DNA from: Paenibacillus aceti
GTDB taxonomy: Bacteria; Bacillota; Bacilli; Paenibacillales; Paenibacillaceae
Reading direction: 5' to 3'
Assembly (NCBI RefSeq): GCF_003614185.1
Contig: NZ_KZ987724.1
Location: forward strand, 4,123,068 to 4,187,067
DNA: 64,000 nt
A program made the translations under genes and the position numbers. Shown piece by piece: positions 1-64,000 of this stretch. Below the pieces are notes generated by a model, which was not told the DNA's origin, did not search any database, and saw only the letters and a program-made list of their open reading frames with translations. Numbering within the stretch: position 1 is the stretch's first letter; each line of letters opens with the position of its first letter.

Positions 1-2265
1 GGAGCCGGCATTCCTGAATTTGATTTTATTATCCAGATGAACAGAAGCTAATAATCGGTCCCCATATTTCTGCGCGATCCACAGCTCCTCAGCAGACATG
101 ACCTTGTTGCTCGACGCATCCCCATAGTTCAGTGAGCCTACCGCACCGCTTAAATACGTTGGAAAATAAGCGGTCTTATTCAGCCCTGGGGTCTGGTCAT
201 AACCATAGCTAGTCCCTAACGCAGTCTCCAAAGAAGACATGAACCGAACAATATACTCTAAAGTATATTTCCAATAGCTTGGCCCCTCCGCCCATGCTCC
301 GTCAGGAGTAAATTCTAATAGAATATAGTCTTCCAGCGCGTTGAAGGCCGTGTCCAGTATCTTGCTGCCAAATTGCTGCATTGTTACTTTCTCTTTGGAC
401 GGCAGAAGGATCTCCTTATCCAGGTCGCCGATGGCCATCAGAGTGAGAATCGAAGCTCCATTACATACCGCATTCCAGTTATTCGTTCTTGGATACGTAT
501 GAATCCACCATATATTTTTGTTATAAGCCTCCAATGTTTTAACGAGACCCTTCTGAATCATCGCATCCTCAAGAATCTGTCTCTGCTCTGGAGTCCATGC
601 GTCATACAGCCAGTCATAGGCAATAGCCAACCCTTCCATGAATTCTGCCGTATTCAGAAATTCATTCTCTTCATTCCAGTTCGGGAACTGAGACACCGTA
701 TAGACTTCGTCCCAGATCCGCTGCTTATATTGCTCCTTCTTCACCGCATCATCGCTAAGATGATAGAGCATCCCCAAATTAATCACGAGCGGCCCTACTT
801 GCCTGGAGCCGATCATTCGACGGCCATCCGGAAGATCATCCGTAGGCAAGGCCATATTCACATGCTTCTCGCCCTGCTTCTGAATATCCTGATACCATTT
901 GCTAATCGTAGTCTCTCCTGACAGAACCATCGACTTCACCCGGGCGAAGTCAGATGAAGTAGCCAGGACTCTTGGATGAGCCGCATTATGGCTTAACAGC
1001 TGAGCGATGGCTTCGTCTCCGGTGGGTCTATCGTAAACGATCTCTTTGATAGCTTCCTCAATGAAGAACTTCTCATTATTCTGGGGCTTGATGCCCTCAT
1101 CCACCTTATCCAGCGCATCGTCAAACGGTTTAGCCTGATCGCCGATGACGATAAGCCCTCTGCCTTTATAATCCGTATACACTTGTTTATGAAGGAGAAT
1201 GCCTGCCAGATCTAAGGGAACCAGCACATCGTCAGAAGTATACTGTATATGCGGATGGGAATTGGCTATTTCCTCACTGATCTCCACATCTACACCAAAA
1301 AATTGACCTACAAAACGAAGCGGCACAAGGACTTCTCCCTCCACTTTTCGCGGTACATTCTCCTCACTGATCGCATTAACGTCCCTCACATTATCCTTCA
1401 GCACATTGGGGCTGTTTACGACCATAGCCAGAGCCCCCACCAGACGATCTGTAACGGAAATGCCGAGGTCATTGTCAAAATCCATTAACGAGTCCGGTGC
1501 ATTCAGTTCCTGTAGCTCTTCCATCGTCTTCAGCTCAGTACCGCTATATACCCTCATATTATCCAGCAAGGTTGTGAAGTTCTTATTCCCGCTGACATCG
1601 GTTGTCAGATCCGCTGGGAGGCTGCGCTTAGCCCGAATGCGGACGTAATTGATACCTGAGGCATTGCTGGTATTTTTCAGGGTGATCGAATCTATCTTTT
1701 TGATTCCGTCTACATAGACAGAAGCGGTCTGCACCGCAGATTGATAGTTGATCACAAAGGAAAGCCGGTGCCACTGGTCCGTATTCAACGGTATTTTATC
1801 GCCTTCCACTTTTAAGATACCATCAGGCCCTATGCTTCCGAGTGTAATGCCTTTATTACCGCTGTCTTTAATTTCGAAAAATCGGCTTCCATTGGAATCT
1901 AGCAGCTTAATATCAAAATCAAGGATGAGTTCACCCGTTAAGTCTTCCGTTACAAAACGCTTGGCGAGGCCCACATCAGGTTGATTCGCTACAGATTCGT
2001 CAATCCGCAGCGATACGCTGGTTCCATGAGGGGCCGTGTATTCGTTATTTAACGCACCGCTTGATTTCTTTACGTCCGTGATGCCTGTCATCTCGAACCC
2101 GCTCGGCGGAGCACCTGTCTGGGTGTAATCCTCAAAATCCTGACATAAGTACACCTGGATCGCTGAGGCTGCCTGGGCTGGGAATACACCCAAAATTCCA
2201 CTCATCCCTAAGACAATACTTAACAAAAGACTAGTACATCGGAACAACTTTTTTTGCGAACTCAT
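1..2265 (-). CDS. Secreted heparinase II/III-type polysaccharide lyase, C-terminus beyond window edge
   Basis: The frame is open from a start at 2265 to the window edge, giving about 755 residues without a stop, so the C-terminal part is missing. Domains in order are a signal peptide ending near FPAQAA, a concanavalin/LamG-like jelly-roll (about 40-215) that may bind glycan, a copper-amine-oxidase-type stalk domain (motif VPLRFVGQFFG, about 250-360), and an alpha-toroid of the heparinase/alginate-lyase type. The toroid shows HPRVLATSSDFARVKSM, NNWNAVCNGA and YGDASSNK. Family enzymes cleave uronic-acid polymers by beta-elimination. The upstream lyase gene ends at 2281, so the two form one transcript. 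ATGs lie at 2271 and 2265; 2265 is preferred because GGAGGG sits 9 nt upstream. Inferred role: extracellular first cut of the polymer. The exact substrate cannot be read from sequence. Confidence 0.82.
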   Translation of the reverse strand, partial: MSSQKKLFRCTSLLLSIVLGMSGILGVFPAQAASAIQVYLCQDFEDYTQTGAPPSGFEMTGITDVKKSSGALNNEYTAPHGTSVSLRIDESVANQPDVGLAKRFVTEDLTGELILDFDIKLLDSNGSRFFEIKDSGNKGITLGSIGPDGILKVEGDKIPLNTDQWHRLSFVINYQSAVQTASVYVDGIKKIDSITLKNTSNASGINYVRIRAKRSLPADLTTDVSGNKNFTTLLDNMRVYSGTELKTMEELQELNAPDSLMDFDNDLGISVTDRLVGALAMVVNSPNVLKDNVRDVNAISEENVPRKVEGEVLVPLRFVGQFFGVDVEISEEIANSHPHIQYTSDDVLVPLDLAGILLHKQVYTDYKGRGLIVIGDQAKPFDDALDKVDEGIKPQNNEKFFIEEAIKEIVYDRPTGDEAIAQLLSHNAAHPRVLATSSDFARVKSMVLSGETTISKWYQDIQKQGEKHVNMALPTDDLPDGRRMIGSRQVGPLVINLGMLYHLSDDAVKKEQYKQRIWDEVYTVSQFPNWNEENEFLNTAEFMEGLAIAYDWLYDAWTPEQRQILEDAMIQKGLVKTLEAYNKNIWWIHTYPRTNNWNAVCNGASILTLMAIGDLDKEILLPSKEKVTMQQFGSKILDTAFNALEDYILLEFTPDGAWAEGPSYWKYTLEYIVRFMSSLETALGTSYGYDQTPGLNKTAYFPTYLSGAVGSLNYGDASSNKVMSAEELWIAQKYGDRLLASVHLDNKIKFRNAGS

Positions 2266-2280
2266 CCTCATTTACCCTCC

Positions 2281-4236
2281 CTATACTGGTTTACTAATGG
2301 TCATATCTTTGTCCATGATCTCAATATGATAACGTCTGCCATAGTTGAGCGTATAGCAGCCATCTCCCTCAGGCTCAATATTTACAGCGGGCGCATGATC
2401 GCCCTGGTAAGGCACTAATACAGTCAATAAGGTAACTACGCCGCTGTATGTCCCTTGAAACCGGACTCTTGTAGCTTCTCTGGCAATATCATTCACATCG
2501 GACAGCCTGCCCGGCAGAAGCTCTACTTGCTCCTGAGGATAGGTGTATATAGCAAGATTCGCAATCTCACTCGTAGCGATGACGCGCTCCGGTGCTGCCT
2601 CTACTTCGGTATAGTCCAGGTGGAAGTAGCGTTCAACCCTATTCTGCTCTAACCCTGTCACCCGATCTGCAATCACAAGGAGTTGATGATCCACCAAGGC
2701 GATATGGCGATGAGGCACTACAGGCTCATAATTCAGATGGTAAGCGCTTGCGATTTGATAGAAGCCCCGGTCCTCCACGTTGTAAATCTCCCCAGCCTTC
2801 TGGGGACCAAATTGAAATGAACTTATATATTCAAAATGATCTCTCCCATCGATCAGCAGAGTAGAGTGATAATTGGCACTTTTGAACTGCTTACGATCCT
2901 CATCCTCTCGATAACAGAAAATGCCCGGATCGCAGATCATGTCTTTCCCCAGGGCGGTGAAATCAAAGCTCATAAGATCGATATGAGCATGGGCGTTCTG
3001 GATCGGACTTCTGCATGTAAACAGGAAGCTCAGCGCTTTGGAATCCCACCCGCTGCGAATAATCGCCTGATGAAGCGTTCGATTCCAGAAGGTCGTCGAT
3101 TTATTACACTCATAATGCTGGCCTTGAAGGGACTGCAAATCCTCATAGAACTGCTGTACGTCTAAGGCGCGCCAAGCGTGTTTGCCAGCCTCGTGCAGAA
3201 CCTCCCTAGTGTCGATCAGATTGGTTGCGAGCCCCAGCCAGGTTAAATCATCCAAAGCCATGTAGCCATATACTGCCCCCATCACCGCCAAATTGTTGGC
3301 ATGCGAATCTCCTACGGGCACAGATTTTCCCGTCGGTCGCAAGGAATAAATAGAGTAGTCGAGGTTCTTGCGGAACAGTCTCATATACTGCTCTGAGAAC
3401 TGAAAGTGGAATCGCTTGGCCAGTACGACAGCAAGCCCAAACCAGAACATACAGCCGTTATGGTAAGACGGACAGCCTTCAATCTGCCCCCCGTCCTCTG
3501 TCAATTGGGCAAGGCCGCAGCGCTCGATCCCCTCAATGGCAAATGTCCTCCACTCTTCAGCTTCGCGCAGCTCCGGGAAATAGAGCGCAGTGGTCAATAT
3601 ACCAAGGCATTCCATCAGAAAATGGTTATGATCTGCCTTCGGCCAGAGCAGTGGCGATACCTTGCGCAGGATCTTAGTTTGCTTGTAGACAGCCTCTAAA
3701 TACTGTTCCAATATCGCCTCTGTAAACAAATCTGTATGTCCCAAATGCTCCAATATTAGCGGCCAAGTCTTATAATTTCGAATGCCCAGCTCTAATGCCC
3801 GTAAGGGATGACATCCCTCAAAATAGCTCAGCGGATAATCTATCATGTCCTCACGAATCTCGACCACCTTGATCCAATCCAGCATCTCTTCGATGACCTT
3901 GCGTCCGTATTTCTCATCCTTCGTTAAGGAATAAGCTTCTAATAGAGCCTGCCAATGAGTCATGCGATTCAGCTGCCAGAGAAATTCATTATCATCATGT
4001 CTACGCTCCAGCCAACAAGGAGGGTTCCCTATGAATTCACGTTCTCCCCCCGTACCCGGTAGCTTCAGATATCCCCGATAAGCCTCCTCGGCCTGGATGA
4101 TCGTCTCCTGCACAAGCTCTGACATATGATCCGAAATATACGCACTCTTGACGGCCATCGGCTCTAATCGGGAGCGCAGATTATTTAACAGCTGTCCGGT
4201 AGATATCGGTTCTTCCAATAACTCTTGTATTCTCAT
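2281..4236 (-). CDS. Heparinase II/III family lyase, probably cytoplasmic
   Basis: 651 residues with no signal peptide. The N-terminal half (about 1-350) is helical and toroid-like, with motifs such as LWPKADHNHFLMECLG and GGQIEGCPSYHNGC. The C-terminal half is the heparinase II/III beta-sandwich, recognisable by NAHAHIDLMSFDFTALGKD and a DPGIFCYRED stretch. Family enzymes use Asn/His/Tyr residues of the kind seen here for beta-elimination. It follows the transporter genes and precedes a secreted lyase. Without an export signal it more likely cuts imported oligosaccharides (inference). The start has AAGGAG 8 nt upstream. A hairpin separates it from the binding-protein gene, which would allow lower expression than that gene. 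Confidence 0.83.
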   Translation of the reverse strand: MRIQELLEEPISTGQLLNNLRSRLEPMAVKSAYISDHMSELVQETIIQAEEAYRGYLKLPGTGGEREFIGNPPCWLERRHDDNEFLWQLNRMTHWQALLEAYSLTKDEKYGRKVIEEMLDWIKVVEIREDMIDYPLSYFEGCHPLRALELGIRNYKTWPLILEHLGHTDLFTEAILEQYLEAVYKQTKILRKVSPLLWPKADHNHFLMECLGILTTALYFPELREAEEWRTFAIEGIERCGLAQLTEDGGQIEGCPSYHNGCMFWFGLAVVLAKRFHFQFSEQYMRLFRKNLDYSIYSLRPTGKSVPVGDSHANNLAVMGAVYGYMALDDLTWLGLATNLIDTREVLHEAGKHAWRALDVQQFYEDLQSLQGQHYECNKSTTFWNRTLHQAIIRSGWDSKALSFLFTCRSPIQNAHAHIDLMSFDFTALGKDMICDPGIFCYREDEDRKQFKSANYHSTLLIDGRDHFEYISSFQFGPQKAGEIYNVEDRGFYQIASAYHLNYEPVVPHRHIALVDHQLLVIADRVTGLEQNRVERYFHLDYTEVEAAPERVIATSEIANLAIYTYPQEQVELLPGRLSDVNDIAREATRVRFQGTYSGVVTLLTVLVPYQGDHAPAVNIEPEGDGCYTLNYGRRYHIEIMDKDMTISKPV

Positions 4237-4254
4237 CTTTAATTCTCCTTGAAA

Positions 4255-4283
4255 ATAAGGCTGTAGAATCTCATCTACAGCCT
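4255..4283 (-). terminator. Intra-operon hairpin after the solute-binding-protein gene
   Basis: Perfect 10-bp arms AGGCTGTAGA (4258-4267) and TCTACAGCCT (4274-4283), followed on the minus strand by TTATTTTC. The U-run is weak, so partial termination or mRNA stabilisation is more likely than a full stop. Such hairpins often keep binding-protein mRNA in excess over downstream genes. Confidence 0.6.
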
Positions 4284-4295
4284 ATCTGCGCTCGT

Positions 4296-5900
4296 CTATT
4301 TTTCTTTCATTTCTTCCACATACCGATCATATGCAGCTTGGTTGATTTCTACCATACGACGTGCGTCCAGCTTCTCAAGCTCTTTGACGAAGGCCGCGTG
4401 ATCCACCGGCTTCGCGCCAAGAATCCATTGCTGGGTTGTCTCCGCAATATAGGTATCGATCTTAGGAGAAATCTTCTGAATTTCTCTCTGTTCCTCCGTT
4501 GTAAATTTCAGAACAGGGAATTTATCCATGAATACTTGCTTCTCTTTATATGCATCGATACCTTCCTTGGCCAGAGGCAATGTCCACTGTTCTTCATAGA
4601 AGTAATCCTGCTGGAAGCCGAAGCTCGATTGAGCTCCTGTCTCACGAATCACATCGACTGGCGCTTTATCGGACTTCATTACTTTATCGGTAAAGATCGG
4701 CTTTCCGTCCACCATGGTATACGTATCGCCTTCAATACCGAAGTTGGCCATCCGTCTGCCTTCCTCAGTGAACCAGAAGTCGAAGTATTTAATCGTCGCT
4801 ATCGGATCAGAGTTGCTGTGCGAAATTCCCCAGCCGAAGTTTCTAGCACGATCCCGCTTGGAGGGCTCCTTCACCTTGCCGTTCACGTCCGCTGGCGGAA
4901 GCATCGGGTTAAATTGGAACCCTTCTATTTTCCCTTCCAACTGCTCATTGTAATTCCCTGTTGAAGCGAAGAAGTCATGGGTCAAGCCGCCGACATTGTC
5001 AGCAAGCAGAATATCTCTCGCCTTGCCTCCGCGGGTGAAGATCTCTTTATCGATCAGCCCTTCCTTATACCATTGTGCCAGGTTCTCCATAGCTACGCCA
5101 TATTCATTCTCCAACGGCCCGTAGATCACTTTGCCGTCGAATGCCCGATAACCAGGATAAGCGTTCCAAAGCGCCATAAGCCCTTCAATACCTAGTGAAG
5201 TATTTCTGTGGAAGAACCCGATCTCATCCTTCTTGTTGTTGCCATTCGGGTCATCATTCACAAATGCGGTCAGCACACTATGCAATTCGTCCACACTCTT
5301 CGGCTCTTCCAAGCCTAACTTCTCTAACCAATCCTTACGGATGAACCAGCCCTTCTCTGCTTCTCCATCCTGGATAAATGGAATAAACCAGATCTTGCCG
5401 TCTATATCCGAAGCTGCGCTACGTACATCTGGATTGTCTTCGAAGAACTTCTTCAGATTCGGGGCATGCCCGTCAATCAAGTCATTCAGCGGAAGGAAGG
5501 CCCCTTCAGGACCATACTTCAAAAAGTCGCTAGATAGCGCTTGCATAATGTCTGGAAGTTGACCCGATGCCATAACCACACTGAACGTCTCTGTGAAATC
5601 GGATACCGTATTCGGCAATGTACCTTCCAGCGTTACATTCGTCAGCTCTGCCGCCTTCACGAAGATCGGCCAATCATTGTTAAATACACCAGATTCCTTC
5701 GTTCCCAGATGGACCTTTAATTTCAACGGATTCTCCGAAGCCAGGTATGGATTCTGATTACTTTCCTGTGCCGTCTCGGCGGGTGCTGGTGCATTTTCTG
5801 CTGGTTCTTTAGAGGATGAGGACGAGGATGAGCATCCCGCCAGAGCCCCTGCCAATAAAGTCGTTGCTGCTAAAACACATAACATCTTCTTCAATTTCAT
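4296..5900 (-). CDS. Sugar ABC transporter substrate-binding lipoprotein (LplA/LipO-like)
   Basis: About 534 residues. The N-terminus is a lipoprotein signal with lipobox LAGALAGC followed by a serine-rich tether. The rest is a large type-1 extracellular solute-binding fold of about 500 residues, as in the families that feed YtcP/LplC permeases. ATG 5900 is chosen because GGGGTG lies at the right distance; an upstream GTG at 5909 overlaps that site. The gene lies 29 bp after the second permease and before two lyases, so it probably captures oligosaccharides released by the secreted lyase. No ATPase gene is nearby. These importers commonly share an MsmX-type ATPase encoded elsewhere. Confidence 0.9.
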   Translation of the reverse strand: MKLKKMLCVLAATTLLAGALAGCSSSSSSSKEPAENAPAPAETAQESNQNPYLASENPLKLKVHLGTKESGVFNNDWPIFVKAAELTNVTLEGTLPNTVSDFTETFSVVMASGQLPDIMQALSSDFLKYGPEGAFLPLNDLIDGHAPNLKKFFEDNPDVRSAASDIDGKIWFIPFIQDGEAEKGWFIRKDWLEKLGLEEPKSVDELHSVLTAFVNDDPNGNNKKDEIGFFHRNTSLGIEGLMALWNAYPGYRAFDGKVIYGPLENEYGVAMENLAQWYKEGLIDKEIFTRGGKARDILLADNVGGLTHDFFASTGNYNEQLEGKIEGFQFNPMLPPADVNGKVKEPSKRDRARNFGWGISHSNSDPIATIKYFDFWFTEEGRRMANFGIEGDTYTMVDGKPIFTDKVMKSDKAPVDVIRETGAQSSFGFQQDYFYEEQWTLPLAKEGIDAYKEKQVFMDKFPVLKFTTEEQREIQKISPKIDTYIAETTQQWILGAKPVDHAAFVKELEKLDARRMVEINQAAYDRYVEEMKEK

Positions 5901-5929
5901 GATAGTCACCCCGATTTAGAATATATGAT

Positions 5930-6802
5930 TTATCCTTTTACTGCGCCTACCAACATACCTTTTATGAAGAACTTCTGGATATATGGATACACAAGAACGA
6001 TCGGTATAACTGAAACGATAATCGTAGCGAAAGTCACCGTCTCCGCCGAGATCGTCGAAGTAAAATCCAATGCCGCCGTAAATTCCGATTGCAGATCATT
6101 TTCTACGATCATCTTCTTCAGTAACACCTGAAGCGGAATCTTATCTGTATCCGTCAGCAGGATCATCGACCAGAAATATCCGTTCCATCTCTCAATCGCG
6201 TAGAATAAGCCAACGGTGGCAAGTCCAGGCTTGATTAGCGGCAAGTAAACTCTGAGCAGCACATGCAGATCATTACCGCCATCTACCTTCACCGATTCCT
6301 CCAGCTCGTCCGGCAATCCTTCAAAGCTCGTACGAAGCAGAATCACCTTAAAGGCGTTACAAGCAAAAGCAATAACAATCCCTGTCCGCGTATTAATGAG
6401 ACCCAAATCCCTTAAAGTCAGATAGAAAGGAATCATTCCCGCATCGAACCAAAGGGTTAACGTGACTAATATCGTAAAAAACTTTCTTCCTCTCAAGCGT
6501 TTCTTGGACAAGGCATAGGCACCACAGATCGTAAAGAGCATCGATACCGCCGTTCCTACCACCGTGTAGAATATCGTGTTGCCATAAGCTATCCAGATGT
6601 CTGGATTGCCCAAAACCTCTCTGTACGCATCGAAGGTAAAGCCCTTAGGGAATAGAAGCACCTTACCGGTAATTACGTTATAAGGCTTACTGACAGATGC
6701 GGATAATACATACAAAAAAGGATACAGCGCCGCTGCGGCTATCAGGGCCAGCAGGAAGTTATTGATAATCTTGAATATCTTCTCTCCTCTGGACTCAATC
6801 AT
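5930..6802 (-). CDS. Carbohydrate ABC transporter permease (LplC/YtcP-like)
   Basis: About 290 residues with six predicted membrane segments. The EAA loop is recognisable as DELEESVKVDGGNDLHVL near residue 190; it contacts the ATPase. The C-terminus ends KGMLVGAVKG, typical of this subfamily. ATG 6802 is preferred over GTG 6811, because the GTG lies inside the AGGTG ribosome site. The stop of the upstream permease is at 6812, so translation is coupled. It forms the membrane channel with the next permease. Confidence 0.92.
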   Translation of the reverse strand: MIESRGEKIFKIINNFLLALIAAAALYPFLYVLSASVSKPYNVITGKVLLFPKGFTFDAYREVLGNPDIWIAYGNTIFYTVVGTAVSMLFTICGAYALSKKRLRGRKFFTILVTLTLWFDAGMIPFYLTLRDLGLINTRTGIVIAFACNAFKVILLRTSFEGLPDELEESVKVDGGNDLHVLLRVYLPLIKPGLATVGLFYAIERWNGYFWSMILLTDTDKIPLQVLLKKMIVENDLQSEFTAALDFTSTISAETVTFATIIVSVIPIVLVYPYIQKFFIKGMLVGAVKG

Positions 6803-6811
6803 CCATATCAC

Positions 6812-7804
6812 CTACCATAAACCTGCGTCAGTTACTTTTTTACTAAGCTTATTCGCGGAAACGACCAGAACTAGAGCTACGATGGAGTTGAACAATCCTA
6901 CAGCTGTCGCGAAGTCATATCTACCATCGATGAGCCCGGAACGATAGACATAGGTGCTAATGACATCCGCTGTCTCATAGGTTGCCGGCTGATAGAGGAG
7001 AATGATCGTCTCATATCCGACGCTCAGCAGGCTGCCGATCTTCATAATGAACATCACTACAATTGTGGGCAGAATCCCCGGCAGTGTAACATGCATAATC
7101 TGTTTGAATTTGTTGGCTCCGTCCATCTTCGCCGCTTCATAGAGCTGTGTATCTATACCGGCGATGGCTGCGATAAAGATGATGGAAGCAAATCCTGTCT
7201 CCTTCCACAGATTCATCGTAGTATAGATGCCCCGGAAATAGCTCGGATCGGTCAAAAAGTAGATCTTCTCCATACCCAGCTTCTCTAAAATAAGGTTAAT
7301 CAAACCGTTGTCTGGTGCGAGGAAGGTCGTTACGATCCCGGCGATGACCACTGCGGATATAAAATGCGGCAGATACGTAAGCGTCTGCACCACTTTTTTG
7401 AAACGTTCCCGCGTGACCTCACTGATCATAATTGCTAGAATAATCTGAGCTGGAAAGCAAATCAGAAGCCCATACAAGCTAATGATGACGGTATTCTTAA
7501 ATACTCTTAGAAAATATTCGCTTCCAATAAATTCTCTAATATGCTCGGTTCCGACCCATTCACTGCCTCCTATTCCTCTAAATAAGCTGAAGTCCTTGAA
7601 AGCAATCTGGATGCCCCACATCGGAAGATACTTAAAGACTAGGAACCATATTAGAAATGGAATGATCAGATAGTACAGTATGCGGTCCCTGACGATATCT
7701 CTCTTGAGTTCCTGAAAGTACGCTCTCACATCTCCTTTGGGCCTCATTCTTTTATTCAATGGGGTTGATGATTTGAGCGGCGCAGCAGAATTTCTCATAT
7801 TCAA
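6812..7804 (-). CDS. Carbohydrate ABC transporter permease (LplB/YteP-like)
   Basis: 330 residues and first gene of the minus-strand operon. It has six membrane segments after a polar N-terminal extension, and an EAA-type loop DTQLYEAAKMDGANKFKQI near residue 225. It pairs with the second permease, and the binding protein follows: the standard order for LplABC/YtcP-type importers. The start is probably TTG 7804, with GGAGG 6 nt upstream. An ATG at 7798 is also possible but too far from the ribosome site. Transcription probably depends on the divergent AraC-type regulator at 8116. Confidence 0.91.
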   Translation of the reverse strand: MNMRNSAAPLKSSTPLNKRMRPKGDVRAYFQELKRDIVRDRILYYLIIPFLIWFLVFKYLPMWGIQIAFKDFSLFRGIGGSEWVGTEHIREFIGSEYFLRVFKNTVIISLYGLLICFPAQIILAIMISEVTRERFKKVVQTLTYLPHFISAVVIAGIVTTFLAPDNGLINLILEKLGMEKIYFLTDPSYFRGIYTTMNLWKETGFASIIFIAAIAGIDTQLYEAAKMDGANKFKQIMHVTLPGILPTIVVMFIMKIGSLLSVGYETIILLYQPATYETADVISTYVYRSGLIDGRYDFATAVGLFNSIVALVLVVSANKLSKKVTDAGLW

Positions 7805-8115
7805 GTCTCACCTCCTGTGATCGTGCTCTGCCATACCTGAATCCTATAAGAGATCAGGCGAGAGGTATATCTTGAATATTTGATATCATGTCCGTTTTAT
7901 CGTCTCAGGACTAAAATTGGGGAATCCCGCCAAAATGGAGACTGAACAAAAAATGATTATGATCCGATATAAAACACAAATAAAGCGCTTTCTATATAGG
8001 GTTTGCGGCGAGTCAAGAAATGAATACAACTGCCATTTGTTAATTTTTTCATTAGGAATTTACATAGGGAATGAGATAGACTCGATTCATAAGGATGATT
8101 CGAAGAGGAGTTTGA
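7805..8115. promoter_or_regulatory. Divergent control region between importer operon and AraC-type regulator
   Basis: 311 bp with no convincing gene. It must carry the promoters of both divergent units. I could not pick a clear -35/-10 pair or an obvious operator by eye. The ribosome site of the regulator (GAGGAG) is at its right end. Confidence 0.5.
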
Positions 8116-10377
8116 ATGATGGTCAAGAAGAGGTTTTTATATCAGATGCTAACCTTATTTATCGTAATTGTTCTGCTCTATTCATTAATTACTTCATCTA
8201 TCATTTTCTATAAAAGCTACCAGATGACCGATGCCCAGAGTAATCATAGCAACAAGCTCTATATCGAGCAAAACAGCAATTATGCCGACTTCAAGCTGCG
8301 TACAGCGATGGAATTTGTGTACAAAATCTCTACGCTGCAGGGCTTGATTGATTATCGTTACAGCACAGATACGAATTATCAATATATTGCTACGCTCTAC
8401 AATGAGCTGAACGAGCAAATGCGGGGATTCGGCCAGCTAGGCTTCACCTTTGGTATTACCAAACTCACCGATGACCTCGTGATCACGGCTGCAGGAACGT
8501 ATAATATCAGAAATTATTTGAATGAGCTTGGCATCGATGCCGAAGCACTGGAGCGACTTCAGCAGATGGAAGGTCCCTTTCTTGCTTCGAATACCTATGT
8601 CGTTCCGGAATCCCTGTCCAGGAAATCTGGAAATATCGTGATGATTCATCAGATGGTGAACTTAGATTTGGAACCGCTTTATTTCTTTGTTGTGATCGAT
8701 AGAGTCTCTCTCCTTCCCGGCATTGCCGATAATCCGAAGGGCAATTTCTATCTACATACGAATGAGACGATCAGTTCCTATATTCATGACAAGACGTTGG
8801 ATACTGACATCTCGGCTCGGATCAATACCTTTTACAACCAGGAGAGTCCGGAAAATATGAATCACCGGAGAGTGGGATCGACGATCAATTACATCCATCC
8901 TTCCAAGGTGATCCCGAATCTCAATTATGTATACTCCAGTAAAGTGACTTCGTTTGGCACGATTTTTGCTCAAATATGGAAGGCCGCGCTATTTCCAAGT
9001 TTACTCTTACTACTGTTAGGGCTCGTACTCGCTTATATGGCTACGAGATCCAGCTATAAGCCGATTCGTCAGCTACTTCATTTTCTAGATGAGCATAAGG
9101 GAAATTCCGCGCCTCCCTCCAGGGAACAGGCCAAGCAAATTCACGAGCTTGATTATATTAAATCCAGCATTGAGCAGATGTACTCCATCAATCATGCCTT
9201 GCAGGATAAGCTGGATGATTCCATAGTGCATTTACGAGAGGATTTCTTCCGCAAGGTGATCTACGGGATTGCCAGTGACGAGTTTATTCAAGAGAATCTC
9301 GCTGTATTGCAATTGGAGAGGTTTGGAGAGGATTTGAATGTCATCCTGTTAGAATGCGAAGGGATTGGAGCGCTGGATCAGACGGTGTCTGCACCGAACT
9401 TAACTTTGATCTTCAATACACTGATCCGTAATATGCAGGGCGAATCTGGGGATTTCTTCACTTTGCCATTAGACAAGACGAAATACTGCATTATATTCAC
9501 TCACGTATCCCAAGAGTGCTTGAAGTCAATTGCTGAAACGGTTGTACTTACGATAGAGGATGAATTATCCCTTGATATTACAGCATGCATATCCAGTACA
9601 TATCCGCTGGGCGAATTAACCTCTGCCTTGCAGGAACTTCTGCGGATGAGCAATTATCAATATGCGACACACAAGGTATTAACACCGCAGTACGTTCAGG
9701 ATCTTGAAGAAGTCGTTTGTTACTATCCGATTGAGACCGAGGCCTGTCTGATTAATTATGTCAATTCCAATGAATTGGGCAAAGCATATGATCTGCTCAA
9801 AAATCTGCTAGATCAGAATTTGAACCAGCCCACACTAAGTTCGGTGACTCTGTCGAATCTGAAGCATTCCTTCTTGACTACCTTCAAGCGGTGCTTGAAT
9901 ACTAGCGGGACGACGCTGAACCAATTTGTTAAGGAATACCCGGACATATTGAATGAATTTATGGAGGCGTCTGTCTCCCAATTTACGGAGAGAACATTCA
10001 CACTGTTTGAGTTAGTCTTCAATTATTGCAACAAGGATAAGTTCTGCTTGGAGAGTTCTACCGCTTCGCAAATCTTCATTTATATCCATAAGAACTTTGA
10101 TAAGGATTTATCTCTCACCGATATTGCCACTGAGTTCAACCTGTCGGAGAGCTATGTGAGCAAGCTATTAAAAAATTCGCTGGACATTAATTTCAAGCAA
10201 TATGTGAATACATTGAAGGTGAAGAGAGCGAAGGAGCTTCTGAATCAAGGGAAATATAAAGTGCATGAGGTGGCAACCATTGTCGGTTGCAATAATACCA
10301 ATACGTTCATACGAATCTTCAAACAGTATATCGGCGTATCCCCGGGGGAATATGTCAAGAATCTGAACCATCTCTAA
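8116..10377 (+). CDS. Membrane-anchored AraC-family regulator (YesN/YtdP-like)
   Basis: 753 residues. A membrane segment near 10-32 and another near 290-318 enclose an extracytoplasmic sensor of about 260 residues. A linker and a long cytoplasmic region follow, with a C-terminal AraC-type double helix-turn-helix (about 655-750). The latter shows DLSLTDIATEFNLSESYVSK and a final GCNNTNTFIRIFKQYIGVSP. This is the one-protein sensor-regulator seen beside LplABC-type importers in Bacillales. It probably senses a sugar, or the loaded binding protein, outside the cell and activates the divergent operon and the following GH88 gene (inference). ATGs lie at 8116 and 8119 after GAGGAG. Confidence 0.9.
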   Translation: MMVKKRFLYQMLTLFIVIVLLYSLITSSIIFYKSYQMTDAQSNHSNKLYIEQNSNYADFKLRTAMEFVYKISTLQGLIDYRYSTDTNYQYIATLYNELNEQMRGFGQLGFTFGITKLTDDLVITAAGTYNIRNYLNELGIDAEALERLQQMEGPFLASNTYVVPESLSRKSGNIVMIHQMVNLDLEPLYFFVVIDRVSLLPGIADNPKGNFYLHTNETISSYIHDKTLDTDISARINTFYNQESPENMNHRRVGSTINYIHPSKVIPNLNYVYSSKVTSFGTIFAQIWKAALFPSLLLLLLGLVLAYMATRSSYKPIRQLLHFLDEHKGNSAPPSREQAKQIHELDYIKSSIEQMYSINHALQDKLDDSIVHLREDFFRKVIYGIASDEFIQENLAVLQLERFGEDLNVILLECEGIGALDQTVSAPNLTLIFNTLIRNMQGESGDFFTLPLDKTKYCIIFTHVSQECLKSIAETVVLTIEDELSLDITACISSTYPLGELTSALQELLRMSNYQYATHKVLTPQYVQDLEEVVCYYPIETEACLINYVNSNELGKAYDLLKNLLDQNLNQPTLSSVTLSNLKHSFLTTFKRCLNTSGTTLNQFVKEYPDILNEFMEASVSQFTERTFTLFELVFNYCNKDKFCLESSTASQIFIYIHKNFDKDLSLTDIATEFNLSESYVSKLLKNSLDINFKQYVNTLKVKRAKELLNQGKYKVHEVATIVGCNNTNTFIRIFKQYIGVSPGEYVKNLNHL

Positions 10378-10533
10378 ATGGACTGCTGAGCGGACTTAAG
10401 ATCACGATTTCTTGATGTCATGTTGAAATTCGCAACAACCACAAATAGTAAGGATATCACTCTCAGACTGCGGGCCAGTACAATACAAGTATCGTTAGAC
10501 CTTACAACCATAGATTGAGAGGAGATACCTCAT

Positions 10534-11655
10534 ATGAACGTTCACCCGGATTGGTTAGATCATGCTTATCAGGCATCGTTGAAGAAGGTCATTACATTAA
10601 GCCATAAAATCGGTGTAAGCTTCCCCCATGTATGCCTGAATGGCAGCTACAACTGTGAAGACGTCTCCTTCTGGACCTCGGGGTTCTGGGGAGGCCTGCT
10701 GTGGCTAACCTATCGCGAGACCAAGGATGAGGCTTTGAAGAAATTGGCTATAAACATCGAGCAAGAGCTCAACGTTCCGTTGTTCGACTTCTACGATATT
10801 CATCATGATGTCGGATTTATGTACTTGCCGACGGCCGTTGTGAACTATCAGTGGACTGGAAATGAAGAATCCCGGCGAACTGGCCTGATTGCGGCCAGCC
10901 ACTTGGCGGGCAGATTTAATCTGAAGGGACAATTCATCCGAGCCTGGACAGATCGCGTCGATCCGAATAGTACGGGCTGGGCGATTATCGATTGCCTCAT
11001 GAACTTGCCATTGCTATTCTGGGCCTCGAAGGAGGAGCATGACCCTCGGTTCAGACATATCGCGGTGGCCCATGCAGACACGGTACTGAAGCATTTTGTA
11101 CGGGATGACTGGACTGTTCCTCATATCGTAAGCTTCAATCCCGAGATAGGGGAGAAGATTGAGAACCTGGGCGGGCAGGGCCTCGGTCCGGATTCGGTGT
11201 GGTCAAGGGGACAGGCATGGGCCATCTATGGCTTTGCGATCGCAGCCCGTGAGACAGGTAAAGCCGAATATCTTACGGCTGCTAAGAATATCGCCAACTA
11301 CTTCCTATCGCATCTGCCTGCAGACCGGGTTCCTTATTGGGATTTCAAAACGGCGGAGGCAGATAAGCATGTGCGTGACTCCTCAGCTGCCGCCTGCACA
11401 GCAAGTGGTCTGCTGGAGCTAAGTATGCTGCTCGAGGATCGGACAGAGAAGGCCTATTACTATGAGAGTGCGCTGGCAATACTCAAGGGTCTCTATGACA
11501 ACTACGCCGATTTCAGTGACCAGCAGGATGCGATCCTTACCAAAGGAACTGTATCGTATCCGGTAAATAAACATGTGAATGTACCTATTATCTACGGGGA
11601 TTACTATTTCGTAGAAGCGCTAGCCAAAGTGTATGGGCATCCCGGGCTGTTCTAA
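10534..11655 (+). CDS. Glycoside hydrolase family 88 unsaturated glucuronyl hydrolase
   Basis: 373 residues, the usual length. The alpha/alpha-barrel family motifs are present: DVGFMYLPTAVVNYQWTG near 95, NSTGWAIIDCLMNLPLLFWA near 150 and DSVWSRGQAWAIYGFA near 225. GH88 enzymes hydrate the delta-4,5 unsaturated uronate left by polysaccharide lyases, releasing it from the oligosaccharide. No signal peptide is present, so it acts in the cytoplasm after import. It follows the regulator by 156 bp and has a good ribosome site (GAGGAG). Its presence is the best clue that the two lyases attack a uronic-acid-containing polymer such as a glycosaminoglycan. Confidence 0.9.
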   Translation: MNVHPDWLDHAYQASLKKVITLSHKIGVSFPHVCLNGSYNCEDVSFWTSGFWGGLLWLTYRETKDEALKKLAINIEQELNVPLFDFYDIHHDVGFMYLPTAVVNYQWTGNEESRRTGLIAASHLAGRFNLKGQFIRAWTDRVDPNSTGWAIIDCLMNLPLLFWASKEEHDPRFRHIAVAHADTVLKHFVRDDWTVPHIVSFNPEIGEKIENLGGQGLGPDSVWSRGQAWAIYGFAIAARETGKAEYLTAAKNIANYFLSHLPADRVPYWDFKTAEADKHVRDSSAAACTASGLLELSMLLEDRTEKAYYYESALAILKGLYDNYADFSDQQDAILTKGTVSYPVNKHVNVPIIYGDYYFVEALAKVYGHPGLF

Positions 11656-11690
11656 TAGAGGTGATGAGTATAGGGCTCTGTTGGAGAGCT

Positions 11691-12464
11691 CTACCTTGAA
11701 GAAATAAACTCTCCAAAATCAATTTGACGCAGCTCATAATCCGCACCGATGCTTTTCAGATCCGCTTCTATTTTCATGGCGCGCGATTCAATTCCTTTAA
11801 AAACCTGTAAAGGCAAGGAACTCAAATAGACTTTCGCTTGTGAATAATCACAGGAGAAGGTCTTTTTAATGAATAACAGCGTCTTGATCTTATCGCTACC
11901 TTCGCCAGTAATAAATACTTTATAATAGTTGTACTCTTCCGTCTCGTCGGCCTCCCCATCCCCAGAGCCGCGCGGAAGCAAGACACTGTGAAGAAACTCC
12001 TCCAGGTTGTCATAGGCAATGTCAAAATCCCAAGAGCCTGTCCCGTGCTCGGCAGTATATATGGTGGTATCCCCTCTGGATAGATCAAGGCAGTAAGGGT
12101 CTCCTTCATCTGAAGCAATGACCAGATAGCTGTCCGGCCATTCCGAGATAACCTCATCCGTCACAGGATTATAGCTGTACCCCAATTGACCCTGCACGAG
12201 GTCTCTAGCACCGTAAATATCAAGATTAATATATTCATCCGTGCTCCACCCCAGCGATTCAGGGACATAGTGCTGCAAGAAATAGAGGTATTCATCTGGC
12301 AAGCGCCATTGCTCAGTCACAGTACGTACATCATGCTCTTCAGCTTCAGTGATCAGGTGCATTGGGTATTTAGCGTATAATTCCGGATTTTGTCCGCGTA
12401 TCGCGTCCAGCACCTCTTGCATCTTCTCTATAATAGCGTCGATCTTCGGATGGTTATTCTCCAA
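11691..12464 (-). CDS. SMI1/KNR4 domain protein with C-terminal L7/L12-like domain
   Basis: 257 residues; TTG start after GAGGTG. Residues about 15-165 show the SMI1/KNR4 (SUKH) pattern, with LPDEYLYFLQHY near 35, a central DSYLVIASDEGDPYCLDLS and a terminal FDIAYDNLEEFLHSVLL. The tail (about 185-257, YYKVFITGEGSDKIKTLLF onward) resembles the small alpha/beta domain of ribosomal L7/L12 C-termini. SUKH proteins are often immunity proteins for contact-dependent or polymorphic toxins, but many are orphans. No toxin gene is adjacent. It is convergent with the GH88 gene, so a link to sugar use is unlikely. Confidence 0.75.
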   Translation of the reverse strand: MENNHPKIDAIIEKMQEVLDAIRGQNPELYAKYPMHLITEAEEHDVRTVTEQWRLPDEYLYFLQHYVPESLGWSTDEYINLDIYGARDLVQGQLGYSYNPVTDEVISEWPDSYLVIASDEGDPYCLDLSRGDTTIYTAEHGTGSWDFDIAYDNLEEFLHSVLLPRGSGDGEADETEEYNYYKVFITGEGSDKIKTLLFIKKTFSCDYSQAKVYLSSLPLQVFKGIESRAMKIEADLKSIGADYELRQIDFGEFISSR

Positions 12465-12544
12465 AACGTTTCACCTCTCTGGATCCACAGATTCATTGGC
12501 ATTTTCTCGTAGATATCATAACATGGTTCAAGGTCATTGCTAAC

Positions 12545-12585
12545 AAAAAAACGGCCTTCATCCCTAGAATTCGGGAAAAAGGCCG
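12545..12585 (-). terminator. Intrinsic terminator of mqo
   Basis: Arms CGGCCTT (12552-12558) and AAGGCCG (12579-12585), followed on the minus strand by a run of seven T. It lies just downstream of the mqo stop. Confidence 0.82.
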
Positions 12586-12613
12586 CCTACGCTTCACTAT
12601 ATTATCTCATTGT

Positions 12614-14113
12614 CTATTGAACAGCTTGCGGTTCACCATTCAAACCCAGCGCCCGCGAGGTTGAAGTATGAATCTGCTGAATCAGCTCCGGCTGGCTTAA
12701 GAGACGTATGCCATAGGAAGGGATCATCTCCTTGATCTTCGGCTCCCACGCCTTGATATGCTGCGGGAAGCATCTATTGATCACCTCGAGCATGACAGGA
12801 ACCGCGGTGGAAGCGCCCGGTGAAGCGCCGAGCAAGGCCGCGATGGACCCATCGGCAGCGCTGATGACCTCCGTACCAAATTGCAACGTTCCTTTGCCAG
12901 AAGCCGTATCCTTAATAATCTGCACACGTTGGCCTGCCACGACCAGATCCCAGTCCTCACTCTTGGCGTTCGGCACAAACTCCCGCAGCGCCTCGATGCG
13001 CTTCTCCTTCGATAGCATCAGCTGCTTGATCAGATAGGTCGTCAATGAAGCGTTCTTCACGCCTGCCGCAAGCATTGTTACGAGGTTATGCGGTTTGACG
13101 GAAGTAATCAGATCGAACATGGAGCCGAATTTGAGGAATTTCGGTGTAAAACCGGCAAACGGGCCAAATAACAGCGATTCCTTGCCCTCGATTAATCTGG
13201 AATCCAGATGAGGAACTGACATCGGCGGAGCCCCCACTGGAGCCTGACCGTATACCTTGGCATAATGCTGCGCGACTACATCCGGATTCTTGCAGACCAT
13301 GAACAATCCGCTTACCGGGAAGCCGCCGATCCCCTTGCCTTCGGGAATGCCCGACTTCTGTAGCAGGTGAAGGCTTCCGCCACCGCCGCCGATGAAGACA
13401 AATTTAGCCGTATGACGCGTAACAGCACCGCTCTCGGCATTACGAACTTTCAATTCCCATCTGCCATCACTCGTCCGCTTCACATCATCCACCTGGTGGT
13501 TGAAGTGCAGATCAACGCCTTTGCTCTGCAAATGCTTGAACAAAATGCGCGTTAAGGCTCCAAAGTTAACATCCGTTCCCGAGTTAATCCTCGTTGCGGC
13601 GATCGGCCCACTTACCGTCCGATCCTTCATCATCAGTGGAATCCATTCCTTCAGCTTCGCTGGATCATCGGAATACTCCATCCCTTGGAATAGCGGGTTG
13701 CTGGATAACGCTTCGAACCTCTTCTTCAAAAAGGTAACATCCTTGGCCCCTTGAACAAAGCTCATATGAGGCACCTGTACGATAAAATCCCGCGGATTAC
13801 GAATCAGCTTACTGTCTACAAGATAAGTCCAGAATTGCTTGGAAACCTGATACTCTTCATTGACTTTAATCGCTTTGCTAATATCGATGGAGCCATCCGG
13901 TTTCTCGACGGTGTAGTTAAGCTCACATAATGAAGAATGCCCGGTTCCCGCATTATTCCACTCATTGGAGCTTTCCTCACCTGCGCTGCCGCGCCTTTCG
14001 AACACCGTCATCTCCCAGTCCGGTGCTAATTCCTTCAACAGTGCCCCTAGGGTTGCACTCATAATTCCGGCACCGATTAAGATAACGTCTGTTTCGGTTT
14101 GTCTGTTAGTCAT
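12614..14113 (-). CDS. mqo: Malate:quinone oxidoreductase
   Basis: 499 residues, full length. The N-terminal FAD-binding motif is [17 protein letters not shown]. Family segments include [40 protein letters not shown] and the C-terminal [20 protein letters not shown]. The membrane-associated flavoenzyme oxidises malate to oxaloacetate and passes electrons to quinone, bypassing NAD-dependent malate dehydrogenase in the TCA cycle. The gene is monocistronic: a terminator follows, and a 26-bp perfect palindrome sits about 120 bp upstream. That suggests its own regulator. Confidence 0.95.
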
Positions 14114-14230
14114 TTTGCCGTCCGTCCTTACATTCTAATATTTGACGAAAAGATGTAAGCGCTCTTATGCAGACTTCCACAACATGCCGGGGTGAACTTG
14201 GCCGCACACCTCTTCTGGATACATAATGAT

Positions 14231-14256
14231 TTAATTATAGGGATCCCTATAATTAA
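14231..14256. promoter_or_regulatory. 26-bp perfect palindrome upstream of mqo
   Basis: The half site TTAATTATAGGGA is followed directly by its exact reverse complement. On the minus strand the outer part reads TATAAT (14239-14234), so the palindrome would overlap the -10 of an mqo promoter. The -35 is weak. Most likely it is an operator for a dimeric repressor (inference). With no spacer and no U-run it is unlikely to be a terminator. Confidence 0.65.
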
Positions 14257-14359
14257 AATTAAAGATTTATTTTTATTATATGATATTTAATTTCCATTTA
14301 ATAGACATGAAGCTACAAATTTAAATGATAGGCTGTATCAAAATATTCTTTCAGTATGC

Positions 14360-14398
14360 AAAAAATGACGGCGCAGGGGTTAAATCCTTACCGTCATC
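14360..14398 (-). terminator. Intrinsic terminator of trpB
   Basis: Arms ATGACGG (14365-14371) and CCGTCAT (14391-14397), followed on the minus strand by six T. It lies about 20 bp after the trpB stop. Confidence 0.78.
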
Positions 14399-14419
14399 TT
14401 ACTTTTTACACACTATTTA

Positions 14420-15586
14420 TTACTTCTTAAGCATCTGGAAGACTTGTTCGACATCCTTATCGCCACGGCCAGACAGATTCACGATAAGAATCTGATCCTT
14501 GCGCATCGTAGGAGCAAGCTTCTTGGCGTAAGCCACCGCATGAGCACTCTCCAAGGCAGGGATAATCCCCTCCGTACGGGACAATTCCTGGAACGCTTCA
14601 AGCACTTCCTCATTGGTTATGGTCACATACTCAGCTCGGCCTGAGACTTTCAGGTGGCTATGCTCCGGTCCAATACCCGGATAGTCCAGCCCTGCCGCAA
14701 TCGAATAGGTCTTCCGTGGCTCGCCCTGCTCATCGAGCAGCACCAGACACTTGAAGCCGTGAATGACGCTTGGCACACCTTGCGTTAGGGTCGGCGCTTG
14801 GTCAGGCTCGACGCCGATCAGGCGGACAGTAGGCTCATCAATATAATGTGCGAACGCGCCGATCGCATTGCTGCCGCCTCCAACGCAGGCTATCACCCCA
14901 TCAGGCAGACGACCTTCCTTCTCCAGGATCTGGCGTCTCGATTCGTCGCTAATGATGGATTGGAAGTGCTTGACCATCGTTGGGAATGGATGAGGTCCTA
15001 CAGCGGAGCCAAGCAGATAGAATGTGTTCTGATAGTTCTTCACCAGATCATTCAGCGCTTCATCGACCGCATCCTTCAAACGGCCCTGCCCCTTACTTAC
15101 CGGAACGACGGTCGCTCCAAGCAGTTCCATCCGGAACACGTTCAGCGCCTGACGGCGGGTATCCTCGGCGCCCATATAGATGACACATTCCATATCGAAC
15201 ATCGCGCAGGCTGTCGCTGTCGCTACACCGTGCTGCCCTGCTCCGGTCTCGGCGATAATCCGTTTTGCGCCCATCCTTTTGGCTAACAGAATCTGACCGA
15301 TCGCGTTGTTGATTTTATGCGCTCCTGTATGATTCAGATCCTCCCGCTTCAGATAAATCTTGGCGCCGCCCCAAATGTCGGATAATCGCTCCGCATACGT
15401 TAACGGACTCTCACGACCCACATACTCGCGGAGATAGTAACGCAATTCTTCATTGAACTCCGGATCGTCTTTGAATTTGTAGAACTGTTCACTTAAATAG
15501 TTCATGACCTCTTGCAGTTCCGGCGGTACGAAGCTGCCTCCGAACTCCCCGAAATACCCTTGTTGCTGCATCTGCTGGCTCATCAT
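14420..15586 (-). CDS. trpB: Tryptophan synthase beta chain, stand-alone copy
   Basis: 388 residues from ATG 15586, which has GGAGG 6 nt upstream. An upstream extension of the frame would overlap sfsA and has no ribosome site. The PLP lysine motif [15 protein letters not shown] is near residue 85, followed by [15 protein letters not shown] and the phosphate-binding [10 protein letters not shown] near 230. TrpB joins indole and serine to make tryptophan, normally with TrpA. No other trp gene is near; the gene sits after hprK-like and sfsA genes. The sequence is of the canonical TrpB1 type. It may be a second copy, or it may work with a distant trpA. Confidence 0.93.
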
Positions 15587-15674
15587 GTAACACCTCCATA
15601 ATTGATACAATTGAAAATTTTTCTTACTATCGTACCATAATTTTCTGCTTATGAGAGGTTTATTTTCGCGAGCT

Positions 15675-16370
15675 CTATATACCTTCGATGTGAACTGGAA
15701 GCGGCGCATCAAGCAGGCAGGTCTCTTCTTCAACTACGGCGTCATAGGCGAGAATTTGTACACCCTGGAGCGACGCTTGCCGTAAGGCATCTGCAAAGGT
15801 GGGGTCCATCTCCCGATAAGGTGTAAAAGCGTGACAGCCTTTCATTTGCACGATAAACAATATTGCAGCCGTGTACCCTTCCTGGACGGCCTTGATAAGC
15901 TCCAGTACATGCTTAGACCCTCTGGAGGTTGGTGCATCAGGAAACATCGCTACCCCATCCTGCTCAAGGGTAACCCCTTTGACCTCAATAAATCCTTTTT
16001 CCTCCCCCTTCTCAAAATAGAGATCAAATCGCGAATCCCCATAGGTGACTTCCCTTTGTACATGGTTTACCACGCCAAACTCCGCCAACTTTCCTGCCTG
16101 AAGCGCCTCAAACGCCATCCTATTGGGAGCCTGGGAATCGATGTTGACCCAGCTTCCGTACTTATCTACGGCAATTAGTGAGAATCGGGTCTTCCGGCTA
16201 GGGTTATCACTGGACTCTAGAAGCACCTCGACGCCGGGTTGAAGCAATTCGGTCAAGCGTCCGGTATTTTTGATATGCACCTGTTCTTTGATATCCTGGA
16301 TGAACACCTCGGCGATGAAGCGATTCACTTTCCGCTCAAACCGGCCATGTACTATATTCGTATACTTCAT
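15675..16370 (-). CDS. sfsA: SfsA family DNA/RNA nuclease
   Basis: 231 residues, the usual length. The N-terminal OB-like part is followed by a PD-(D/E)XK-like core. Family markers are the run [20 protein letters not shown], then [16 protein letters not shown] and [19 protein letters not shown]. SfsA was first described as a sugar-fermentation stimulation protein; later work treats the family as nucleic-acid-binding nucleases. Its ATG overlaps the stop of the HPr-kinase-like gene (ATGA, 16367-16370), so translation is coupled. That pairing hints at a shared role in carbon control. Confidence 0.9.
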
Positions 16371-17287
16371 GACTCCTGCATCTCATCTTCGATCCGCTGC
16401 ATGAACTCTTCTGCGGCGCTATAGCCAAGCTGCTTCAGGTACCAATTATTGGCCGCTGCCTCGATCAAACCAGCTACGTCGCGCCCGGGTTGAAGCTGAA
16501 TCTCGATATGCGGGATTTTCACACCTAGATATTCCGTGAATTGCGGCTCGACCTCCAGCTCATTATTCAGGCAATCTCCTTGCCACGGGGATAGCTCGAT
16601 ATCGAGCACAATCCGCGTCTCATCCTGAAAGGCCCTGCGCCCATATTGGCGTACGACATTAATCAGGCCGACACTGCGCAGAGCGAGAAATTCGCGTGTC
16701 GTCTCATTATGAGTTCCAAGCAACGTTGACGGGCTTAGCTTCTTAAGCACAACGATATCATCGGCTACGAAACGATGTCCCCTTCGGATCAGCGTATGAG
16801 CCGTCTCGCTCTTGCCGATCCCGGATCTACCCCTGAGTAGGATGCCGATGCCGGAGACGTTCACACATACCCCATGGATGGATACCTCCGGCGCCATGGC
16901 CTTGACCAGATAGCTGTCCAGTCTGGCAATAAACTCCGGTGTCGTCTCTGGCGTCCGCAGCAGCGGAATGCCCTCCTGATCACAGAATAAGGTCAGAAAA
17001 GGGATCTCCTGCTGCCCGGATGTCACAATAAAGCATGGTGGATGATATTTAACGACATTCCCGATATGCAGCTTGCGCTCCTCAACCGTACGTGTCAGCA
17101 AATAGTTAATTTCCTTGCGGCCCAGTATTTGCACCCGCTTCATCGGAAAGAAATCAAAATACCCCACAAACTCCAGCCCCGGTCTATGCGTCCGCGGACG
17201 GGTAATCTCACGATCCATCCGGCTTGCTCCCGCAAGCACCTCTAATTTGAACACTTCCTTAAGGGTTTGAACAGTGATCGTCTTCAT
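16367..17287 (-). CDS. HPr kinase/phosphorylase paralogue
   Basis: 306 residues from ATG 17287 (GGAGG 8 nt upstream). It aligns along the full HprK length: an N-terminal domain with RPGLEFVGYFDFFP, the histidine in SIHGV, Walker A GRSGIGKSE near 155, and the double aspartate in FVADDIV near 180. A late PGRDVAGLIEAAANNW segment is also present. The family signature around EIRGLGIINV is changed here to LALRSVGLINV: the acidic residue and the following Gly are lost, and the Lys of the ELVKRGHR segment is Arg. HprK phosphorylates HPr on serine to signal carbon status. True hprK usually sits beside lgt. This divergent copy, coupled to sfsA, may target another HPr-like protein (Crh or NPr type) or have lost the phosphorylase activity. 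Confidence 0.85.
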   Translation of the reverse strand: MKTITVQTLKEVFKLEVLAGASRMDREITRPRTHRPGLEFVGYFDFFPMKRVQILGRKEINYLLTRTVEERKLHIGNVVKYHPPCFIVTSGQQEIPFLTLFCDQEGIPLLRTPETTPEFIARLDSYLVKAMAPEVSIHGVCVNVSGIGILLRGRSGIGKSETAHTLIRRGHRFVADDIVVLKKLSPSTLLGTHNETTREFLALRSVGLINVVRQYGRRAFQDETRIVLDIELSPWQGDCLNNELEVEPQFTEYLGVKIPHIEIQLQPGRDVAGLIEAAANNWYLKQLGYSAAEEFMQRIEDEMQES

Positions 17288-17435
17288 GCGTCTCTCCTCC
17301 TGCAACAGGCGCACCCCAAATACGCCCGAAATTCAATACTGCGGTTCCAGATATATTCAATAGTCAGTAGGCTTGTTCCTTTAAACTAGTTGAGTTGATT
17401 TTAACAGAAATCCGGCCTTAGTTCCCTTTCGTGTT

Positions 17436-17845
17436 CCAACAGTTATGAGACAGTTCGCTTTTTTGTGGGCAAAGCCACGATCTCAAACTCCGTATTTATT
17501 CGCGTCGGCTTCGATCCTTGTACCATCTATGGCGCAAGAGACAAATACGGTCGGTCAGGACTCTCCCCTGATCTAGCGGTCAAAAATGTCCGTTAGAGCA
17601 TAAAAACAACAACTACGCTCCTCTAACGGACACTTTTGACCCTTAGAAGCACAAAATGCTATTTTTCGCGACAATTTCCCTTGTAATGGACATAAATGTC
17701 CGTTACAAGGGCGGGGTGCCACAGAATCAACGCTAACGGACATTTATGTCCGTGTCCGAGTGATCCGACCAGAACAGGGGGATGTTCACATTTTGGGGCA
17801 CGCAAAAGAGGCGTCTCAAAGTCGGAAGATCTACTTTTGAGACAG
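17436..17845 (-). mobile_element. IS1182-family insertion sequence remnant
   Basis: On the minus strand, 17542-17483 encodes CAIDGTRIEADANKYGV and then a stop. This is the conserved IDGTKIEA-ANKY block of IS1182-type transposases. At the upstream end, GGGGCTGTCTCAAAAGT (minus strand, about 17849-17833) resembles a typical terminal repeat of these elements. A related GAGACAG sequence is at 17447. The rest of the transposase is gone, so the element is inactive. The TIR-like part forms a hairpin (arms 17813-17820 and 17834-17842) that could also end carD transcription. Confidence 0.68.
17578..17753. repeat. Three nested palindromes sharing an ACGGACAT core
   Basis: First: 21-bp arms at 17578-17598 and 17622-17642 with one mismatch. 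Second: 17679-17710, a 32-bp palindrome with one mismatched pair. Third: 17736-17753, core ACGGACAT-TT-ATGTCCGT. All carry TAACGGACA or its complement. Nothing in the stretch codes. They could be a small repetitive element moved by the adjacent IS or a family of genome repeats. Confidence 0.7.
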
Positions 17846-17871
17846 CCCCTTATGTTGCGTTCATTCAAATG

Positions 17872-18372
17872 TTAAGCGTTCTGCATAATCATTCCATTTA
17901 CTTCGTCCAGTACGGCCTCAAAGGTCGTTCCCAGAGCGATTGAGATCTCTTTGAACAAAATGTTCTGCGTCGAAGTTAGCATCGTCTGGTCTTGATTGCT
18001 CAGCTTTTTGTTGTTACTTTCGGCCTTTCGCTTTTGACGAATTAACGTATTTATAATTTGAGCGATTTCCTCCCGGTTGCCAGAACTAATGATTTTGGAA
18101 TAGGTTTGCTTGCGATCATTGTTCTTCTCGATCCATTGGAGGCCCGGAGATTTAAAAGATTGGATAATTTCCATTGCTTCCTCTCTGCCAATCAGGTTTA
18201 TCATGAGCAAGTTGTGGTTGTCTACCGGAGTGCTAATCTTTAAATTATCATCGCTCAATGGATGCAAATCGTAATAAAGTTTCACTGTGCCGGCAATTTC
18301 CTTTTCACTTATACTATCAATTCTGCAAATGCCATGTGCTGAATATATAACCAAATGACCCACTTCAAACAT
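17872..18372 (-). CDS. CarD/CdnL-TRCF family transcriptional regulator
   Basis: 166 residues. The N-terminal Tudor-like RNA-polymerase-interaction domain is recognisable in the first 60 residues: FEVGHLVIYSAHGICRIDSI, then YYDLHPLSDDNLKISTPVDN. A helical C-terminal part follows (about 80-166). CarD proteins bind the RNAP beta subunit and stabilise open complexes. It is divergent from a MarR gene, and the two share operators, so MarR probably represses both. A promoter with TTGTCA, 18 bp and TATAAT is visible at 18448-18419. Confidence 0.87.
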   Translation of the reverse strand: MFEVGHLVIYSAHGICRIDSISEKEIAGTVKLYYDLHPLSDDNLKISTPVDNHNLLMINLIGREEAMEIIQSFKSPGLQWIEKNNDRKQTYSKIISSGNREEIAQIINTLIRQKRKAESNNKKLSNQDQTMLTSTQNILFKEISIALGTTFEAVLDEVNGMIMQNA

Positions 18373-18393
18373 GCTGTTACCTCCCTTGCCTTC

Positions 18394-18471
18394 GTCAACC
18401 TAGTTGACATATAACTCTATTATACACCATTGTCAACCTAGTTGACAATGGTAAGGCGCTTTTTGTATATT
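18394..18471. promoter_or_regulatory. Divergent carD/marR promoters with two palindromic operators
   Basis: Operator 1 is GTCAACCTAGTTGAC (18394-18408). Operator 2 is a 25-bp palindrome with the same core (18427-18451). The carD promoter has -35 TTGTCA (18448-18443) and -10 TATAAT (18424-18419). The marR promoter has -35 TTGACA (18442-18447), an 18-bp spacer and -10 TATATT (18466-18471). Operator 2 covers both -35 boxes and operator 1 lies just past the carD start. This is a classic autoregulated MarR arrangement. Confidence 0.85.
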
Positions 18472-18502
18472 GAATGAGGATATGCCGAAAGGAATGATTA
18501 CA

Positions 18503-18943
18503 ATGAGTATGGAATTGCAAAATCTAAATTTGATAGACCTGATCAGTGAACGTCATGTCCATCTCCGCAGCTTAATCAATCAATTGTGGAATACAAGCTC
18601 CGATATTCACATTTCCAATTCGGAGTGGTTCATTATGGCAAGAATCTATAAGAAGCAGGTCACCATATCTTATGTTGCCAAGCATGTAGACATCTCCCGC
18701 CAAGCCACCCATAAATTGATTAAAAATATGGAATCCAAAGGCCTAGTAGAAATCAGCAAAGCGCAGCATAATAACAAAGACAAATGCATCCAGCTAACCG
18801 AGCTCGGCGAGGAATGCTACGAACGAAACAAAGCGATTAAAGCAACGCTGGAGGCCAAGATTATCGCCGCTATCGGAGTCGAGCAAGCAGAGCATCTTAT
18901 GCAAGTTTTGAAGCTGAATTGGGGATTGGAGATGGATGCGTAA
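18503..18943 (+). CDS. MarR family transcriptional regulator
   Basis: 146 residues from ATG 18503, with AAGGA 9 nt upstream. An upstream ATG at 18470 is excluded because it lies in the -10 box. The winged helix is seen at about residues 45-105: TISYVAKHVDISRQATHKLI, then NMESKGLVEI and a KDKCIQLTELG wing. MarR dimers bind palindromes of the type found immediately upstream. It probably represses itself and carD. The inducing ligand is unknown. Confidence 0.9.
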   Translation: MSMELQNLNLIDLISERHVHLRSLINQLWNTSSDIHISNSEWFIMARIYKKQVTISYVAKHVDISRQATHKLIKNMESKGLVEISKAQHNNKDKCIQLTELGEECYERNKAIKATLEAKIIAAIGVEQAEHLMQVLKLNWGLEMDA

Positions 18944-18960
18944 ACAACGCGAAAGGCATG

Positions 18961-18997
18961 AAAAAAACTCCCCCGTCCTGCTTCCAGGACAAGGGAG
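18961..18997 (-). terminator. Terminator of the LPXTG adhesin gene
   Basis: Inverted repeat CTCCC-CCGTCCTG / CAGGACAA-GGGAG, followed on the minus strand by seven T. It also separates the gene from the convergent marR. Confidence 0.82.
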
Positions 18998-19013
18998 CAC
19001 AAGTGCCAACGGA

Positions 19014-22000
19014 TTATGGCTTCATACTTATCCGTTTACGGCCTAACCATAGACCGAGAATGATCAGCCCAAGCCCCGCTAAATAGAACGGATAAGGACT
19101 GGCTTCTCCTGTTTTGGGAAGCGTGGGTACAGAAGCCTTCGATGACTTCGTCTGTGAGGTCTTACTCGGTGGTTCCGGCGTTTCTATGGCCGGTTGCTCT
19201 GGATTCGATGTCTGCGGGTCCGGCTCACCCCTCGGAATATCCTCATCCGGCACTTCTATCTCGCCAGGTGATGTTCCAGGATTGGACGGGGTTACCGGTT
19301 GCTCCGGACTATGATCCGTGGGATCAACCGAATGATCGGGATTCGATGGATAGCTCGGATAGCTCGGATTGCCCGGATTTTCTGGATAGGTTGGTGTAGA
19401 AGGCTCTACTGGCTTAACAGGCTCTTCCTTGCTGTTCGTCACGAGTACCTTTTTCATATTGTCCTCGCTCGTAATACTGGAGTCAATCGTTACGCTCCAC
19501 GTGGCCTGCTCGATCTTATATCCTTCTGGAGCGGCTAGCTCCTCCAGAATATATTCATCATACAGCAGCTTCGTAAACAGGATTTTGCCGTCTGCGTCCG
19601 TTGTCTTTACAACTGGCGTCCGTTTACCTGCTTTATCATAAAGCGCAAACTTCGCTCCTGCCAGTGGCTTCGTCTTATCAGCCTGATCAACCTTCGTTAC
19701 TTCGAGGCTTCCCGTTACGCCGCCTCCCGAACCTGAACCAGAGGAAGTACGAACAATAACCTCTTCCGTCGTTTCCCTCAGCTCAGTCTTCAGTTGATCT
19801 CCTTCAAGGGCCACTTTATTCTGTACTGTTTCCTTATCTTCAGCAGTAATGAAAGATTGATACTCCAAAATATAAGCCGTAGAGATATCGTCCGTGAACT
19901 TTAATTCAAACATCTCTTGATCCCCATCCAGCCTGGTGATGGTTAATGTATAGTCCTTGCCTTTGGTCAGTTCATCGGCCTTTTCTATCTCGCCGTCGGG
20001 ATGAACCTTGGCTGCATAGAGATGGAATGAATCCTCAATCAAGATTTGATTAGGGCTTGGATAATCGATGATCGTGGCGCCTGAAATATGCGACTGACCT
20101 TCATTGATACGAATCGACCAGTCGATTTTATGTCCATTCTGCACGCCGATCTTCTTCACGTATTCGCCGCCGTGCGGAACCGTCACACTACCGATCCAGG
20201 TGGCCGCCTTATCACTGCCGTTCCATAATTCAGCTGTATTATCAATATCCTTGACAATCAGTGAGCCCTGTAGCGATGTTCTGAACTCGATCCAATATGG
20301 AGATGAGATAGGACTAGTAAAATGAATAGACAATTGATTTCCGTTCGCTTCGGATGGTTCCGTCAACTCATATTGAGAAGCTGGTACTTCAGCGCCCTTC
20401 GCAACCCCATTTCGTTCCCCGGTCAGAGTCATCTCGAACACCTTAACCGAATTCGACACAAGCTTCTGCTCATGCTTCAGTACATCGGTAACGATCGCTT
20501 CAGCAAATGAGTTGAGATTGTAATTCATTTTGATGTTCCAGGTAATCTCTTTGCTGACAGGATCATAGCTCCCATCTTTGCCGCCGTTATTCTTCATGTA
20601 GTCGTCGGCGCCGAAGCTCGCATCCCGATCCTTCAGCTCTTGCTGCTTACCCTCCTCGATCCACGTCATGGAGGCTCGGTTCATGAAATCCAGATTTCGT
20701 TCCTTCAGCCAGTCGATGTTGAACTTCGTCTTATACCAGATCCTATACGTAGTATCAACAGTCGTGGAAAACTTGATCACAAAGCCACTGCGTACATCAT
20801 CATACTCGACCGTATAGTTAGACGTAGGAACGGTCTCTCCATCCGCCTCAATGATCACAGAATCCGGAATAAACTCAAGACCGCCCTGTGGGAACGTATC
20901 TGTAATGATTACATTCTCTAAACTGTGTTTGCTGCCATCTGGCTTTTTATCGCCATTGACTACGATGACCCATTCCGCCGTTTTTTGGGCAAAATCGACG
21001 GTCCAGACTCCTTTCACCAGACCACCGCTCTTCAAGATCGGGGTTGTTACTTCAACAAATGAATCCCCCGATTCAACCCTGTTCTTCACCTGTTGCCCAT
21101 CAGCAATCATCCGGTCGATCGGCTTCGTCTGGTATACGATGGTATATGGCGAATCAATATCCTGCTCAAATTGCAGCTTGAACCCATTCGTACCTGTCGC
21201 TGCAGCCGTGTATTCCTCCGATGAGACTAAATCCTTGGCCTCGGTCGAATTCCCCTTATATACCTTCAGTGAATCAGCAACCCATGTATGGATATCACTG
21301 AGCTGATCCGTAATTACCGCCTGGTCTCTGGGAATTTTCTGCTCGCTGAAGTTGTATTTCACCTTCCAGGTTATCATCCCGGTATCTGTATCCAAATCAT
21401 ACGATTTACTCAGAAATTCACCACGATCCACAGTTACCGTAGCGACCGACTGGACATCTCCTATTCCTTCCCCAGACAGTACAGCCGTGTTCTCGAAGCT
21501 CAGCTTCTCACCGGTAACCTTCGTCGAGAAGCGGATTTCATAAGCTCTGTTGATCGTTTCATCCTGAAATGCCAGCTCTAACCTGGCAGCATCGTCTGTA
21601 TTAACCGTATACTTGCCGGTATCGAGCTTGTCGCCAAGGACTGTCGATCCGTCGCCATTAACCTGCAAATAATAGACCTCTACAGAGTCCGCAATAAACT
21701 CCAGGCCTTCAGGCAATGTATCCGTGATAACGGCATGCTTGATTTTATCCAGTGACTTGTTGACCTGAATCGTCCAATCGATCTGATCCTTGCTAACCGC
21801 TATCCCTTGCTTATCAAGCAGCTTGCCACCCTGAGGCTTCAGATTCACGATAATGGTCTGTACCCCGCTTTTTAACGGAATGGCAATAATGACTTCTGTG
21901 CTTCCTGTAAGGACTTCCTTTGAAAATTCAGTGCGAATTTCCAGTCTGCCGCTTACATTGGAGTTGTTCTCCACATAATCATTGAAGGTCATAACCACTT

Positions 22001-22454
22001 TTCCGTTCCGATCGACGGTAAATCTGCCAACTTCGCCTTGACCGGCAACGAGTGGAGCGTCAATATCCGTAAAGATCTCAAACTGCGGCGGCAGCTCAAA
22101 AGTAAAGGTGTCCCCATTCTTATAACCGTGTCCGTTTGGAAGCTCCCATTCAAAGCTAAGGTTAACAGCTGCACCAATCTCCAGGCTACTGTCCGGATTA
22201 TAGACCGCATCAATCACCGTGCCGTTGACATCAGTTAACACTACTTTGGTTAAAATATTGTCTGTAATGGGAACTGACACGGTTGGGTCAGAAACATCCT
22301 CCGTCTCTGCATATACAGACTCCGTTACACTTACTGACTTCGTTACATTTTCTTGCTTACCAGTCGATGCATTGGCCGGCCAGTTGGCTACGCCAAACAA
22401 CGATTGAATCAGGAGCAACAGGACCACAATGATTCCAATTATTCTTGTCTTCAT
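19014..22454 (-). CDS. LPXTG-anchored, collagen-adhesin-like surface protein
   Basis: 1146 residues. The signal peptide ends near PANAS. The first domain (about 60-210) resembles the bacterial adhesion fold of Cna/Sdr proteins (NGDTFTFELPPQF). At least five repeats of about 130-150 residues follow, each with a pattern like ITWKVKYNF followed by VITDQLSD. These resemble collagen-binding or isopeptide-linked beta-sandwich modules. Near 960-1045 is one SpaA/Cna-B domain (SLEVTKVDQADKTKPLAGA to EELAAPEGYKIEQA). A Pro-rich wall-spanning stretch, LPKTG at 1112-1116, a hydrophobic helix and a positive tail complete a sortase substrate. The transglutaminase and tandem c-di-GMP riboswitches upstream suggest regulated surface attachment. 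Confidence 0.88.
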   Translation of the reverse strand: MKTRIIGIIVVLLLLIQSLFGVANWPANASTGKQENVTKSVSVTESVYAETEDVSDPTVSVPITDNILTKVVLTDVNGTVIDAVYNPDSSLEIGAAVNLSFEWELPNGHGYKNGDTFTFELPPQFEIFTDIDAPLVAGQGEVGRFTVDRNGKVVMTFNDYVENNSNVSGRLEIRTEFSKEVLTGSTEVIIAIPLKSGVQTIIVNLKPQGGKLLDKQGIAVSKDQIDWTIQVNKSLDKIKHAVITDTLPEGLEFIADSVEVYYLQVNGDGSTVLGDKLDTGKYTVNTDDAARLELAFQDETINRAYEIRFSTKVTGEKLSFENTAVLSGEGIGDVQSVATVTVDRGEFLSKSYDLDTDTGMITWKVKYNFSEQKIPRDQAVITDQLSDIHTWVADSLKVYKGNSTEAKDLVSSEEYTAAATGTNGFKLQFEQDIDSPYTIVYQTKPIDRMIADGQQVKNRVESGDSFVEVTTPILKSGGLVKGVWTVDFAQKTAEWVIVVNGDKKPDGSKHSLENVIITDTFPQGGLEFIPDSVIIEADGETVPTSNYTVEYDDVRSGFVIKFSTTVDTTYRIWYKTKFNIDWLKERNLDFMNRASMTWIEEGKQQELKDRDASFGADDYMKNNGGKDGSYDPVSKEITWNIKMNYNLNSFAEAIVTDVLKHEQKLVSNSVKVFEMTLTGERNGVAKGAEVPASQYELTEPSEANGNQLSIHFTSPISSPYWIEFRTSLQGSLIVKDIDNTAELWNGSDKAATWIGSVTVPHGGEYVKKIGVQNGHKIDWSIRINEGQSHISGATIIDYPSPNQILIEDSFHLYAAKVHPDGEIEKADELTKGKDYTLTITRLDGDQEMFELKFTDDISTAYILEYQSFITAEDKETVQNKVALEGDQLKTELRETTEEVIVRTSSGSGSGGGVTGSLEVTKVDQADKTKPLAGAKFALYDKAGKRTPVVKTTDADGKILFTKLLYDEYILEELAAPEGYKIEQATWSVTIDSSITSEDNMKKVLVTNSKEEPVKPVEPSTPTYPENPGNPSYPSYPSNPDHSVDPTDHSPEQPVTPSNPGTSPGEIEVPDEDIPRGEPDPQTSNPEQPAIETPEPPSKTSQTKSSKASVPTLPKTGEASPYPFYLAGLGLIILGLWLGRKRISMKP

Positions 22455-22698
22455 GAATCTCTCCCTTTAGTCTCTACATCACCCTCATAATGTTCGGTTC
22501 CGATCTTGCTAGTCGAGCGTGCGCAAATCGGGCCTCATATGTCACTGAATTGTATGCCGTCAAAAGAACTTCCCTGTCCATCACCTCCGCCATATTTTTT
22601 TGGCGCACGATTCATTATGTTTGTAGTTTCGTTCAGAACCAAATGGGCTTCTTGCATTATACCTGGGGAATCTTTACAATTTCTGAACAACACGAACA

Positions 22699-22729
22699 AG
22701 CCTTGGACCTTTCGTCCAAAGCTTGGGAG
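22699..22729 (-). terminator. Hairpin between transglutaminase and adhesin genes
   Basis: Arms CAAGCTTTGGAC and GTCCAAGGCTTG around a GAAAG loop on the minus strand, followed by a weakly U-rich TTCGTGTTGTT. It could be a leaky terminator allowing some read-through into the adhesin gene. The 288-bp gap may also hold an adhesin promoter, though I could not identify one. Confidence 0.55.
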
Positions 22730-22742
22730 AATTCTATTCGGA

Positions 22743-23549
22743 TTAGTAATATTTGGCTGCCGAATATTGAGAGGCATCCTTCATCATTTGAAATTCAGAC
22801 TTACTAGCTCTCCAGCCCGCATCGACGGTCGTATCCACGGTTACCCATTTGCCATTCAAGTAAACCTCATTCCAGGCGTGATATACATCGACGTATTGCG
22901 ACGTTCCCATCACAAGCTTAGTCGGTATGCCGATACTCCGCAGCATAGAAGCGAATAGAGAAGCATAGTCGTAGCAAATCCCTTTCTTCCCTGTCATCGT
23001 GCGATTAATATCAGGCAGATAGTCTGTCAGCTTGCTGGATGCAAGCGACTTGTCATATCGGATCGTTCCGATGATATATTCATAAATGGTCTGTACCCTC
23101 TCTTCATCCGATTGGGCAGACCGGGTTAACTTCTTCGCAAGCTGGATAGGCTTGTCCCCTTCGCTCCAATTGACGTTCTGTATAGAGTTCAGGAACACCT
23201 TGCTGTCATTCTCCAGTTGAAGCGGAACTACCGCTTTGTGACTAATCTGATATTTCGTACCGCTGACTTGTTCTAGCACGGTAACTGTATAATCCCCATT
23301 GCCCATTTGCAGTGGAAATACTTCCTGCGGCTTGCTAGCCGAAAGCACATAAGTATATTGGCTCTGATCCTTCGCGACAATAAGCTTCGTCTTGACACCA
23401 GCCTTCACATCATACCGGATGGCGATCATTCCACGGTCCAACTGCTCCAAGCCCAGCCAATCCGCAGATTGCGCGGCTTCTACACCCGGTACCGAAACCC
23501 AGCCCAATAACACAAAAAGTCCGACGATCATGATCAGTGTTCTGCGCAT
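22743..23549 (-). CDS. Secreted transglutaminase-like protein under c-di-GMP riboswitch control
   Basis: 268 residues with a signal peptide ending near VEAAQS. A beta-rich N-terminal part is followed by a transglutaminase-like cysteine-peptidase core: the Cys in GKKGICYDYASLFASMLRS near 195, the His in VYHAWNEVYLNGKWVTVD near 235, and the Asp in VDTTVD. All three catalytic residues are therefore present. Bacterial members act as transglutaminases, peptidases or acyltransferases on surface proteins. Two c-di-GMP-I aptamers lie in the leader, the second one directly against the ribosome site (GGGAG). The adhesin gene downstream could be a substrate (inference). Confidence 0.87.
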   Translation of the reverse strand: MRRTLIMIVGLFVLLGWVSVPGVEAAQSADWLGLEQLDRGMIAIRYDVKAGVKTKLIVAKDQSQYTYVLSASKPQEVFPLQMGNGDYTVTVLEQVSGTKYQISHKAVVPLQLENDSKVFLNSIQNVNWSEGDKPIQLAKKLTRSAQSDEERVQTIYEYIIGTIRYDKSLASSKLTDYLPDINRTMTGKKGICYDYASLFASMLRSIGIPTKLVMGTSQYVDVYHAWNEVYLNGKWVTVDTTVDAGWRASKSEFQMMKDASQYSAAKYY

Positions 23550-23562
23550 ACTATAAAACTCC

Positions 23563-23653
23563 CTTCGGTAGCCAGGCTGCCATTGACTTTACATCAAGAA
23601 GGCCCTGTAGCTTTGCGTCCTAGTCTTTCGACGAGTTTGCCGTTATCGTATTA
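23563..23653 (-). ncRNA. c-di-GMP-I (GEMM-I) riboswitch, promoter-distal copy
   Basis: Read on the minus strand, the conserved GEMM-I elements appear in order: ACGGCAAAC, the tetraloop hairpin CTCGTCGAAAGAC, GGACGCAAAGCTACAGGGCC, and the second stem ending GCCTGGCTACCGAA. The 3' edge (CCGAAGGGAG) runs straight into the Shine-Dalgarno of the transglutaminase gene. Ligand-dependent exposure or masking of the ribosome site is therefore the likely mechanism (inference). Confidence 0.9.
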
Positions 23654-23704
23654 GAGTTTCACGGAATATAATGGATGCTTGTCCATAAAAACAAAAAAAG
23701 CATA

Positions 23705-23796
23705 TCCATTCGGTAGCTGGCTGTCATTGACTTTCCGTCAAGAAGACCCTGTAGCTTTGCGTCCTTGCCTTTCGACAAGTTTGCCGTTATCGTGAG
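23705..23796 (-). ncRNA. c-di-GMP-I (GEMM-I) riboswitch, promoter-proximal copy
   Basis: Same element order as the distal copy: ACGGCAAAC, CTTGTCGAAAGGCAAG, GGACGCAAAGCTACAGGGTC and AGCCAGCTACCGAA. About 10 nt after it the transcript reads CTTTTTTTGTTTTT, a U-run suited to transcription termination. A GCATCCATT segment further on could pair with AATGGATATGC across that U-run. The two copies differ at many stem positions while keeping pairing, as expected of two functional aptamers. Confidence 0.9.
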
Positions 23797-23814
23797 TCGC
23801 TTTTTGTTGAGTCT

Positions 23815-23843
23815 ATCATATCAAACTAGTAAATTTCCATCAA
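23815..23843 (-). promoter_or_regulatory. Sigma-A-type promoter for the riboswitch leader
   Basis: Minus strand: TTGATG (23843-23838), a 17-bp spacer, then TATGAT (23820-23815). The predicted start near 23808 is about 12 nt before the first aptamer, giving a leader of about 260 nt. Confidence 0.7.
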
Positions 23844-23850
23844 GAGGAAA

Positions 23851-23879
23851 ATAACCCAGGCTATATGATAGAATAGCCC
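23851..23879 (-). terminator. Terminator of the PAS-MCP gene
   Basis: Arms GGCTAT and ATAGCC (23873-23878 and 23859-23864), then TGGGTTATTTTCC on the minus strand. It lies between the MCP stop and the riboswitch promoter. Confidence 0.6.
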
Positions 23880-23890
23880 GACGCAGAATC

Positions 23891-24802
23891 TCAAATATTC
23901 TCAGCAACGTTTCGCGCCTGCTCGTCTAGCTTCTGAGCGAAAGTAACAATGCTGTTGAAGTCTTCCATAGTGACACGTATTTGCTTTTGGCTCTCTAAGA
24001 TCGAAGACTCAGCGCGATTGATTCCTTTTGAAATCTCAGATATTTCCTTCGTAATTCCTCCAATGGTTCCCTGAACCTTGATGATGGATTCAGACACTTC
24101 ACCGGATAGCTTGCGCACCTCCTTGGCTACTACGTCAAACCCTCTGCCATACGGACCCGCATGAGCGGCCTCAATCGCTGCATTTAAAGAAAGAAGATTG
24201 GTCTGAGATGCAATATTACGGATGGTTTCCACAATCCCCTGAATCAATTTGGCCTGCTCCTGTAGCCCCTTAAGTGTAAGAATGTTATCCTCTGAAATCT
24301 CTGCAATCCGATCCACGCCGAACAGAAGTTCCCGACTCCGATTAATTCCCACTTCTGCTTGCTGACTCAGAACTTGGGAGGTAGACTCCAATTCCTTAAC
24401 CACGGTAGCTAGGCTGAACTGACGTTCGGAAATGTCCGTTGCTATTTTTAATATGCCAATGATCTCAGAGTCCAGATCATCATATACCGGCATATAGGTT
24501 GCCTCTAACCACACTATTTCACCACGAGCATTTCTCCGCTCAACCTTATCCTGGAAGCTCTGCCCGGACAGTAGCTCACTCCAGAACTGCTCATAGTCTG
24601 GTGAACTTGCAAAGGAGTCAAAACATAAGTCCCGATGCTGCATTTTTAATATATCCTCAATGGAGTATCCCATCGCACTGGCGAATACCTCGTTAACATA
24701 GGTTACTTTTCGATCGATGCCGAAACGGATCATGGCAAGATTCCGTTCCATCGCCTTGACGATCAATTCGTTCGTTATCTGCTGTTTATTCATAGTTAGC
24801 AT
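23891..24802 (-). CDS. Soluble PAS-domain methyl-accepting chemotaxis-type signal protein
   Basis: 303 residues with no membrane segment. Residues about 20-130 form a PAS domain (VTYVNEVFASAMGYSIEDIL, then IIGILKIATDISER); a bound cofactor is possible. The rest is a short MCP signalling coiled coil with the hairpin-tip core ASQTNLLSLNAAIEAAHAG near 205, which contacts CheA/CheW. It is shorter than usual and has no obvious methylation arm on the N-terminal side. Start ATG 24802 has GGAGG 9 nt upstream. It precedes the c-di-GMP-controlled surface genes on the same strand but has its own terminator. Confidence 0.9.
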   Translation of the reverse strand: MLTMNKQQITNELIVKAMERNLAMIRFGIDRKVTYVNEVFASAMGYSIEDILKMQHRDLCFDSFASSPDYEQFWSELLSGQSFQDKVERRNARGEIVWLEATYMPVYDDLDSEIIGILKIATDISERQFSLATVVKELESTSQVLSQQAEVGINRSRELLFGVDRIAEISEDNILTLKGLQEQAKLIQGIVETIRNIASQTNLLSLNAAIEAAHAGPYGRGFDVVAKEVRKLSGEVSESIIKVQGTIGGITKEISEISKGINRAESSILESQKQIRVTMEDFNSIVTFAQKLDEQARNVAENI

Positions 24803-24946
24803 TCTTAGTTACCTCCACTTTTTACGTCTGCCTCCACTTGTTAAATAGAGCAACTTGCTTATACCTCAAAATTATCAGTTTACCAGCTATAACTTTACAA
24901 TATCTATACATACTGCTGAGCTATTTCTAGCGATTGAGTAATAGCA

Positions 24947-24975
24947 AATTTTAAGGGCACCCGTGGGGGTGCCCT
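24947..24975 (-). terminator. Terminator of the alpha/beta hydrolase gene
   Basis: Perfect 9-bp arms AGGGCACCC (24954-24962) and GGGTGCCCT (24967-24975), followed by TTAAAATTT on the minus strand. Confidence 0.7.
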
Positions 24976-25007
24976 ATAAGATCAGTTCTATAGTTACATT
25001 TATCTTA

Positions 25008-25898
25008 TCAGTCCCGGCCCGCCTCGTAAAGCTTCTGCGCCACCATCGCTGGCCTTGTCCGCGAATCTGTCATGTGGTCTCCATCACCGACGATCAGCCG
25101 GAACTGACCTAGCCGTGTGGACATATGCGGATTCCAGCCGAATCCTTCTCCCTGTGGCAGTACGTTATCCTGATAAAAATAAACATAGCTTTTCGGTGTT
25201 GGCAATACGTAGAACGCTTTAAGATCCAGTTTCTCAAACAGTGGCTTAGCCGGTTCAGGAACAACGCCTGCATAAATCTGCCGGGCTACATCCAGGTTAG
25301 CCGTATTGACAAACAGATCCCGGAATAACGGAAATGGAAGCATGATTGTATCGTCCTTCGAACTAGCTCTGAGTTGCTCGAATCCTTGCCTTGTCTGAGG
25401 CGGTACCTCGTCGGAAACAGATTCACCGTCCTTCAATACGAAGGCATCCCAAAAGATCAGGCGCTTAATGCGATCGGGTACCTGTTCTGCTACCTTTTGA
25501 ATTACTGTTCCGCCAAAGCTATGCCCGACCAGAATGATATCGTGGAGATTCAACCTCGTTATAAAATCGACTACAGACTGCGTAATCATCGCATGCGTCA
25601 CATTTCTGTTAGGATCTTCTCCATGACCCGCATATTCCGGGGTATAGACGGTATGCCCATTCCTGCGCAACGCCGCCGCTATGCCATCCCAGAAATGAGC
25701 GTCGGCCCAAGAGCCATGCACAAGTACGAAGGTAAGCCTCTGTTGCGCATGGGGCGGATTGCTATTCTCGGCTCCCAAGGCATCTTGCCGCCAGAACCAT
25801 CTTCCTTCCTTAAGGGAGTAATATCCGCAAGGCATATGAGGCAAAAATCGATAATCAACATAGGGAAACTGATGGATTCCCAGGCAATAAGGATACAT
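25008..25898 (-). CDS. Alpha/beta hydrolase
   Basis: 296 residues from ATG 25898, with AGAGGA 9 nt upstream. The core starts near residue 55 with FVLVHGSWADAHFWDGIA (oxyanion HG). The nucleophile elbow GHSFGG is near 130 and a late GDGDHMTDSR supplies the catalytic His. The first 55 residues are unusual: an aromatic- and Cys-rich stretch resembling coat-associated or YCL-type motifs rather than a signal peptide. The substrate is unknown. It resembles the salicylate-esterase/hydroxynitrile-lyase-like branch, but that is a weak guide. Confidence 0.85.
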   Translation of the reverse strand: MYPYCLGIHQFPYVDYRFLPHMPCGYYSLKEGRWFWRQDALGAENSNPPHAQQRLTFVLVHGSWADAHFWDGIAAALRRNGHTVYTPEYAGHGEDPNRNVTHAMITQSVVDFITRLNLHDIILVGHSFGGTVIQKVAEQVPDRIKRLIFWDAFVLKDGESVSDEVPPQTRQGFEQLRASSKDDTIMLPFPLFRDLFVNTANLDVARQIYAGVVPEPAKPLFEKLDLKAFYVLPTPKSYVYFYQDNVLPQGEGFGWNPHMSTRLGQFRLIVGDGDHMTDSRTRPAMVAQKLYEAGRD

Positions 25899-26106
25899 AC
25901 TGAAACATCCTCTCAAATCAGCATATATCAGCTTATGCCCAATGGGTTGGAGGGGTTCGTATACAACTCAAGGTATGATTGGAAATCATATCGGATAGGA
26001 TAAGGACATAGATTAGTTATAGTTTACCTTGTAGTTTCATTGTACTTCAACTTGCAGTTTGCTAAGATGGGAGGTGAGAGACATTATAAACGAGAGGGTG
26101 AGTTTA

Positions 26107-26733
26107 GTGACAACCGTAGAAGCCCGGGATCAAACAAGAGAGTTGATTAAAGCCATCACGGAAAAGGAAGACAATGAAACTCTTACATTAAACGCCCGTT
26201 CTTTAAAGAGCTTGGTTGAGCTGATGCGTGATTATGCCATCATTACACATGCCAGTGATCCTGAGTCAGAGGTTACTGCTGCCGTTGAAAGTCTGATTGA
26301 CTATGTGGATTTAAATGCGCGTTCGGCTGCTGAATCAACAATGTATGATAGCTATAAAACAACCTATCTGGCTGAAGTTTTCAATGTTTCAGTGACTGCT
26401 ATTAATAATTGGATTGATGAAGGCCGATTTATTAACTATCAGCGCGAGCCGCATAAACATGCGCGAATTCCACATTTCACTCCATTTCAACATCGCGATA
26501 GGCGTATTGAGCCACTTGGACTGATCGTCGAACGTTACAGACGCCAAGAGAACAAATCATTTGCCGATGATGATGAAAGGGATATGCTAGTCGGCCAAAT
26601 TGAATTGCTTAAACAAAAGTATGGTGGGAAGGATTTCAACGATGCATTTGATTGTGAAAACCTCACAAATGAACAGGAAAGCGACCGTTCCCGTTGGCGA
26701 TTTTACATGGCGAGGCTTGAGGAGCTTTCATGA
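26107..26733 (+). CDS. HTH-containing, antitoxin-like protein of a two-gene module
   Basis: 208 residues from GTG 26107, with GAGGG 8 nt upstream. The start is uncertain; GTG 26098 is possible. A helix-turn-helix is visible near residues 80-115 (TYLAEVFNVSVTAINNWIDE). The rest is charged and helical, with no membrane segment. Its stop overlaps the ATG of the next gene (ATGA, 26730). A DNA-binding protein coupled to a small TumE-like partner is the usual layout of a toxin-antitoxin operon. I did not recognise the exact antitoxin family. Confidence 0.62.
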   Translation: MTTVEARDQTRELIKAITEKEDNETLTLNARSLKSLVELMRDYAIITHASDPESEVTAAVESLIDYVDLNARSAAESTMYDSYKTTYLAEVFNVSVTAINNWIDEGRFINYQREPHKHARIPHFTPFQHRDRRIEPLGLIVERYRRQENKSFADDDERDMLVGQIELLKQKYGGKDFNDAFDCENLTNEQESDRSRWRFYMARLEELS

Positions 26734-27218
26734 GTCGATATAGTGAATACGTCGAAAACCACGTACCTAAGCCTCCCATTGTCCCCACCGATTGGGAATA
26801 CGTACGTAACGAATTTGATGATATTATTGATAGCGATATTATTTCTGGTAACAAAGAGGGGCGTGATTGTTATCCACAAGTTCGAAAGACGATTCGGGTC
26901 AAACATAAAGGTGGAACCCTGCACGCCTCTGAATACATACAAGATCGTAGAAACATTGCACCTCATGTGATTCAATTTGAATATGATTGGCAATACGACC
27001 CGGGCAACCCCGAGGCAATTTGGAAGTTTCATTACGATACATTACATCCCGAGCAATATTGGCCGGCCACAAGGCACTTCCATCAACATGATCAACCAAA
27101 CCCGCTTAAAACAAATCACGGAAGAACTTCCAACTTTGCCGCCCGCAATGTTTGTGCTGTACTGGAAACAATCCGCTGTTACATGCAGAAGCAGCCGAAG
27201 TTAAGACGACAAAGTTAA
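26730..27218 (+). pseudogene. TumE/DUF6516-like toxin gene, frameshifted and truncated
   Basis: The first about 125 residues look like the TumE-like family: KTIRVKHKGGTLHASEYI, then VIQFEYDWQYD, KFHYDTLHP and the histidine-rich HFHQHD. After LK near 27108 the frame leaves the expected sequence. Removing one A from the AAAA at about 27109-27112 restores a plausible continuation, QITEELPTLPPAMFVLYW. Homology then stops near 27165, where a reverse-strand amino-acid permease fragment begins. The gene is therefore damaged by a one-base insertion and a rearrangement. A sequencing error at the homopolymer is possible. Confidence 0.58.
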
Positions 27219-27862
27219 TAATTCCGGCGGCGATTGGAATCCCAACCAGACTAAATGTCTTTACGAAAGGACTTTCTGCCGGACTTAGTTCCGTCCAGGG
27301 GTTAATACATAATAGGGCAATAATTGCACCCACATATAAGAACAGTATCCTTAGAGGGATTTTATTGATCGCCGATGGGATATTCTTCTCTGGATTGGAC
27401 GTTTCCGCTGCCGATACGCCCACGAGTTCCACGCCGACAAACGCAAACACAACCATTTGGAATGAAAGCAAGAAACCTGTCATCCCGTTTGGAAATATTC
27501 CTCCATGTGACCAGATATTTTGAACCGAAACCTTTCCTGCATCTGTTTTGAAACCGATGACTACTAGAATAACCCCAATAGCAATTAATGCGAGTATCGT
27601 AACTACCTTAATTATGGCGAACCAAAATTCCAACTCCCCAAAACTTTTCACAGTTAACAGATTGAGCCCTAGTAAAATGATCAAGCAGATGATTTCAGGC
27701 ACCCACTGCGGGATATCAAACCAGTATTGAACATAGATTCCGACCGCAATAATGTCAGCCATCGCTGTCATTATCCAGCAGAACCAGTAGGTCCATCCGG
27801 TGACATACGCCGCGCGAGGCCCAAGATAATCTTCAGCTATATCTGTAAACGTTTGGTACCTC
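27165..27862 (-). pseudogene. Amino-acid permease fragment (APC superfamily, AnsP/CycA-like)
   Basis: About 230 residues of a family that normally has 450 or more. Recognisable blocks are FTDIAEDYLGPRAAYVTGWT, YWFCWIMTAMADI, VELVGVSAAETSNPEKNIPS and a final SACNSGLF. About 95 residues are missing before the first block, where a neighbouring gene's terminator abuts. Everything after SACNSGLF is missing, where the toxin-like gene abuts. In-frame extensions at both ends are unrelated to the family. No ribosome site is present. This is a central relic left by deletions on both sides. Confidence 0.85.
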
Positions 27863-27869
27863 CGATCAT

Positions 27870-27903
27870 AAAAGGCCCCCTTAAGCATTCCAAGGGGGCT
27901 TTT
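27870..27903 (-). terminator. Terminator of the Sm-like/Gly-rich protein gene
   Basis: Minus strand: AAAAGCCCCCTTGG then CTTAAGGGGGCCTTTT, with arms of about 8-10 bp and a short U-run. It lies 11 bp after the stop at 27914. Confidence 0.78.
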
Positions 27904-27913
27904 CCTCTTGCGA

Positions 27914-28450
27914 TTATGGTGTTTTTCCTTCTGTCGCTGCAGCTTCAGCTGGCGTCATCAAGCCCTGAACGGCGCTGAAGAACGGGCGGATGGACCTGAT
28001 CATGCCGTATCCCAGCTTTACAACTGGCATGAATCGCTGGATCATGCCGAACAGCCGCATGCCGCCGCCCAATACACCGCCGAGCGCTCCTGTACCAGCT
28101 CCGCCAAGCCCGCCTAATCCCCCAAACAACGAGCCCAACATCGGCAGAAAGGCCGATATCTGGGCGTCCGGTTTGCGGGAACGGGCGGAAGGCTTGCGTG
28201 CGCCGCTCCGGCGGCTGCGGGAACGGCTGCCCGAGCCCGAAGCGCGGGAGCCAGCTCTGCGCTGCTTAGGCCGGGAGCCTTGCTTCCCGGATGGGGTGCG
28301 CGGCTGAGCTCCGGCGTTAGCCAGCGTCAAGCCATTGCTGTTGACGTCGGTAATATAACCGACGTAGGTCTTACCGCTGTGCAGAGTGATACATACCGGT
28401 TGACCCTGCAACCTTCTGGCCCGTGTGAACACCTCTTTGGATGGTGCCAT
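27914..28450 (-). CDS. Hypothetical protein: Sm-like N-terminus, basic linker, Gly-rich tail
   Basis: 178 residues; GAGGTG lies 7 nt before ATG 28450. Residues 10-48 (RLQGQPVCITLHSGKTYVG, then YITDVNSNGLTL) look like a small Sm/Hfq-type beta-barrel segment. A strongly basic Ser/Arg/Gly stretch (about 50-95) follows. The C-terminal part (about 98-170) is hydrophobic and rich in Gly (GSLFGGLGGLGGAGTGALGG), ending RSIRPFFSAVQGLMT. The combination suggests nucleic-acid binding with self-association or membrane contact, perhaps spore-associated (speculation). I do not recognise a named family. The GC-rich middle differs from neighbours but reflects the Arg/Gly content. Confidence 0.7.
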   Translation of the reverse strand: MAPSKEVFTRARRLQGQPVCITLHSGKTYVGYITDVNSNGLTLANAGAQPRTPSGKQGSRPKQRRAGSRASGSGSRSRSRRSGARKPSARSRKPDAQISAFLPMLGSLFGGLGGLGGAGTGALGGVLGGGMRLFGMIQRFMPVVKLGYGMIRSIRPFFSAVQGLMTPAEAAATEGKTP

Positions 28451-28626
28451 GGAAGTTCACCTCGCTCACTAATTATGGTTCATTGTACGCCAGGAGCGGA
28501 TTGGCTGCCTGTGCGGATGCAGCATGCGCTTAAGCCCACTTCGTTTCACTTACCTTTTCATTGAGTATTCTAGAAAAATTGATGTATCATAGGGAATAGT
28601 ACACACATAACCGGAGGTATACACCG

Positions 28627-29148
28627 ATGAGCAACCATGATGCACAGTATTATATAACCAAGCTTGGGCTCGAACCCCATCCAGAAGGCGGATATTACAA
28701 AAGAACGTTTGAATCTGAGGAAAAGACCTCCGATCAACAATTGTCTGTTTCCTTTGAAGGAACAAGATTGCTTTATACAAGCATCTACTTCCTACTAGGC
28801 TCAGATAACATCTCTCATTTCCACCGTTTGAAGTCTGATGAGCTATGGTATTATCACGCAGGAAGCCCATTAACGGTACACGTTATTGATGAGAATGGAA
28901 ACTATAAAGAATTTAAATTAGGTACAAACCTGGATCAAGGTGAAGTCCCGCAAGTGCTTGTCCCAAAAAACAGTATCTTCGGTTCATCTGTTACGGATCT
29001 AGATACCTTCTCTTTAGTAGGCTGTATGGTTTCACCCGGTTTTGAGTTCCGAGATTTTGAGCTATTTACTCAGGACGAGCTCCTGGCTAAATACCCGCAA
29101 CATAAAGAGGTCATTATGAAGCTGGCCTATGAAGTAATTCCTGCATAG
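28627..29148 (+). CDS. Cupin_5 (DUF985) family protein
   Basis: 173 residues, start after GGAGG. Family features are LEPHPEGGYYKRTF at the N-terminus, TSIYFLLGSDNISHFHRLKS and DELWYYHAGSPLTVHVID in the barrel. VLVPKNSIFGSSV and SPGFEFRDFEL follow. It is a compact single cupin of the YML079-like type. The two His and one Glu in the SHFHR/DELWYYH strands could hold a metal. Substrate and role are unknown. The gene is monocistronic with its own terminator. Confidence 0.88.
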   Translation: MSNHDAQYYITKLGLEPHPEGGYYKRTFESEEKTSDQQLSVSFEGTRLLYTSIYFLLGSDNISHFHRLKSDELWYYHAGSPLTVHVIDENGNYKEFKLGTNLDQGEVPQVLVPKNSIFGSSVTDLDTFSLVGCMVSPGFEFRDFELFTQDELLAKYPQHKEVIMKLAYEVIPA

Positions 29149-29152
29149 CAAT

Positions 29153-29200
29153 TAGGGGCTATCTCGAAAGTCAACATCATTGACTGAAGGATAGCCCCTA
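29153..29200. terminator. Bidirectional terminator between cupin and dehydrogenase genes
   Basis: Perfect 10-bp arms TAGGGGCTAT (29153-29162) and ATAGCCCCTA (29191-29200) with a long loop, followed by ACTTTTCTT on the plus strand. It lies between convergent genes. Confidence 0.7.
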
Positions 29201-29234
29201 ACTTTTCTTAGAAGATGGCCTTATTTTGCTGTTC

Positions 29235-30200
29235 TCAATTGACTACATTTTTAGGGTCTCCAGCAATAAAAGCTTTCAGATTGCTCACTGCTACTTCCAT
29301 TAGTCTTTGACGGCTTTCTTTTGGTGCCCACGAAATATGTGGAGTAATAATGCAGTTTTTTGCTTTCAACAAAGGATTATCACTTCTAATAGGCTCAGAA
29401 GACACTACGTCAAGGCCCGCCGCAAATACTTTACCGCTGTTCAATGCTTCGGCCAAATCCTCTTCCACAATTAATGGACCTCTTGAATTATTTAGCAGGA
29501 TAACCCCATCTTTCATTTTAGCGATGGTATCACGGTTAATCAGGCCCTGTGTCTCAGGAAATAGCGGGCAATGCAAGCTTATTACATCTGATTTAGCAAA
29601 CAATTCTTCTAGAGAAACATACTCTGCTATTTCTTGTCCAGCTTCATTCGGATATGCATCATAAGCGACAATATTCATACCAAGCGCCTTGGCAATTCTT
29701 CCGGTAGTTTGTCCAATACTTCCAAATCCAATAATACCCATTGTTTTGCCGGAGAGTTCTATGAGTGGATAATCCCAAAAACACCAATCTGGACAAGCCT
29801 CCCAGCGACCAGCAAACACGGCATTGCTGTGGTGACCGATATGATGGCAAATTTCAAGCAATAATGCGATAGCAAATTGACCAACAGCATCCGTTCCATA
29901 GGTTGGAATATTGCATACCGGGATATTCTTGGCTCTTGCCGCCTCCACATCTACAACATTATAGCCAGTAGCAAGCACTCCAATATATTGAATAGATGGA
30001 CAGGAATTGATTGTTTCTGCTGAGATAGGGGTCTTATTGGTAATTACAACGTCGGTACTACCTATACGAGTAATAATCTCATCTTGATCTATCAATGATG
30101 TTCTATCATAAACAGTGAGTTCTCCTAATTGCTCAAACCCGTCCCAACTCAAGTCGCCTGGGTTTTCTGTATAACCATCTAATATAACAATTTTCAACAT
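29235..30200 (-). CDS. D-2-hydroxyacid dehydrogenase, NAD(P)-dependent
   Basis: 321 residues from ATG 30200 (GGAGG 5 nt upstream). The Rossmann motif GIIGFGSIGQTTGRIAKALG is near 150. Catalytic Arg is in LLNNSRGPLI, Glu in DVVSSEP and His in TPHISWAPKESR. This is the hydroxypyruvate/glycerate-dehydrogenase branch by appearance. It is third in a minus-strand operon after a glyoxylate-carboligase-like enzyme and an isomerase-like TIM barrel. It may therefore reduce hydroxypyruvate or tartronate semialdehyde to glycerate (inference). Confidence 0.9.
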   Translation of the reverse strand: MLKIVILDGYTENPGDLSWDGFEQLGELTVYDRTSLIDQDEIITRIGSTDVVITNKTPISAETINSCPSIQYIGVLATGYNVVDVEAARAKNIPVCNIPTYGTDAVGQFAIALLLEICHHIGHHSNAVFAGRWEACPDWCFWDYPLIELSGKTMGIIGFGSIGQTTGRIAKALGMNIVAYDAYPNEAGQEIAEYVSLEELFAKSDVISLHCPLFPETQGLINRDTIAKMKDGVILLNNSRGPLIVEEDLAEALNSGKVFAAGLDVVSSEPIRSDNPLLKAKNCIITPHISWAPKESRQRLMEVAVSNLKAFIAGDPKNVVN

Positions 30201-30237
30201 AACAGCCTCCTTAGTCAATCAGATATAATATAAAGCA

Positions 30238-31155
30238 TTAATCCTCTAACAATGCCCATGCTCGATTGAGTACTCTTTTGGCATTTGCTACAACAATATC
30301 AGGATCTTCATCTTTCCACGGTTTCACCTCAAAGGAAAAGACATAAGGATCTTCGGATTTAAAGAAACCTTCATTCTTCAAAACACGCAAATATTCAAGT
30401 ACTTCGTTAGTATCATTCGAACCACCCGGAAATCCAAAACGCTGATGCTCATCTCCGTAGCCCTCATCAGAAGTATTTGTACACACTGTATTGCCTACAT
30501 GAAAATGTGTAATGTATGGACGAAGTGTTCGTACCACAAATTCTGGAGTTTCATATGTCATCGGAATATGAGAAAGATCGATCATCAATCCAAAATTGTT
30601 GAAACGCTCACGCACATCTGCTGCAAACCGTGCGGCCAATGGGGCTGGTCCGATAAGTGAAGCTTTGGCAATATCATAGTCAAAGACTTCCAGTTCAACC
30701 ATCATATTTTTCGTTTTCGCATATTCACAAAGGTTACAAGTCGTTGTTAACAACTGTTGATATGCAAGTTCCTTGGTTGCTTCTTCCCATTTTCCAGATA
30801 GAAATGCAATACCTTGAGAACCAAGTTCCTCTGCTTCGTCGATAGCTCCCATCAATGTTAATTCGGCTTGTTGACGCTGCCCTTCGTCTATATGATTTGC
30901 ATTCAGTCCAGTAGTTAACAAGTGCGGTTGAGCACCATAACATACTGTTAAGTGAGAAGTTTCCAGCAATCCAGCTGCCTCTGAACGTATTTTCTTATCT
31001 TTTATCCAATTGACCTCGATCGCATCAAAATAATCATCACATGCAATCTTGCGTATTATTTCAACTACATTAGGGTCTTCACCCCTAATTGTCGACGGAT
31101 AAGCCATAAAGCTTACTAACCCAACTTTAAAATACTTATGAATGGATTCCTTCAT
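30238..31155 (-). CDS. Sugar-phosphate isomerase/epimerase family TIM barrel
   Basis: 305 residues from ATG 31155 (GGAG upstream); a TTG at 31170 is a weaker option. It matches the xylose-isomerase-like AP_endonuc_2 fold: metal-ligand-rich strands VELEVFDYD near 155, GLMIDLSHIPMTYE near 190, ITHFHVGNTVC near 220 and FSFEVKPW near 275. Hydroxypyruvate isomerase (Hyi) belongs to this fold. Its place between a carboligase-like enzyme and a hydroxyacid dehydrogenase fits such a role, but substrate cannot be read from sequence. Confidence 0.85.
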   Translation of the reverse strand: MKESIHKYFKVGLVSFMAYPSTIRGEDPNVVEIIRKIACDDYFDAIEVNWIKDKKIRSEAAGLLETSHLTVCYGAQPHLLTTGLNANHIDEGQRQQAELTLMGAIDEAEELGSQGIAFLSGKWEEATKELAYQQLLTTTCNLCEYAKTKNMMVELEVFDYDIAKASLIGPAPLAARFAADVRERFNNFGLMIDLSHIPMTYETPEFVVRTLRPYITHFHVGNTVCTNTSDEGYGDEHQRFGFPGGSNDTNEVLEYLRVLKNEGFFKSEDPYVFSFEVKPWKDEDPDIVVANAKRVLNRAWALLED

Positions 31156-31184
31156 CCAAAAACACTCCAATCATATAATTTTTA

Positions 31185-31209
31185 AGGCTGTCCCATTGGG
31201 AAACAGCCT
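31185..31209 (-). terminator. Hairpin between ThDP enzyme and TIM-barrel genes
   Basis: Arms AGGCTGT (31185-31191) and ACAGCCT (31203-31209), with extra CCC/GGG pairing inside. On the minus strand it is followed by TAAAAATT rather than a U-run. Processing or partial termination inside the operon is likely. Confidence 0.45.
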
Positions 31210-31220
31210 CTATTAAAAGA

Positions 31221-32936
31221 TTAGTATACAAATTCTCTACAATTATCGAGAGCGGTGCCCATCGAGCAATCTACATTTTGATCACAAATAATATCAATTA
31301 CAGCAGGTTTGCCGGATTCTTGAGCTCGCTTTAAAGCCGCTGGAATTTCTTCGGGATCAAAAACTCTTTCACCATAACAAGCAAAACCCTCTGCTACTTT
31401 TACATAATCCATCATGCCTTGATTTTCTTCCATAGCCACATCACATTCATAGCCATAAGCATATTTTTGATTCTGGCGAATAAGACCAAGGTATGCATTA
31501 TTCACTACAACAACGATCACAGGTATCTTATTCTTGGCACAAACCGCCAATTCCTGAGCGTGGAATGTAAAGCCAAAGTCACCCATCACTGCTACTGCTT
31601 GTTTTCCAGTTGCCACTGCTGCACCAAACGCGGCAGGAATATCATAACCTAATGTTCCAGCACCACCAGAGGCCAGATACAATCGCGGTTGATTGATTTG
31701 CTGGAGTTGGCCAGACCATATTTGTGTAATTCCACAACCGGTAGTAAATATTGCGTTATCACCAAAATACTTATTCAGTTCTTCAAATACTCGATGTGGA
31801 ATAATCGGTTGTTGACTATAATTCGTTTTTCTCGCCATTTCACTTCGTAATTGTGGAAGAGCTTCTACATCAACATGATTGCTCTTGTAGTTACATTTTT
31901 GTGCTTCAACAAGCAGGGCGTCAATGGCAAGTGCTGCGTCAGCAACAATACCAAGTTCTGGTTCGAAAATCTTCCCTATTTCTCCCGGCTCAATATTAAT
32001 GTGAATGAATTTTCTGTCTCTGCGATATACATCAATTGCACCTGTATGCCTATCTGTGAATCTGCAGCCAATACCTAGTACCAGATCAGAATCCAGGAAA
32101 ACTTTATTGCCAATTGGCTGACCAACTTGGATTCCACAATGTCCAGCATTTAATTTATGGTCTTCAGGAATACCTCCCTTCGCCATATATGTAGTAATTA
32201 CTGGCATATTCAAAGTTTCCGCCAATTGCACACATTTCTCCGTAGCATCGGCAAGAATTACCCCTCCGCCCATAAGCAACAAAGGATTCTTCGCATTCCT
32301 GATCATAGTGATGGCCTGTTCAATCTTATCCTGATCTGGAGAAGGAACTTCATAGGACAATGATTTGTAAGTAGTCGGATCAAACTCAATATCACTGTTT
32401 TGTACGTCAAGCGGCAAGTCAATAACTACAGCACCAGGTTTTCCCTCACGTGCAATACGAAACGCTTCGGCAAATGTCTCAACAACTGCTTCAGGATCGG
32501 TGATGCAATAAGTCTTTTTGGTAACGGGTTCACATATTTGGGCAATATCCACACACTGAAAAGCATCCTTGCCCAGTTGGGCAGTCACCGCTTGTCCTGT
32601 TATCGCCACTACTGGAATGCTGTCAATATTACATGTATAAACGCCAGTAACGAAATTTGTCGCTCCAGGACCTGATGTGCACAAAGCCACTGCCATTTCA
32701 CCACTGGCACGGAAATAACCGCCTGCCGCATGAACGCTGGCTTCTTCATGACGATTACAATAATGTTCGATATTGCTTTCACCAAGATACTTATAAATGC
32801 CGTTGATGCCAGCACCCGGTATTCCAAAAGCAGCCTTGATACCGTTGATGCCAGCACCCGGTATTCCAAAAGCAGCCTTGATACCTTCTGCTTCTAATAT
32901 TTTCACAATTACCTCCGACACTTTCATCGTGCCCAT
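31221..32936 (-). CDS. Thiamine-diphosphate enzyme, glyoxylate carboligase/acetolactate synthase-like, with internal duplication
   Basis: 571 residues from ATG 32936 (AAGGAGG 8 nt upstream). All three ThDP domains are present: PYR (about 1-180), central (DSDLVLGIGCRFTDRHTGAI) and PP with the metal motif GDFGFTFHAQELA to NNAYLGLIRQ. Several blocks match glyoxylate carboligase closely: IDLPLDVQ then IEFDP, NNAYLGLIRQ, and the tail SMGTALDN. E. coli Gcl has Val at the position of the usual catalytic Glu; here the motif is NRHEEAS, so Glu is present. A perfect 14-residue duplication (GIKAAFGIPGAGIN twice) lies in the PYR domain just before it and may disturb the active site. First gene of a three-gene operon, divergent from an IclR regulator. 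Confidence 0.85.
   Translation of the reverse strand: MGTMKVSEVIVKILEAEGIKAAFGIPGAGINGIKAAFGIPGAGINGIYKYLGESNIEHYCNRHEEASVHAAGGYFRASGEMAVALCTSGPGATNFVTGVYTCNIDSIPVVAITGQAVTAQLGKDAFQCVDIAQICEPVTKKTYCITDPEAVVETFAEAFRIAREGKPGAVVIDLPLDVQNSDIEFDPTTYKSLSYEVPSPDQDKIEQAITMIRNAKNPLLLMGGGVILADATEKCVQLAETLNMPVITTYMAKGGIPEDHKLNAGHCGIQVGQPIGNKVFLDSDLVLGIGCRFTDRHTGAIDVYRRDRKFIHINIEPGEIGKIFEPELGIVADAALAIDALLVEAQKCNYKSNHVDVEALPQLRSEMARKTNYSQQPIIPHRVFEELNKYFGDNAIFTTGCGITQIWSGQLQQINQPRLYLASGGAGTLGYDIPAAFGAAVATGKQAVAVMGDFGFTFHAQELAVCAKNKIPVIVVVVNNAYLGLIRQNQKYAYGYECDVAMEENQGMMDYVKVAEGFACYGERVFDPEEIPAALKRAQESGKPAVIDIICDQNVDCSMGTALDNCREFVY
32800..32883. repeat. Perfect 42-bp tandem duplication inside the ThDP enzyme gene
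   Basis: Units 32800-32841 and 32842-32883 are identical and begin CCGTTGATGCCAGCACCCGG. 42 bp is 14 codons, so the frame is kept. The absence of any difference between copies points to a very recent event, or to an assembly artefact. Confidence 0.93.
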
Positions 32937-32958
32937 TATTTTTTCCTCCTTATTAATT

Positions 32959-33062
32959 TTGATTATTGAAATTAAGTTTTGTTTATCAACAATATACCAT
33001 AGCATATTTCAGAAATCAATTATTAGTTTTAATAACAACATCTAATCTTGATTATTGAAATC
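32959..33062. promoter_or_regulatory. IclR/ThDP divergent control region with repeated motif
   Basis: TTGATTATTGAAAT occurs at 32959 and again at 33048, and a related TTGTTTATTGAAAC is at 34077. A 20-bp sequence (32967-32986, TGAAATTAAGTTTTGTTTAT) is repeated exactly at 34065-34084 before the MFS gene. These are good candidates for the binding site of the adjacent IclR protein. The region is very AT-rich, so some similarity could be chance. Confidence 0.62.
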
Positions 33063-33116
33063 ATAAATGGTATCATTTGTTGTATAAACAATAGTTCAAA
33101 AAGAAAGGAATATCAT

Positions 33117-33908
33117 ATGTGCCCAGTTCAAGAAAGCCCAAAAAAACCTCAAATAAATATGTCTTCAGAGAAGCTCCTTAGTATATTGGAACTGTTAGCT
33201 GAAATAGGCGAACCTATAAGATTGCTGGACATTTCCAAGGAATTAGGGATTAACAATAGCACTACACTCCGCTTTTTGAATACAATGATGAAGTGTGGTT
33301 ATGTAGCACAAGATCCTGAGACTCTTAAATACTATTTAACTTATAAAATATGCAATATTGCTAATAAGGTTAGTTCGAAAACAAACATTCGCTCCATCGC
33401 AGCAGATTACTTGAAAGAGATAACTAAAATCTTTGGTGAATCGGTATGTTTATCCTTGGAGCAAGATATGAAGGTAGTTTATATCGACGTGGTAGAAGGT
33501 CCGGATCAAATGATACGATCTATGCAAAGAATTGGAAATGTTGCACCCTTATATTGCACTGCGGTTGGTAAGGTCTTCCTTACCCAGTATTCAGAAAAAC
33601 AATTGGATCACTATGTTGAGATATGTGGCTTGTCCCGAATTACGCCTAAGACCCTCACTAGCAAGCAACAACTTCTAGATGAGCTTGAGCTCGTAAAAAA
33701 GAATGGATACGCTATTGATGAGGAGGAATGCGAAATCGGAGCACGTTGCGTAGCATCCCCTATATATGACTACAGCGGTAAAATAATAGCCGGGGTCAGC
33801 GTAACTGGACCTGTTACACGATTCACTCAATCATTTATTGCAGATCGAGTTGAATACTTATTGAAAGCAACACATGATATATCTATCAAACTAGGTTATG
33901 ATTATTAA
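33117..33908 (+). CDS. IclR family transcriptional regulator
   Basis: 263 residues from ATG 33117 (AAAGGA 7 nt upstream). The N-terminal winged helix is seen in EPIRLLDISKELGINNSTTL and FLNTMMKCGYVAQDPETLKY. The C-terminal ligand domain has GNVAPLYCTAVGKVFLTQ and a long GYAIDEEECEIGARCVASPI, typical of IclR/AllR proteins. It is divergent from the carboligase operon and upstream of the transporter operon. It probably controls both through the shared motif. In E. coli the glyoxylate-responsive regulator AllR belongs to the same family. Confidence 0.93.
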   Translation: MCPVQESPKKPQINMSSEKLLSILELLAEIGEPIRLLDISKELGINNSTTLRFLNTMMKCGYVAQDPETLKYYLTYKICNIANKVSSKTNIRSIAADYLKEITKIFGESVCLSLEQDMKVVYIDVVEGPDQMIRSMQRIGNVAPLYCTAVGKVFLTQYSEKQLDHYVEICGLSRITPKTLTSKQQLLDELELVKKNGYAIDEEECEIGARCVASPIYDYSGKIIAGVSVTGPVTRFTQSFIADRVEYLLKATHDISIKLGYDY

Positions 33909-33953
33909 TATCGAATTTCATAAACGTTTAAAGTTCTTTCATATAGCAGTTCA

Positions 33954-34003
33954 AAATCAGCGGTGATACAGAGGAAAAATCTCTGTTACCGCTGATTTTT
34001 TAT
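33954..34003 (+). terminator. Terminator of the IclR gene
   Basis: Arms AATCAGCGGT (33955-33964) and ACCGCTGATT (33988-33997), with inner CAGAG/CTCTG pairing, then a T-run. Strong intrinsic terminator. Confidence 0.88.
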
Positions 34004-34064
34004 TGTCACAAATTATAAAATCTATGATATTGACAACTAGAAGATTGGGATGATAATCTATAAA

Positions 34065-34091
34065 TGAAATTAAGTTTTGTTTATTGAAACT
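34065..34091. promoter_or_regulatory. Second copy of the 20-bp IclR-candidate motif, before the MFS gene
   Basis: 34065-34084 is identical to 32967-32986, and TTGTTTATTGAAAC follows from 34077. It lies about 115 bp upstream of the MFS start, where an operator or activator site would be expected. Confidence 0.6.
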
Positions 34092-34198
34092 TTTCCGGAG
34101 AGGGGTTGGATTACTCGACAACATTCTTGCTCCATTTTTTGCTTATTCTCTTTCCTACAATAATTTATTAAAAAGCGTAATGATGAAAGGGGTATTTT

Positions 34199-35482
34199 AT
34201 GGCAAAAGCAATGAATAATAGCAATTGGAGAAAATGGTTAATCCTGGTGCTCCTCGGTATAGCTGGAAGTTTGATCTATAAACTGCCTTACCTTCGTGAA
34301 ACCTACTACGCTGCGATGCAAGAAGCTACGGGGGCAACGAATGCACAACTTGGGTTACTGATGAGCGCATACGGCTTAATCAACTTCATTCTATACCTTC
34401 CCGGCGGTTGGGCCGCCGACAGATTCTCTGCACGTAACTTATTGACATTTTCATTGGTTTCAACTGGTTTAACCGGTTTTTACTATGCAACATTCCCGTC
34501 CTATTTTATGATAGTTCTTCTTCACGCATTGTGGGCAGTCACGACGGTCTTCACTTTCTGGGCGGTGTGTGTGCGGATTATCCGTGAGCTCGGCGATAGT
34601 TCTGAACAGGGGAAACTTTATGGTTTCTGGTATTTAGGCAAAGGACTTACATCCATGATTGTAGGCTTTATCTCCGTTCCAATTTTCATGAAGTTTGGAG
34701 AAGGAGTTGGCGGCCTTCGAGCCACGATCATTTTCTATTCGATAGTAACAATACTTACAGGGATTGCATGTTGGTTCTTCATCGATTCGGATAAAAAAGA
34801 CGGTGAGAAGAGCAACTTTAAAGTCGCTGATATGAAAGAAGTATTGAGGATGCCTGCTATGTGGATGGCCGGTATTGTCACATTCTGTATGTGGAGTATT
34901 TACATCGGTTTTGGCATGGTTACACCTTATCTCTCTGATGTTTTTAATATGAGTGAATCTAATGTGGCGCTTGCCAGTATCATGCGTGCATACGTCTTGT
35001 TTGGTGTGGGTGGTCTTCTAGGGGGTTATATTGCTGATAAATGTAAATCTAGAACACGATTCATGATCTATGCGTTTATTGGTATGATTATATTCACTAT
35101 TGTTTATATAGTTTTGCCAGGAGAAGCTGGCAGAGTTGGCCTCGCTCTTACCAATATGGTAGCTTTAGGTTCTTTCATTTATTGTGCAAACGCTGTATTT
35201 TTCTCCATTATCGATGAAGTCAATATTCCCAACCGTCTCACCGGTACTGCTGCCGGTCTGATGTCACTGCTAACCTATTTCCCTGAAATTTACTTATATA
35301 CCACGGTAGGCAACATGGTTGATAGAACGCCGGGTATTGGTGGGTATCGTCATGTATTCCTATTTATGCTAGGTTGTGCAGTCGTTGGTCTTATTGCGTC
35401 ATTTATTCTACAAAACATGAACAAAAAGGCAAAGCTGAAGAAATCAGCTGGTGTCGATGAAGCTGCTGCCTCTGTTAATTAA
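34199..35482 (+). CDS. MFS transporter
   Basis: 427 residues with twelve predicted membrane segments. The loop-2 motif is GGWAADRFSARN near 70 and its second-half counterpart is GGYIADKCKSRTR near 280. The branch resembles organic-anion/hexose-phosphate or oxalate/formate-type carriers, but the substrate is not readable. It heads a plus-strand operon with a BCCT carrier and an FAD enzyme. Ribosome site AAAGGGG. A small carboxylate is a plausible cargo given the carboligase operon across the regulator (inference). Confidence 0.88.
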   Translation: MAKAMNNSNWRKWLILVLLGIAGSLIYKLPYLRETYYAAMQEATGATNAQLGLLMSAYGLINFILYLPGGWAADRFSARNLLTFSLVSTGLTGFYYATFPSYFMIVLLHALWAVTTVFTFWAVCVRIIRELGDSSEQGKLYGFWYLGKGLTSMIVGFISVPIFMKFGEGVGGLRATIIFYSIVTILTGIACWFFIDSDKKDGEKSNFKVADMKEVLRMPAMWMAGIVTFCMWSIYIGFGMVTPYLSDVFNMSESNVALASIMRAYVLFGVGGLLGGYIADKCKSRTRFMIYAFIGMIIFTIVYIVLPGEAGRVGLALTNMVALGSFIYCANAVFFSIIDEVNIPNRLTGTAAGLMSLLTYFPEIYLYTTVGNMVDRTPGIGGYRHVFLFMLGCAVVGLIASFILQNMNKKAKLKKSAGVDEAAASVN

Positions 35483-35569
35483 GAATGAGCTCCAGCATCC
35501 GCCCATTAAAGACCGTATTCTAGATATTACTGCAATGTACACTTAGGCTACATAGACAGGGGTGATCTC

Positions 35570-37081
35570 GTGCAGACAAAGGGCCAGAAACCGCAAATCG
35601 ACTGGTCTATCACAATTCCGAGTCTTCTCATCCTTTTAGCGATTTCCTTCTTTTTCCTTTTTGCAAATGTGTCAAGCAACTCACTATTAAGTACAATATT
35701 TGAACTAACAACTAATGTGTTTGGTGGTATATATCAAATTTATATTTTCTTAGTTCTGTTGTTGCTTGGTTATGTAAGCGTTTCGAAAATTGGGAATATT
35801 CGCTTAGGTGAGGGTCCTCCGCCACATTCTACATTAAGTTGGGGCAGCATGTTGTTCTGCTCTTGCATAGGATCAAGTATCCTCTACTGGGGGCTTATTG
35901 AATGGGGTTACTATATGATGTCTCCTCCCTTTGGATTAGAGCCTATGTCTTCGCAAGCAGCAGAAATATCTGTAGGCTATACAATGTTCCATTGGGGTCT
36001 AAGTGGGTGGGCAACTTATGCGATGGCTGCTGTTATAATCGCATTCTATTATTTCGTGAAGAAAATACCTAACCTGCGTATTAGTGTTGCCTGTGGATTC
36101 ACCAAAGAAAACGGCAAAGAAAAATTCGGAAAAATAGTAGATACTTTTGTGATTATAGGCCTTAGTGCTGGTGTTGCAGTTAGTGCTGCAATTGGTACTC
36201 CAATGATATCCCAAGGGTTATACCATTTATTTGGTATTGTACCCAGCCTAGTAGGAAATATCATTATTGCTCTCTTTTTGGCTTTTTTATTCGGGGCTAG
36301 TGCTATTTCCGGGATAAACAAAGGAGTAAAATTCCTAAGTAACTTCAATTCGATTATTGCTCTAGGTTTTATTCTATATGTCGCCCTTGCTGGCTCTACT
36401 TCTTTCATTGCGAATAATGCCGCTAATAGTCTTGGAGTCATGCTTCAGAATTTTTCCTATATGAGTTTCTACACAGATCCAATTAACAAAAGCGGTTTTC
36501 CTCAGAATTGGACGGTTTTCTATTGGGCCTGGTGGATTTCTTATGTACCAATTATGGGTTTATTCATAGCAAAGATCTCTCGCGGACGGACCATAAGGCA
36601 AGTTGCTGTAAGCACCACTATTATGGGCAGTGTAGGCTCCTGGTTATTCCAAACTGTATTAGGTGGTTATGGGATTGATAAGCAGTTGAGTGGCTCTGTA
36701 GATACTATAGGAAAATTGCAAGCTGGAGGAGATTATGAAGCCATTATAGCACTGCTAAATTCACTTCCTTTTGGAAACATTGTAATCTTCGCCTTCATTA
36801 TAATTACTTTCATCTTCTTAACTACTACTTGTGATTCTTCTGCATATATCTTGGCGTCTATCGCTACTAAAGATATTACCGACGATATGGATCCAAGTAA
36901 ATTTTGCAGATTGCTATGGAGTATTGCAATTATTGCATGGCCAATAGTCCTCCTTATAGTAGGTGGTATCGATGCAGCAAAGTTATGTTCAGTCCTAGGC
37001 TCCATTCCGATTTTATTTATCTTTTATAAAATGATACGTAATTTCCTCAAAGACGTTCGAAAATATATAGACTCTGATTGA
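35570..37081 (+). CDS. BCCT family transporter (betaine/choline/carnitine type)
   Basis: 503 residues; GTG start after GGGGTG. Twelve membrane segments with the BCCT hallmarks: YWGLIEWGYYMMSPPFG near 105, TMFHWGLSGWATYA near 140 and the aromatic-box helix FYWAWWISYVPIMGLFIA near 320. BCCT carriers import quaternary ammonium compounds or related zwitterions using sodium, protons or exchange. This one lacks the long regulatory tail of osmotic-stress members (OpuD/BetP) and sits with catabolic genes. A nutrient uptake role is more likely than osmoprotection. Confidence 0.92.
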   Translation: MQTKGQKPQIDWSITIPSLLILLAISFFFLFANVSSNSLLSTIFELTTNVFGGIYQIYIFLVLLLLGYVSVSKIGNIRLGEGPPPHSTLSWGSMLFCSCIGSSILYWGLIEWGYYMMSPPFGLEPMSSQAAEISVGYTMFHWGLSGWATYAMAAVIIAFYYFVKKIPNLRISVACGFTKENGKEKFGKIVDTFVIIGLSAGVAVSAAIGTPMISQGLYHLFGIVPSLVGNIIIALFLAFLFGASAISGINKGVKFLSNFNSIIALGFILYVALAGSTSFIANNAANSLGVMLQNFSYMSFYTDPINKSGFPQNWTVFYWAWWISYVPIMGLFIAKISRGRTIRQVAVSTTIMGSVGSWLFQTVLGGYGIDKQLSGSVDTIGKLQAGGDYEAIIALLNSLPFGNIVIFAFIIITFIFLTTTCDSSAYILASIATKDITDDMDPSKFCRLLWSIAIIAWPIVLLIVGGIDAAKLCSVLGSIPILFIFYKMIRNFLKDVRKYIDSD

Positions 37082-37107
37082 GAGACAACTATGAAAGGGT
37101 GATTTAA

Positions 37108-38472
37108 TTGGATTTTGTTCATGAAAGCGGTCGCAAAATTCCTGTACATGCCGAGGTTGATGTATTGGTGGTAGGAGGTGGTCCATCAGGTCTTGCAGCC
37201 GCTATAGCTGCAGCACGTGAAGGAGCTGATACCATGCTTATGGAGCGTTACGGATGTTTTGGCGGCGTAATAACCCATGTTGGTGTAGAAGGCTTCGCAT
37301 GGTATCGTCATGATGCCACAATTGATGGACGTGGACTCATAACAGAATTTGAAGATACATGTGCTGAAATAGCTGGAGATAATCCTGAGTGTCAGTCCAA
37401 TAGTCAGGCATTAGATGGCGAAATGTTTAAATATGTCGCTGATGTAATGCTCGAACAAGCAGGTGTTCGCCCATTGCTACATTGTATGGCAGTATCTGCA
37501 ATTGTAGAAGATGGTGAAATAAAGGGTGTTGTCGCTGAGAGTAAATCGGGTCGTTTCGCTGTTCTCGCTAAACGGGTAATCGACTGTACTGGTGATGCTG
37601 ATATTGCAGCACTCGCAGGAGCTCCATATACAAAAGCACCCAAAGAAGAGTTAATGAGTGTGACCACAATGTTTCACTGTAAGGGAGTAGACACTAAGCG
37701 ATTCAAAGAATATATTCATAATGATTTGAAACCTACCTACAAAGATTGGGGCGGCTATTGGGAGATTCAAACAGGTGGTAAAGAAGACGATTTATTTAGC
37801 CCCTATTTTGAAAAGCCATTTGTAGAAGCTGTACAAGAAAATCTTGTTCCCAATGACGAAAATGTAAGCCTGGGGGGGACGTGGAGTAGTATTACTGATG
37901 AAGGAGAAGTGACCCAGTTAAATGTTGTATTCATCGGTAATATAGATTGTACGGATGTAGTAGATTTGACTCAGGCGGAAATTACAGGGAGACGAAATGC
38001 TTTGCATTGTGTAGAAATATTGCGCAACAAGGTACCGGGGTTTGAAAAAGCAAAGCTTCGTAATTTTGGCATGACGCTTGGAACGCGGGAATCGAGAAAA
38101 ATCGAGGGGCACTATTATCTCACTGCTACCGATGTAATGGAGCAAGCCCGCTTCGAAGATAGTGTTGCTATTTTCCCGGAGTTCATTGATGGAATTGGCT
38201 ATCTTATCAAGCCCACGACTGGTCGCTACTATCATATTCCTTATGGCTGTATTCTTCCGAAGAAGATTGAGAACCTTCTGGTAGCTGGGCGATCAATAAG
38301 TGGTGATAGAGTTGCTCATGTCTCTTTCCGTAATATGGCATGTTGTGTTTCAACTGGACAAGCGGCAGGCGTTGCCGCAGCAGTATCAATAAAGGAACAA
38401 ACTCCAACCAGCAAAGTCAGCGTGAAAAAGGTCCAAGAAGCACTGGAAAAACAAAACGTTAGATATCTTTAA
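37108..38472 (+). CDS. FAD-dependent oxidoreductase (FAD_oxidored family)
   Basis: 454 residues; TTG start after AAAGGGTG. The dinucleotide motif is VLVVGGGPSGLAAAIAAARE near 25, followed by ERYGCFGGVITHVGVEGFAW. The second conserved region is the C-terminal LLVAGRSISGDRVAHVSF, then GQAAGVAAA. Proteins of this PF12831-like group occur with diverse catabolic clusters and their substrates are mostly unknown. It is last in the transporter operon. It may oxidise the imported zwitterion so that the carboligase operon can use the product (inference). Confidence 0.88.
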   Translation: MDFVHESGRKIPVHAEVDVLVVGGGPSGLAAAIAAAREGADTMLMERYGCFGGVITHVGVEGFAWYRHDATIDGRGLITEFEDTCAEIAGDNPECQSNSQALDGEMFKYVADVMLEQAGVRPLLHCMAVSAIVEDGEIKGVVAESKSGRFAVLAKRVIDCTGDADIAALAGAPYTKAPKEELMSVTTMFHCKGVDTKRFKEYIHNDLKPTYKDWGGYWEIQTGGKEDDLFSPYFEKPFVEAVQENLVPNDENVSLGGTWSSITDEGEVTQLNVVFIGNIDCTDVVDLTQAEITGRRNALHCVEILRNKVPGFEKAKLRNFGMTLGTRESRKIEGHYYLTATDVMEQARFEDSVAIFPEFIDGIGYLIKPTTGRYYHIPYGCILPKKIENLLVAGRSISGDRVAHVSFRNMACCVSTGQAAGVAAAVSIKEQTPTSKVSVKKVQEALEKQNVRYL

Positions 38473-38964
38473 CTCTTTAGCTTTATCAACCTTTTATCGC
38501 TACAGCTACAACAATAATTTGGTGAGCAAGGTACTTTATATAGTACTTGCTCACCATCATTCCTCCATCGCGCCGACAGCTCGCAGATCGTCTCTGCCTT
38601 CCGATGAGGATATGCCGTCGCGGTCGGAGATACCCGGCCCACTGCACTGCCCGCACCACCTAAGCTTTGACACCACACGGTAGAGTGCTGGTTAGGCGCA
38701 TGAGACAGAAAATCACGGATGACCCTGACGCCTCAGCGAGGCAAAGGTTTATACCCAAAAGCCCCGGAGATTTTAAACTTAGGCTCCAGATTGAGATCCC
38801 TCGCGGCAAAAAACTTGGTCGCCTCGATAAAGGGCACCGTTCGTACCATCACCTTCACCGGAGTTCCGGTTCGCAGCAATGGTCTGATCAATCCTCGCAG
38901 GTAAGCTGAACTGCCCAGCAATTGCCCGGTCGACTCGATGGTCCCTACCTGCTTGGCGGCCACC
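38473..38964. other. Intergenic stretch, hairpin plus unrecognised sequence
   Basis: 38521-38555 is an inverted repeat (GGTGAGCAAG-GTACT / AGTA-CTTGCTCACC, one mismatch) that probably ends the FAD-enzyme transcript. From about 38730 to 38990 the minus strand is open for about 85 residues (contains TGTPVKVMVRTVPFIEA), but without a start signal or a family I can name. Possibly a gene relic. Confidence 0.5.
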
Positions 38965-39297
38965 TCAATGGTTGAGGTTAAGCGGTTCGTGACCGAAGGT
39001 GCCCAGCGCTGCCAAGCCGGAAATACCTTCTCCAGATCGCACCATTTCCAGGTAATACTGTAGATCGACACCGTCCAACGTTTTCGTATAGACATACTCG
39101 ATGCCTTCCACGCCCCGGATTGTATCCACGACGTCGTTACCTTCAGGGACAATACCGATTTCACCTACAACGTCGGCCTTCAACAATGTACTTGCCGACC
39201 CAGTGTCCAGCAATACCTTGCGAAGTTCAAGTTTCTTTCCCCGATAGTAAATCCTAACCGACACGAACGGCAATCCATTCTCCACGGCTATATTCAC
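38965..39297 (-). CDS. Small retropepsin-like aspartic protease family protein
   Basis: 110 residues; GTG start. The active-site motif is VLLDTGSASTLL near residue 28, typical of single-domain retropepsin-like proteins that act as dimers. The N-terminal pattern NGLPFVSVRIYYRGKK is common in Bacillales members. The C-terminal third (after TKTLDGVDL) lacks the usual hydrophobic DYGF-ING-LG segment and ends early. A frameshift or divergence there is likely. The target is unknown. Confidence 0.62.
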   Translation of the reverse strand: MNIAVENGLPFVSVRIYYRGKKLELRKVLLDTGSASTLLKADVVGEIGIVPEGNDVVDTIRGVEGIEYVYTKTLDGVDLQYYLEMVRSGEGISGLAALGTFGHEPLNLNH

Positions 39298-39524
39298 CGT
39301 GGTCCCCTAACGCCGACATAACGCTCCCTAGCATACATTTTAGCACTTGACGCTGCGATAACTTCAAGAGGGCAACTTTCTGAAAATAAGTATCAGAAAA
39401 GGCGAAAAACAAGGAGTCTAGGTTTAAAAGCCCCTTGTTTCATTCGCTGCGCATCGGAAGCATGCACCTACGTACATATTACAAATCCGTGCCCTGCTTT
39501 ATGTATCCGCTTAAGAAAAGAGCA

Positions 39525-40361
39525 CTACACCGGTCCGAGATTTTTTAAAATCTCACGATAGCGCATAGTCGCCAGAGAACTAGGCTGGCCCTTTTTGCAG
39601 AAAAAAAGCTTGGCTAGCTTAGGAACGACACGTTCAACGACAATCTGTCCATCTACCAGTTTGGATTCCAACGCTTCTAAGGCTTCCAAGAAACGTCTAT
39701 CCTTCTTGGCACGGTCATAAAAAGATAACACATAGACCTATACAAAAAGATTGTAGCTTCGAAATGGATATTCCACCTGCATGAACAATGTTCCCATGCC
39801 ATAGTGACATGGACCGATCGGTTTTCGAATGTCCCAGTGCTCGAGCAGGAGATCTACAGCACTATCAAGGGCAGATTCATGATTGAAATCGTTGCTAAAG
39901 CGAAATGCATTCAAAATTGTGAGAGTGGGGAACGGATTGGAGTACTCAGTCTCAGGACCACGGCCAAAGCTAAATTTATTGCATCGCCAGCCTCCATCAG
40001 AATATTGGGTATCCAAAAGGTATTGGAAGGTTTTTATCATTCGGGTATCCGACGCGTACCCCAAGTGACAGAGCACCTCAGCCACATGTGCAGTATGGCA
40101 GGGATAAATCCCACCTTGCGGATATACCTTGAAACGTCCGTCATCCTGCCAAGTACTAAGGATCAGCTCTGCCGTTTCCTGAAGTATCGATTCTGTTGGC
40201 TTCATACCTAATTCCAATAGATACAATGCGCAGTCCAAAGTAGTAAAAGGTGAGCCCTTCATGAGGCGTTTATCGGGTGTAGTCCAGTAGTCTGAGCCCT
40301 GATCGTATCGGTGGGACAATATTGCTTTAACATCTGAAGCATATTGCTCTTCTATAGCCAT
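39525..40361 (-). pseudogene. Prenyltransferase/squalene-cyclase-repeat protein split by one amber codon
   Basis: The two halves, 40361-39741 and 39737-39525, are in the same frame and separated only by TAG at 39738-39740. Read through, the product is about 278 residues, a normal size for these small alpha/alpha-toroid proteins. The break reads SYNLFV-stop-VYVLSFYD. The first half shows the repeat motif DTQYSDGGWRCNKFSFGRGP near 130 and PFPTLTILNAFRF. The second half continues with a helical RREFL-like segment and a KGQPSSLATMRYREIL tail. The start is ATG 40361 (GGAG 5 nt upstream). One point mutation would explain the break; no other damage is seen. Confidence 0.83.
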
Positions 40362-40394
40362 CTTCTCTCCCCCTCGCAAAGTTCATAAGCCCAT

Positions 40395-40784
40395 TCATAT
40401 ACCGACATGCCCAATCGCTGTCACAAAGAGGAAGAGGAATACAGCCATGGATGCGTTAATGACTTCGAACAACGCGAGCGGCTTGGACATTTTAGTCGGT
40501 GATTTGGGAAAAATACCAGCTAAGTCGATCATGTACACGATAAAGTATAAAACGGCAATGATTTGCGTAATGAAAATGGCATTAGGATGTGATATCAACA
40601 AGAGATAGCACACGATAAACGACGTAATTCCAAGTAAGATAAGTAACAGATTAAATCCCCAAAACACAATCCCTTTTAATTTTGAGAAATCTCTGTTCTC
40701 TATCGGTCCTCCTGGAACCAATATCGCCAATAAGGTTACATTTAAAAACGATAGCAAACTTGCCATGATCATAATATCCTGCAT
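40395..40784 (-). CDS. Four-helix membrane protein of unknown function
   Basis: 129 residues with four predicted membrane segments (about 5-22, 38-62, 68-88, 105-125). No motif I recognise. It lies between a cyclase-like pseudogene and an AraC-type regulator, all on the minus strand and closely spaced, so the three may be one operon. The start has AGGAAGAG upstream. Confidence 0.65.
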   Translation of the reverse strand: MQDIMIMASLLSFLNVTLLAILVPGGPIENRDFSKLKGIVFWGFNLLLILLGITSFIVCYLLLISHPNAIFITQIIAVLYFIVYMIDLAGIFPKSPTKMSKPLALFEVINASMAVFLFLFVTAIGHVGI

Positions 40785-40875
40785 TGTTATCTCTTCCTCT
40801 CATCGGTTGGTGTCTCCAGATTAACCGGAAGGAAAGAGCCTGTATTGTAAAAAATCGGCATCGATGATCAGGCGT

Positions 40876-41673
40876 TCATAACTCCTGACCATGCCATACA
40901 TAACGAAGGGTTAATTCATCTGGCAGCTTCTCTAACTCTTTGACGGTTCTACCGGCAAATTTTTTCGATGTTTTGATGAGGTGAGACTGATCATAGTAAC
41001 GATACTGCATATTCTCCCTCAATCCTTCATCCTCAACATATTTTCTGAACTTCACAATATCTCCATAGGACTTTGGGGTTAGTCCGATATGTTTTTTGAA
41101 GAAACGCTCCAACGTACTTACTGAAATCCCAAAAAACTTTGCCATACTCACAATGTTCAAGTTTTCATACTCTCGTTCTACATAAGTAAGCATTTTCTCT
41201 ATACGGTCGGTATTCCTCTTATTCAACGCTATTCTATGTAACAAATAATGATTGATTGCTAAGATATGTTGCTCCACATCTTTAAATCCCATCATCTTTT
41301 GGTATAGTTCGTCCAGATCAGGATCCACATCGTAGGCCTGTACGATTCGCTCTGTCAGTTCAAGACTAGATACCTGAAACAATTGAATAAACCCTAACGG
41401 AGTTAATGTAATCCCGATTTGATACAGCTGTTGTCCATATCGAACATATTTCGCTCTTTTCATTTGACCAATTACAGCCGTATTGGGAATTACCATTTCT
41501 GGATCTTCTCCCACCAGCCGATAAGCAGACCCATAGTTGAAAATGATATTAAAATACCCCAACGGCATAATAACATCCTCTCTATGGTCATCAGCGAGAA
41601 AATCGAAGTCAACGACCCAAATATAGTCCACTAACTTGCGTAAAGTAGCTATAGGCTTAAAGGTTCGAATCAT
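40876..41673 (-). CDS. AraC family regulator with DUF6597-like N-terminus
   Basis: 265 residues. The N-terminal half (about 1-130) begins FKPIATLRKLVDYIWVVDFD and contains GYFNIIFNYGS, as in the DUF6597-type ligand domain. The C-terminal half (about 155-260) is the AraC double helix-turn-helix: LNIVSMAKFFGISVSTLERF, then KHIGLTPKSYGDIVKFRK. It precedes a small membrane protein and the broken cyclase-like gene and may control them. The final recognition helix is less typical (YDQSHLIKTSKKFAGRT) but present. Confidence 0.87.
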   Translation of the reverse strand: MIRTFKPIATLRKLVDYIWVVDFDFLADDHREDVIMPLGYFNIIFNYGSAYRLVGEDPEMVIPNTAVIGQMKRAKYVRYGQQLYQIGITLTPLGFIQLFQVSSLELTERIVQAYDVDPDLDELYQKMMGFKDVEQHILAINHYLLHRIALNKRNTDRIEKMLTYVEREYENLNIVSMAKFFGISVSTLERFFKKHIGLTPKSYGDIVKFRKYVEDEGLRENMQYRYYDQSHLIKTSKKFAGRTVKELEKLPDELTLRYVWHGQEL

Positions 41674-41823
41674 CGTTTGCCTCTCCTTTCGGTGAACGGC
41701 AAGTTTTAAGAAAAATAGGACACCCTAACGGATAGCCCCCGAAGTTAGGATGCGTTTGCCTGAATTAAGTAGTAGGACCCTGTCCAGTGGACCTTATAAG
41801 GAGAAGGTTAATTGCTTTGTATT

Positions 41824-42390
41824 TCAAAAATATGCTTTTATTGAATCATTGAGCCGTCTCTTCATTTCATTGCGCACATGCTCAGGCTCAATGCATTGGC
41901 ATTTATCTCCGAAGCTCATTAGGATTCCGTAACCATAATCATCTTCAATAAAATCAAAATATGCATGGAATTTGCCATTACCGAGGGGAATAATGTTCTC
42001 TTCTCCGCAATAATCCAACATCCGGTCGAGGATGGAGTGGTCGAACTGCAATATTATTTTTTGCATTTTTCTGGACATGGTATCTGTAAACTCTGAAAAA
42101 GCTGGGGGAATCTCACGCATGACAAAACGGTCTTCTGTTCTCTCCAGTTCAGATATGCGGGATAGCTTAAATACCCGAAATTGCTGCCGGCTCAAACAAT
42201 ACCCTTGCACGTACCAATGATTTTCTTTCAATAAAAGACGATGAGGTTCCAGGGTCCGCATAACCTTGTCTCCTTTAGCGCTTAGATACATAAAAGACAG
42301 TATGCTGCAATGTTCCAAGGCTGTTCGAATCACTTCAACTTTGGTTTGCAGATCATTGCTGCCCAGCCAAGCGGATAAGTCACCGTAACA
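41824..42390 (-). pseudogene. WYL-domain regulator lacking its N-terminal HTH
   Basis: The reading frame covers the whole WYL sensor domain and the C-terminal extension (LSFMYLSAKGDKVMRTLEPH, HWYVQGYCLSRQQFRVFKLS, and later FIEDDYGYGILMSFGDKCQ). Intact YafY/DeoR-type proteins have about 130 more N-terminal residues with a winged helix. Here the frame begins immediately after the TAG of the upstream ABC permease (CYGDLSAWLG, then VEVIRTALEHC) in the same frame as that gene. No good start or ribosome site is visible. The 5' half was lost, probably by a deletion that fused the remnant to the ABC operon. Confidence 0.8.
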
Positions 42391-43164
42391 CTAGTATTGC
42401 CCTAGCAGGCCTTTCTTCATGGCTATTCTCTCACAGCGATGAAAAACAACGAGTCCTAAAATCAGATATACTAGCGAATTCAATAGTAAAACCCCATAAT
42501 CTAATAAAGGTAACTGTGTCAATGTCAGATCCTCTATCATTACGGTTCTTACCATATTTACGCCTTGAACGAATGGGGCGAATGCCAGAAACGGAGCTGC
42601 CGTTAAAGGAACAAATACAAGCCCCATCAAAACAAACTGAAAAATCTGCAAAAACGCCTGAATTTGCTTTACGATAATAGCTAAACCAGCAATCATAAAG
42701 CTGATACCTACCATACTTACCATAGTAACTAGAATAATCGGAATCGTTGTCAGGGGGTTAAGGCTCAGCCACTGTCCGGAGGTTAGCATTGCACCAAAAA
42801 GCAAGATGACCATAATTACAGACTGTAAGCCAAATTGGGAGATGATCCTCGTGAGCATTATTTTCCACACGCCCCTGGGAGACATATAGATTTGTTCCAA
42901 CGTACCACGCGTCGCTTCTGTTATTACCGAATAACCAATAAAGTTCATCGTCATCATGGTTAGTCTCCAGAACATTACACTTACAATGGAATATTGAACA
43001 TTCATTTCAAAATTGGCGGGATCACCTACGAACATAATTCCAAAAAATGCAGCCAGAAATACAATATAAAAAGTGACCACTAACGCAATAGTGTTCGGCA
43101 GGTAGCGTTTCATCTCAATATATTCCTTACGAAAATTAGCATTGAATAAGTGGAGCCATTTCAC
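42391..43164 (-). CDS. ABC-2 type transporter permease
   Basis: 257 residues with six predicted membrane segments; GTG start after GGAGG. The ABC-2 pattern is seen in GTLEQIYMSPRGVWKIMLTR near 95, the coupling region of this family. It overlaps the ATPase gene by 29 bp, so the two are coupled. The pair forms an exporter, likely for a small peptide, lipid or antibiotic. Cargo is not readable. Confidence 0.88.
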   Translation of the reverse strand: MKWLHLFNANFRKEYIEMKRYLPNTIALVVTFYIVFLAAFFGIMFVGDPANFEMNVQYSIVSVMFWRLTMMTMNFIGYSVITEATRGTLEQIYMSPRGVWKIMLTRIISQFGLQSVIMVILLFGAMLTSGQWLSLNPLTTIPIILVTMVSMVGISFMIAGLAIIVKQIQAFLQIFQFVLMGLVFVPLTAAPFLAFAPFVQGVNMVRTVMIEDLTLTQLPLLDYGVLLLNSLVYLILGLVVFHRCERIAMKKGLLGQY

Positions 43165-44125
43165 TAGTCATCCCTCCCTTTACAATCTGAATAAACACTT
43201 GTTCAAAATCGATCGTTATACGATCAATACTCTCCACCATAGTTCCTTCCTCTTTCAGAATATCGAACAATTCGTAGATATCCTGACCCTGCTCTAAATT
43301 CACTTCCACGATGGTTTCATGAGAGCTTGCTTTATAGGTACTTAGAGGAAATCTAGTTAACAACTTATTCTCCTGCTTTACGCTTAACTTCTCACCCAAC
43401 TTAATGGAATAAGCCCTGGTCTCGAATAACTTCAATAAATTCTCTACCCTGTCGTCAATCACGACTTCCCCTTTATTAATGATAATGGCTCGGTCACACA
43501 GCTCCTGTACAACAGGCATATCATGGGAACTAATAATAATTGTGCGCTTCTCTTCCTTAACGATCGTTTTTAGAATGTTACGCAATTCATAACTAACCTC
43601 AACATCAAGACCGAGAGTTGGCTCATCCAGCAAGATGACATCCGTATTAGCTAGGAGTGCTACCGCAATGGCCAGCTTTTGTTGCATTCCCCGTGATAAC
43701 CCATTGACAAGCTCATTCTCCTTTTCTTTAAGGTTGAATTGCTCTAATAATTTCTCCGCTTGAACGGCGACTTGCTTCCGAGAGCAGCCTCGGTTACCAG
43801 CAAAATACTCCAAGTTTTCCCGAACGGTAAGACGCCAATATAAATTCCGATTCCCCTCTAATACAGCACTAATATGTTCAAGCGCCTTAAGTCTCTTCTT
43901 ACTAATATCTAAGCCATTAATATGTATAGAGCCCGCATCCGCATCTAACAAGCCACAGAGCATCTTGATCGTTGATGTTTTCCCAGCGCCATTGGGCCCT
44001 AATAAACCGAGAACCTCTCCTCGATTCACATCAAAAGATACATCACGAACGGCATGTACCTTCTCTTTCGTTTTTCTTTTCCCATACACCTTGCTAATGC
44101 CCCGTACTTCAATAATCTTCTCCAC
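43136..44125 (-). CDS. ABC transporter ATP-binding protein (DrrA/CcmA-like)
   Basis: 329 residues; GTG start. Walker A is GPNGAGKTSTI near 45. The signature is in NGLSRGMQQKLAIAVALLA, Walker B in VILLDEPTLGLD and the switch His in IIISSHDMP. A C-terminal extension of about 100 residues follows, as in DrrA-type exporters. It is the first gene of a two-gene exporter with the overlapping permease. No regulator or immunity gene is adjacent except the headless WYL remnant. Confidence 0.93.
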   Translation of the reverse strand: MEKIIEVRGISKVYGKRKTKEKVHAVRDVSFDVNRGEVLGLLGPNGAGKTSTIKMLCGLLDADAGSIHINGLDISKKRLKALEHISAVLEGNRNLYWRLTVRENLEYFAGNRGCSRKQVAVQAEKLLEQFNLKEKENELVNGLSRGMQQKLAIAVALLANTDVILLDEPTLGLDVEVSYELRNILKTIVKEEKRTIIISSHDMPVVQELCDRAIIINKGEVVIDDRVENLLKLFETRAYSIKLGEKLSVKQENKLLTRFPLSTYKASSHETIVEVNLEQGQDIYELFDILKEEGTMVESIDRITIDFEQVFIQIVKGGMTSEMAPLIQC

Positions 44126-44384
44126 TTCGCAACCATCCTCTCCCGTAGGATACTAACAGTGATTCCATTGATTTATTTAATTCTATTGCAGTATCCCGAT
44201 ATAATGAACTGGCTCTGGATGGATACTCCCTCCGTCTAAGGAATGAGATTTGTGTATTGAGGAGTAGGACTAGCAGATGCGCCATTGGAATTATTTTACC
44301 ACCTTTCTATACATTATCTGCCACATTATCCGATAATTATTGGTGTCCCCTTAGAGACATCAATTTACTTAAAGGAGCGAGATG

Positions 44385-45893
44385 ATGATTAGCAAAATGT
44401 TTAAGCGGTTAAACCGAAATGGAGAGGTACGGAATCATTCTTGGAGGAAAAGGACGCTACAAGTAGCACCGCTGCTCGTATGTGGAATCATTGGATCCAT
44501 TATATTTGCAGATCAAGTATCTGCTCATGGTTATATTCATTCTAGTCGTGCTGCTCTGTGCAAGGATCTGACGAACACAAAATGCGGTCCCGTGCAATAC
44601 GAGCCACAAAGCGTGGAAGGATTAGGAAGCTTCCCGGCTAAAGGACCTGCTGATGGCCAAATTGCTGGTGCTGGTGTGTTCCCGCAGCTTGACGAGCAGA
44701 CAGCTAGTCGCTGGAGTAAAGTAACGATGAATGGCGGTAAGAACACCATTAAGTGGACATTAACCGCACCACACGCTACAAGAGAATGGAAATATTACAT
44801 TACCAAGAAAGATTGGAACCCGGACAAGCCGTTAGCTCGTGCTGATTTTGAGCTTATCGAGACATTTAACGATGGAGGAGCCAAGCCGCCAACAACGGTT
44901 GTACATCAAATTGACGTGCCGACAGATCGCAGCGGCTATCATGTAATTCTGGGTGTATGGGAAATTGCGGATACGGTGAATGCTTTTTATCAGGTAATGG
45001 ATGTGAATTTGATTAACGATGATAACGGGAATCCAAACCCAGGGGACACAACGGCACCAACGGCGCCTACTGCTGTGACATCTCCTGTGCAAACAACGAA
45101 CACTATCGAATTGCGCTGGAATGCGGCTTCCGATAACGTAGGTGTTAGTCATTATGACCTATATCGTAATGGCGTGAAGGTACAGACGGTGATAGGCACA
45201 TCGGTTGTCGATACGGGCCTGGAAGCAAATACATCCTACACGTATACAGTAAAGGCTGTGGATGCGGCAGGCAATGTTTCCAAGGAAAGTGCTGCAATTA
45301 CAGTGACAACGAAGCCAATCCCGGCTAACGATACAACTGCCCCAACGGCACCGACATCCTTGCACACTATGGGACAGACGACCTCGACGATCCATCTGAT
45401 GTGGGGCGAATCCACGGATAACGTAGGGGTGAAGCATTATGAAATCTATCGTAATGGCGTTAAAGTACAGACGGTAACAGGTACAATGACAACAGACAGC
45501 GGCTTGCAGCCAAACACAGAGTACACGTACTTTGTGAAGGCCGTTGATGCAGCAGGCAATGTATCGGATGCGAGCAACTCTATTACAGTGAAAACACAAG
45601 AACAGCCAACCGGCGATTTACCAGAGTGGGAAGCAACCAAGGTGTATACAAGCGGAAACCGCGTTCTGTTCCAAGACGCAGAATATGAAGCAAAGTGGTG
45701 GACGCAAGGCGATCAGCCAGATACCTCTGATGCATGGAAGCTTTTGAGTAGCGACATAACGCCAGTATGGAATGCGAGCAAAGCTTACAATGGCGGAGAT
45801 CGCGTCATATATGAAGGTGTTACGTACCAAGCCAAGTGGTGGACACAAGGCAATGTGCCTAGTAAACTAGATGTTTGGCAGGTTGTACAATAA
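44385..45893 (+). CDS. AA10 lytic polysaccharide monooxygenase with two Fn3 and two CBM5/12 domains
   Basis: 502 residues; the second of two adjacent ATGs is preferred (GGAG 7 nt upstream). After a long signal peptide ending VSA the mature protein would begin with HG, which gives the copper-binding histidine brace. The second His is in LTAPHATREWKYYIT, and the axial aromatic residue is in NAFYQVMDVNL. The AA10 domain spans about 48-216. Two Fn3 domains follow (APTAPTAVTSPVQTTNTIEL and APTAPTSLHTMGQTTSTIHL, about 45 percent alike by eye). Two CBM5/12 modules (WEATKVYTSGNRV and WNASKAYNGGDRV) complete the protein. It oxidatively cleaves chitin, less likely cellulose, outside the cell. Confidence 0.94.
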   Translation: MISKMFKRLNRNGEVRNHSWRKRTLQVAPLLVCGIIGSIIFADQVSAHGYIHSSRAALCKDLTNTKCGPVQYEPQSVEGLGSFPAKGPADGQIAGAGVFPQLDEQTASRWSKVTMNGGKNTIKWTLTAPHATREWKYYITKKDWNPDKPLARADFELIETFNDGGAKPPTTVVHQIDVPTDRSGYHVILGVWEIADTVNAFYQVMDVNLINDDNGNPNPGDTTAPTAPTAVTSPVQTTNTIELRWNAASDNVGVSHYDLYRNGVKVQTVIGTSVVDTGLEANTSYTYTVKAVDAAGNVSKESAAITVTTKPIPANDTTAPTAPTSLHTMGQTTSTIHLMWGESTDNVGVKHYEIYRNGVKVQTVTGTMTTDSGLQPNTEYTYFVKAVDAAGNVSDASNSITVKTQEQPTGDLPEWEATKVYTSGNRVLFQDAEYEAKWWTQGDQPDTSDAWKLLSSDITPVWNASKAYNGGDRVIYEGVTYQAKWWTQGNVPSKLDVWQVVQ

Positions 45894-45922
45894 AGAATGA
45901 TTACCACTTTTGTGGCATAAAG

Positions 45923-45965
45923 AAAACGGCTTTGCCGTCCTATTGGGACAGTGAAGCCGTTTTTG
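45923..45965 (+). terminator. Terminator of the LPMO gene
   Basis: Arms AAAACGGCTT (45923-45932) and AAGCCGTTTT (45954-45963), followed by T-rich sequence. Confidence 0.88.
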
Positions 45966-46183
45966 TTTGTTTGGGACCGCCCCTATAAACGCCGCCATTC
46001 CATGCGTTATAATTATCGTTGATTCATGCCATTACCTCAGGATATTGTTCCTTCAGGACAATTATTGACTGTTTTCAGAGGTATCCCCCCTCAAAAATAA
46101 AAGAGATCCATGCGTTCTAATAACGCTAGGGTCCTGATGCTACGGCGGTCAAATCTGATGCTCTCTATGAAATATTTCGCCGC

Positions 46184-47155
46184 TTATCCGAGAAAGCCTT
46201 TCTTGAATATGGTGAGCAAGTACTCGAGGGTTGTCGGATCACTGTACGAGGAAGCTTCCGAATCGATCTCGATGACATGCTTGTTCTTGACGGCCGGGAT
46301 ATTGTTCCATGTCGCTGTCCTCATAAACGAATTATCGTTCTTGGAGCTTCTGCTTAGAACAAGAAAGTCACCGGCATAATTACCAAGTATCTCCGATGAT
46401 AGCGTATAATAGCCGGGACCCAGTGCATCGGCTTTGACCTTCTCCGGCATGTTCAGCCCCATTGCCTGATACAACACTTCGGTTCCGCGCGCCCAATTGT
46501 TACCGAGCACATAAAAACTCTTCGAATCCGTTTCAAAAACGGACACGGTCACATTATCTCCGAACTTTGACTTGATCTCCTTTCCTACCTCAGCAGCGCT
46601 CTGTTTGAATTCGTCGATCCAAGCCTGAGTTTCCTGCTCTTTGTTCAGTAGCTTTCCGATTTCCAGCTGCTGACTCAGATAGTCCAGCTTACCCCACGTA
46701 TACGTGACGGTTGGCGCTATCTCTTTGAGCTTGCCTATATTTTTACTGTCGGTGCCCGTGATAATGAGGTCGGGATCCAGCTCGATTATCTTTTCCAGAT
46801 CGTCTGGCGATACGACCTTCACGCCCGACAGCTTGTCTGTAAACAACGGGTTCTTGCTCGTCCATTCATCAACACCCACCAGTGTACCGTTAAGCGAAAG
46901 CACGTTCGGCCCATTCGTCAATGCGACGATTCGCTTGGGGTTGGCCGGAACTTCTATGGGGCCGGACTCGGACTGGTACGTCTTGGTACCGACATTCGAT
47001 TCGGACGCCGTGTCGGATTTCGTAACGTCATTGACCGCTTGACCAGCATTTGACGAGACGGAGTCAGTCTGATTGTCGTTTGCAGCTTGGTTCCCACACG
47101 CGCTGATTACAATCAACATTATCAGCAGAAATGGGAGGAAGAGCTTTTTATTCAT
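46184..47155 (-). CDS. Iron-siderophore ABC transporter binding lipoprotein (FeuA-like)
   Basis: 323 residues from ATG 47155. The lipobox is LIVISAC near residue 18. It shows the two-lobed class III binding fold: PANPKRIVALTNGPNVLSLN, DPDLIITGTDSKNIGKLKEI and a C-terminal SYSDPTTLEYLLTIFKKGF. A near-consensus Fur box lies just upstream. No permease or ATPase genes are adjacent, so it must use a partner encoded elsewhere. The usual FeuA-type ligands are catecholate or trilactone siderophores; the ligand here is unknown. Confidence 0.92.
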   Translation of the reverse strand: MNKKLFLPFLLIMLIVISACGNQAANDNQTDSVSSNAGQAVNDVTKSDTASESNVGTKTYQSESGPIEVPANPKRIVALTNGPNVLSLNGTLVGVDEWTSKNPLFTDKLSGVKVVSPDDLEKIIELDPDLIITGTDSKNIGKLKEIAPTVTYTWGKLDYLSQQLEIGKLLNKEQETQAWIDEFKQSAAEVGKEIKSKFGDNVTVSVFETDSKSFYVLGNNWARGTEVLYQAMGLNMPEKVKADALGPGYYTLSSEILGNYAGDFLVLSRSSKNDNSFMRTATWNNIPAVKNKHVIEIDSEASSYSDPTTLEYLLTIFKKGFLG

Positions 47156-47173
47156 GTTCAATCCCCTTATATC

Positions 47174-47192
47174 GATAATGATTATCAATATC
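47174..47192. promoter_or_regulatory. Fur box
   Basis: GATAATGATTATCAATATC matches the 19-bp consensus with one or two differences. It lies 19 bp upstream of the binding-lipoprotein start, where iron-loaded Fur would block transcription. Confidence 0.88.
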
Positions 47193-47349
47193 ATACAAGG
47201 ATTACTTTATCTGTTCTTTTTCCAGTTGTCAATAGGAACTGCCCTTGCAAGCCATTCAATCTCTATCCATATAAAATAGATAAAAGCACTCAGACGAACC
47301 CGTTCGACTGAGCGCTTCTTCATATGTTAAATAGTTTGTGTTCCGTTAA

Positions 47350-47805
47350 TTATTGTGCATTTACATCAGCAGTTTTAATTACTTTGTCTTGAGAAGCATG
47401 AATTTTTACCATCGCAAATCGTGCAATGGGTTGAATTACTAAGCTTTCAGCGATCAGTACAACTAAGAGATTTCTTGGCCAATTCGTTAAGAAGTTGCTA
47501 AAGATTTCAGAATGAAAACCGTTTCCTACAATACCACCAATAAGCATCATACGGGCTGACATTCCAATTACAGTGAATAAGATGCGGAATAAAATTTTGG
47601 CATTAAAGCTATCCGTTGATTCTGTAAACTTGGCAACCAATTTTTCTGCAATACGGTCAACGAGAACGGGTTCAAGAATCATAGCAGTAATCCACATGAT
47701 TGGTAACGTCTTAAGGATTGTTAGTGCATCGACTTTATTGAATTCACCAAAAGCTAGAATGACATTTAATACATGTGTTGAGAACCTCAACGATTTAAGC
47801 TTCAA
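47350..47805 (-). CDS. DUF2798 membrane protein, N-terminus probably altered
   Basis: 151 residues. The body matches DUF2798 proteins: ILKTLPIMWITAMILEPVLV, then DRIAEKLVAKF and a late NLLVVLIAESLVIQPIARFA. Family members usually begin with a longer hydrophobic segment containing a conserved CFLMV-type helix. Here the first helix is replaced by MKLKSLRFSTHVLN, so a 5' deletion or frameshift is likely. Three or four membrane segments remain. Function is unknown. Confidence 0.62.
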   Translation of the reverse strand: MKLKSLRFSTHVLNVILAFGEFNKVDALTILKTLPIMWITAMILEPVLVDRIAEKLVAKFTESTDSFNAKILFRILFTVIGMSARMMLIGGIVGNGFHSEIFSNFLTNWPRNLLVVLIAESLVIQPIARFAMVKIHASQDKVIKTADVNAQ

Positions 47806-47859
47806 CCTGCAAATTTATTGCTACCGCTTCGACATTCGGTTCAGTCCTCTGCTTTACCA

Positions 47860-48383
47860 CTAGCGATGATACGCGTCACCGTTTTTGATTGTTTCCGCTG
47901 GATTTGCTGTAAGATTAATAACATCCAGAATCATCTTATGGTCTTCCCTAAAGAAATATAACCTTTCTATTTCTTCATTAGAGGTATAGAGACATATCAT
48001 TCTTTCTTTAGGAATAAAGGGCAGTATTTGTTCGGGCATTATTCCTAAATCTATTATGATTGGTGTATTGGTGGGCATTTTCAACAAATCGATACAAAAA
48101 ACTCCATCATTTCTTCGACAATTTGAAAAAGCCATTCACAATGTTCATCATTAGGTTTATTAAACCATTTGTCCCAATCCAAACCAGGATGGGGATATTG
48201 AAGGGCGGGATATTCAACAGGGCTAGTGAATGGCCTATATTTTAAGACATTATCCTCTAACGTTTGAAATCCTAACTCCTCAACAAATTTCTTCGTCATT
48301 GTGGTCTTACCAGCACAACAACCACCATTTAACCAATAAACATGCTTTAAATGTTCTTTCAGATAATTATTATTAACTTTCAT
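47860..48383 (-). pseudogene. P-loop kinase/AAA-type small ATPase, frameshifted at a T-run
   Basis: The N-terminal frame from ATG 48383 (GGAGG 6 nt upstream) shows a Walker A, WLNGGCCAGKTTMTKKF, near residue 20. It continues to EEMMEFFVSIC and then stops at 48081. The other frame continues the expected core: CIDLLKMPTNTPIIIDLG, then PKERMICLYTSNEEIERLYF and RED. The switch falls at a run of six T (minus strand, about 48101-48096). Seven T would restore one frame of about 174 residues. Nucleoside or shikimate-kinase-like small ATPases have this layout. Could be a sequencing or assembly error, or slipped-strand variation. Confidence 0.75.
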
Positions 48384-48489
48384 ATTTACCCTCCTCAAAT
48401 TTTAATTTTGAGGAAGTTGGCGGATTCTTATCGGCTTTCTATAACTGTGAAAGTACATATTAAATTCTCCTTTCCGAAACATAGTAATA

Positions 48490-51400
48490 TTATTCCATCC
48501 TAGCTTTATCCCCGCTATTTAACCTGTTAGGTACATGAAAGGTTACCTTTGTCCCTGTACCTAACGTACTTGTGATATGAAGTCCTGTTCCAAAGTGTCG
48601 TTTTAATCGCTGATCCGTATTAATCAATCCGACGCCTGAACGACTATCTGCTTTCCTTTCTAATATTCGTTGCAATTGAACCTCGTCTATTCCGTCCCCA
48701 TCGTCTTCAACGATTATCTCTGCATGCGTCTCACAGACGGAAATCCGAATAAGAATCGTTCCTCCACGATTGCGCTTCATTATGCCATGTCTTATCGCAT
48801 TTTCAACGAGGGGCTGGATTGTAAGAAATGGGACTATTATGTCCCCGCCGCCATCTATCTCCCAAATAACCTGTAACCTTTCTTCAAACCGAACCTTTTC
48901 AATATATAGATAAGAACGTACTAGACTTAACTCCTCTTCGATCGGAACAAGCCTGTCCATATTTTGGAATTCAAATTTATTCCTTAGAAAATTACTGAAT
49001 TCATCGAGCACATTACGCATCTTATCCAAATTAATCTCACTTAAAGCTGTTACAGCATTCAACGCATTAAATATAAAATGAGGCTGGATTTGCGCTTGCA
49101 GCCATGCAGCTTCTAATCGCAGTTGATCTCGAACGGATCGTTTAATCGTAGTTAACGCTTCGATCCGCGATTTTATTTCTATTGCTTCCACTGGCTTCGT
49201 CACATAATCGTTTGCCCCCGCTATAAAACCGCTCTGAATATCTTTCGGTTGGCTTCTTGCGGTAAGGAGCAATACCGGAAGCTCCGTGAGTGTAAACCGC
49301 TCACGAATCATTCGTGTCAGCTCATACCCGGACATCTGTGGCATCATGATATCGGAGATGACCAGATCCCATTCCTTTGTATCTAGTACAGCCAAAGCTT
49401 CTTTACCGCTCGTTACCATCGTTATCTCATATTCGTCCGGGGGTAGTATGGCTTCAAGTACTTGAAGGTTGATAGGATCATCATCAACTATCAGTAGGAT
49501 CGGACGGTCACGATTCATTTCTAATAAAGTTGTTGGTTTCGCAGCCATCGGGATGTCAGCCTTTTCCGCTTTTATCGAAATATTTTCTTGAATCGGCATG
49601 GATTGTATTGGTAAAGAATCAAATGAGTTCGTCACATCATTCTCTTCCACCGCTTTCAAATCTGCTAGCTTTAATGAAAATGTAAATGTTGAGCCTTCTC
49701 CTAAAGCAGAGGACACATCTAACGTACCCCCATGAAGCTCAACCAGTTGCTTACTTATGCTTAAACCTAACCCAAAGCCGCCTTCAATCATGGTCACACT
49801 CGTACTGCCTTGCTCATACGGACGGAATAAGCGCTTAAGCATGTGCTCATCCATTCCGATCCCCGTATCAGCAATCTCAATATACGCTCTTCCGTCTTTG
49901 GCAAAAGCTTGAATCGAAATTGTCCCTTCATTCGTATATTTCACAGCATTATGAAGTAGATTGAACACGATTTGGATCACCCGATTTTCATCCGCAATTA
50001 CTGGGGGGAAATCTTCCGAAATCTGATTTGCAATTGCGACAGACTTTATTTCTGCGTTCAATTGCAGCATATCCATAACTCCGGTTACGATCGGCTGAAT
50101 TAATATGACCTTTTTCTGTAGACGCGGATTGCCTTCCTGTAAACTCATTACATCAATCAAGTCGTTTAATATCCATGTCAGCCGACGTCCTACCGATAAG
50201 ACCGTTTCAAGCTCCTTGATGCTCCGTTCCTGCAATAAATGCTGCTCCCTTTTTAAAACGGATTGTGACATGTTAAGCATGCTATGCAGCGGATTTTTAA
50301 ATTCATGCGAAGTGTTTGCCAGAAATTGATCCTTATGATCATTCATTCTTTGCAAGGTTGCAGCAAGCTCTTTGGTGTTCGCATGCATGATAAAGTATCC
50401 CTTAAACCATTCAGAGGATAAACAGCCCATCGCAATAATCATATCGAACGGATAGTAGACAAGACTCAAGCCGCTATTCAGCAAGAATAACGACCAAAGA
50501 GAATGGTTCATCAACGCAAGAAAAGAGATAAGCAGTAGAAGATTACTCTTTAAATCTTTAATTACTTTTTTAAACATTGTAATCAACGTGATAACCCCAG
50601 CAATACCTACTAATAGATAATAAATTGGAAAGAGCATAATCACTTGAGTTGGATCTAAAAACAAAGTGATGCCGGCAGTCCCTAGATTCATTACTTTATA
50701 GACGGGGTACATCCTACGCCAATATGGAAGCTCGCGATGATTCGTACACTGGAGCAAAGCATAGGCTGCAATAACAAAAGCAATATTAGTCAGCCTAAAA
50801 TCCCAATTAATCCCAATGTAAAATAATTGATGGAACAACTTCTCATTCGTACTAAAGACACTCGTGATCGTTACACTTAATGCAAGCAAACTGAAATAAA
50901 GCAGCTTCTTTTCCTTATTTCCTAGTAAATACAAAAGAAGTGCATAGACGGCATGCATAATAAATATAATTGCTGCCAAAAACTGCATAAAAATGGAGGC
51001 TTTCATCTCTTTGGCAATGGCTTCTTCTGAACCAAATTTAATGGATTGGACTATGCCCCCGCTTCGACTATCTACATAATTTGCCGCCTGAATGACGAGT
51101 TCGATTACACCCTTTTCGTCTGCTGTAAAGGTTGTAGAATAGGGTAGGTCCTTCGAAGTATATTCATCCTTTGTTGTCGCCACCTGTCCGGATTTAGTAA
51201 GCAATCGACCGTTTACATATAATTCTGATGCAGTGCGTACGCTGGGTACACGAATACTATAATTAAGGTTCTTTGCCGGGTCTACATAAAGACGCAAACG
51301 ATAAGACCCATACCCGTATGGAGATGGCTTGTCAGCATGCAAAGCTTCACTCCATCCTCCTGGTACCTTAATATGCCTTGGCGCATTATCGCCTAACAAT

Positions 51401-51651
51401 TGTTGCCGACTACCATCTATCAACCATTGCGAGGGATAAAACTCCCATTCCCCATCAAGTAAGAGAATGCTGCCATCTTCTGCATTCCAATTGCGCAAAT
51501 CGAATTGCCCATTATGAATTGACGCCTGTTTGGGATCATGAAACGTTTCCATCCATAAAATGCGCAAACCAGTTAAAACAACCAATATGAACACTAGCAA
51601 TAAAATAATATGGCTCTTTTTCATTTGATATTTGGATGAGTGAGTTTCCAA
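48490..51651 (-). CDS. Hybrid sensor kinase with 7TMR-DISM sensor, receiver and second histidine kinase module
   Basis: 1053 residues; TTG start. Residues about 40-215 form a galactose-binding-like 7TMR-DISM extracellular domain (LLDGEWEFYPSQW, then VPGGW). Seven membrane segments follow (about 220-420). The first kinase has its H-box in LANTSHEFKNPLHSM (His near 449) and an ATPase domain to about 680. A receiver follows (VDDDPINLQVLEAILPP, phospho-Asp in LVISDIMMPQMSG, about 720-835). A second, LytS/His_kinase-type module has the H-box QIQPHFIFNALN near 860 and a complete ATPase domain (LVENAIRHGI, DDGDGI). Two different kinase types around one receiver in one chain is uncommon. No separate response regulator is adjacent. 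Confidence 0.9.
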   Translation of the reverse strand: METHSSKYQMKKSHIILLLVFILVVLTGLRILWMETFHDPKQASIHNGQFDLRNWNAEDGSILLLDGEWEFYPSQWLIDGSRQQLLGDNAPRHIKVPGGWSEALHADKPSPYGYGSYRLRLYVDPAKNLNYSIRVPSVRTASELYVNGRLLTKSGQVATTKDEYTSKDLPYSTTFTADEKGVIELVIQAANYVDSRSGGIVQSIKFGSEEAIAKEMKASIFMQFLAAIIFIMHAVYALLLYLLGNKEKKLLYFSLLALSVTITSVFSTNEKLFHQLFYIGINWDFRLTNIAFVIAAYALLQCTNHRELPYWRRMYPVYKVMNLGTAGITLFLDPTQVIMLFPIYYLLVGIAGVITLITMFKKVIKDLKSNLLLLISFLALMNHSLWSLFLLNSGLSLVYYPFDMIIAMGCLSSEWFKGYFIMHANTKELAATLQRMNDHKDQFLANTSHEFKNPLHSMLNMSQSVLKREQHLLQERSIKELETVLSVGRRLTWILNDLIDVMSLQEGNPRLQKKVILIQPIVTGVMDMLQLNAEIKSVAIANQISEDFPPVIADENRVIQIVFNLLHNAVKYTNEGTISIQAFAKDGRAYIEIADTGIGMDEHMLKRLFRPYEQGSTSVTMIEGGFGLGLSISKQLVELHGGTLDVSSALGEGSTFTFSLKLADLKAVEENDVTNSFDSLPIQSMPIQENISIKAEKADIPMAAKPTTLLEMNRDRPILLIVDDDPINLQVLEAILPPDEYEITMVTSGKEALAVLDTKEWDLVISDIMMPQMSGYELTRMIRERFTLTELPVLLLTARSQPKDIQSGFIAGANDYVTKPVEAIEIKSRIEALTTIKRSVRDQLRLEAAWLQAQIQPHFIFNALNAVTALSEINLDKMRNVLDEFSNFLRNKFEFQNMDRLVPIEEELSLVRSYLYIEKVRFEERLQVIWEIDGGGDIIVPFLTIQPLVENAIRHGIMKRNRGGTILIRISVCETHAEIIVEDDGDGIDEVQLQRILERKADSRSGVGLINTDQRLKRHFGTGLHITSTLGTGTKVTFHVPNRLNSGDKARME

Positions 51652-51854
51652 GAAGGTATTTCTCCCCTAGTCATTTTCTTATAAGACATTTATATAAGTA
51701 CTTTACTACTAATGAAGTTCCTTATCGAGTATATGTTGCGACTTCCCTGGTACAAACCCATCCGAGCATAGAGCATAGATATCGGCAATTTTTTAGGCCA
51801 TCCCTTGTGGGGATGGCCTCTTCAGTACATCTAATGAACATCAAACATCTGAAC

Positions 51855-52736
51855 TCAATAAGCTACTGTTTTCCTCAAAGTATGGATACTTTCCTGAAGG
51901 AAGCTTTGGTTTTTTTCAATTCCTCTCTTTTTACACCAAACAACAGCACTGAACGCATCGTAAAAATCATAAAATGGCAGCACTGTGTCCAGAGCTAACA
52001 TGGGTCGAATCGTCTGATATCCTTCTATGTAGGGTAACTTAGTTCTCGGATTGACTTCCCAAATGTATCGATTGACTTTTGTAAAATCTATTTCAGAGGA
52101 TCCACCACGGGCACTTTCAAAATCAATAATGCCTGTAACCTTGTTACCATTCACCAAAATATTACCCGGCCTAAAATCCATATGGACAATGCATGGCCCA
52201 TCGGGATTGGGTAGAGCAGAGAAAACGCCGTCAAAATGATGGATACATCTTTCATACAGTTCTGGATCGAGGATCTCTTTGCACGGCTCTCTCCACTTTT
52301 CAAAATTACTTTTGATATGTAGTCTCCAGTCACTTTGGTCAAATAACTTAAACCCATCGGTTGCATGATAACCGAATCCTGGAGTCTTTACCTCATGGAG
52401 CATTGCATGATACACACCCATTTGAAAAGAAAGTTCCTCATCAATATCTTCTGTACAAGGCATACCTTCAATCGCCGAAAGGAGCAAAGCTCCAGTTGTA
52501 TTTTTATCTCCATACCAAATGTCCAATACCTTAGGAACAGGAATTACTCCCTTCAATGTTTCAAGCACCTGAAATTCACGAACGAGTTTATCTTTGTTAA
52601 ATGGAATTTTTACATAAACGTTTTCTCCGCTAGTAAGAGTAAGTTTGTATACCTCTGAACTAAATGACTCTGGAACATCTTCTATATTCGAGACGTTCAA
52701 CTTTAGCTTTTCTATAACGTTAAGAATGGAACTCAT
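51855..52736 (-). CDS. Aminoglycoside phosphotransferase (APH)-type kinase
   Basis: 293 residues; GGAGG 6 nt before ATG. The catalytic loop is IVHMDFRPGNILVNG near 180 and the metal-binding Asp is in TGIIDFESARGG near 205. The N-terminal lobe has YVKIPFNKDKLVREFQVL. It belongs to the broad APH/choline-kinase fold, which includes antibiotic kinases, homoserine kinase-like and macrolide kinases. The sequence does not assign a substrate. Resistance should not be assumed. Confidence 0.88.
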   Translation of the reverse strand: MSSILNVIEKLKLNVSNIEDVPESFSSEVYKLTLTSGENVYVKIPFNKDKLVREFQVLETLKGVIPVPKVLDIWYGDKNTTGALLLSAIEGMPCTEDIDEELSFQMGVYHAMLHEVKTPGFGYHATDGFKLFDQSDWRLHIKSNFEKWREPCKEILDPELYERCIHHFDGVFSALPNPDGPCIVHMDFRPGNILVNGNKVTGIIDFESARGGSSEIDFTKVNRYIWEVNPRTKLPYIEGYQTIRPMLALDTVLPFYDFYDAFSAVVWCKKRGIEKNQSFLQESIHTLRKTVAY

Positions 52737-53281
52737 GTTGTACCTCCTGTTTCAGATAGCAAGTGATAACTCGATTCTCCAAAACCGAATCAAACCCAAA
52801 ATTTTGCGTATTCCATATTCTATATTCTTGACCTAGTACCAAGCCCTTTTTTTAAGAGGTTATTTCCATTTTTAGAAGGAATGCAAGGAAGAGATTATTC
52901 AAGTCATAGCACGGCGGAGCCGTAGGCAACGCCTTCCGCTGGGTGAACGAACTAGGCGAGCCTTTCCATTGTCAGTTAAACTAGCCCCTTAGTCAAGGAC
53001 ACTTTTAAAGAGCTAGCCGCAATCGAACGTGAGCTGAAATGCTGGATATTCAGAAGCAAAGGTACTGGAATTTGACGAGACGCTACGACAGTGTCTGGTC
53101 GCCGCTGCCCCCACCGACAAGGTGGACGGGGCTATTTCTTTGTAACCAACACAAGTATCCCTCCCCCTTCACGTTCGTAATCCAGAACAGCTCGAAACCT
53201 AACACATATATACAAATTCTTTCCCCGCAATGATACGGTTCTCTGCGCTGTCTGGAACGGCAAGTTCTATACAAAAGGTAT
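52737..53281. other. Intergenic region with a terminator-like hairpin and possible gene relics
   Basis: A GC-rich block (about 52905-53100) has short open frames (for example DTFKELAAIERELKCWIF near 53000-53060) that do not match a family I recognise. At about 53109-53131 an inverted repeat, GCCCCCACC / GGTGGACGGGGC, is followed by TATTTCTTTG and would end plus-strand transcription. No complete gene is supported. Confidence 0.5.
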
Positions 53282-53692
53282 CTACTCTAGTATTTTGTTG
53301 TAAAGGGAACGTATGATGTTCCTTTCCGATGAGCCATCATCTTTGTACCACTGATTGATTAAACGGAAATCCGTATTATCGGTAATTACATCAATACCGC
53401 CAATCAAACGTTTCTCGCATAATTTGCGAATAGCTTTATCGGTTATCGAACTTGCGATGGCTTGCGCAAAATCCTGCCCTTTTATGACCTTAAAAGGCCG
53501 ATCATAAAAGAAGGAAACCTGTTCTGACAGCTTTTCGGAGGTACCTAAACGATTGTGTCTGCGTGCTATGAGCTCATAGGCTTTGCATAGCGCCTCTTCC
53601 CGCTCCCTCCAAGTCTCAGCTAACTGAACGCCTCTTAAGATCGGCAGCAATTCGTTAGCACAATTCAGTTCCTTGAATGCTGTTCCGAACCA
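53282..53692 (-). pseudogene. DUF4037 protein, C-terminal fragment
   Basis: About 137 residues in one frame starting WFGTAFKELNCANELLPIL and continuing ELIARRHNRLGTSEKL, SFFYDRPFKVIKGQDF and a C-terminal DVITDNTDFRLINQW. These are the C-terminal features of DUF4037 nucleotidyltransferase-like proteins, which normally exceed 250 residues. A TAA immediately precedes the first homologous residue and no start codon is plausible. The nucleotidyltransferase half is gone. Confidence 0.8.
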
Positions 53693-53826
53693 TTATTCAC
53701 ACTTGCCAACCCTTCTGGTACCTTACCGTCATTTGCCGCTATTATTGTATTATTCTTCACATGTAATAGGTTTTTACTATGATAGGTTTATAATGTATGC
53801 CTTATTACACTCTAGGAGGTAATAAA

Positions 53827-54297
53827 ATGAGCAAGTACGACGAAGCCATGAAGCTGCTGGAAGATAAAGTGGGCAACAAGGACGGCCTGATCTCTCTGTC
53901 CACTATCGCGCTGGAACCCGGGGCCGATGGCAAATACCGACCTGCCGCCCGCATTGTGGACGCCTATTATGAGGACGGCGCGTTCTACACCGTCACCTAC
54001 GCGACCTCAGGCAAGATGCAGCAGATCGCCAAAAACCCCGAAGTCGCCGTCTGTATCATCGTCGAAAACTTTACGGCCGATGGTATCGGTGAAAACCTGG
54101 GCTGGGTGTGTGACGAGAAAAACGCGGAAATGATGACAAAGCTGCGCACTATATTCGCCGCGTGGTATAACGAAGCCAATAACGACGAAGACCCTAACAC
54201 TTGCCTGCTGCGCATTCGCCTGACAAAGGGCCTGTGGAATGACGCCCACAAAGGGATCAGAAATGAGATTGATTTTGTCAATAAGACAGCCAATTAA
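53827..54297 (+). CDS. Pyridoxamine 5'-phosphate oxidase family (flavin-binding split barrel) protein
   Basis: 156 residues from ATG 53827 (AGGAGG 7 nt upstream). It has the split-barrel pattern: AARIVDAYYEDGAFYTVTYA near 45, GKMQQIAKNPEVAVCIIV near 70, and a C-terminal LRIRLTKGLWND. Such proteins bind FMN or F420-like cofactors, or heme. The substrate is unknown. Codon use is clearly more GC-rich than in neighbouring genes (many GCC, CTG and CGC codons). Together with the pseudogenes on both sides this suggests horizontal acquisition. Confidence 0.85.
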   Translation: MSKYDEAMKLLEDKVGNKDGLISLSTIALEPGADGKYRPAARIVDAYYEDGAFYTVTYATSGKMQQIAKNPEVAVCIIVENFTADGIGENLGWVCDEKNAEMMTKLRTIFAAWYNEANNDEDPNTCLLRIRLTKGLWNDAHKGIRNEIDFVNKTAN

Positions 54298-54629
54298 GTG
54301 GTCTACGTGGTTTCTATATTTTGCATATTAGGTTGCTGCCGTAAGGGTATAAACATACTGTGTGGTTCGCCTTATTGGATTAATGTGAAGTAGCCATTTG
54401 ATAACAGACAATGTTAGCTCAAAGGGAGTGTCCGCACACTCCCTATTTTTTGTCGTTACTTGTGATACGGTTCACCGTATCTATTGATAGGGTAAACTCA
54501 GACGAATCGGATACCACCCTACTTTAACATTACAATACAAGTACGCCAATTCACTTTTGCGTGTCTGCTTAATGTGTGATTAAGAACCTGTGGGCATGAT
54601 ATACTATTAATGAATGGAGCTGATTGCAG
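54298..54629. other. Intergenic region
   Basis: Apart from the terminator at 54424-54452 and the promoter region of the following pseudogene, I see nothing specific. Confidence 0.5.
54424..54452 (+). terminator. Intrinsic terminator
   Basis: GGGAGTGT-CCGC-ACACTCCC (54424-54443), then TATTTTTTG. Strong, plus strand; it probably ends the flavin-binding-protein transcript. Confidence 0.88.
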
Positions 54630-55479
54630 ATGAATGAACTGCTTGACCCTCGCAATGACTTTTTATTCAAACGGATTTTCGGCAGTGAGGAAAATCGTGA
54701 CTTCTGCTTGCCTTCTTAAACAAAACCTTTATGGAGGCCGACAGACACCTTTGACAGAGATCATTTTGCTGAATCCTTATACTGAAAGGGACGCTCCCCG
54801 CGACAAACAGTCGATATTGGACATTCGCGGTAAAACTGCGGATGGTGAACTTATCAACGTTGAAATACAACTATTCAACAAATACGATACCGAGAAACGT
54901 ACCCTTTTCTACTGGAGCAAGCTATACAGCGGACAGCTTCAAGAGGGCCAGTCTTATAAAGTATTGAAGAAATGTGTCACCATCAATATCCTGAACTACT
55001 CATTCCTGCCCAACAGCCAATATCATAACGTTTTCCATCTGCGTGAGGATCGAAGCGACATCCCGCTTATAGATGACATGGAATTGCATTTTCTTGAATT
55101 GCCCAAGCTTGGCGATCATGCGGCTCCTGTTGAGAGCGGTTGATTGGTTAACTGGTTACTTTTCTTGAGGGGTGTTGATAAATCTAATTGGGAGGTACTG
55201 GCAATGAACGAGCCTGTGTTGAAAAAAGCAATGGACACATTGGAATTTCTTAGTCAGGATGCCGAGGCCCGCCGATTGTATGAAGACAGACAAAAGTATC
55301 TGCATGATGAAGCTTCCATGATTGAAGGAGCATTGGCTGAAGGCGAAACTCGAGGCGAGAAAAAGAAAGCGGTCCAGATGGCTCTGGAGCTTCTCAAGCT
55401 TGGAGTGGATAAAACTATTATAGCTAAGGCCTCCGGGCTGTCTGAAGCTGAAATCATCGCTTTAAAAAAGAAAAGCTAA
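54630..55479 (+). pseudogene. Rpn-family PD-(D/E)XK nuclease/transposase-like gene, multiply broken
   Basis: Reconstructed, the protein begins MNELLDPRNDFLFKRIFGSE at 54630. The frame breaks at about 54703, where one missing base would restore LLAFLNKTFMEA. It breaks again at about 54745, where one missing base would restore GQTPLTEII. The nuclease core is then intact: SILDIRGKTADGELINVEIQ and YWSKLYSGQLQEGQSY. An in-frame TGA at 55141-55143 interrupts ESG-stop-LVNWLLFLRG, and the tail runs to 55479. Rpn proteins are recombination-promoting nucleases often found in multiple copies. Three independent lesions argue for true decay rather than error. Confidence 0.88.
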
Positions 55480-55490
55480 AGTGAAATGGT

Positions 55491-55527
55491 GAAGAGTCAG
55501 TCCAATGGAGACTGGCTCTTCATACTA
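55491..55527 (+). terminator. Hairpin after the Rpn pseudogene
   Basis: Arms GAAGAGTCAGTC and GACTGGCTCTTC with one mismatch, then ATACTATTTT. Confidence 0.7.
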
Positions 55528-55552
55528 TTTTAAGAACGCGAGGTAAGTTTTT

Positions 55553-55954
55553 ATGAAAATTAGTGTTTATACTGTCGGCGACAAAATGGAAAAATTCTAT
55601 CTTGAGGCCATTAAAGAATATGAGAAGCGACTGAGCTGCTACTGTAGCATTAAGCTCATTCACTTGAAGAAGGAACGCGATCTGCAAAAGAAGTTAAACC
55701 CCAGCTCATTTGTTATAGCCATCACAACTTCGGGGAAAAGCATCTCTTCGGAAGAACTGGCAGTTAAGCTCGATCAGGACGCATTATCTGGAGTCTCTGA
55801 CATCTCCATTGTTGTTGGTGCAAATCCACCTGAATACAATGAAACTTTGACACTGAGCCAGATGGAGATGAATTTCGGGTTACAAACCACGGTTCTTTTT
55901 GAACAGATTTATCGGGCATACCGAATAATCAATAATCACCCATACCATAAATAA
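55553..55954 (+). CDS. Short RlmH-like SPOUT methyltransferase paralogue
   Basis: 133 residues; canonical RlmH has about 159. N-terminal KISVYTVGDKMEKFYLEAIK and the middle SGKSISSEELAVKLDQDA match. The C-terminus EQIYRAYRIINNHPYHK is the RlmH signature tail. The knot region is altered: VVGANPPEYNE replaces the usual GG-S-G loop that holds S-adenosylmethionine. True RlmH methylates pseudouridine 1915 of 23S rRNA. This copy may have changed activity. It lies directly before a type III restriction system, convergent to it. In staphylococci the rlmH 3' end is the SCC integration site. Confidence 0.8.
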   Translation: MKISVYTVGDKMEKFYLEAIKEYEKRLSCYCSIKLIHLKKERDLQKKLNPSSFVIAITTSGKSISSEELAVKLDQDALSGVSDISIVVGANPPEYNETLTLSQMEMNFGLQTTVLFEQIYRAYRIINNHPYHK

Positions 55955-56020
55955 AACAATTTAAAGGACGTTCCTTTGATATTACTTCAAAAGAACGCTC
56001 TTTGAAGTTTGAATTGAATT

Positions 56021-58381
56021 TTAATAATTGTAGCCTCCAAATGACTCTGCTGCAAGAAAACCTTCTAAATTTGATCCTTCAGGAGCAAGACACTTTTTAA
56101 CAGCCTCGTTCACACTCTCACAATACAGAGGAAATGCTCTGCCGTTTTTAAGCACCCACACAGTGAAACCAACATTTTCTTCTTTCTGTATATGAGTATT
56201 CCAACGACCTTCTGTAACAAGTCGAATTTTTATTTCTGGCCCATTCCCGTATTTTTTTAAATCAAGTAACTTCCTACCTGCATCTCCTACTATGAGATGA
56301 TCACCTTTTGTGTCAATGGCTACTATCGCATTATCAACCCAAACAATAAAATCAGGGTTGAAATGGTTAGTCCCGCCCATATCTAATAAAGGAATCTCAA
56401 AAAAACCTCTTGACGGGTTTCTGAACCAAACTCTTTTGGTAGTATCAATTGCTATTGCAAACTTCTTCTCTAATTTATTCAACCCACTGTAGCCTTCATG
56501 TATAGCATTTTTAAATTCCACTAACTCTGAAGGATTTACAGTGAACTCAGGAACCTTGTATGTGCTTAAATCGCTGTGTATAACTACCGAATTATCAATG
56601 TAAGCTTTAACTACCTTTTTTGCAGCTTCTCGTATATTGTCCGCTGCTCGACTGCTATATTCAACTAGAGCATCAAATTTGGGGTTCTCAATGTCACAAA
56701 GATTGACTGCCTTCGGCTGGTATTTAGAAATTTCACGTATGAAAACCCATCTTGCAGTAACTCTGTTACTATGTTCAATTTCAACCCATTCTTCTTTCTG
56801 GCCGTTACTAGTTCCAATCGTTTGAAGTATTTGAATTCTGCCACCTTTACCGACAGTATTAACATCATCATTTGTATAATCGTGTATCTGTTCAATAATT
56901 CGTCTAATAGGCTCTTGAGCATTAGCTGAATAAACTGAAATCTCAGGAACAAACCTTTCCTTCTTAGGAGGAAGTGTTGGTTTCTTATCGGATTTTGACC
57001 CGCCTTTATAGATTGTTAAATTAATATCTGGTGATTCAACAATTAATTTAGACTCAACCTCAGCAAGCACTTGTTCAAATACACTTTTTTCATCAGTACG
57101 AATATAAAAGTAAGCTGTATTCAGTTCTGGACTTGGATAATGTTGGCGGCCAGGCTGCCTCAATACACGGCCAATAATTTGAGTAACCTGATCCTTTGAG
57201 CCCATGTCCTTGTCAATATAAGCAAAATATACTTCTGGATCATCCCATCCCTCTTGTAAAGAAAGGTTAAAAATAACATGCTTAAAATCCCCAGATATGA
57301 ACTTATCATAGTCCGCATCGCCACCTGAAAATAAATTAAACTCAGGTGGGGCTGGCTGTTTGGGACTAAACTTTAGATCACAATATACAGCTATGTCCGC
57401 AGGGTCTATCCCCTTCGTCTCAACCAAATACCTCCAAATTAAGATCGGGCGTGCACTCCGCTCAGAAAAGGGCTTATCCTCACTATCCTTAGCCAAACCC
57501 GTAACAACATTTGTATTACTGACATAGATAGATTTTGGTGTAAATGAAAGCCCTAATTCAGCAGCGGAATCCCCGACTTTTTCCATTTGCTCTAACATCT
57601 CATCAATAGCTATTTCCATCGGGGTTACGTAACCGCCCAAAAGAATATTCTGCTTAACAAGATGTGAATTAACAACTTCTGAGCTTTTCACAGATGTTAC
57701 AAAATCACTTTCACTCCATCCTTTATCTTGCTGAAGTCGATCAATAGTTCTTTTTAGAGCTTCGGGGATTCGCAGAGTTGCACTTGCAGCAATCAACGCA
57801 TCTGGTTCGAGTTCCAACAAAAGTTCAGTCTGCTGATTAGATAGGTTATGTCCTTCATCATATACAATGACAAACGGCCTTCTTCTTCCATGACTATCTC
57901 TTCTTTGTTTTAGCAGCTCCCAAAGAGATTTATCCGCACTATCAAGTTCAACTTGATAGATTTTACGATCTCCCTTTTCTTTATCTTTCTGATTAAATTT
58001 ACCTATAGTTGCAACGAGTACAAGACCTCTATCAGTTCTTTCAATATCCCAAAGCTTACAATCCAATAAGGGTTTTACATCAAAACCATCAAGCAAGTTT
58101 GCATACTTCCCAGACATTAAGTTGTAGTAAGTCTGCCAAACTACAACCCGACCCTTAGATAACCACAATACTATCGGCTCAACCGGAAGAGTAGAACGAA
58201 TCTGTGCAATAGAATCGGCTAAAATCAATGTTTTTCCACTACCCGTAATAGAAGATAGGTTCTGGTAAAACGGGACAATCTTTGTTCTAGTAATTGTAAG
58301 AGGATCCTCCAGGTAATGTACAAACCTGTCTGTTATTGTTGTAGAAGCCTTGATTTGAAAAGGCAGGAGCTCCACGATCAT
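56021..58381 (-). CDS. Type III restriction enzyme, Res subunit
   Basis: 786 residues. Superfamily-2 helicase motifs in order: Walker A SSITGSGKTLILADS near 47, the DEAD-like box VYDEGHNLSN near 173, SATLR near 198, and motif VI in TQIIGRVLRQPGRQ near 415. The C-terminal nuclease shows NPDFIVWVDN then IVAIDTKGDH, fitting a PD-(D/E)XK core near 690. Type III Res needs the Mod subunit and ATP to cut between inversely oriented sites. Its start overlaps the mod stop by 4 bp (58378-58381), so the pair is coupled. All motifs look intact. Confidence 0.93.
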   Translation of the reverse strand: MIVELLPFQIKASTTITDRFVHYLEDPLTITRTKIVPFYQNLSSITGSGKTLILADSIAQIRSTLPVEPIVLWLSKGRVVVWQTYYNLMSGKYANLLDGFDVKPLLDCKLWDIERTDRGLVLVATIGKFNQKDKEKGDRKIYQVELDSADKSLWELLKQRRDSHGRRRPFVIVYDEGHNLSNQQTELLLELEPDALIAASATLRIPEALKRTIDRLQQDKGWSESDFVTSVKSSEVVNSHLVKQNILLGGYVTPMEIAIDEMLEQMEKVGDSAAELGLSFTPKSIYVSNTNVVTGLAKDSEDKPFSERSARPILIWRYLVETKGIDPADIAVYCDLKFSPKQPAPPEFNLFSGGDADYDKFISGDFKHVIFNLSLQEGWDDPEVYFAYIDKDMGSKDQVTQIIGRVLRQPGRQHYPSPELNTAYFYIRTDEKSVFEQVLAEVESKLIVESPDINLTIYKGGSKSDKKPTLPPKKERFVPEISVYSANAQEPIRRIIEQIHDYTNDDVNTVGKGGRIQILQTIGTSNGQKEEWVEIEHSNRVTARWVFIREISKYQPKAVNLCDIENPKFDALVEYSSRAADNIREAAKKVVKAYIDNSVVIHSDLSTYKVPEFTVNPSELVEFKNAIHEGYSGLNKLEKKFAIAIDTTKRVWFRNPSRGFFEIPLLDMGGTNHFNPDFIVWVDNAIVAIDTKGDHLIVGDAGRKLLDLKKYGNGPEIKIRLVTEGRWNTHIQKEENVGFTVWVLKNGRAFPLYCESVNEAVKKCLAPEGSNLEGFLAAESFGGYNY

Positions 58382-60408
58382 TCACTTCCTTCATCATCGT
58401 TAAACCGGTCATTGTTCTCATTTAAACCAAGATGAGCAAGTATTTTGTCAGGTATCTTGTAGAAGTTTACGCTCTTGGCTTGATAGACTTCATATCGGGC
58501 GTACACATGATATGGCGGCTTTAAGCCTGCTTTCTTGGCCTCTTGAATAATCTTACTATAAGTGTCAATATCTAGTTGTCCTACAGAATCTTCACCATTC
58601 CATACTATGAAGTACCCTTCATCTAAATCATTTTTACCAACTAAGAACTCAAACCCGGGTTTATCTATTCTTTGTAAATATAGATTTGCCCTTTTTTCAT
58701 CTTCCCAATGAGAAGTAATAACGACATCAACCAATTCATCCTTCTTCATTGAAAGAACAGTGTTAGCATCTATTTGCTTAGTGAGCAACTGGAATTGAAA
58801 TCCAGCATTGATGGGTTCAGCCACTTGTACTAACCTACCATGTTCATCTGGTCTTTCCCCAGTAATCACCCTTTTTAACCTTAACTGTGTTAAACTACGG
58901 GCATATTTATCCCCTTTATCAGGACTCCCCTGCTCGATAAGAATGAATCGTCTTTGGGCAGCAGTCTCCTTGTTTAGCTCAAGTACCGCATGCCCTGTTG
59001 TCCCCGATCCTGCATATGGGTCAAGTACGAGTCCATTGGAAGGACACCACAGTTGAATTATTTTTTTAATCAATTTAAGTGGCTTAACTGTTTGAAAATT
59101 ATGTCCTTTTCCTACGATAGCATCAAGCTCATTTATTCCCGACTGGCTGTGCCCAGACTCTTCATGGTCCCAAGACTGGGCACCAATGACATCAGGCTCG
59201 GTGTAATCGTCGTCCGCCCAATACGTCATAGGTACTTTACCTTGCTTTACTTTATTTAGATGTCGTTTTATATAGGGTCTTCCGAAGCCATCTCCAGAAA
59301 AGTAGAGTATTGGCCAGACCTCTGTATCCCTTACTCTAATGGCTTGATCTCTAGACTTTTTAATTATTTCGTGATTATAAATCTCTTCATCTGTTACTAC
59401 AGGATTATTATCAAGGTTATGCTCAGACATTACTTGTGGTATAGGAGCAGACTTTATAACTAATGCCTTAACTCGACCATCTTGAATATCCTTCTCAACA
59501 TACTTACTTCCCCAGGCCTCCAGCCAACTTTTCATAGTTTTTTTAGGATTGGACCATGCTCTTGCACCTGGATAATGTAGTGCTCCAGTGAAAGGAGATT
59601 GTATTGCATATCTATCCTTTTCAGATGGAGTTGCTACTGTAGGATCACCGTTTGTTTTCCATGGACCGTCTGGATCATTATCAGGATTTCTATACTTTTG
59701 ATCCATTGCTTCATCCCGTGATAGAAGACCTGTCTTTACCAACGTCTTATCCTTTGCATAAACAAGAACATATTCTGTTGCCGTGGACAGGTGTTTACTA
59801 TCATTCTTCGGAGAATAAGACTTCTGCCAGTTAATAATTCCTATTCTGTTTTGTTCGCCGAATACTTCATCCAACATCATACCAAGATGGAATAACTCAT
59901 TCTCATCTATACATATAGCCAACACCCCGTTTGGCTTCAGCATTACCCTCATCATGTTAAGACGCGGTAACATGGCCTTCATCCATTTAGTGTGCCTTGA
60001 ACCATCTTCAAGAGAAACAAGCCCCCCTAATTCCGGATCATTAGGGTCTGTATCCCATTTATCGTTGTAACGGAAGTATTGCCCAGTATTATACGGTGGG
60101 TCTGTGACTATCAGGTCTACTTGACCTCGATATTTATATAATGTGACCATGGCTTGAAGATTTTCACCTTCAATCAATAAATTCTTGCTTTGTTCATGTT
60201 CCGACCCCACGGACAAGGACTTATTGACACGGGTAACTCGTGGTCTAACCTTTTTATCTATTTCCTTTGCAGTTCTTTTACCGTAAAAGCTCAGAGCAAC
60301 TCCACCACTTACCATACTTTTAACAAGCTTTATTAAATCCTCTTTGTCAAGAAGATCAAGTTGATCCAGATCATTTGCCGATACAGCTCCATACTGCTTT
60401 TTGAGCAT
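58378..60408 (-). CDS. Type III modification methyltransferase, Mod subunit
   Basis: 676 residues from ATG 60408 (GGAGG 9 nt upstream). The catalytic motif DPPYNTG lies near 115 and the S-adenosylmethionine motif DPYAGSGTTGHAVLELN near 470. That is the beta-class order typical of N6-adenine methylation by type III Mod. The region between them is the variable target-recognition part, which sets the site; the site cannot be read from sequence. I saw no simple-sequence repeat in the gene of the kind that makes phase-variable mod genes. Confidence 0.93.
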   Translation of the reverse strand: MLKKQYGAVSANDLDQLDLLDKEDLIKLVKSMVSGGVALSFYGKRTAKEIDKKVRPRVTRVNKSLSVGSEHEQSKNLLIEGENLQAMVTLYKYRGQVDLIVTDPPYNTGQYFRYNDKWDTDPNDPELGGLVSLEDGSRHTKWMKAMLPRLNMMRVMLKPNGVLAICIDENELFHLGMMLDEVFGEQNRIGIINWQKSYSPKNDSKHLSTATEYVLVYAKDKTLVKTGLLSRDEAMDQKYRNPDNDPDGPWKTNGDPTVATPSEKDRYAIQSPFTGALHYPGARAWSNPKKTMKSWLEAWGSKYVEKDIQDGRVKALVIKSAPIPQVMSEHNLDNNPVVTDEEIYNHEIIKKSRDQAIRVRDTEVWPILYFSGDGFGRPYIKRHLNKVKQGKVPMTYWADDDYTEPDVIGAQSWDHEESGHSQSGINELDAIVGKGHNFQTVKPLKLIKKIIQLWCPSNGLVLDPYAGSGTTGHAVLELNKETAAQRRFILIEQGSPDKGDKYARSLTQLRLKRVITGERPDEHGRLVQVAEPINAGFQFQLLTKQIDANTVLSMKKDELVDVVITSHWEDEKRANLYLQRIDKPGFEFLVGKNDLDEGYFIVWNGEDSVGQLDIDTYSKIIQEAKKAGLKPPYHVYARYEVYQAKSVNFYKIPDKILAHLGLNENNDRFNDDEGSE

Positions 60409-61014
60409 ATAGTAAAACCTCCAATTTAACACTTGTATGACTTTAATTCAAGAAGCAGTTTAAAACCTACACCTTTAAGTATCTCTTTTTTACCGAAGAT
60501 AGTCAAAACCTTATTCTACAAATCTCCCTCTTGATACACTAAAACTGCAGTATTAGGTTTGCTATTTTCTATAGAAATATAGATATAATAAGCTGATTAG
60601 TAACGCAATCATTACTAAATAGAACTAGCATCCATATTCCAGTAAAAGATGAACTACACATATCTGATTTATCGTGATTAACAATAGTGGCTGCACAATA
60701 CTGGCTCGAGCAAAAATAAAGAGAGCAACCAATTCCTCGCTTGCTCTCTTCAGTCGCTATATCTAACACCCTCCCGCCTTCCGGCGAGCAGCTCATACGC
60801 TATATGGTACGATGAACCATTTCATGTACGTCGTACCATATGCCGATTATGGTTCTTTATCACTTCGTTATAAACCCTTTCAAGCTTTCTTCCTGATAGA
60901 ATGGCCTATTGATCGAGGTTTTCTAAAAATACGATGCTGCGATATACCGCACAATGCTCTTCGTCTTCTTATTAAGCAACAACCTCCATGAATTGTAACA
61001 TTGGAATAATGCTT
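60409..61014. other. Intergenic region with two hairpins
   Basis: 60712-60750: arms AAGAGAGCAA/TTGCTCTCTT with a U-run on the minus strand, a probable terminator for the zinc-ribbon gene's long 3' end. 60802-60841: arms ATATGGTACGA and TCGTACCATAT (11 bp, 18-nt loop), role unknown. No gene is supported; the short open frames have no start signals. Confidence 0.6.
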
Positions 61015-61686
61015 TTATGCACTTTCCTCAAACTTGTAATTGCAGAAACGACATATCTTCGCTCTCGCCTTTACGATCTCTGCACATTGAGGACATTCTT
61101 TCGTGTCGTTGCCGCTGTTGTTATATTGCTTAAGGCTTTCAACCTCGCTGGTTATCAGCTCTTGCTGATTAAGCATATGCTGCTCATAATTGCTCTTGGT
61201 TTCATCTATCAAGGCCTCGTAATGCTTATGTTCTCGAATGATTTCGTCTCGCAAAGCGTCTATCTCTTCCTTGAGTGCATTTTTCCTCACTTCTGCTTCC
61301 TGTTGCCGCTGCCTTGCTTGTCTAAGCATCGCCTTGGCCTTGCTTTTCCATTTAAGCCCGAACAGAAAGACGACGATCCCAAGAATAGCAACACCTACGA
61401 CAGCAGCGAGAAAATGATTCAAAGCTTCTTCATCTACAAGCCCCGTTATAACACTGAAGAAAAAAATAAGAGTACCGACGACTCTAGCCAGTGAACCGAA
61501 AAAGCCCAGCAAACCGCCGCCAACTTCGGTTCCTAATGCTACAGCCTTGCACTGCTCGTATTCCTTCTCAAGACTCTTGAGTTTGGCCTTCATTGGCTCT
61601 GTTTTAAGCTTCAAGTCCTTCTCTAGTTGCTCCATTTTTATCTTGAAGGCATCAGAGGTATTTATTGTCCTGATAAATTGCTGCAT
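61015..61686 (-). CDS. Membrane protein with coiled coils and C-terminal zinc ribbon
   Basis: 223 residues from ATG 61686. An upstream extension of the frame would run into the SLH gene and lacks a ribosome site. A coiled coil (about 15-55) is followed by two membrane segments (about 60-85, 95-120). A second long coiled coil (about 125-190) precedes a zinc ribbon with two Cys pairs: CPQCAEIVKARAKICRFC. The architecture suggests a stress or envelope-associated scaffold. No known family assigned. It follows the SLH protein by 44 bp and is probably cotranscribed. Confidence 0.75.
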   Translation of the reverse strand: MQQFIRTINTSDAFKIKMEQLEKDLKLKTEPMKAKLKSLEKEYEQCKAVALGTEVGGGLLGFFGSLARVVGTLIFFFSVITGLVDEEALNHFLAAVVGVAILGIVVFLFGLKWKSKAKAMLRQARQRQQEAEVRKNALKEEIDALRDEIIREHKHYEALIDETKSNYEQHMLNQQELITSEVESLKQYNNSGNDTKECPQCAEIVKARAKICRFCNYKFEESA

Positions 61687-61729
61687 ACGATTGTTCACTC
61701 CTTTCTTGGCTAAAGGGTTGCTCGTATAT

Positions 61730-63484
61730 CTACAGATTGATCCGCCGAATCGAATTGTTCCCGGCATCGAACAGAATAATGTTCCCAGCTTTATCAAAGG
61801 TTATCTGATCTATTGACTCAATAGGGTTGCCGTCGTTATATATCAAATCAGTGCCGCGGACAAAATAGTTGAGGTTGCCTGCCGTATCCATCTCATATAC
61901 GGTATCTCCACTCGAAAAGTAAAACTTGCCATTGTACGATGTAATCGACTCAAGTGCAAATGTATTAATCGTCTTGATCGTTTTGATCTTCCTTGGGAAA
62001 AGCTGAATAGCATTCAATGTCCGTGTCCCGGCATCCAGAATATAAATCGCTTGTTCATTGTAAACAATTGCCGCTTTCCCACTGAAAGCACTGCTGCTGT
62101 TTTCCTTGGTGCTAGCGATAATTTTGCTTTGTTCACCTTTCTTGGCTTGCAAAATATAGCTATCAAGTACTTTGTTGTTATCGTCACGGGACACGATGCC
62201 ATATATCACTTCATCTTCACGAATGGCATGCACAAAACTGAGGTAGCTTTGATACCCAAACCCTTCATCGCTACCATACGAAAACAGGTCTACAGAAGGC
62301 TGCACCTGATGCAAGCGTGTATCCGCAGTTGCGGAAAAATAACCGCCAGAAACGTGAATAGACCCTACAAGCACCTTGTCTGCCTGATAATTGTACGCCA
62401 GCAATTGCTGTTTGCGGTTTTCCTTATCATTCAGGGGAAATAAATCATCCGGCTTGTTGTCTCTCGTATCCATCGTGCTGACAGTCCCATTAGCAGACGT
62501 AAATTTGCGGATGCTTCTATTCCGGCTGTTTAGAAAATAAATGTTGTCCGCTTTATCAATCACCATACTGTCAATGTAGCTTATCTTGGCCTGCGACACA
62601 GGGCCGTCCGTGTTTCCCGATCCAGTACCCCCAACCAGTGTGTCAACGGTAAACTTGTCGGATTGCTCTGGCTTTTCTGGTGTTTGTGGCAATGAAGGAG
62701 CCGGGTTGCTTGGCGTTTTATTGTTGTCTGGCAATGTTGGCGTTGGCGTAACTGGTGTTGTCACATCCGTATTATTTCCACCCACATCTTTGTTGTCGTT
62801 GCCATACTGATATGCTCTCCAAAGAAGCACAGCGGCCTCGGCACGAGTAACTGTTGCTTGGGGGCGGAAGGTCTCGTCCTGATAGCCAGATACCAAGCCA
62901 TTCTCAATAGCGATGGCAACATAGTCCTTGGCCGATTCAGAGATTCCCTCATAATCCTTGAACATAGCTTCCAGTGTACTGTGGTCAGGCAGACGGGTTG
63001 CATCATACCCTTTCAATTTAACCAACGCCACAGTAATGTCTTCTCTGAGTGCAGGCTGATTAGGATTAAAAACATACTGGCCGTTCGCAGTTCGATACCC
63101 TGTCATATAATCTTTGACAGCTTCAACAAATGGGGATGCCCAATTGGTTACAGGAACATCGGCAAAGGATGAGTAATTGACCTTCTTCACTCCAATACCT
63201 GATGCGGCAATCATGATCTTGGCAAATTCAGCCCGTGTAATCGTATTGTTGGGCCGAAATTTACCGTCAGGGTAGCCACTGATGACTTTGCGATTCACCA
63301 TTTCAGCTATGTATTTGTAGGCCCAGTTGGTTTGAGGTAGATCGGTGAAACTTACGGTTTGCTGTGCTGCATCTGCACCCTGCCACTCCTCGCCATAGGA
63401 TGGCAAAGCAGCGAACGCAGTTGTTGCGATACTTGAAAATGAAAATATTAACGCTGCGATGCCAAGAATAAACTTTCTCATCAT
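61730..63484 (-). CDS. SLH-domain surface protein with beta-propeller-like C-terminus
   Basis: 584 residues from the first of two adjacent ATGs (63484; AGGAGG 9 nt upstream). A signal peptide ending FAALP is followed by three SLH repeats: FTDLPQTNWAYKYIAEMVN, then SFADVPVTNWASPFVEAVKD and a third with GLVSGYQDETFRPQATVTRA. The repeats bind pyruvylated secondary wall polymer. A Pro/Thr linker (about 240-290) leads to a C-terminal domain with NHL/propeller-like strands (ADNIYFLNSRNRSIRKF, and a matching AGNIILFDAGNNSIRRI at the end). It is therefore non-covalently anchored to the wall. Ligand unknown. Confidence 0.9.
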   Translation of the reverse strand: MMRKFILGIAALIFSFSSIATTAFAALPSYGEEWQGADAAQQTVSFTDLPQTNWAYKYIAEMVNRKVISGYPDGKFRPNNTITRAEFAKIMIAASGIGVKKVNYSSFADVPVTNWASPFVEAVKDYMTGYRTANGQYVFNPNQPALREDITVALVKLKGYDATRLPDHSTLEAMFKDYEGISESAKDYVAIAIENGLVSGYQDETFRPQATVTRAEAAVLLWRAYQYGNDNKDVGGNNTDVTTPVTPTPTLPDNNKTPSNPAPSLPQTPEKPEQSDKFTVDTLVGGTGSGNTDGPVSQAKISYIDSMVIDKADNIYFLNSRNRSIRKFTSANGTVSTMDTRDNKPDDLFPLNDKENRKQQLLAYNYQADKVLVGSIHVSGGYFSATADTRLHQVQPSVDLFSYGSDEGFGYQSYLSFVHAIREDEVIYGIVSRDDNNKVLDSYILQAKKGEQSKIIASTKENSSSAFSGKAAIVYNEQAIYILDAGTRTLNAIQLFPRKIKTIKTINTFALESITSYNGKFYFSSGDTVYEMDTAGNLNYFVRGTDLIYNDGNPIESIDQITFDKAGNIILFDAGNNSIRRINL

Positions 63485-63655
63485 GCTTTGTATCCTCCTG
63501 TACATTTGTTTAGTGCATCTATCATTCATAGATGTCATTAGGCATATTTTACTATATCGATCAAAAAAGGTCACTTATAAATGTACTTAATATGAACTTT
63601 GATGGTGTTATGCTGATCTTTCAACTCCTCTACGCTTTACATTAGAGGTGATATC

Positions 63656-64000
63656 ATGTCGGAGTTTGTAAAGCTGGTAGGTGAGAATATCAGACTTGTA
63701 CGTAAAGCACAGGGAATAACTCAGGAGAAGCTTTCAGAGATGTCCGGATTAAGCGAAAAATACTTATCAGATACAGAGCGAGGAGTACGCAATATCTCGT
63801 TGGAGTCTTTAGAAAAAATAATGCAAGCATTGAAGATCAAGCCTTATGAGCTGTTTCTATTTGCAGGTGCGGAAGAAGCCATTACGGACAAGCAAAAACT
63901 GATTGAGATGTTCCAGCCTTTACTCGCTGACCGCAATGTCAATGAAATTCAGTTTCTGCTTAGAATCGCTCAGGATTTTGTTAGTACGTTTGAGAAATCG
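63656..64000 (+). CDS. XRE family transcriptional regulator, cut by window edge
   Basis: At least 115 residues; the frame is open at the window end. Ribosome site AGAGGTG 5 nt before ATG. The N-terminal HTH is VGENIRLVRKAQGITQEKLS, then EMSGLSEKYLSDTERGVRNI, a classic Cro/C1-type domain. The segment after residue 70 (KLIEMFQPLLADRNVNEIQF) may be an oligomerisation helix. It is divergent from the SLH gene and may control it. Confidence 0.88.
   Translation, partial: MSEFVKLVGENIRLVRKAQGITQEKLSEMSGLSEKYLSDTERGVRNISLESLEKIMQALKIKPYELFLFAGAEEAITDKQKLIEMFQPLLADRNVNEIQFLLRIAQDFVSTFEKS

Follow-up and report, generated by a model that had tools for sequence, protein, structure and literature searches.

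A tandem c-di-GMP-I leader of a Paenibacillus aceti transglutaminase-like gene as a candidate two-level device, with one P1-extension design aimed at a U-run and at a Shine-Dalgarno sequence

Tandem c-di-GMP-I riboswitches are already known: the accessible parts of one survey count 347 doublets and 12 triplets, and in its dataset tandems of this class outnumber those of any other (PMC9481103). Tandem c-di-GMP-I leaders, the digital response and the bi-mechanism idea are likewise in print, as far as the available text of the papers goes (PMC9481103, PMC12452182, PMC4759541). 'Bi-mechanism' is a named category in the survey, denoting control of transcription and then of translation, and the table as accessible holds SAM riboswitches only, with the remark that the tandems of the survey were not comprehensively checked for this property (PMC9481103). 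The two-level action of c-di-GMP-I tandems was thus left unsorted in that source. The SAM-II/SAM-V tandems and some SAM-II doublets of that table also place transcription first and ribosome access second, although with another ligand and another fold, and no c-di-GMP-I pair stands beside them (PMC9481103). Among c-di-GMP-I systems, Bc3-5 of Bacillus thuringiensis resembles the present leader in carrying at least two complete aptamers; in the excerpted accounts it comprises three predicted transcription-type ON switches, each with a terminator, whereas here the second output is a Shine-Dalgarno (SD) sequence and the first lacks a separate terminator (PMC4759541, PMC9481103). The transglutaminase leader itself is not described in the accessible text of PMC12452182 or PMC11651100.

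Several other switches are instructive. Cd1 (OFF) and pilM (ON) have homologous aptamers, and strand competition around helix P1 decides between the two outcomes; their terminators are described as folding with downstream strands, unlike the leader studied here, and their ligand-binding windows, 61 nt for Cd1 and 25 nt for pilM, compare with 8 nt from aptamer end to U-run in the present case (PMC9262584, in the part available). The HMP-PP (thiS) riboswitch provides a precedent for an aptamer that overlaps a terminator stem (PMC6478431, in excerpt), there a small aptamer within a classic terminator that is activated by ligand (PMC7266159, in excerpt), while in the present leader the stem would carry a complete c-di-GMP-I aptamer as its cap. 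At the C. difficile ppep-1 (CD2830) class I switch a secreted enzyme is encoded near an LPxTG adhesin gene, CD2831, as here; the enzyme is a metalloprotease and not transglutaminase-like, and the CD2831 adhesin has a class II switch of its own (PMC11477304). The accessible text of the same paper presents the class I switches of C. difficile as transcriptional OFF switches (PMC11477304), and ppep-1 may by analogy be instructive for a secreted enzyme whose level falls with c-di-GMP.

The features by which this locus can be compared with these systems all lie on the minus strand of the window, that is, the whole 64-kb stretch of P. aceti DNA that was analysed.

23815 to 23843, minus strand: promoter, TTGATG, 17 nt and TATGAT, with TG preceding the -10 (extended -10); pattern scan
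23799 to 23805, minus strand: P strand of aptamer 1, AAAAAGC; sequence, duplex energies and coevolution with its target
23708 to 23794, minus strand: aptamer 1, c-di-GMP-I; RF01051 76.8 bits, RF03167 67.7 bits
23698 to 23719, minus strand: weak alternative stem CAGCUACC...GGAUAUGCUU, using aptamer 1's own 3' strand (pilM/Bc4-type); about -3 kcal/mol
23693 to 23701, minus strand: GC then a seven-U run; sequence (U-run UUUUUUUG, 23699-23692)
23653 to 23659, minus strand: P strand of aptamer 2, AAACUCU, pairable with GGGAGUUU; sequence and coevolution with its target
23563 to 23650, minus strand: aptamer 2, c-di-GMP-I; RF01051 70.3 bits, RF03167 63.7 bits
23556 to 23563, minus strand: SD and 3' arm of the P1 extension, GGGAGUUU; sequence
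22743 to 23549, minus strand: transglutaminase-like protein, 268 aa; Pfam Transglut_core E 3.4e-25, orthologues
22697 to 22725, minus strand: hairpin of 12 bp, its T tail weak, in the gap from the transglutaminase gene to the adhesin gene; pattern scan
19014 to 22454, minus strand: LPxTG collagen-binding-type adhesin, 1146 aa, downstream; Pfam Collagen_bind E 1.6e-77, SpaA, Big_8

The identity of the two aptamers is well supported by covariance-model score. A first-pass annotation had read two complete GEMM-I aptamers in this leader and named an Infernal comparison with RF01051 as the check, and the scores, 76.8 and 70.3 bits where the cut-off is 35, bear it out; in the whole window these are the only two places that cmscan lists above the Rfam gathering score, its clan filter having omitted two further matches to same-clan families at the same places. 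An alignment of 38 aptamers, both window copies included, shows more covariation than all 500 shuffles, with 97.1% of cells paired. Both copies have G in the alignment column that we take, partly by Vc2 numbering, to be position 20, and both read AACGGCAAAC there. A G at this position goes with c-di-GMP and an A with c-AMP-GMP, according to the accessible parts of two papers (PMC9481103, PMC7288161), and neither window aptamer has the A of the c-AMP-GMP (GEMM-Ib) type. The cut-off of 59 for RF03167, the c-di-GMP-I-GGC family, is passed as well (67.7 and 63.7 bits, E 7.4e-14 and 1e-12), and this is the family that cmscan lists for both aptamers, apparently because it was retained as best of its clan with E-value as the selecting criterion. 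Membership of both aptamers in that variant class, with a ligand other than c-di-GMP, is nonetheless highly improbable and was set aside: RF01051 yields more bits for each, position 20 is G in each, and at the base where the RF03167 consensus departs, with GACGCGAA, both window aptamers have GACGCAAA, like the RF01051 consensus, the use of this base as a class mark being a reading of the two consensus lines and not a definition found in the available text of PMC12452182. Both aptamers are thus c-di-GMP-I by covariance-model score, and they presumably bind c-di-GMP.

Read along the minus strand from 23843 to 23547, the leader consists of the extended -10 promoter, aptamer 1, the GC and seven-U run, a linker, aptamer 2, the SD and the AUG. 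Two further claims of the first-pass annotation hold in this layout, a promoter ahead of the tandem and an aptamer 2 that abuts the SD of the transglutaminase gene: the SD, GGGAG (23563-23559), begins at the last base of aptamer 2 and lies 9 nt from the AUG at 23549. The pattern scan behind the promoter found five promoter-like sites in 1.7 kb against 2.9 expected. Across related leaders with at least two aptamers the best-scoring -10 sits 18-22 nt ahead of the aptamer in 32 of 46, a count made with no shuffled control; the predicted start site would, from such distances, coincide with the P strand in most leaders, and in the window the P strand of aptamer 1 adjoins the predicted mRNA 5' end. 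The seven-U run begins 8 nt past the end of aptamer 1, and the run with its preceding GC is likely the transcription-level output of that aptamer and the 3' partner of its P strand.

Orthologous loci were drawn from 14 of 41 genomes of the genus, its own included (15 loci), and from a genome collection of which the best 80 of 103 loci were kept; the latter are mostly from Paenibacillus, with Saccharibacillus and a few Bacillaceae and Clostridia. The resulting 95 loci are not independent, as some occur in both sets (L024/L035 and L025/L037, for example) and many are closely related to one another. The 38 aptamers served to build a covariance model, which gave 137 matches when run over all 95 loci, and the locus counts rest on its coordinates: counting aptamers on the same strand within 700 nt upstream, 45 loci have two, 29 have one, one has three and 20 have none. 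A run of at least six U follows 43 of 47 non-last aptamers and 2 of 46 that are last in tandem, and in all 43 first aptamers with such a run it starts 6-9 nt past the aptamer end. If an SD is accepted from four bases upwards and a start codon is required with it, 43 of 46 last-in-tandem aptamers and 27 of 29 single ones are followed by the two. Under this loose rule 24 of 47 non-last aptamers qualify as well, so that position is separated by the U-run together with a strict rule of at least five bases (1/47 non-last, 19/46 last, 14/29 single) and not by the loose SD alone; the U-run seen after 14 of the 29 single aptamers lies, in those inspected, within the spacer from SD to start. What is new here, and well supported by comparison of the loci, is this common anatomy, in which non-last aptamers end at a U-run and last ones at an SD, the layout of a candidate bi-mechanism tandem. 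The letters of the P3 loop are often common to both aptamers of one leader (L036, L044, L055 and others), and the best match of 14 of 27 first aptamers is the second aptamer of the same leader, a likeness that suggests duplication or gene conversion. Upstream of the transglutaminase leader of L020 a further aptamer match lies on the opposite strand, with a weak one of 46 nt (2598-2817, +); these may belong to a divergent gene.

The U-run and the SD share a kind of partner, namely the strand just 5' of the aptamer, which extends helix P1. In the window AAAAAGC can pair with GCUUUUU, the GC and first five U of the run, and AAACUCU with GGGAGUUU. Duplexes of a locus with itself are stronger than those between loci at both positions: -8.05 versus -5.71 kcal/mol for SD-abutting aptamers (z -6.1, 0 of 10000 permutations, n=30) and -6.86 versus -5.59 kcal/mol for non-last or first aptamers (z -3.4, 12 of 10000, n=21). 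These tests used sets of 21 to 30 loci thinned by sequence difference, which lessens and does not eliminate the effect of ancestry. Seven of eight control region pairs were null; the eighth, one of four first-aptamer controls, set the P strand against the stretch just past the target (200 of 10000), a stretch that contains the end of the U-run. The duplex, ensemble and alternative-stem tests took aptamer positions from motifs, and the coevolution test was repeated on covariance-model coordinates. The P1 extensions coevolve with their targets at both aptamer positions, and examples of changed letters with the pairing kept were seen across loci.

The first-pass annotation had called the U-run after aptamer 1 fit for termination, and of this the U-run stands while a usable terminator hairpin is not confirmed. 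A pattern scan of the minus strand shows nothing terminator-like in the stretch that separates the two aptamers; there is no room for a separate hairpin, because the U-run starts 6-9 nt after the aptamer; and the alternative stem came to -3.1 and -2.8 kcal/mol in two computations, the latter against -12.9, -12.3, -21.3 and -11.1 kcal/mol in four further c-di-GMP-I leaders of this genome. An ordinary terminator after aptamer 1 was rejected on these grounds and on the comparisons of stems given below, and the alternative stem falls short of a pilM/Bc4-type terminator stem made from the aptamer's 3' strand.

This bears directly on a reading in which c-di-GMP turns transcription ON in the manner of pilM/Bc4 and aptamer 2 acts in either sense. 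In the ligand-free state the AGCC/AGCUACC 3' strand and the strand ahead of the U-run would form the terminator, and ligand would withhold that strand and let transcription continue, which is the known or predicted logic of Bc3-5, Bc2 and pilM in the accessible accounts. Some relatives do possess such a stem (L034 -7.7, L064 -7.9, L065 -6.6 kcal/mol), and in L065 the ligand-free ensemble gives it 0.49 against 0.45 for the P1 extension. Over the loci at large, however, stems drawing on the 3' strand of the aptamer do not surpass shuffled ones (mean -4.1 versus -3.8 kcal/mol, the control covering the first 12 of 24 loci with 10 shuffles each), and 6 of 23 loci reach -5 kcal/mol or below against one third of shuffles, two of the six (L018, L069) pairing into or past the U-run. 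The median for 42 distinct first aptamers is -3.9 kcal/mol, three of them at -8 or below, whereas 26 further aptamers of the genus (one top match per genome, with three transglutaminase leaders excluded) have a median of -9.2, with 14 of 26 reaching -8 and 8 of 26 without a stem; the search spans of 60 nt for first aptamers and 140 nt for the others favour the latter. The ligand-free ensemble, computed for 20 of 24 representative loci, puts the stem at no more than 0.14 in 19 of 20 (L030 being scored at an inner run of four U), and own-locus specificity is absent for the stem, a test of low power since the strand is nearly invariant. On the whole, ON control at transcription is rather unlikely.

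The reading we prefer, at a probability of about 0.4, is a homotypic two-level ('bi-mechanism') c-di-GMP-I device that is OFF at both steps. At each aptamer the short strand just 5' would pair with the element just 3' of it as a P1 extension. At aptamer 2, c-di-GMP would close P1, the SD would be buried and translation would fall; at aptamer 1, the closed, ligand-locked aptamer would itself be the stem set against the U-run, favouring pausing or termination, so that high c-di-GMP would lower the transglutaminase-like protein through both steps. The calculations establish the two aptamers, the split of outputs over the species and the coevolution of the P1 extensions; that the ligand binds, that either step is OFF and that the U-run terminates are inferences. 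The ligand can only help a P1 extension, because the extension is nested outside the aptamer, and translation turned OFF by c-di-GMP is the simplest reading for aptamer 2 because the extension covers the SD core and an enforced aptamer keeps the SD closed. At least 3 of the 4 SD core bases lie inside the P1 extension in 48 of 75 loci, and enforcing the aptamer fold leaves the SD less than 30% open at 30 C in 22 of 29 loci and at 37 C in 20 of 29; the anatomy would lean to OFF at the SD. For aptamer 1, ligand that favours termination or pausing is also the simplest reading, yet a weak one. In its extension only two G-C pairs adjoin the U-run, topped by an internal loop, which makes it a poor terminator by ordinary standards. 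Against an all-OFF device stand Bc2, an ON switch by experiment, and Bc3-5, predicted ON (PMC4759541), both as given in the accessible text. The first-pass proposal of a two-step gate, transcription and then translation, survives in its two kinds of expression platform, which are conserved over many loci, and not in the ordinary terminator that it assumed for aptamer 1; it named no direction of regulation.

Equilibrium folding makes no switch visible at either aptamer. The whole leader is no more stable than chance (z -0.78, 34 of 200 shuffles as stable), and over 29 loci the mean open fraction of the SD is 0.24 free and 0.22 with the aptamer enforced (about 0.01 in both states in the window), enforcement of the aptamer 2 fold closing the SD further in 8 of 29 loci and opening it in 5 of 29. 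Without ligand the first P1 extension is more than half formed in 13 of 20 computed loci, at 0.88 in the window. Any switching by the device would have to come from the energy of the ligand, co-transcriptional timing or competition with the ribosome, all of which lie outside these calculations.

That the first extension is mostly formed without ligand fits a leader in which the SD-abutting aptamer alone regulates and aptamer 1 is a duplicate, its extension pairing the mRNA 5' end for stability or its U-run pausing RNA polymerase. The 29 single-aptamer loci, 27 with SD and start codon, show the SD-abutting unit standing by itself, the likeness of first aptamers to the second of their own leader speaks for duplication, and in most leaders transcription is predicted to start at the P strand. 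Conservation nonetheless extends to aptamer 1, to its P1 extension and to a U-run at 6-9 nt, which would not be expected of a relic, and this account is quite unlikely. Opposite signs at the two steps, with antitermination by aptamer 1 (ON) and burial of the SD by aptamer 2 (OFF), would confine expression to mid-range c-di-GMP; the P strands do pair both with the strand beside the U-run and with the SD, and for the c-di-GMP-I switch Bc1 an incoherent control of transcription and translation has been put forward (PMC11218506). Such a scheme is decidedly unlikely: it requires a working terminator in the ligand-free state, of which most loci show no sign, and in the accessible text Bc1 does not respond to c-di-GMP in vitro, nor does downstream expression track c-di-GMP (PMC11218506).

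The leader is a compact and recurrent test case, in which one P1-extension design is aimed at a U-run and at an SD. Should aptamer 1 terminate through its own P1, its expression platform would be unusually economical; by the same token, a caution would follow against the naming of a stemless U-run as a terminator. A variation on the design occurs in relatives. Seven of the 45 two-aptamer loci combine a G20 first aptamer with an A20 second one (L018, L030, L032, L034, L063, L084, L096), whereas A is found in the first aptamer of none of the 45 (Fisher p 0.012, uncorrected for ancestry); two of the 29 single aptamers (L072, L098) also have A, and G20A is in this way confined to SD-abutting aptamers among the loci examined. 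Leaders of this type may read two dinucleotides, or one dinucleotide with a looser second site, and they offer a directly testable case of one leader possibly reading two. The composite picture, in which the closing helix of aptamer 1 serves as terminator stem, its twin buries the SD and some twins are G20A such that the levels would answer to different dinucleotides, is at present doubtful.

The controlled gene connects the leader with the cell surface. The transglutaminase-like protein has an N-terminus that looks signal-like by eye, and the C-terminal LPKTG of the downstream adhesin was read from its translation; the two genes, with the 12-bp hairpin between them, may or may not be coupled. 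An LPxTG tail is flagged beside the enzyme gene in 6 of 21 loci with neighbours listed, several more, the P. aceti locus among them, having a long adjoining gene cut at the locus end. Of seven neighbours picked by eye and then scanned, five are sortases and two are adhesins with the domain make-up of the window adhesin. The controlled gene is thus often near sortase and collagen-binding-type adhesin genes, and the leader bears on the way in which Gram-positive surface attachment is tied to c-di-GMP. Domain matches in the genome number seven GGDEF, three EAL and one sortase, and the presence of c-di-GMP is likely because of the first two. The gene upstream of the leader (23891-24802, minus strand) encodes a PAS plus MCP-signal protein. 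In L090 and L099 a single-aptamer transglutaminase gene directly precedes, by eye, ctsR-clpC-like genes of a stress operon.

The P. aceti genome holds a second tandem, L003/L005 (C1:4057813-4058098, plus strand), with another transcription-then-translation layout: its first aptamer has a strong ordinary terminator (-12.9 kcal/mol) and its second abuts GGGAGUU ahead of an AUG. Further c-di-GMP-I leaders of this genome are L004, L006 and L007. At L006 (C1:4063574-4063678, minus strand) the terminator stem starts inside the 3' strand of the aptamer, an ON-type arrangement. By eye, L006 precedes a surface-protein-like gene, and L004 and L007 precede chemotaxis-receptor-like genes.
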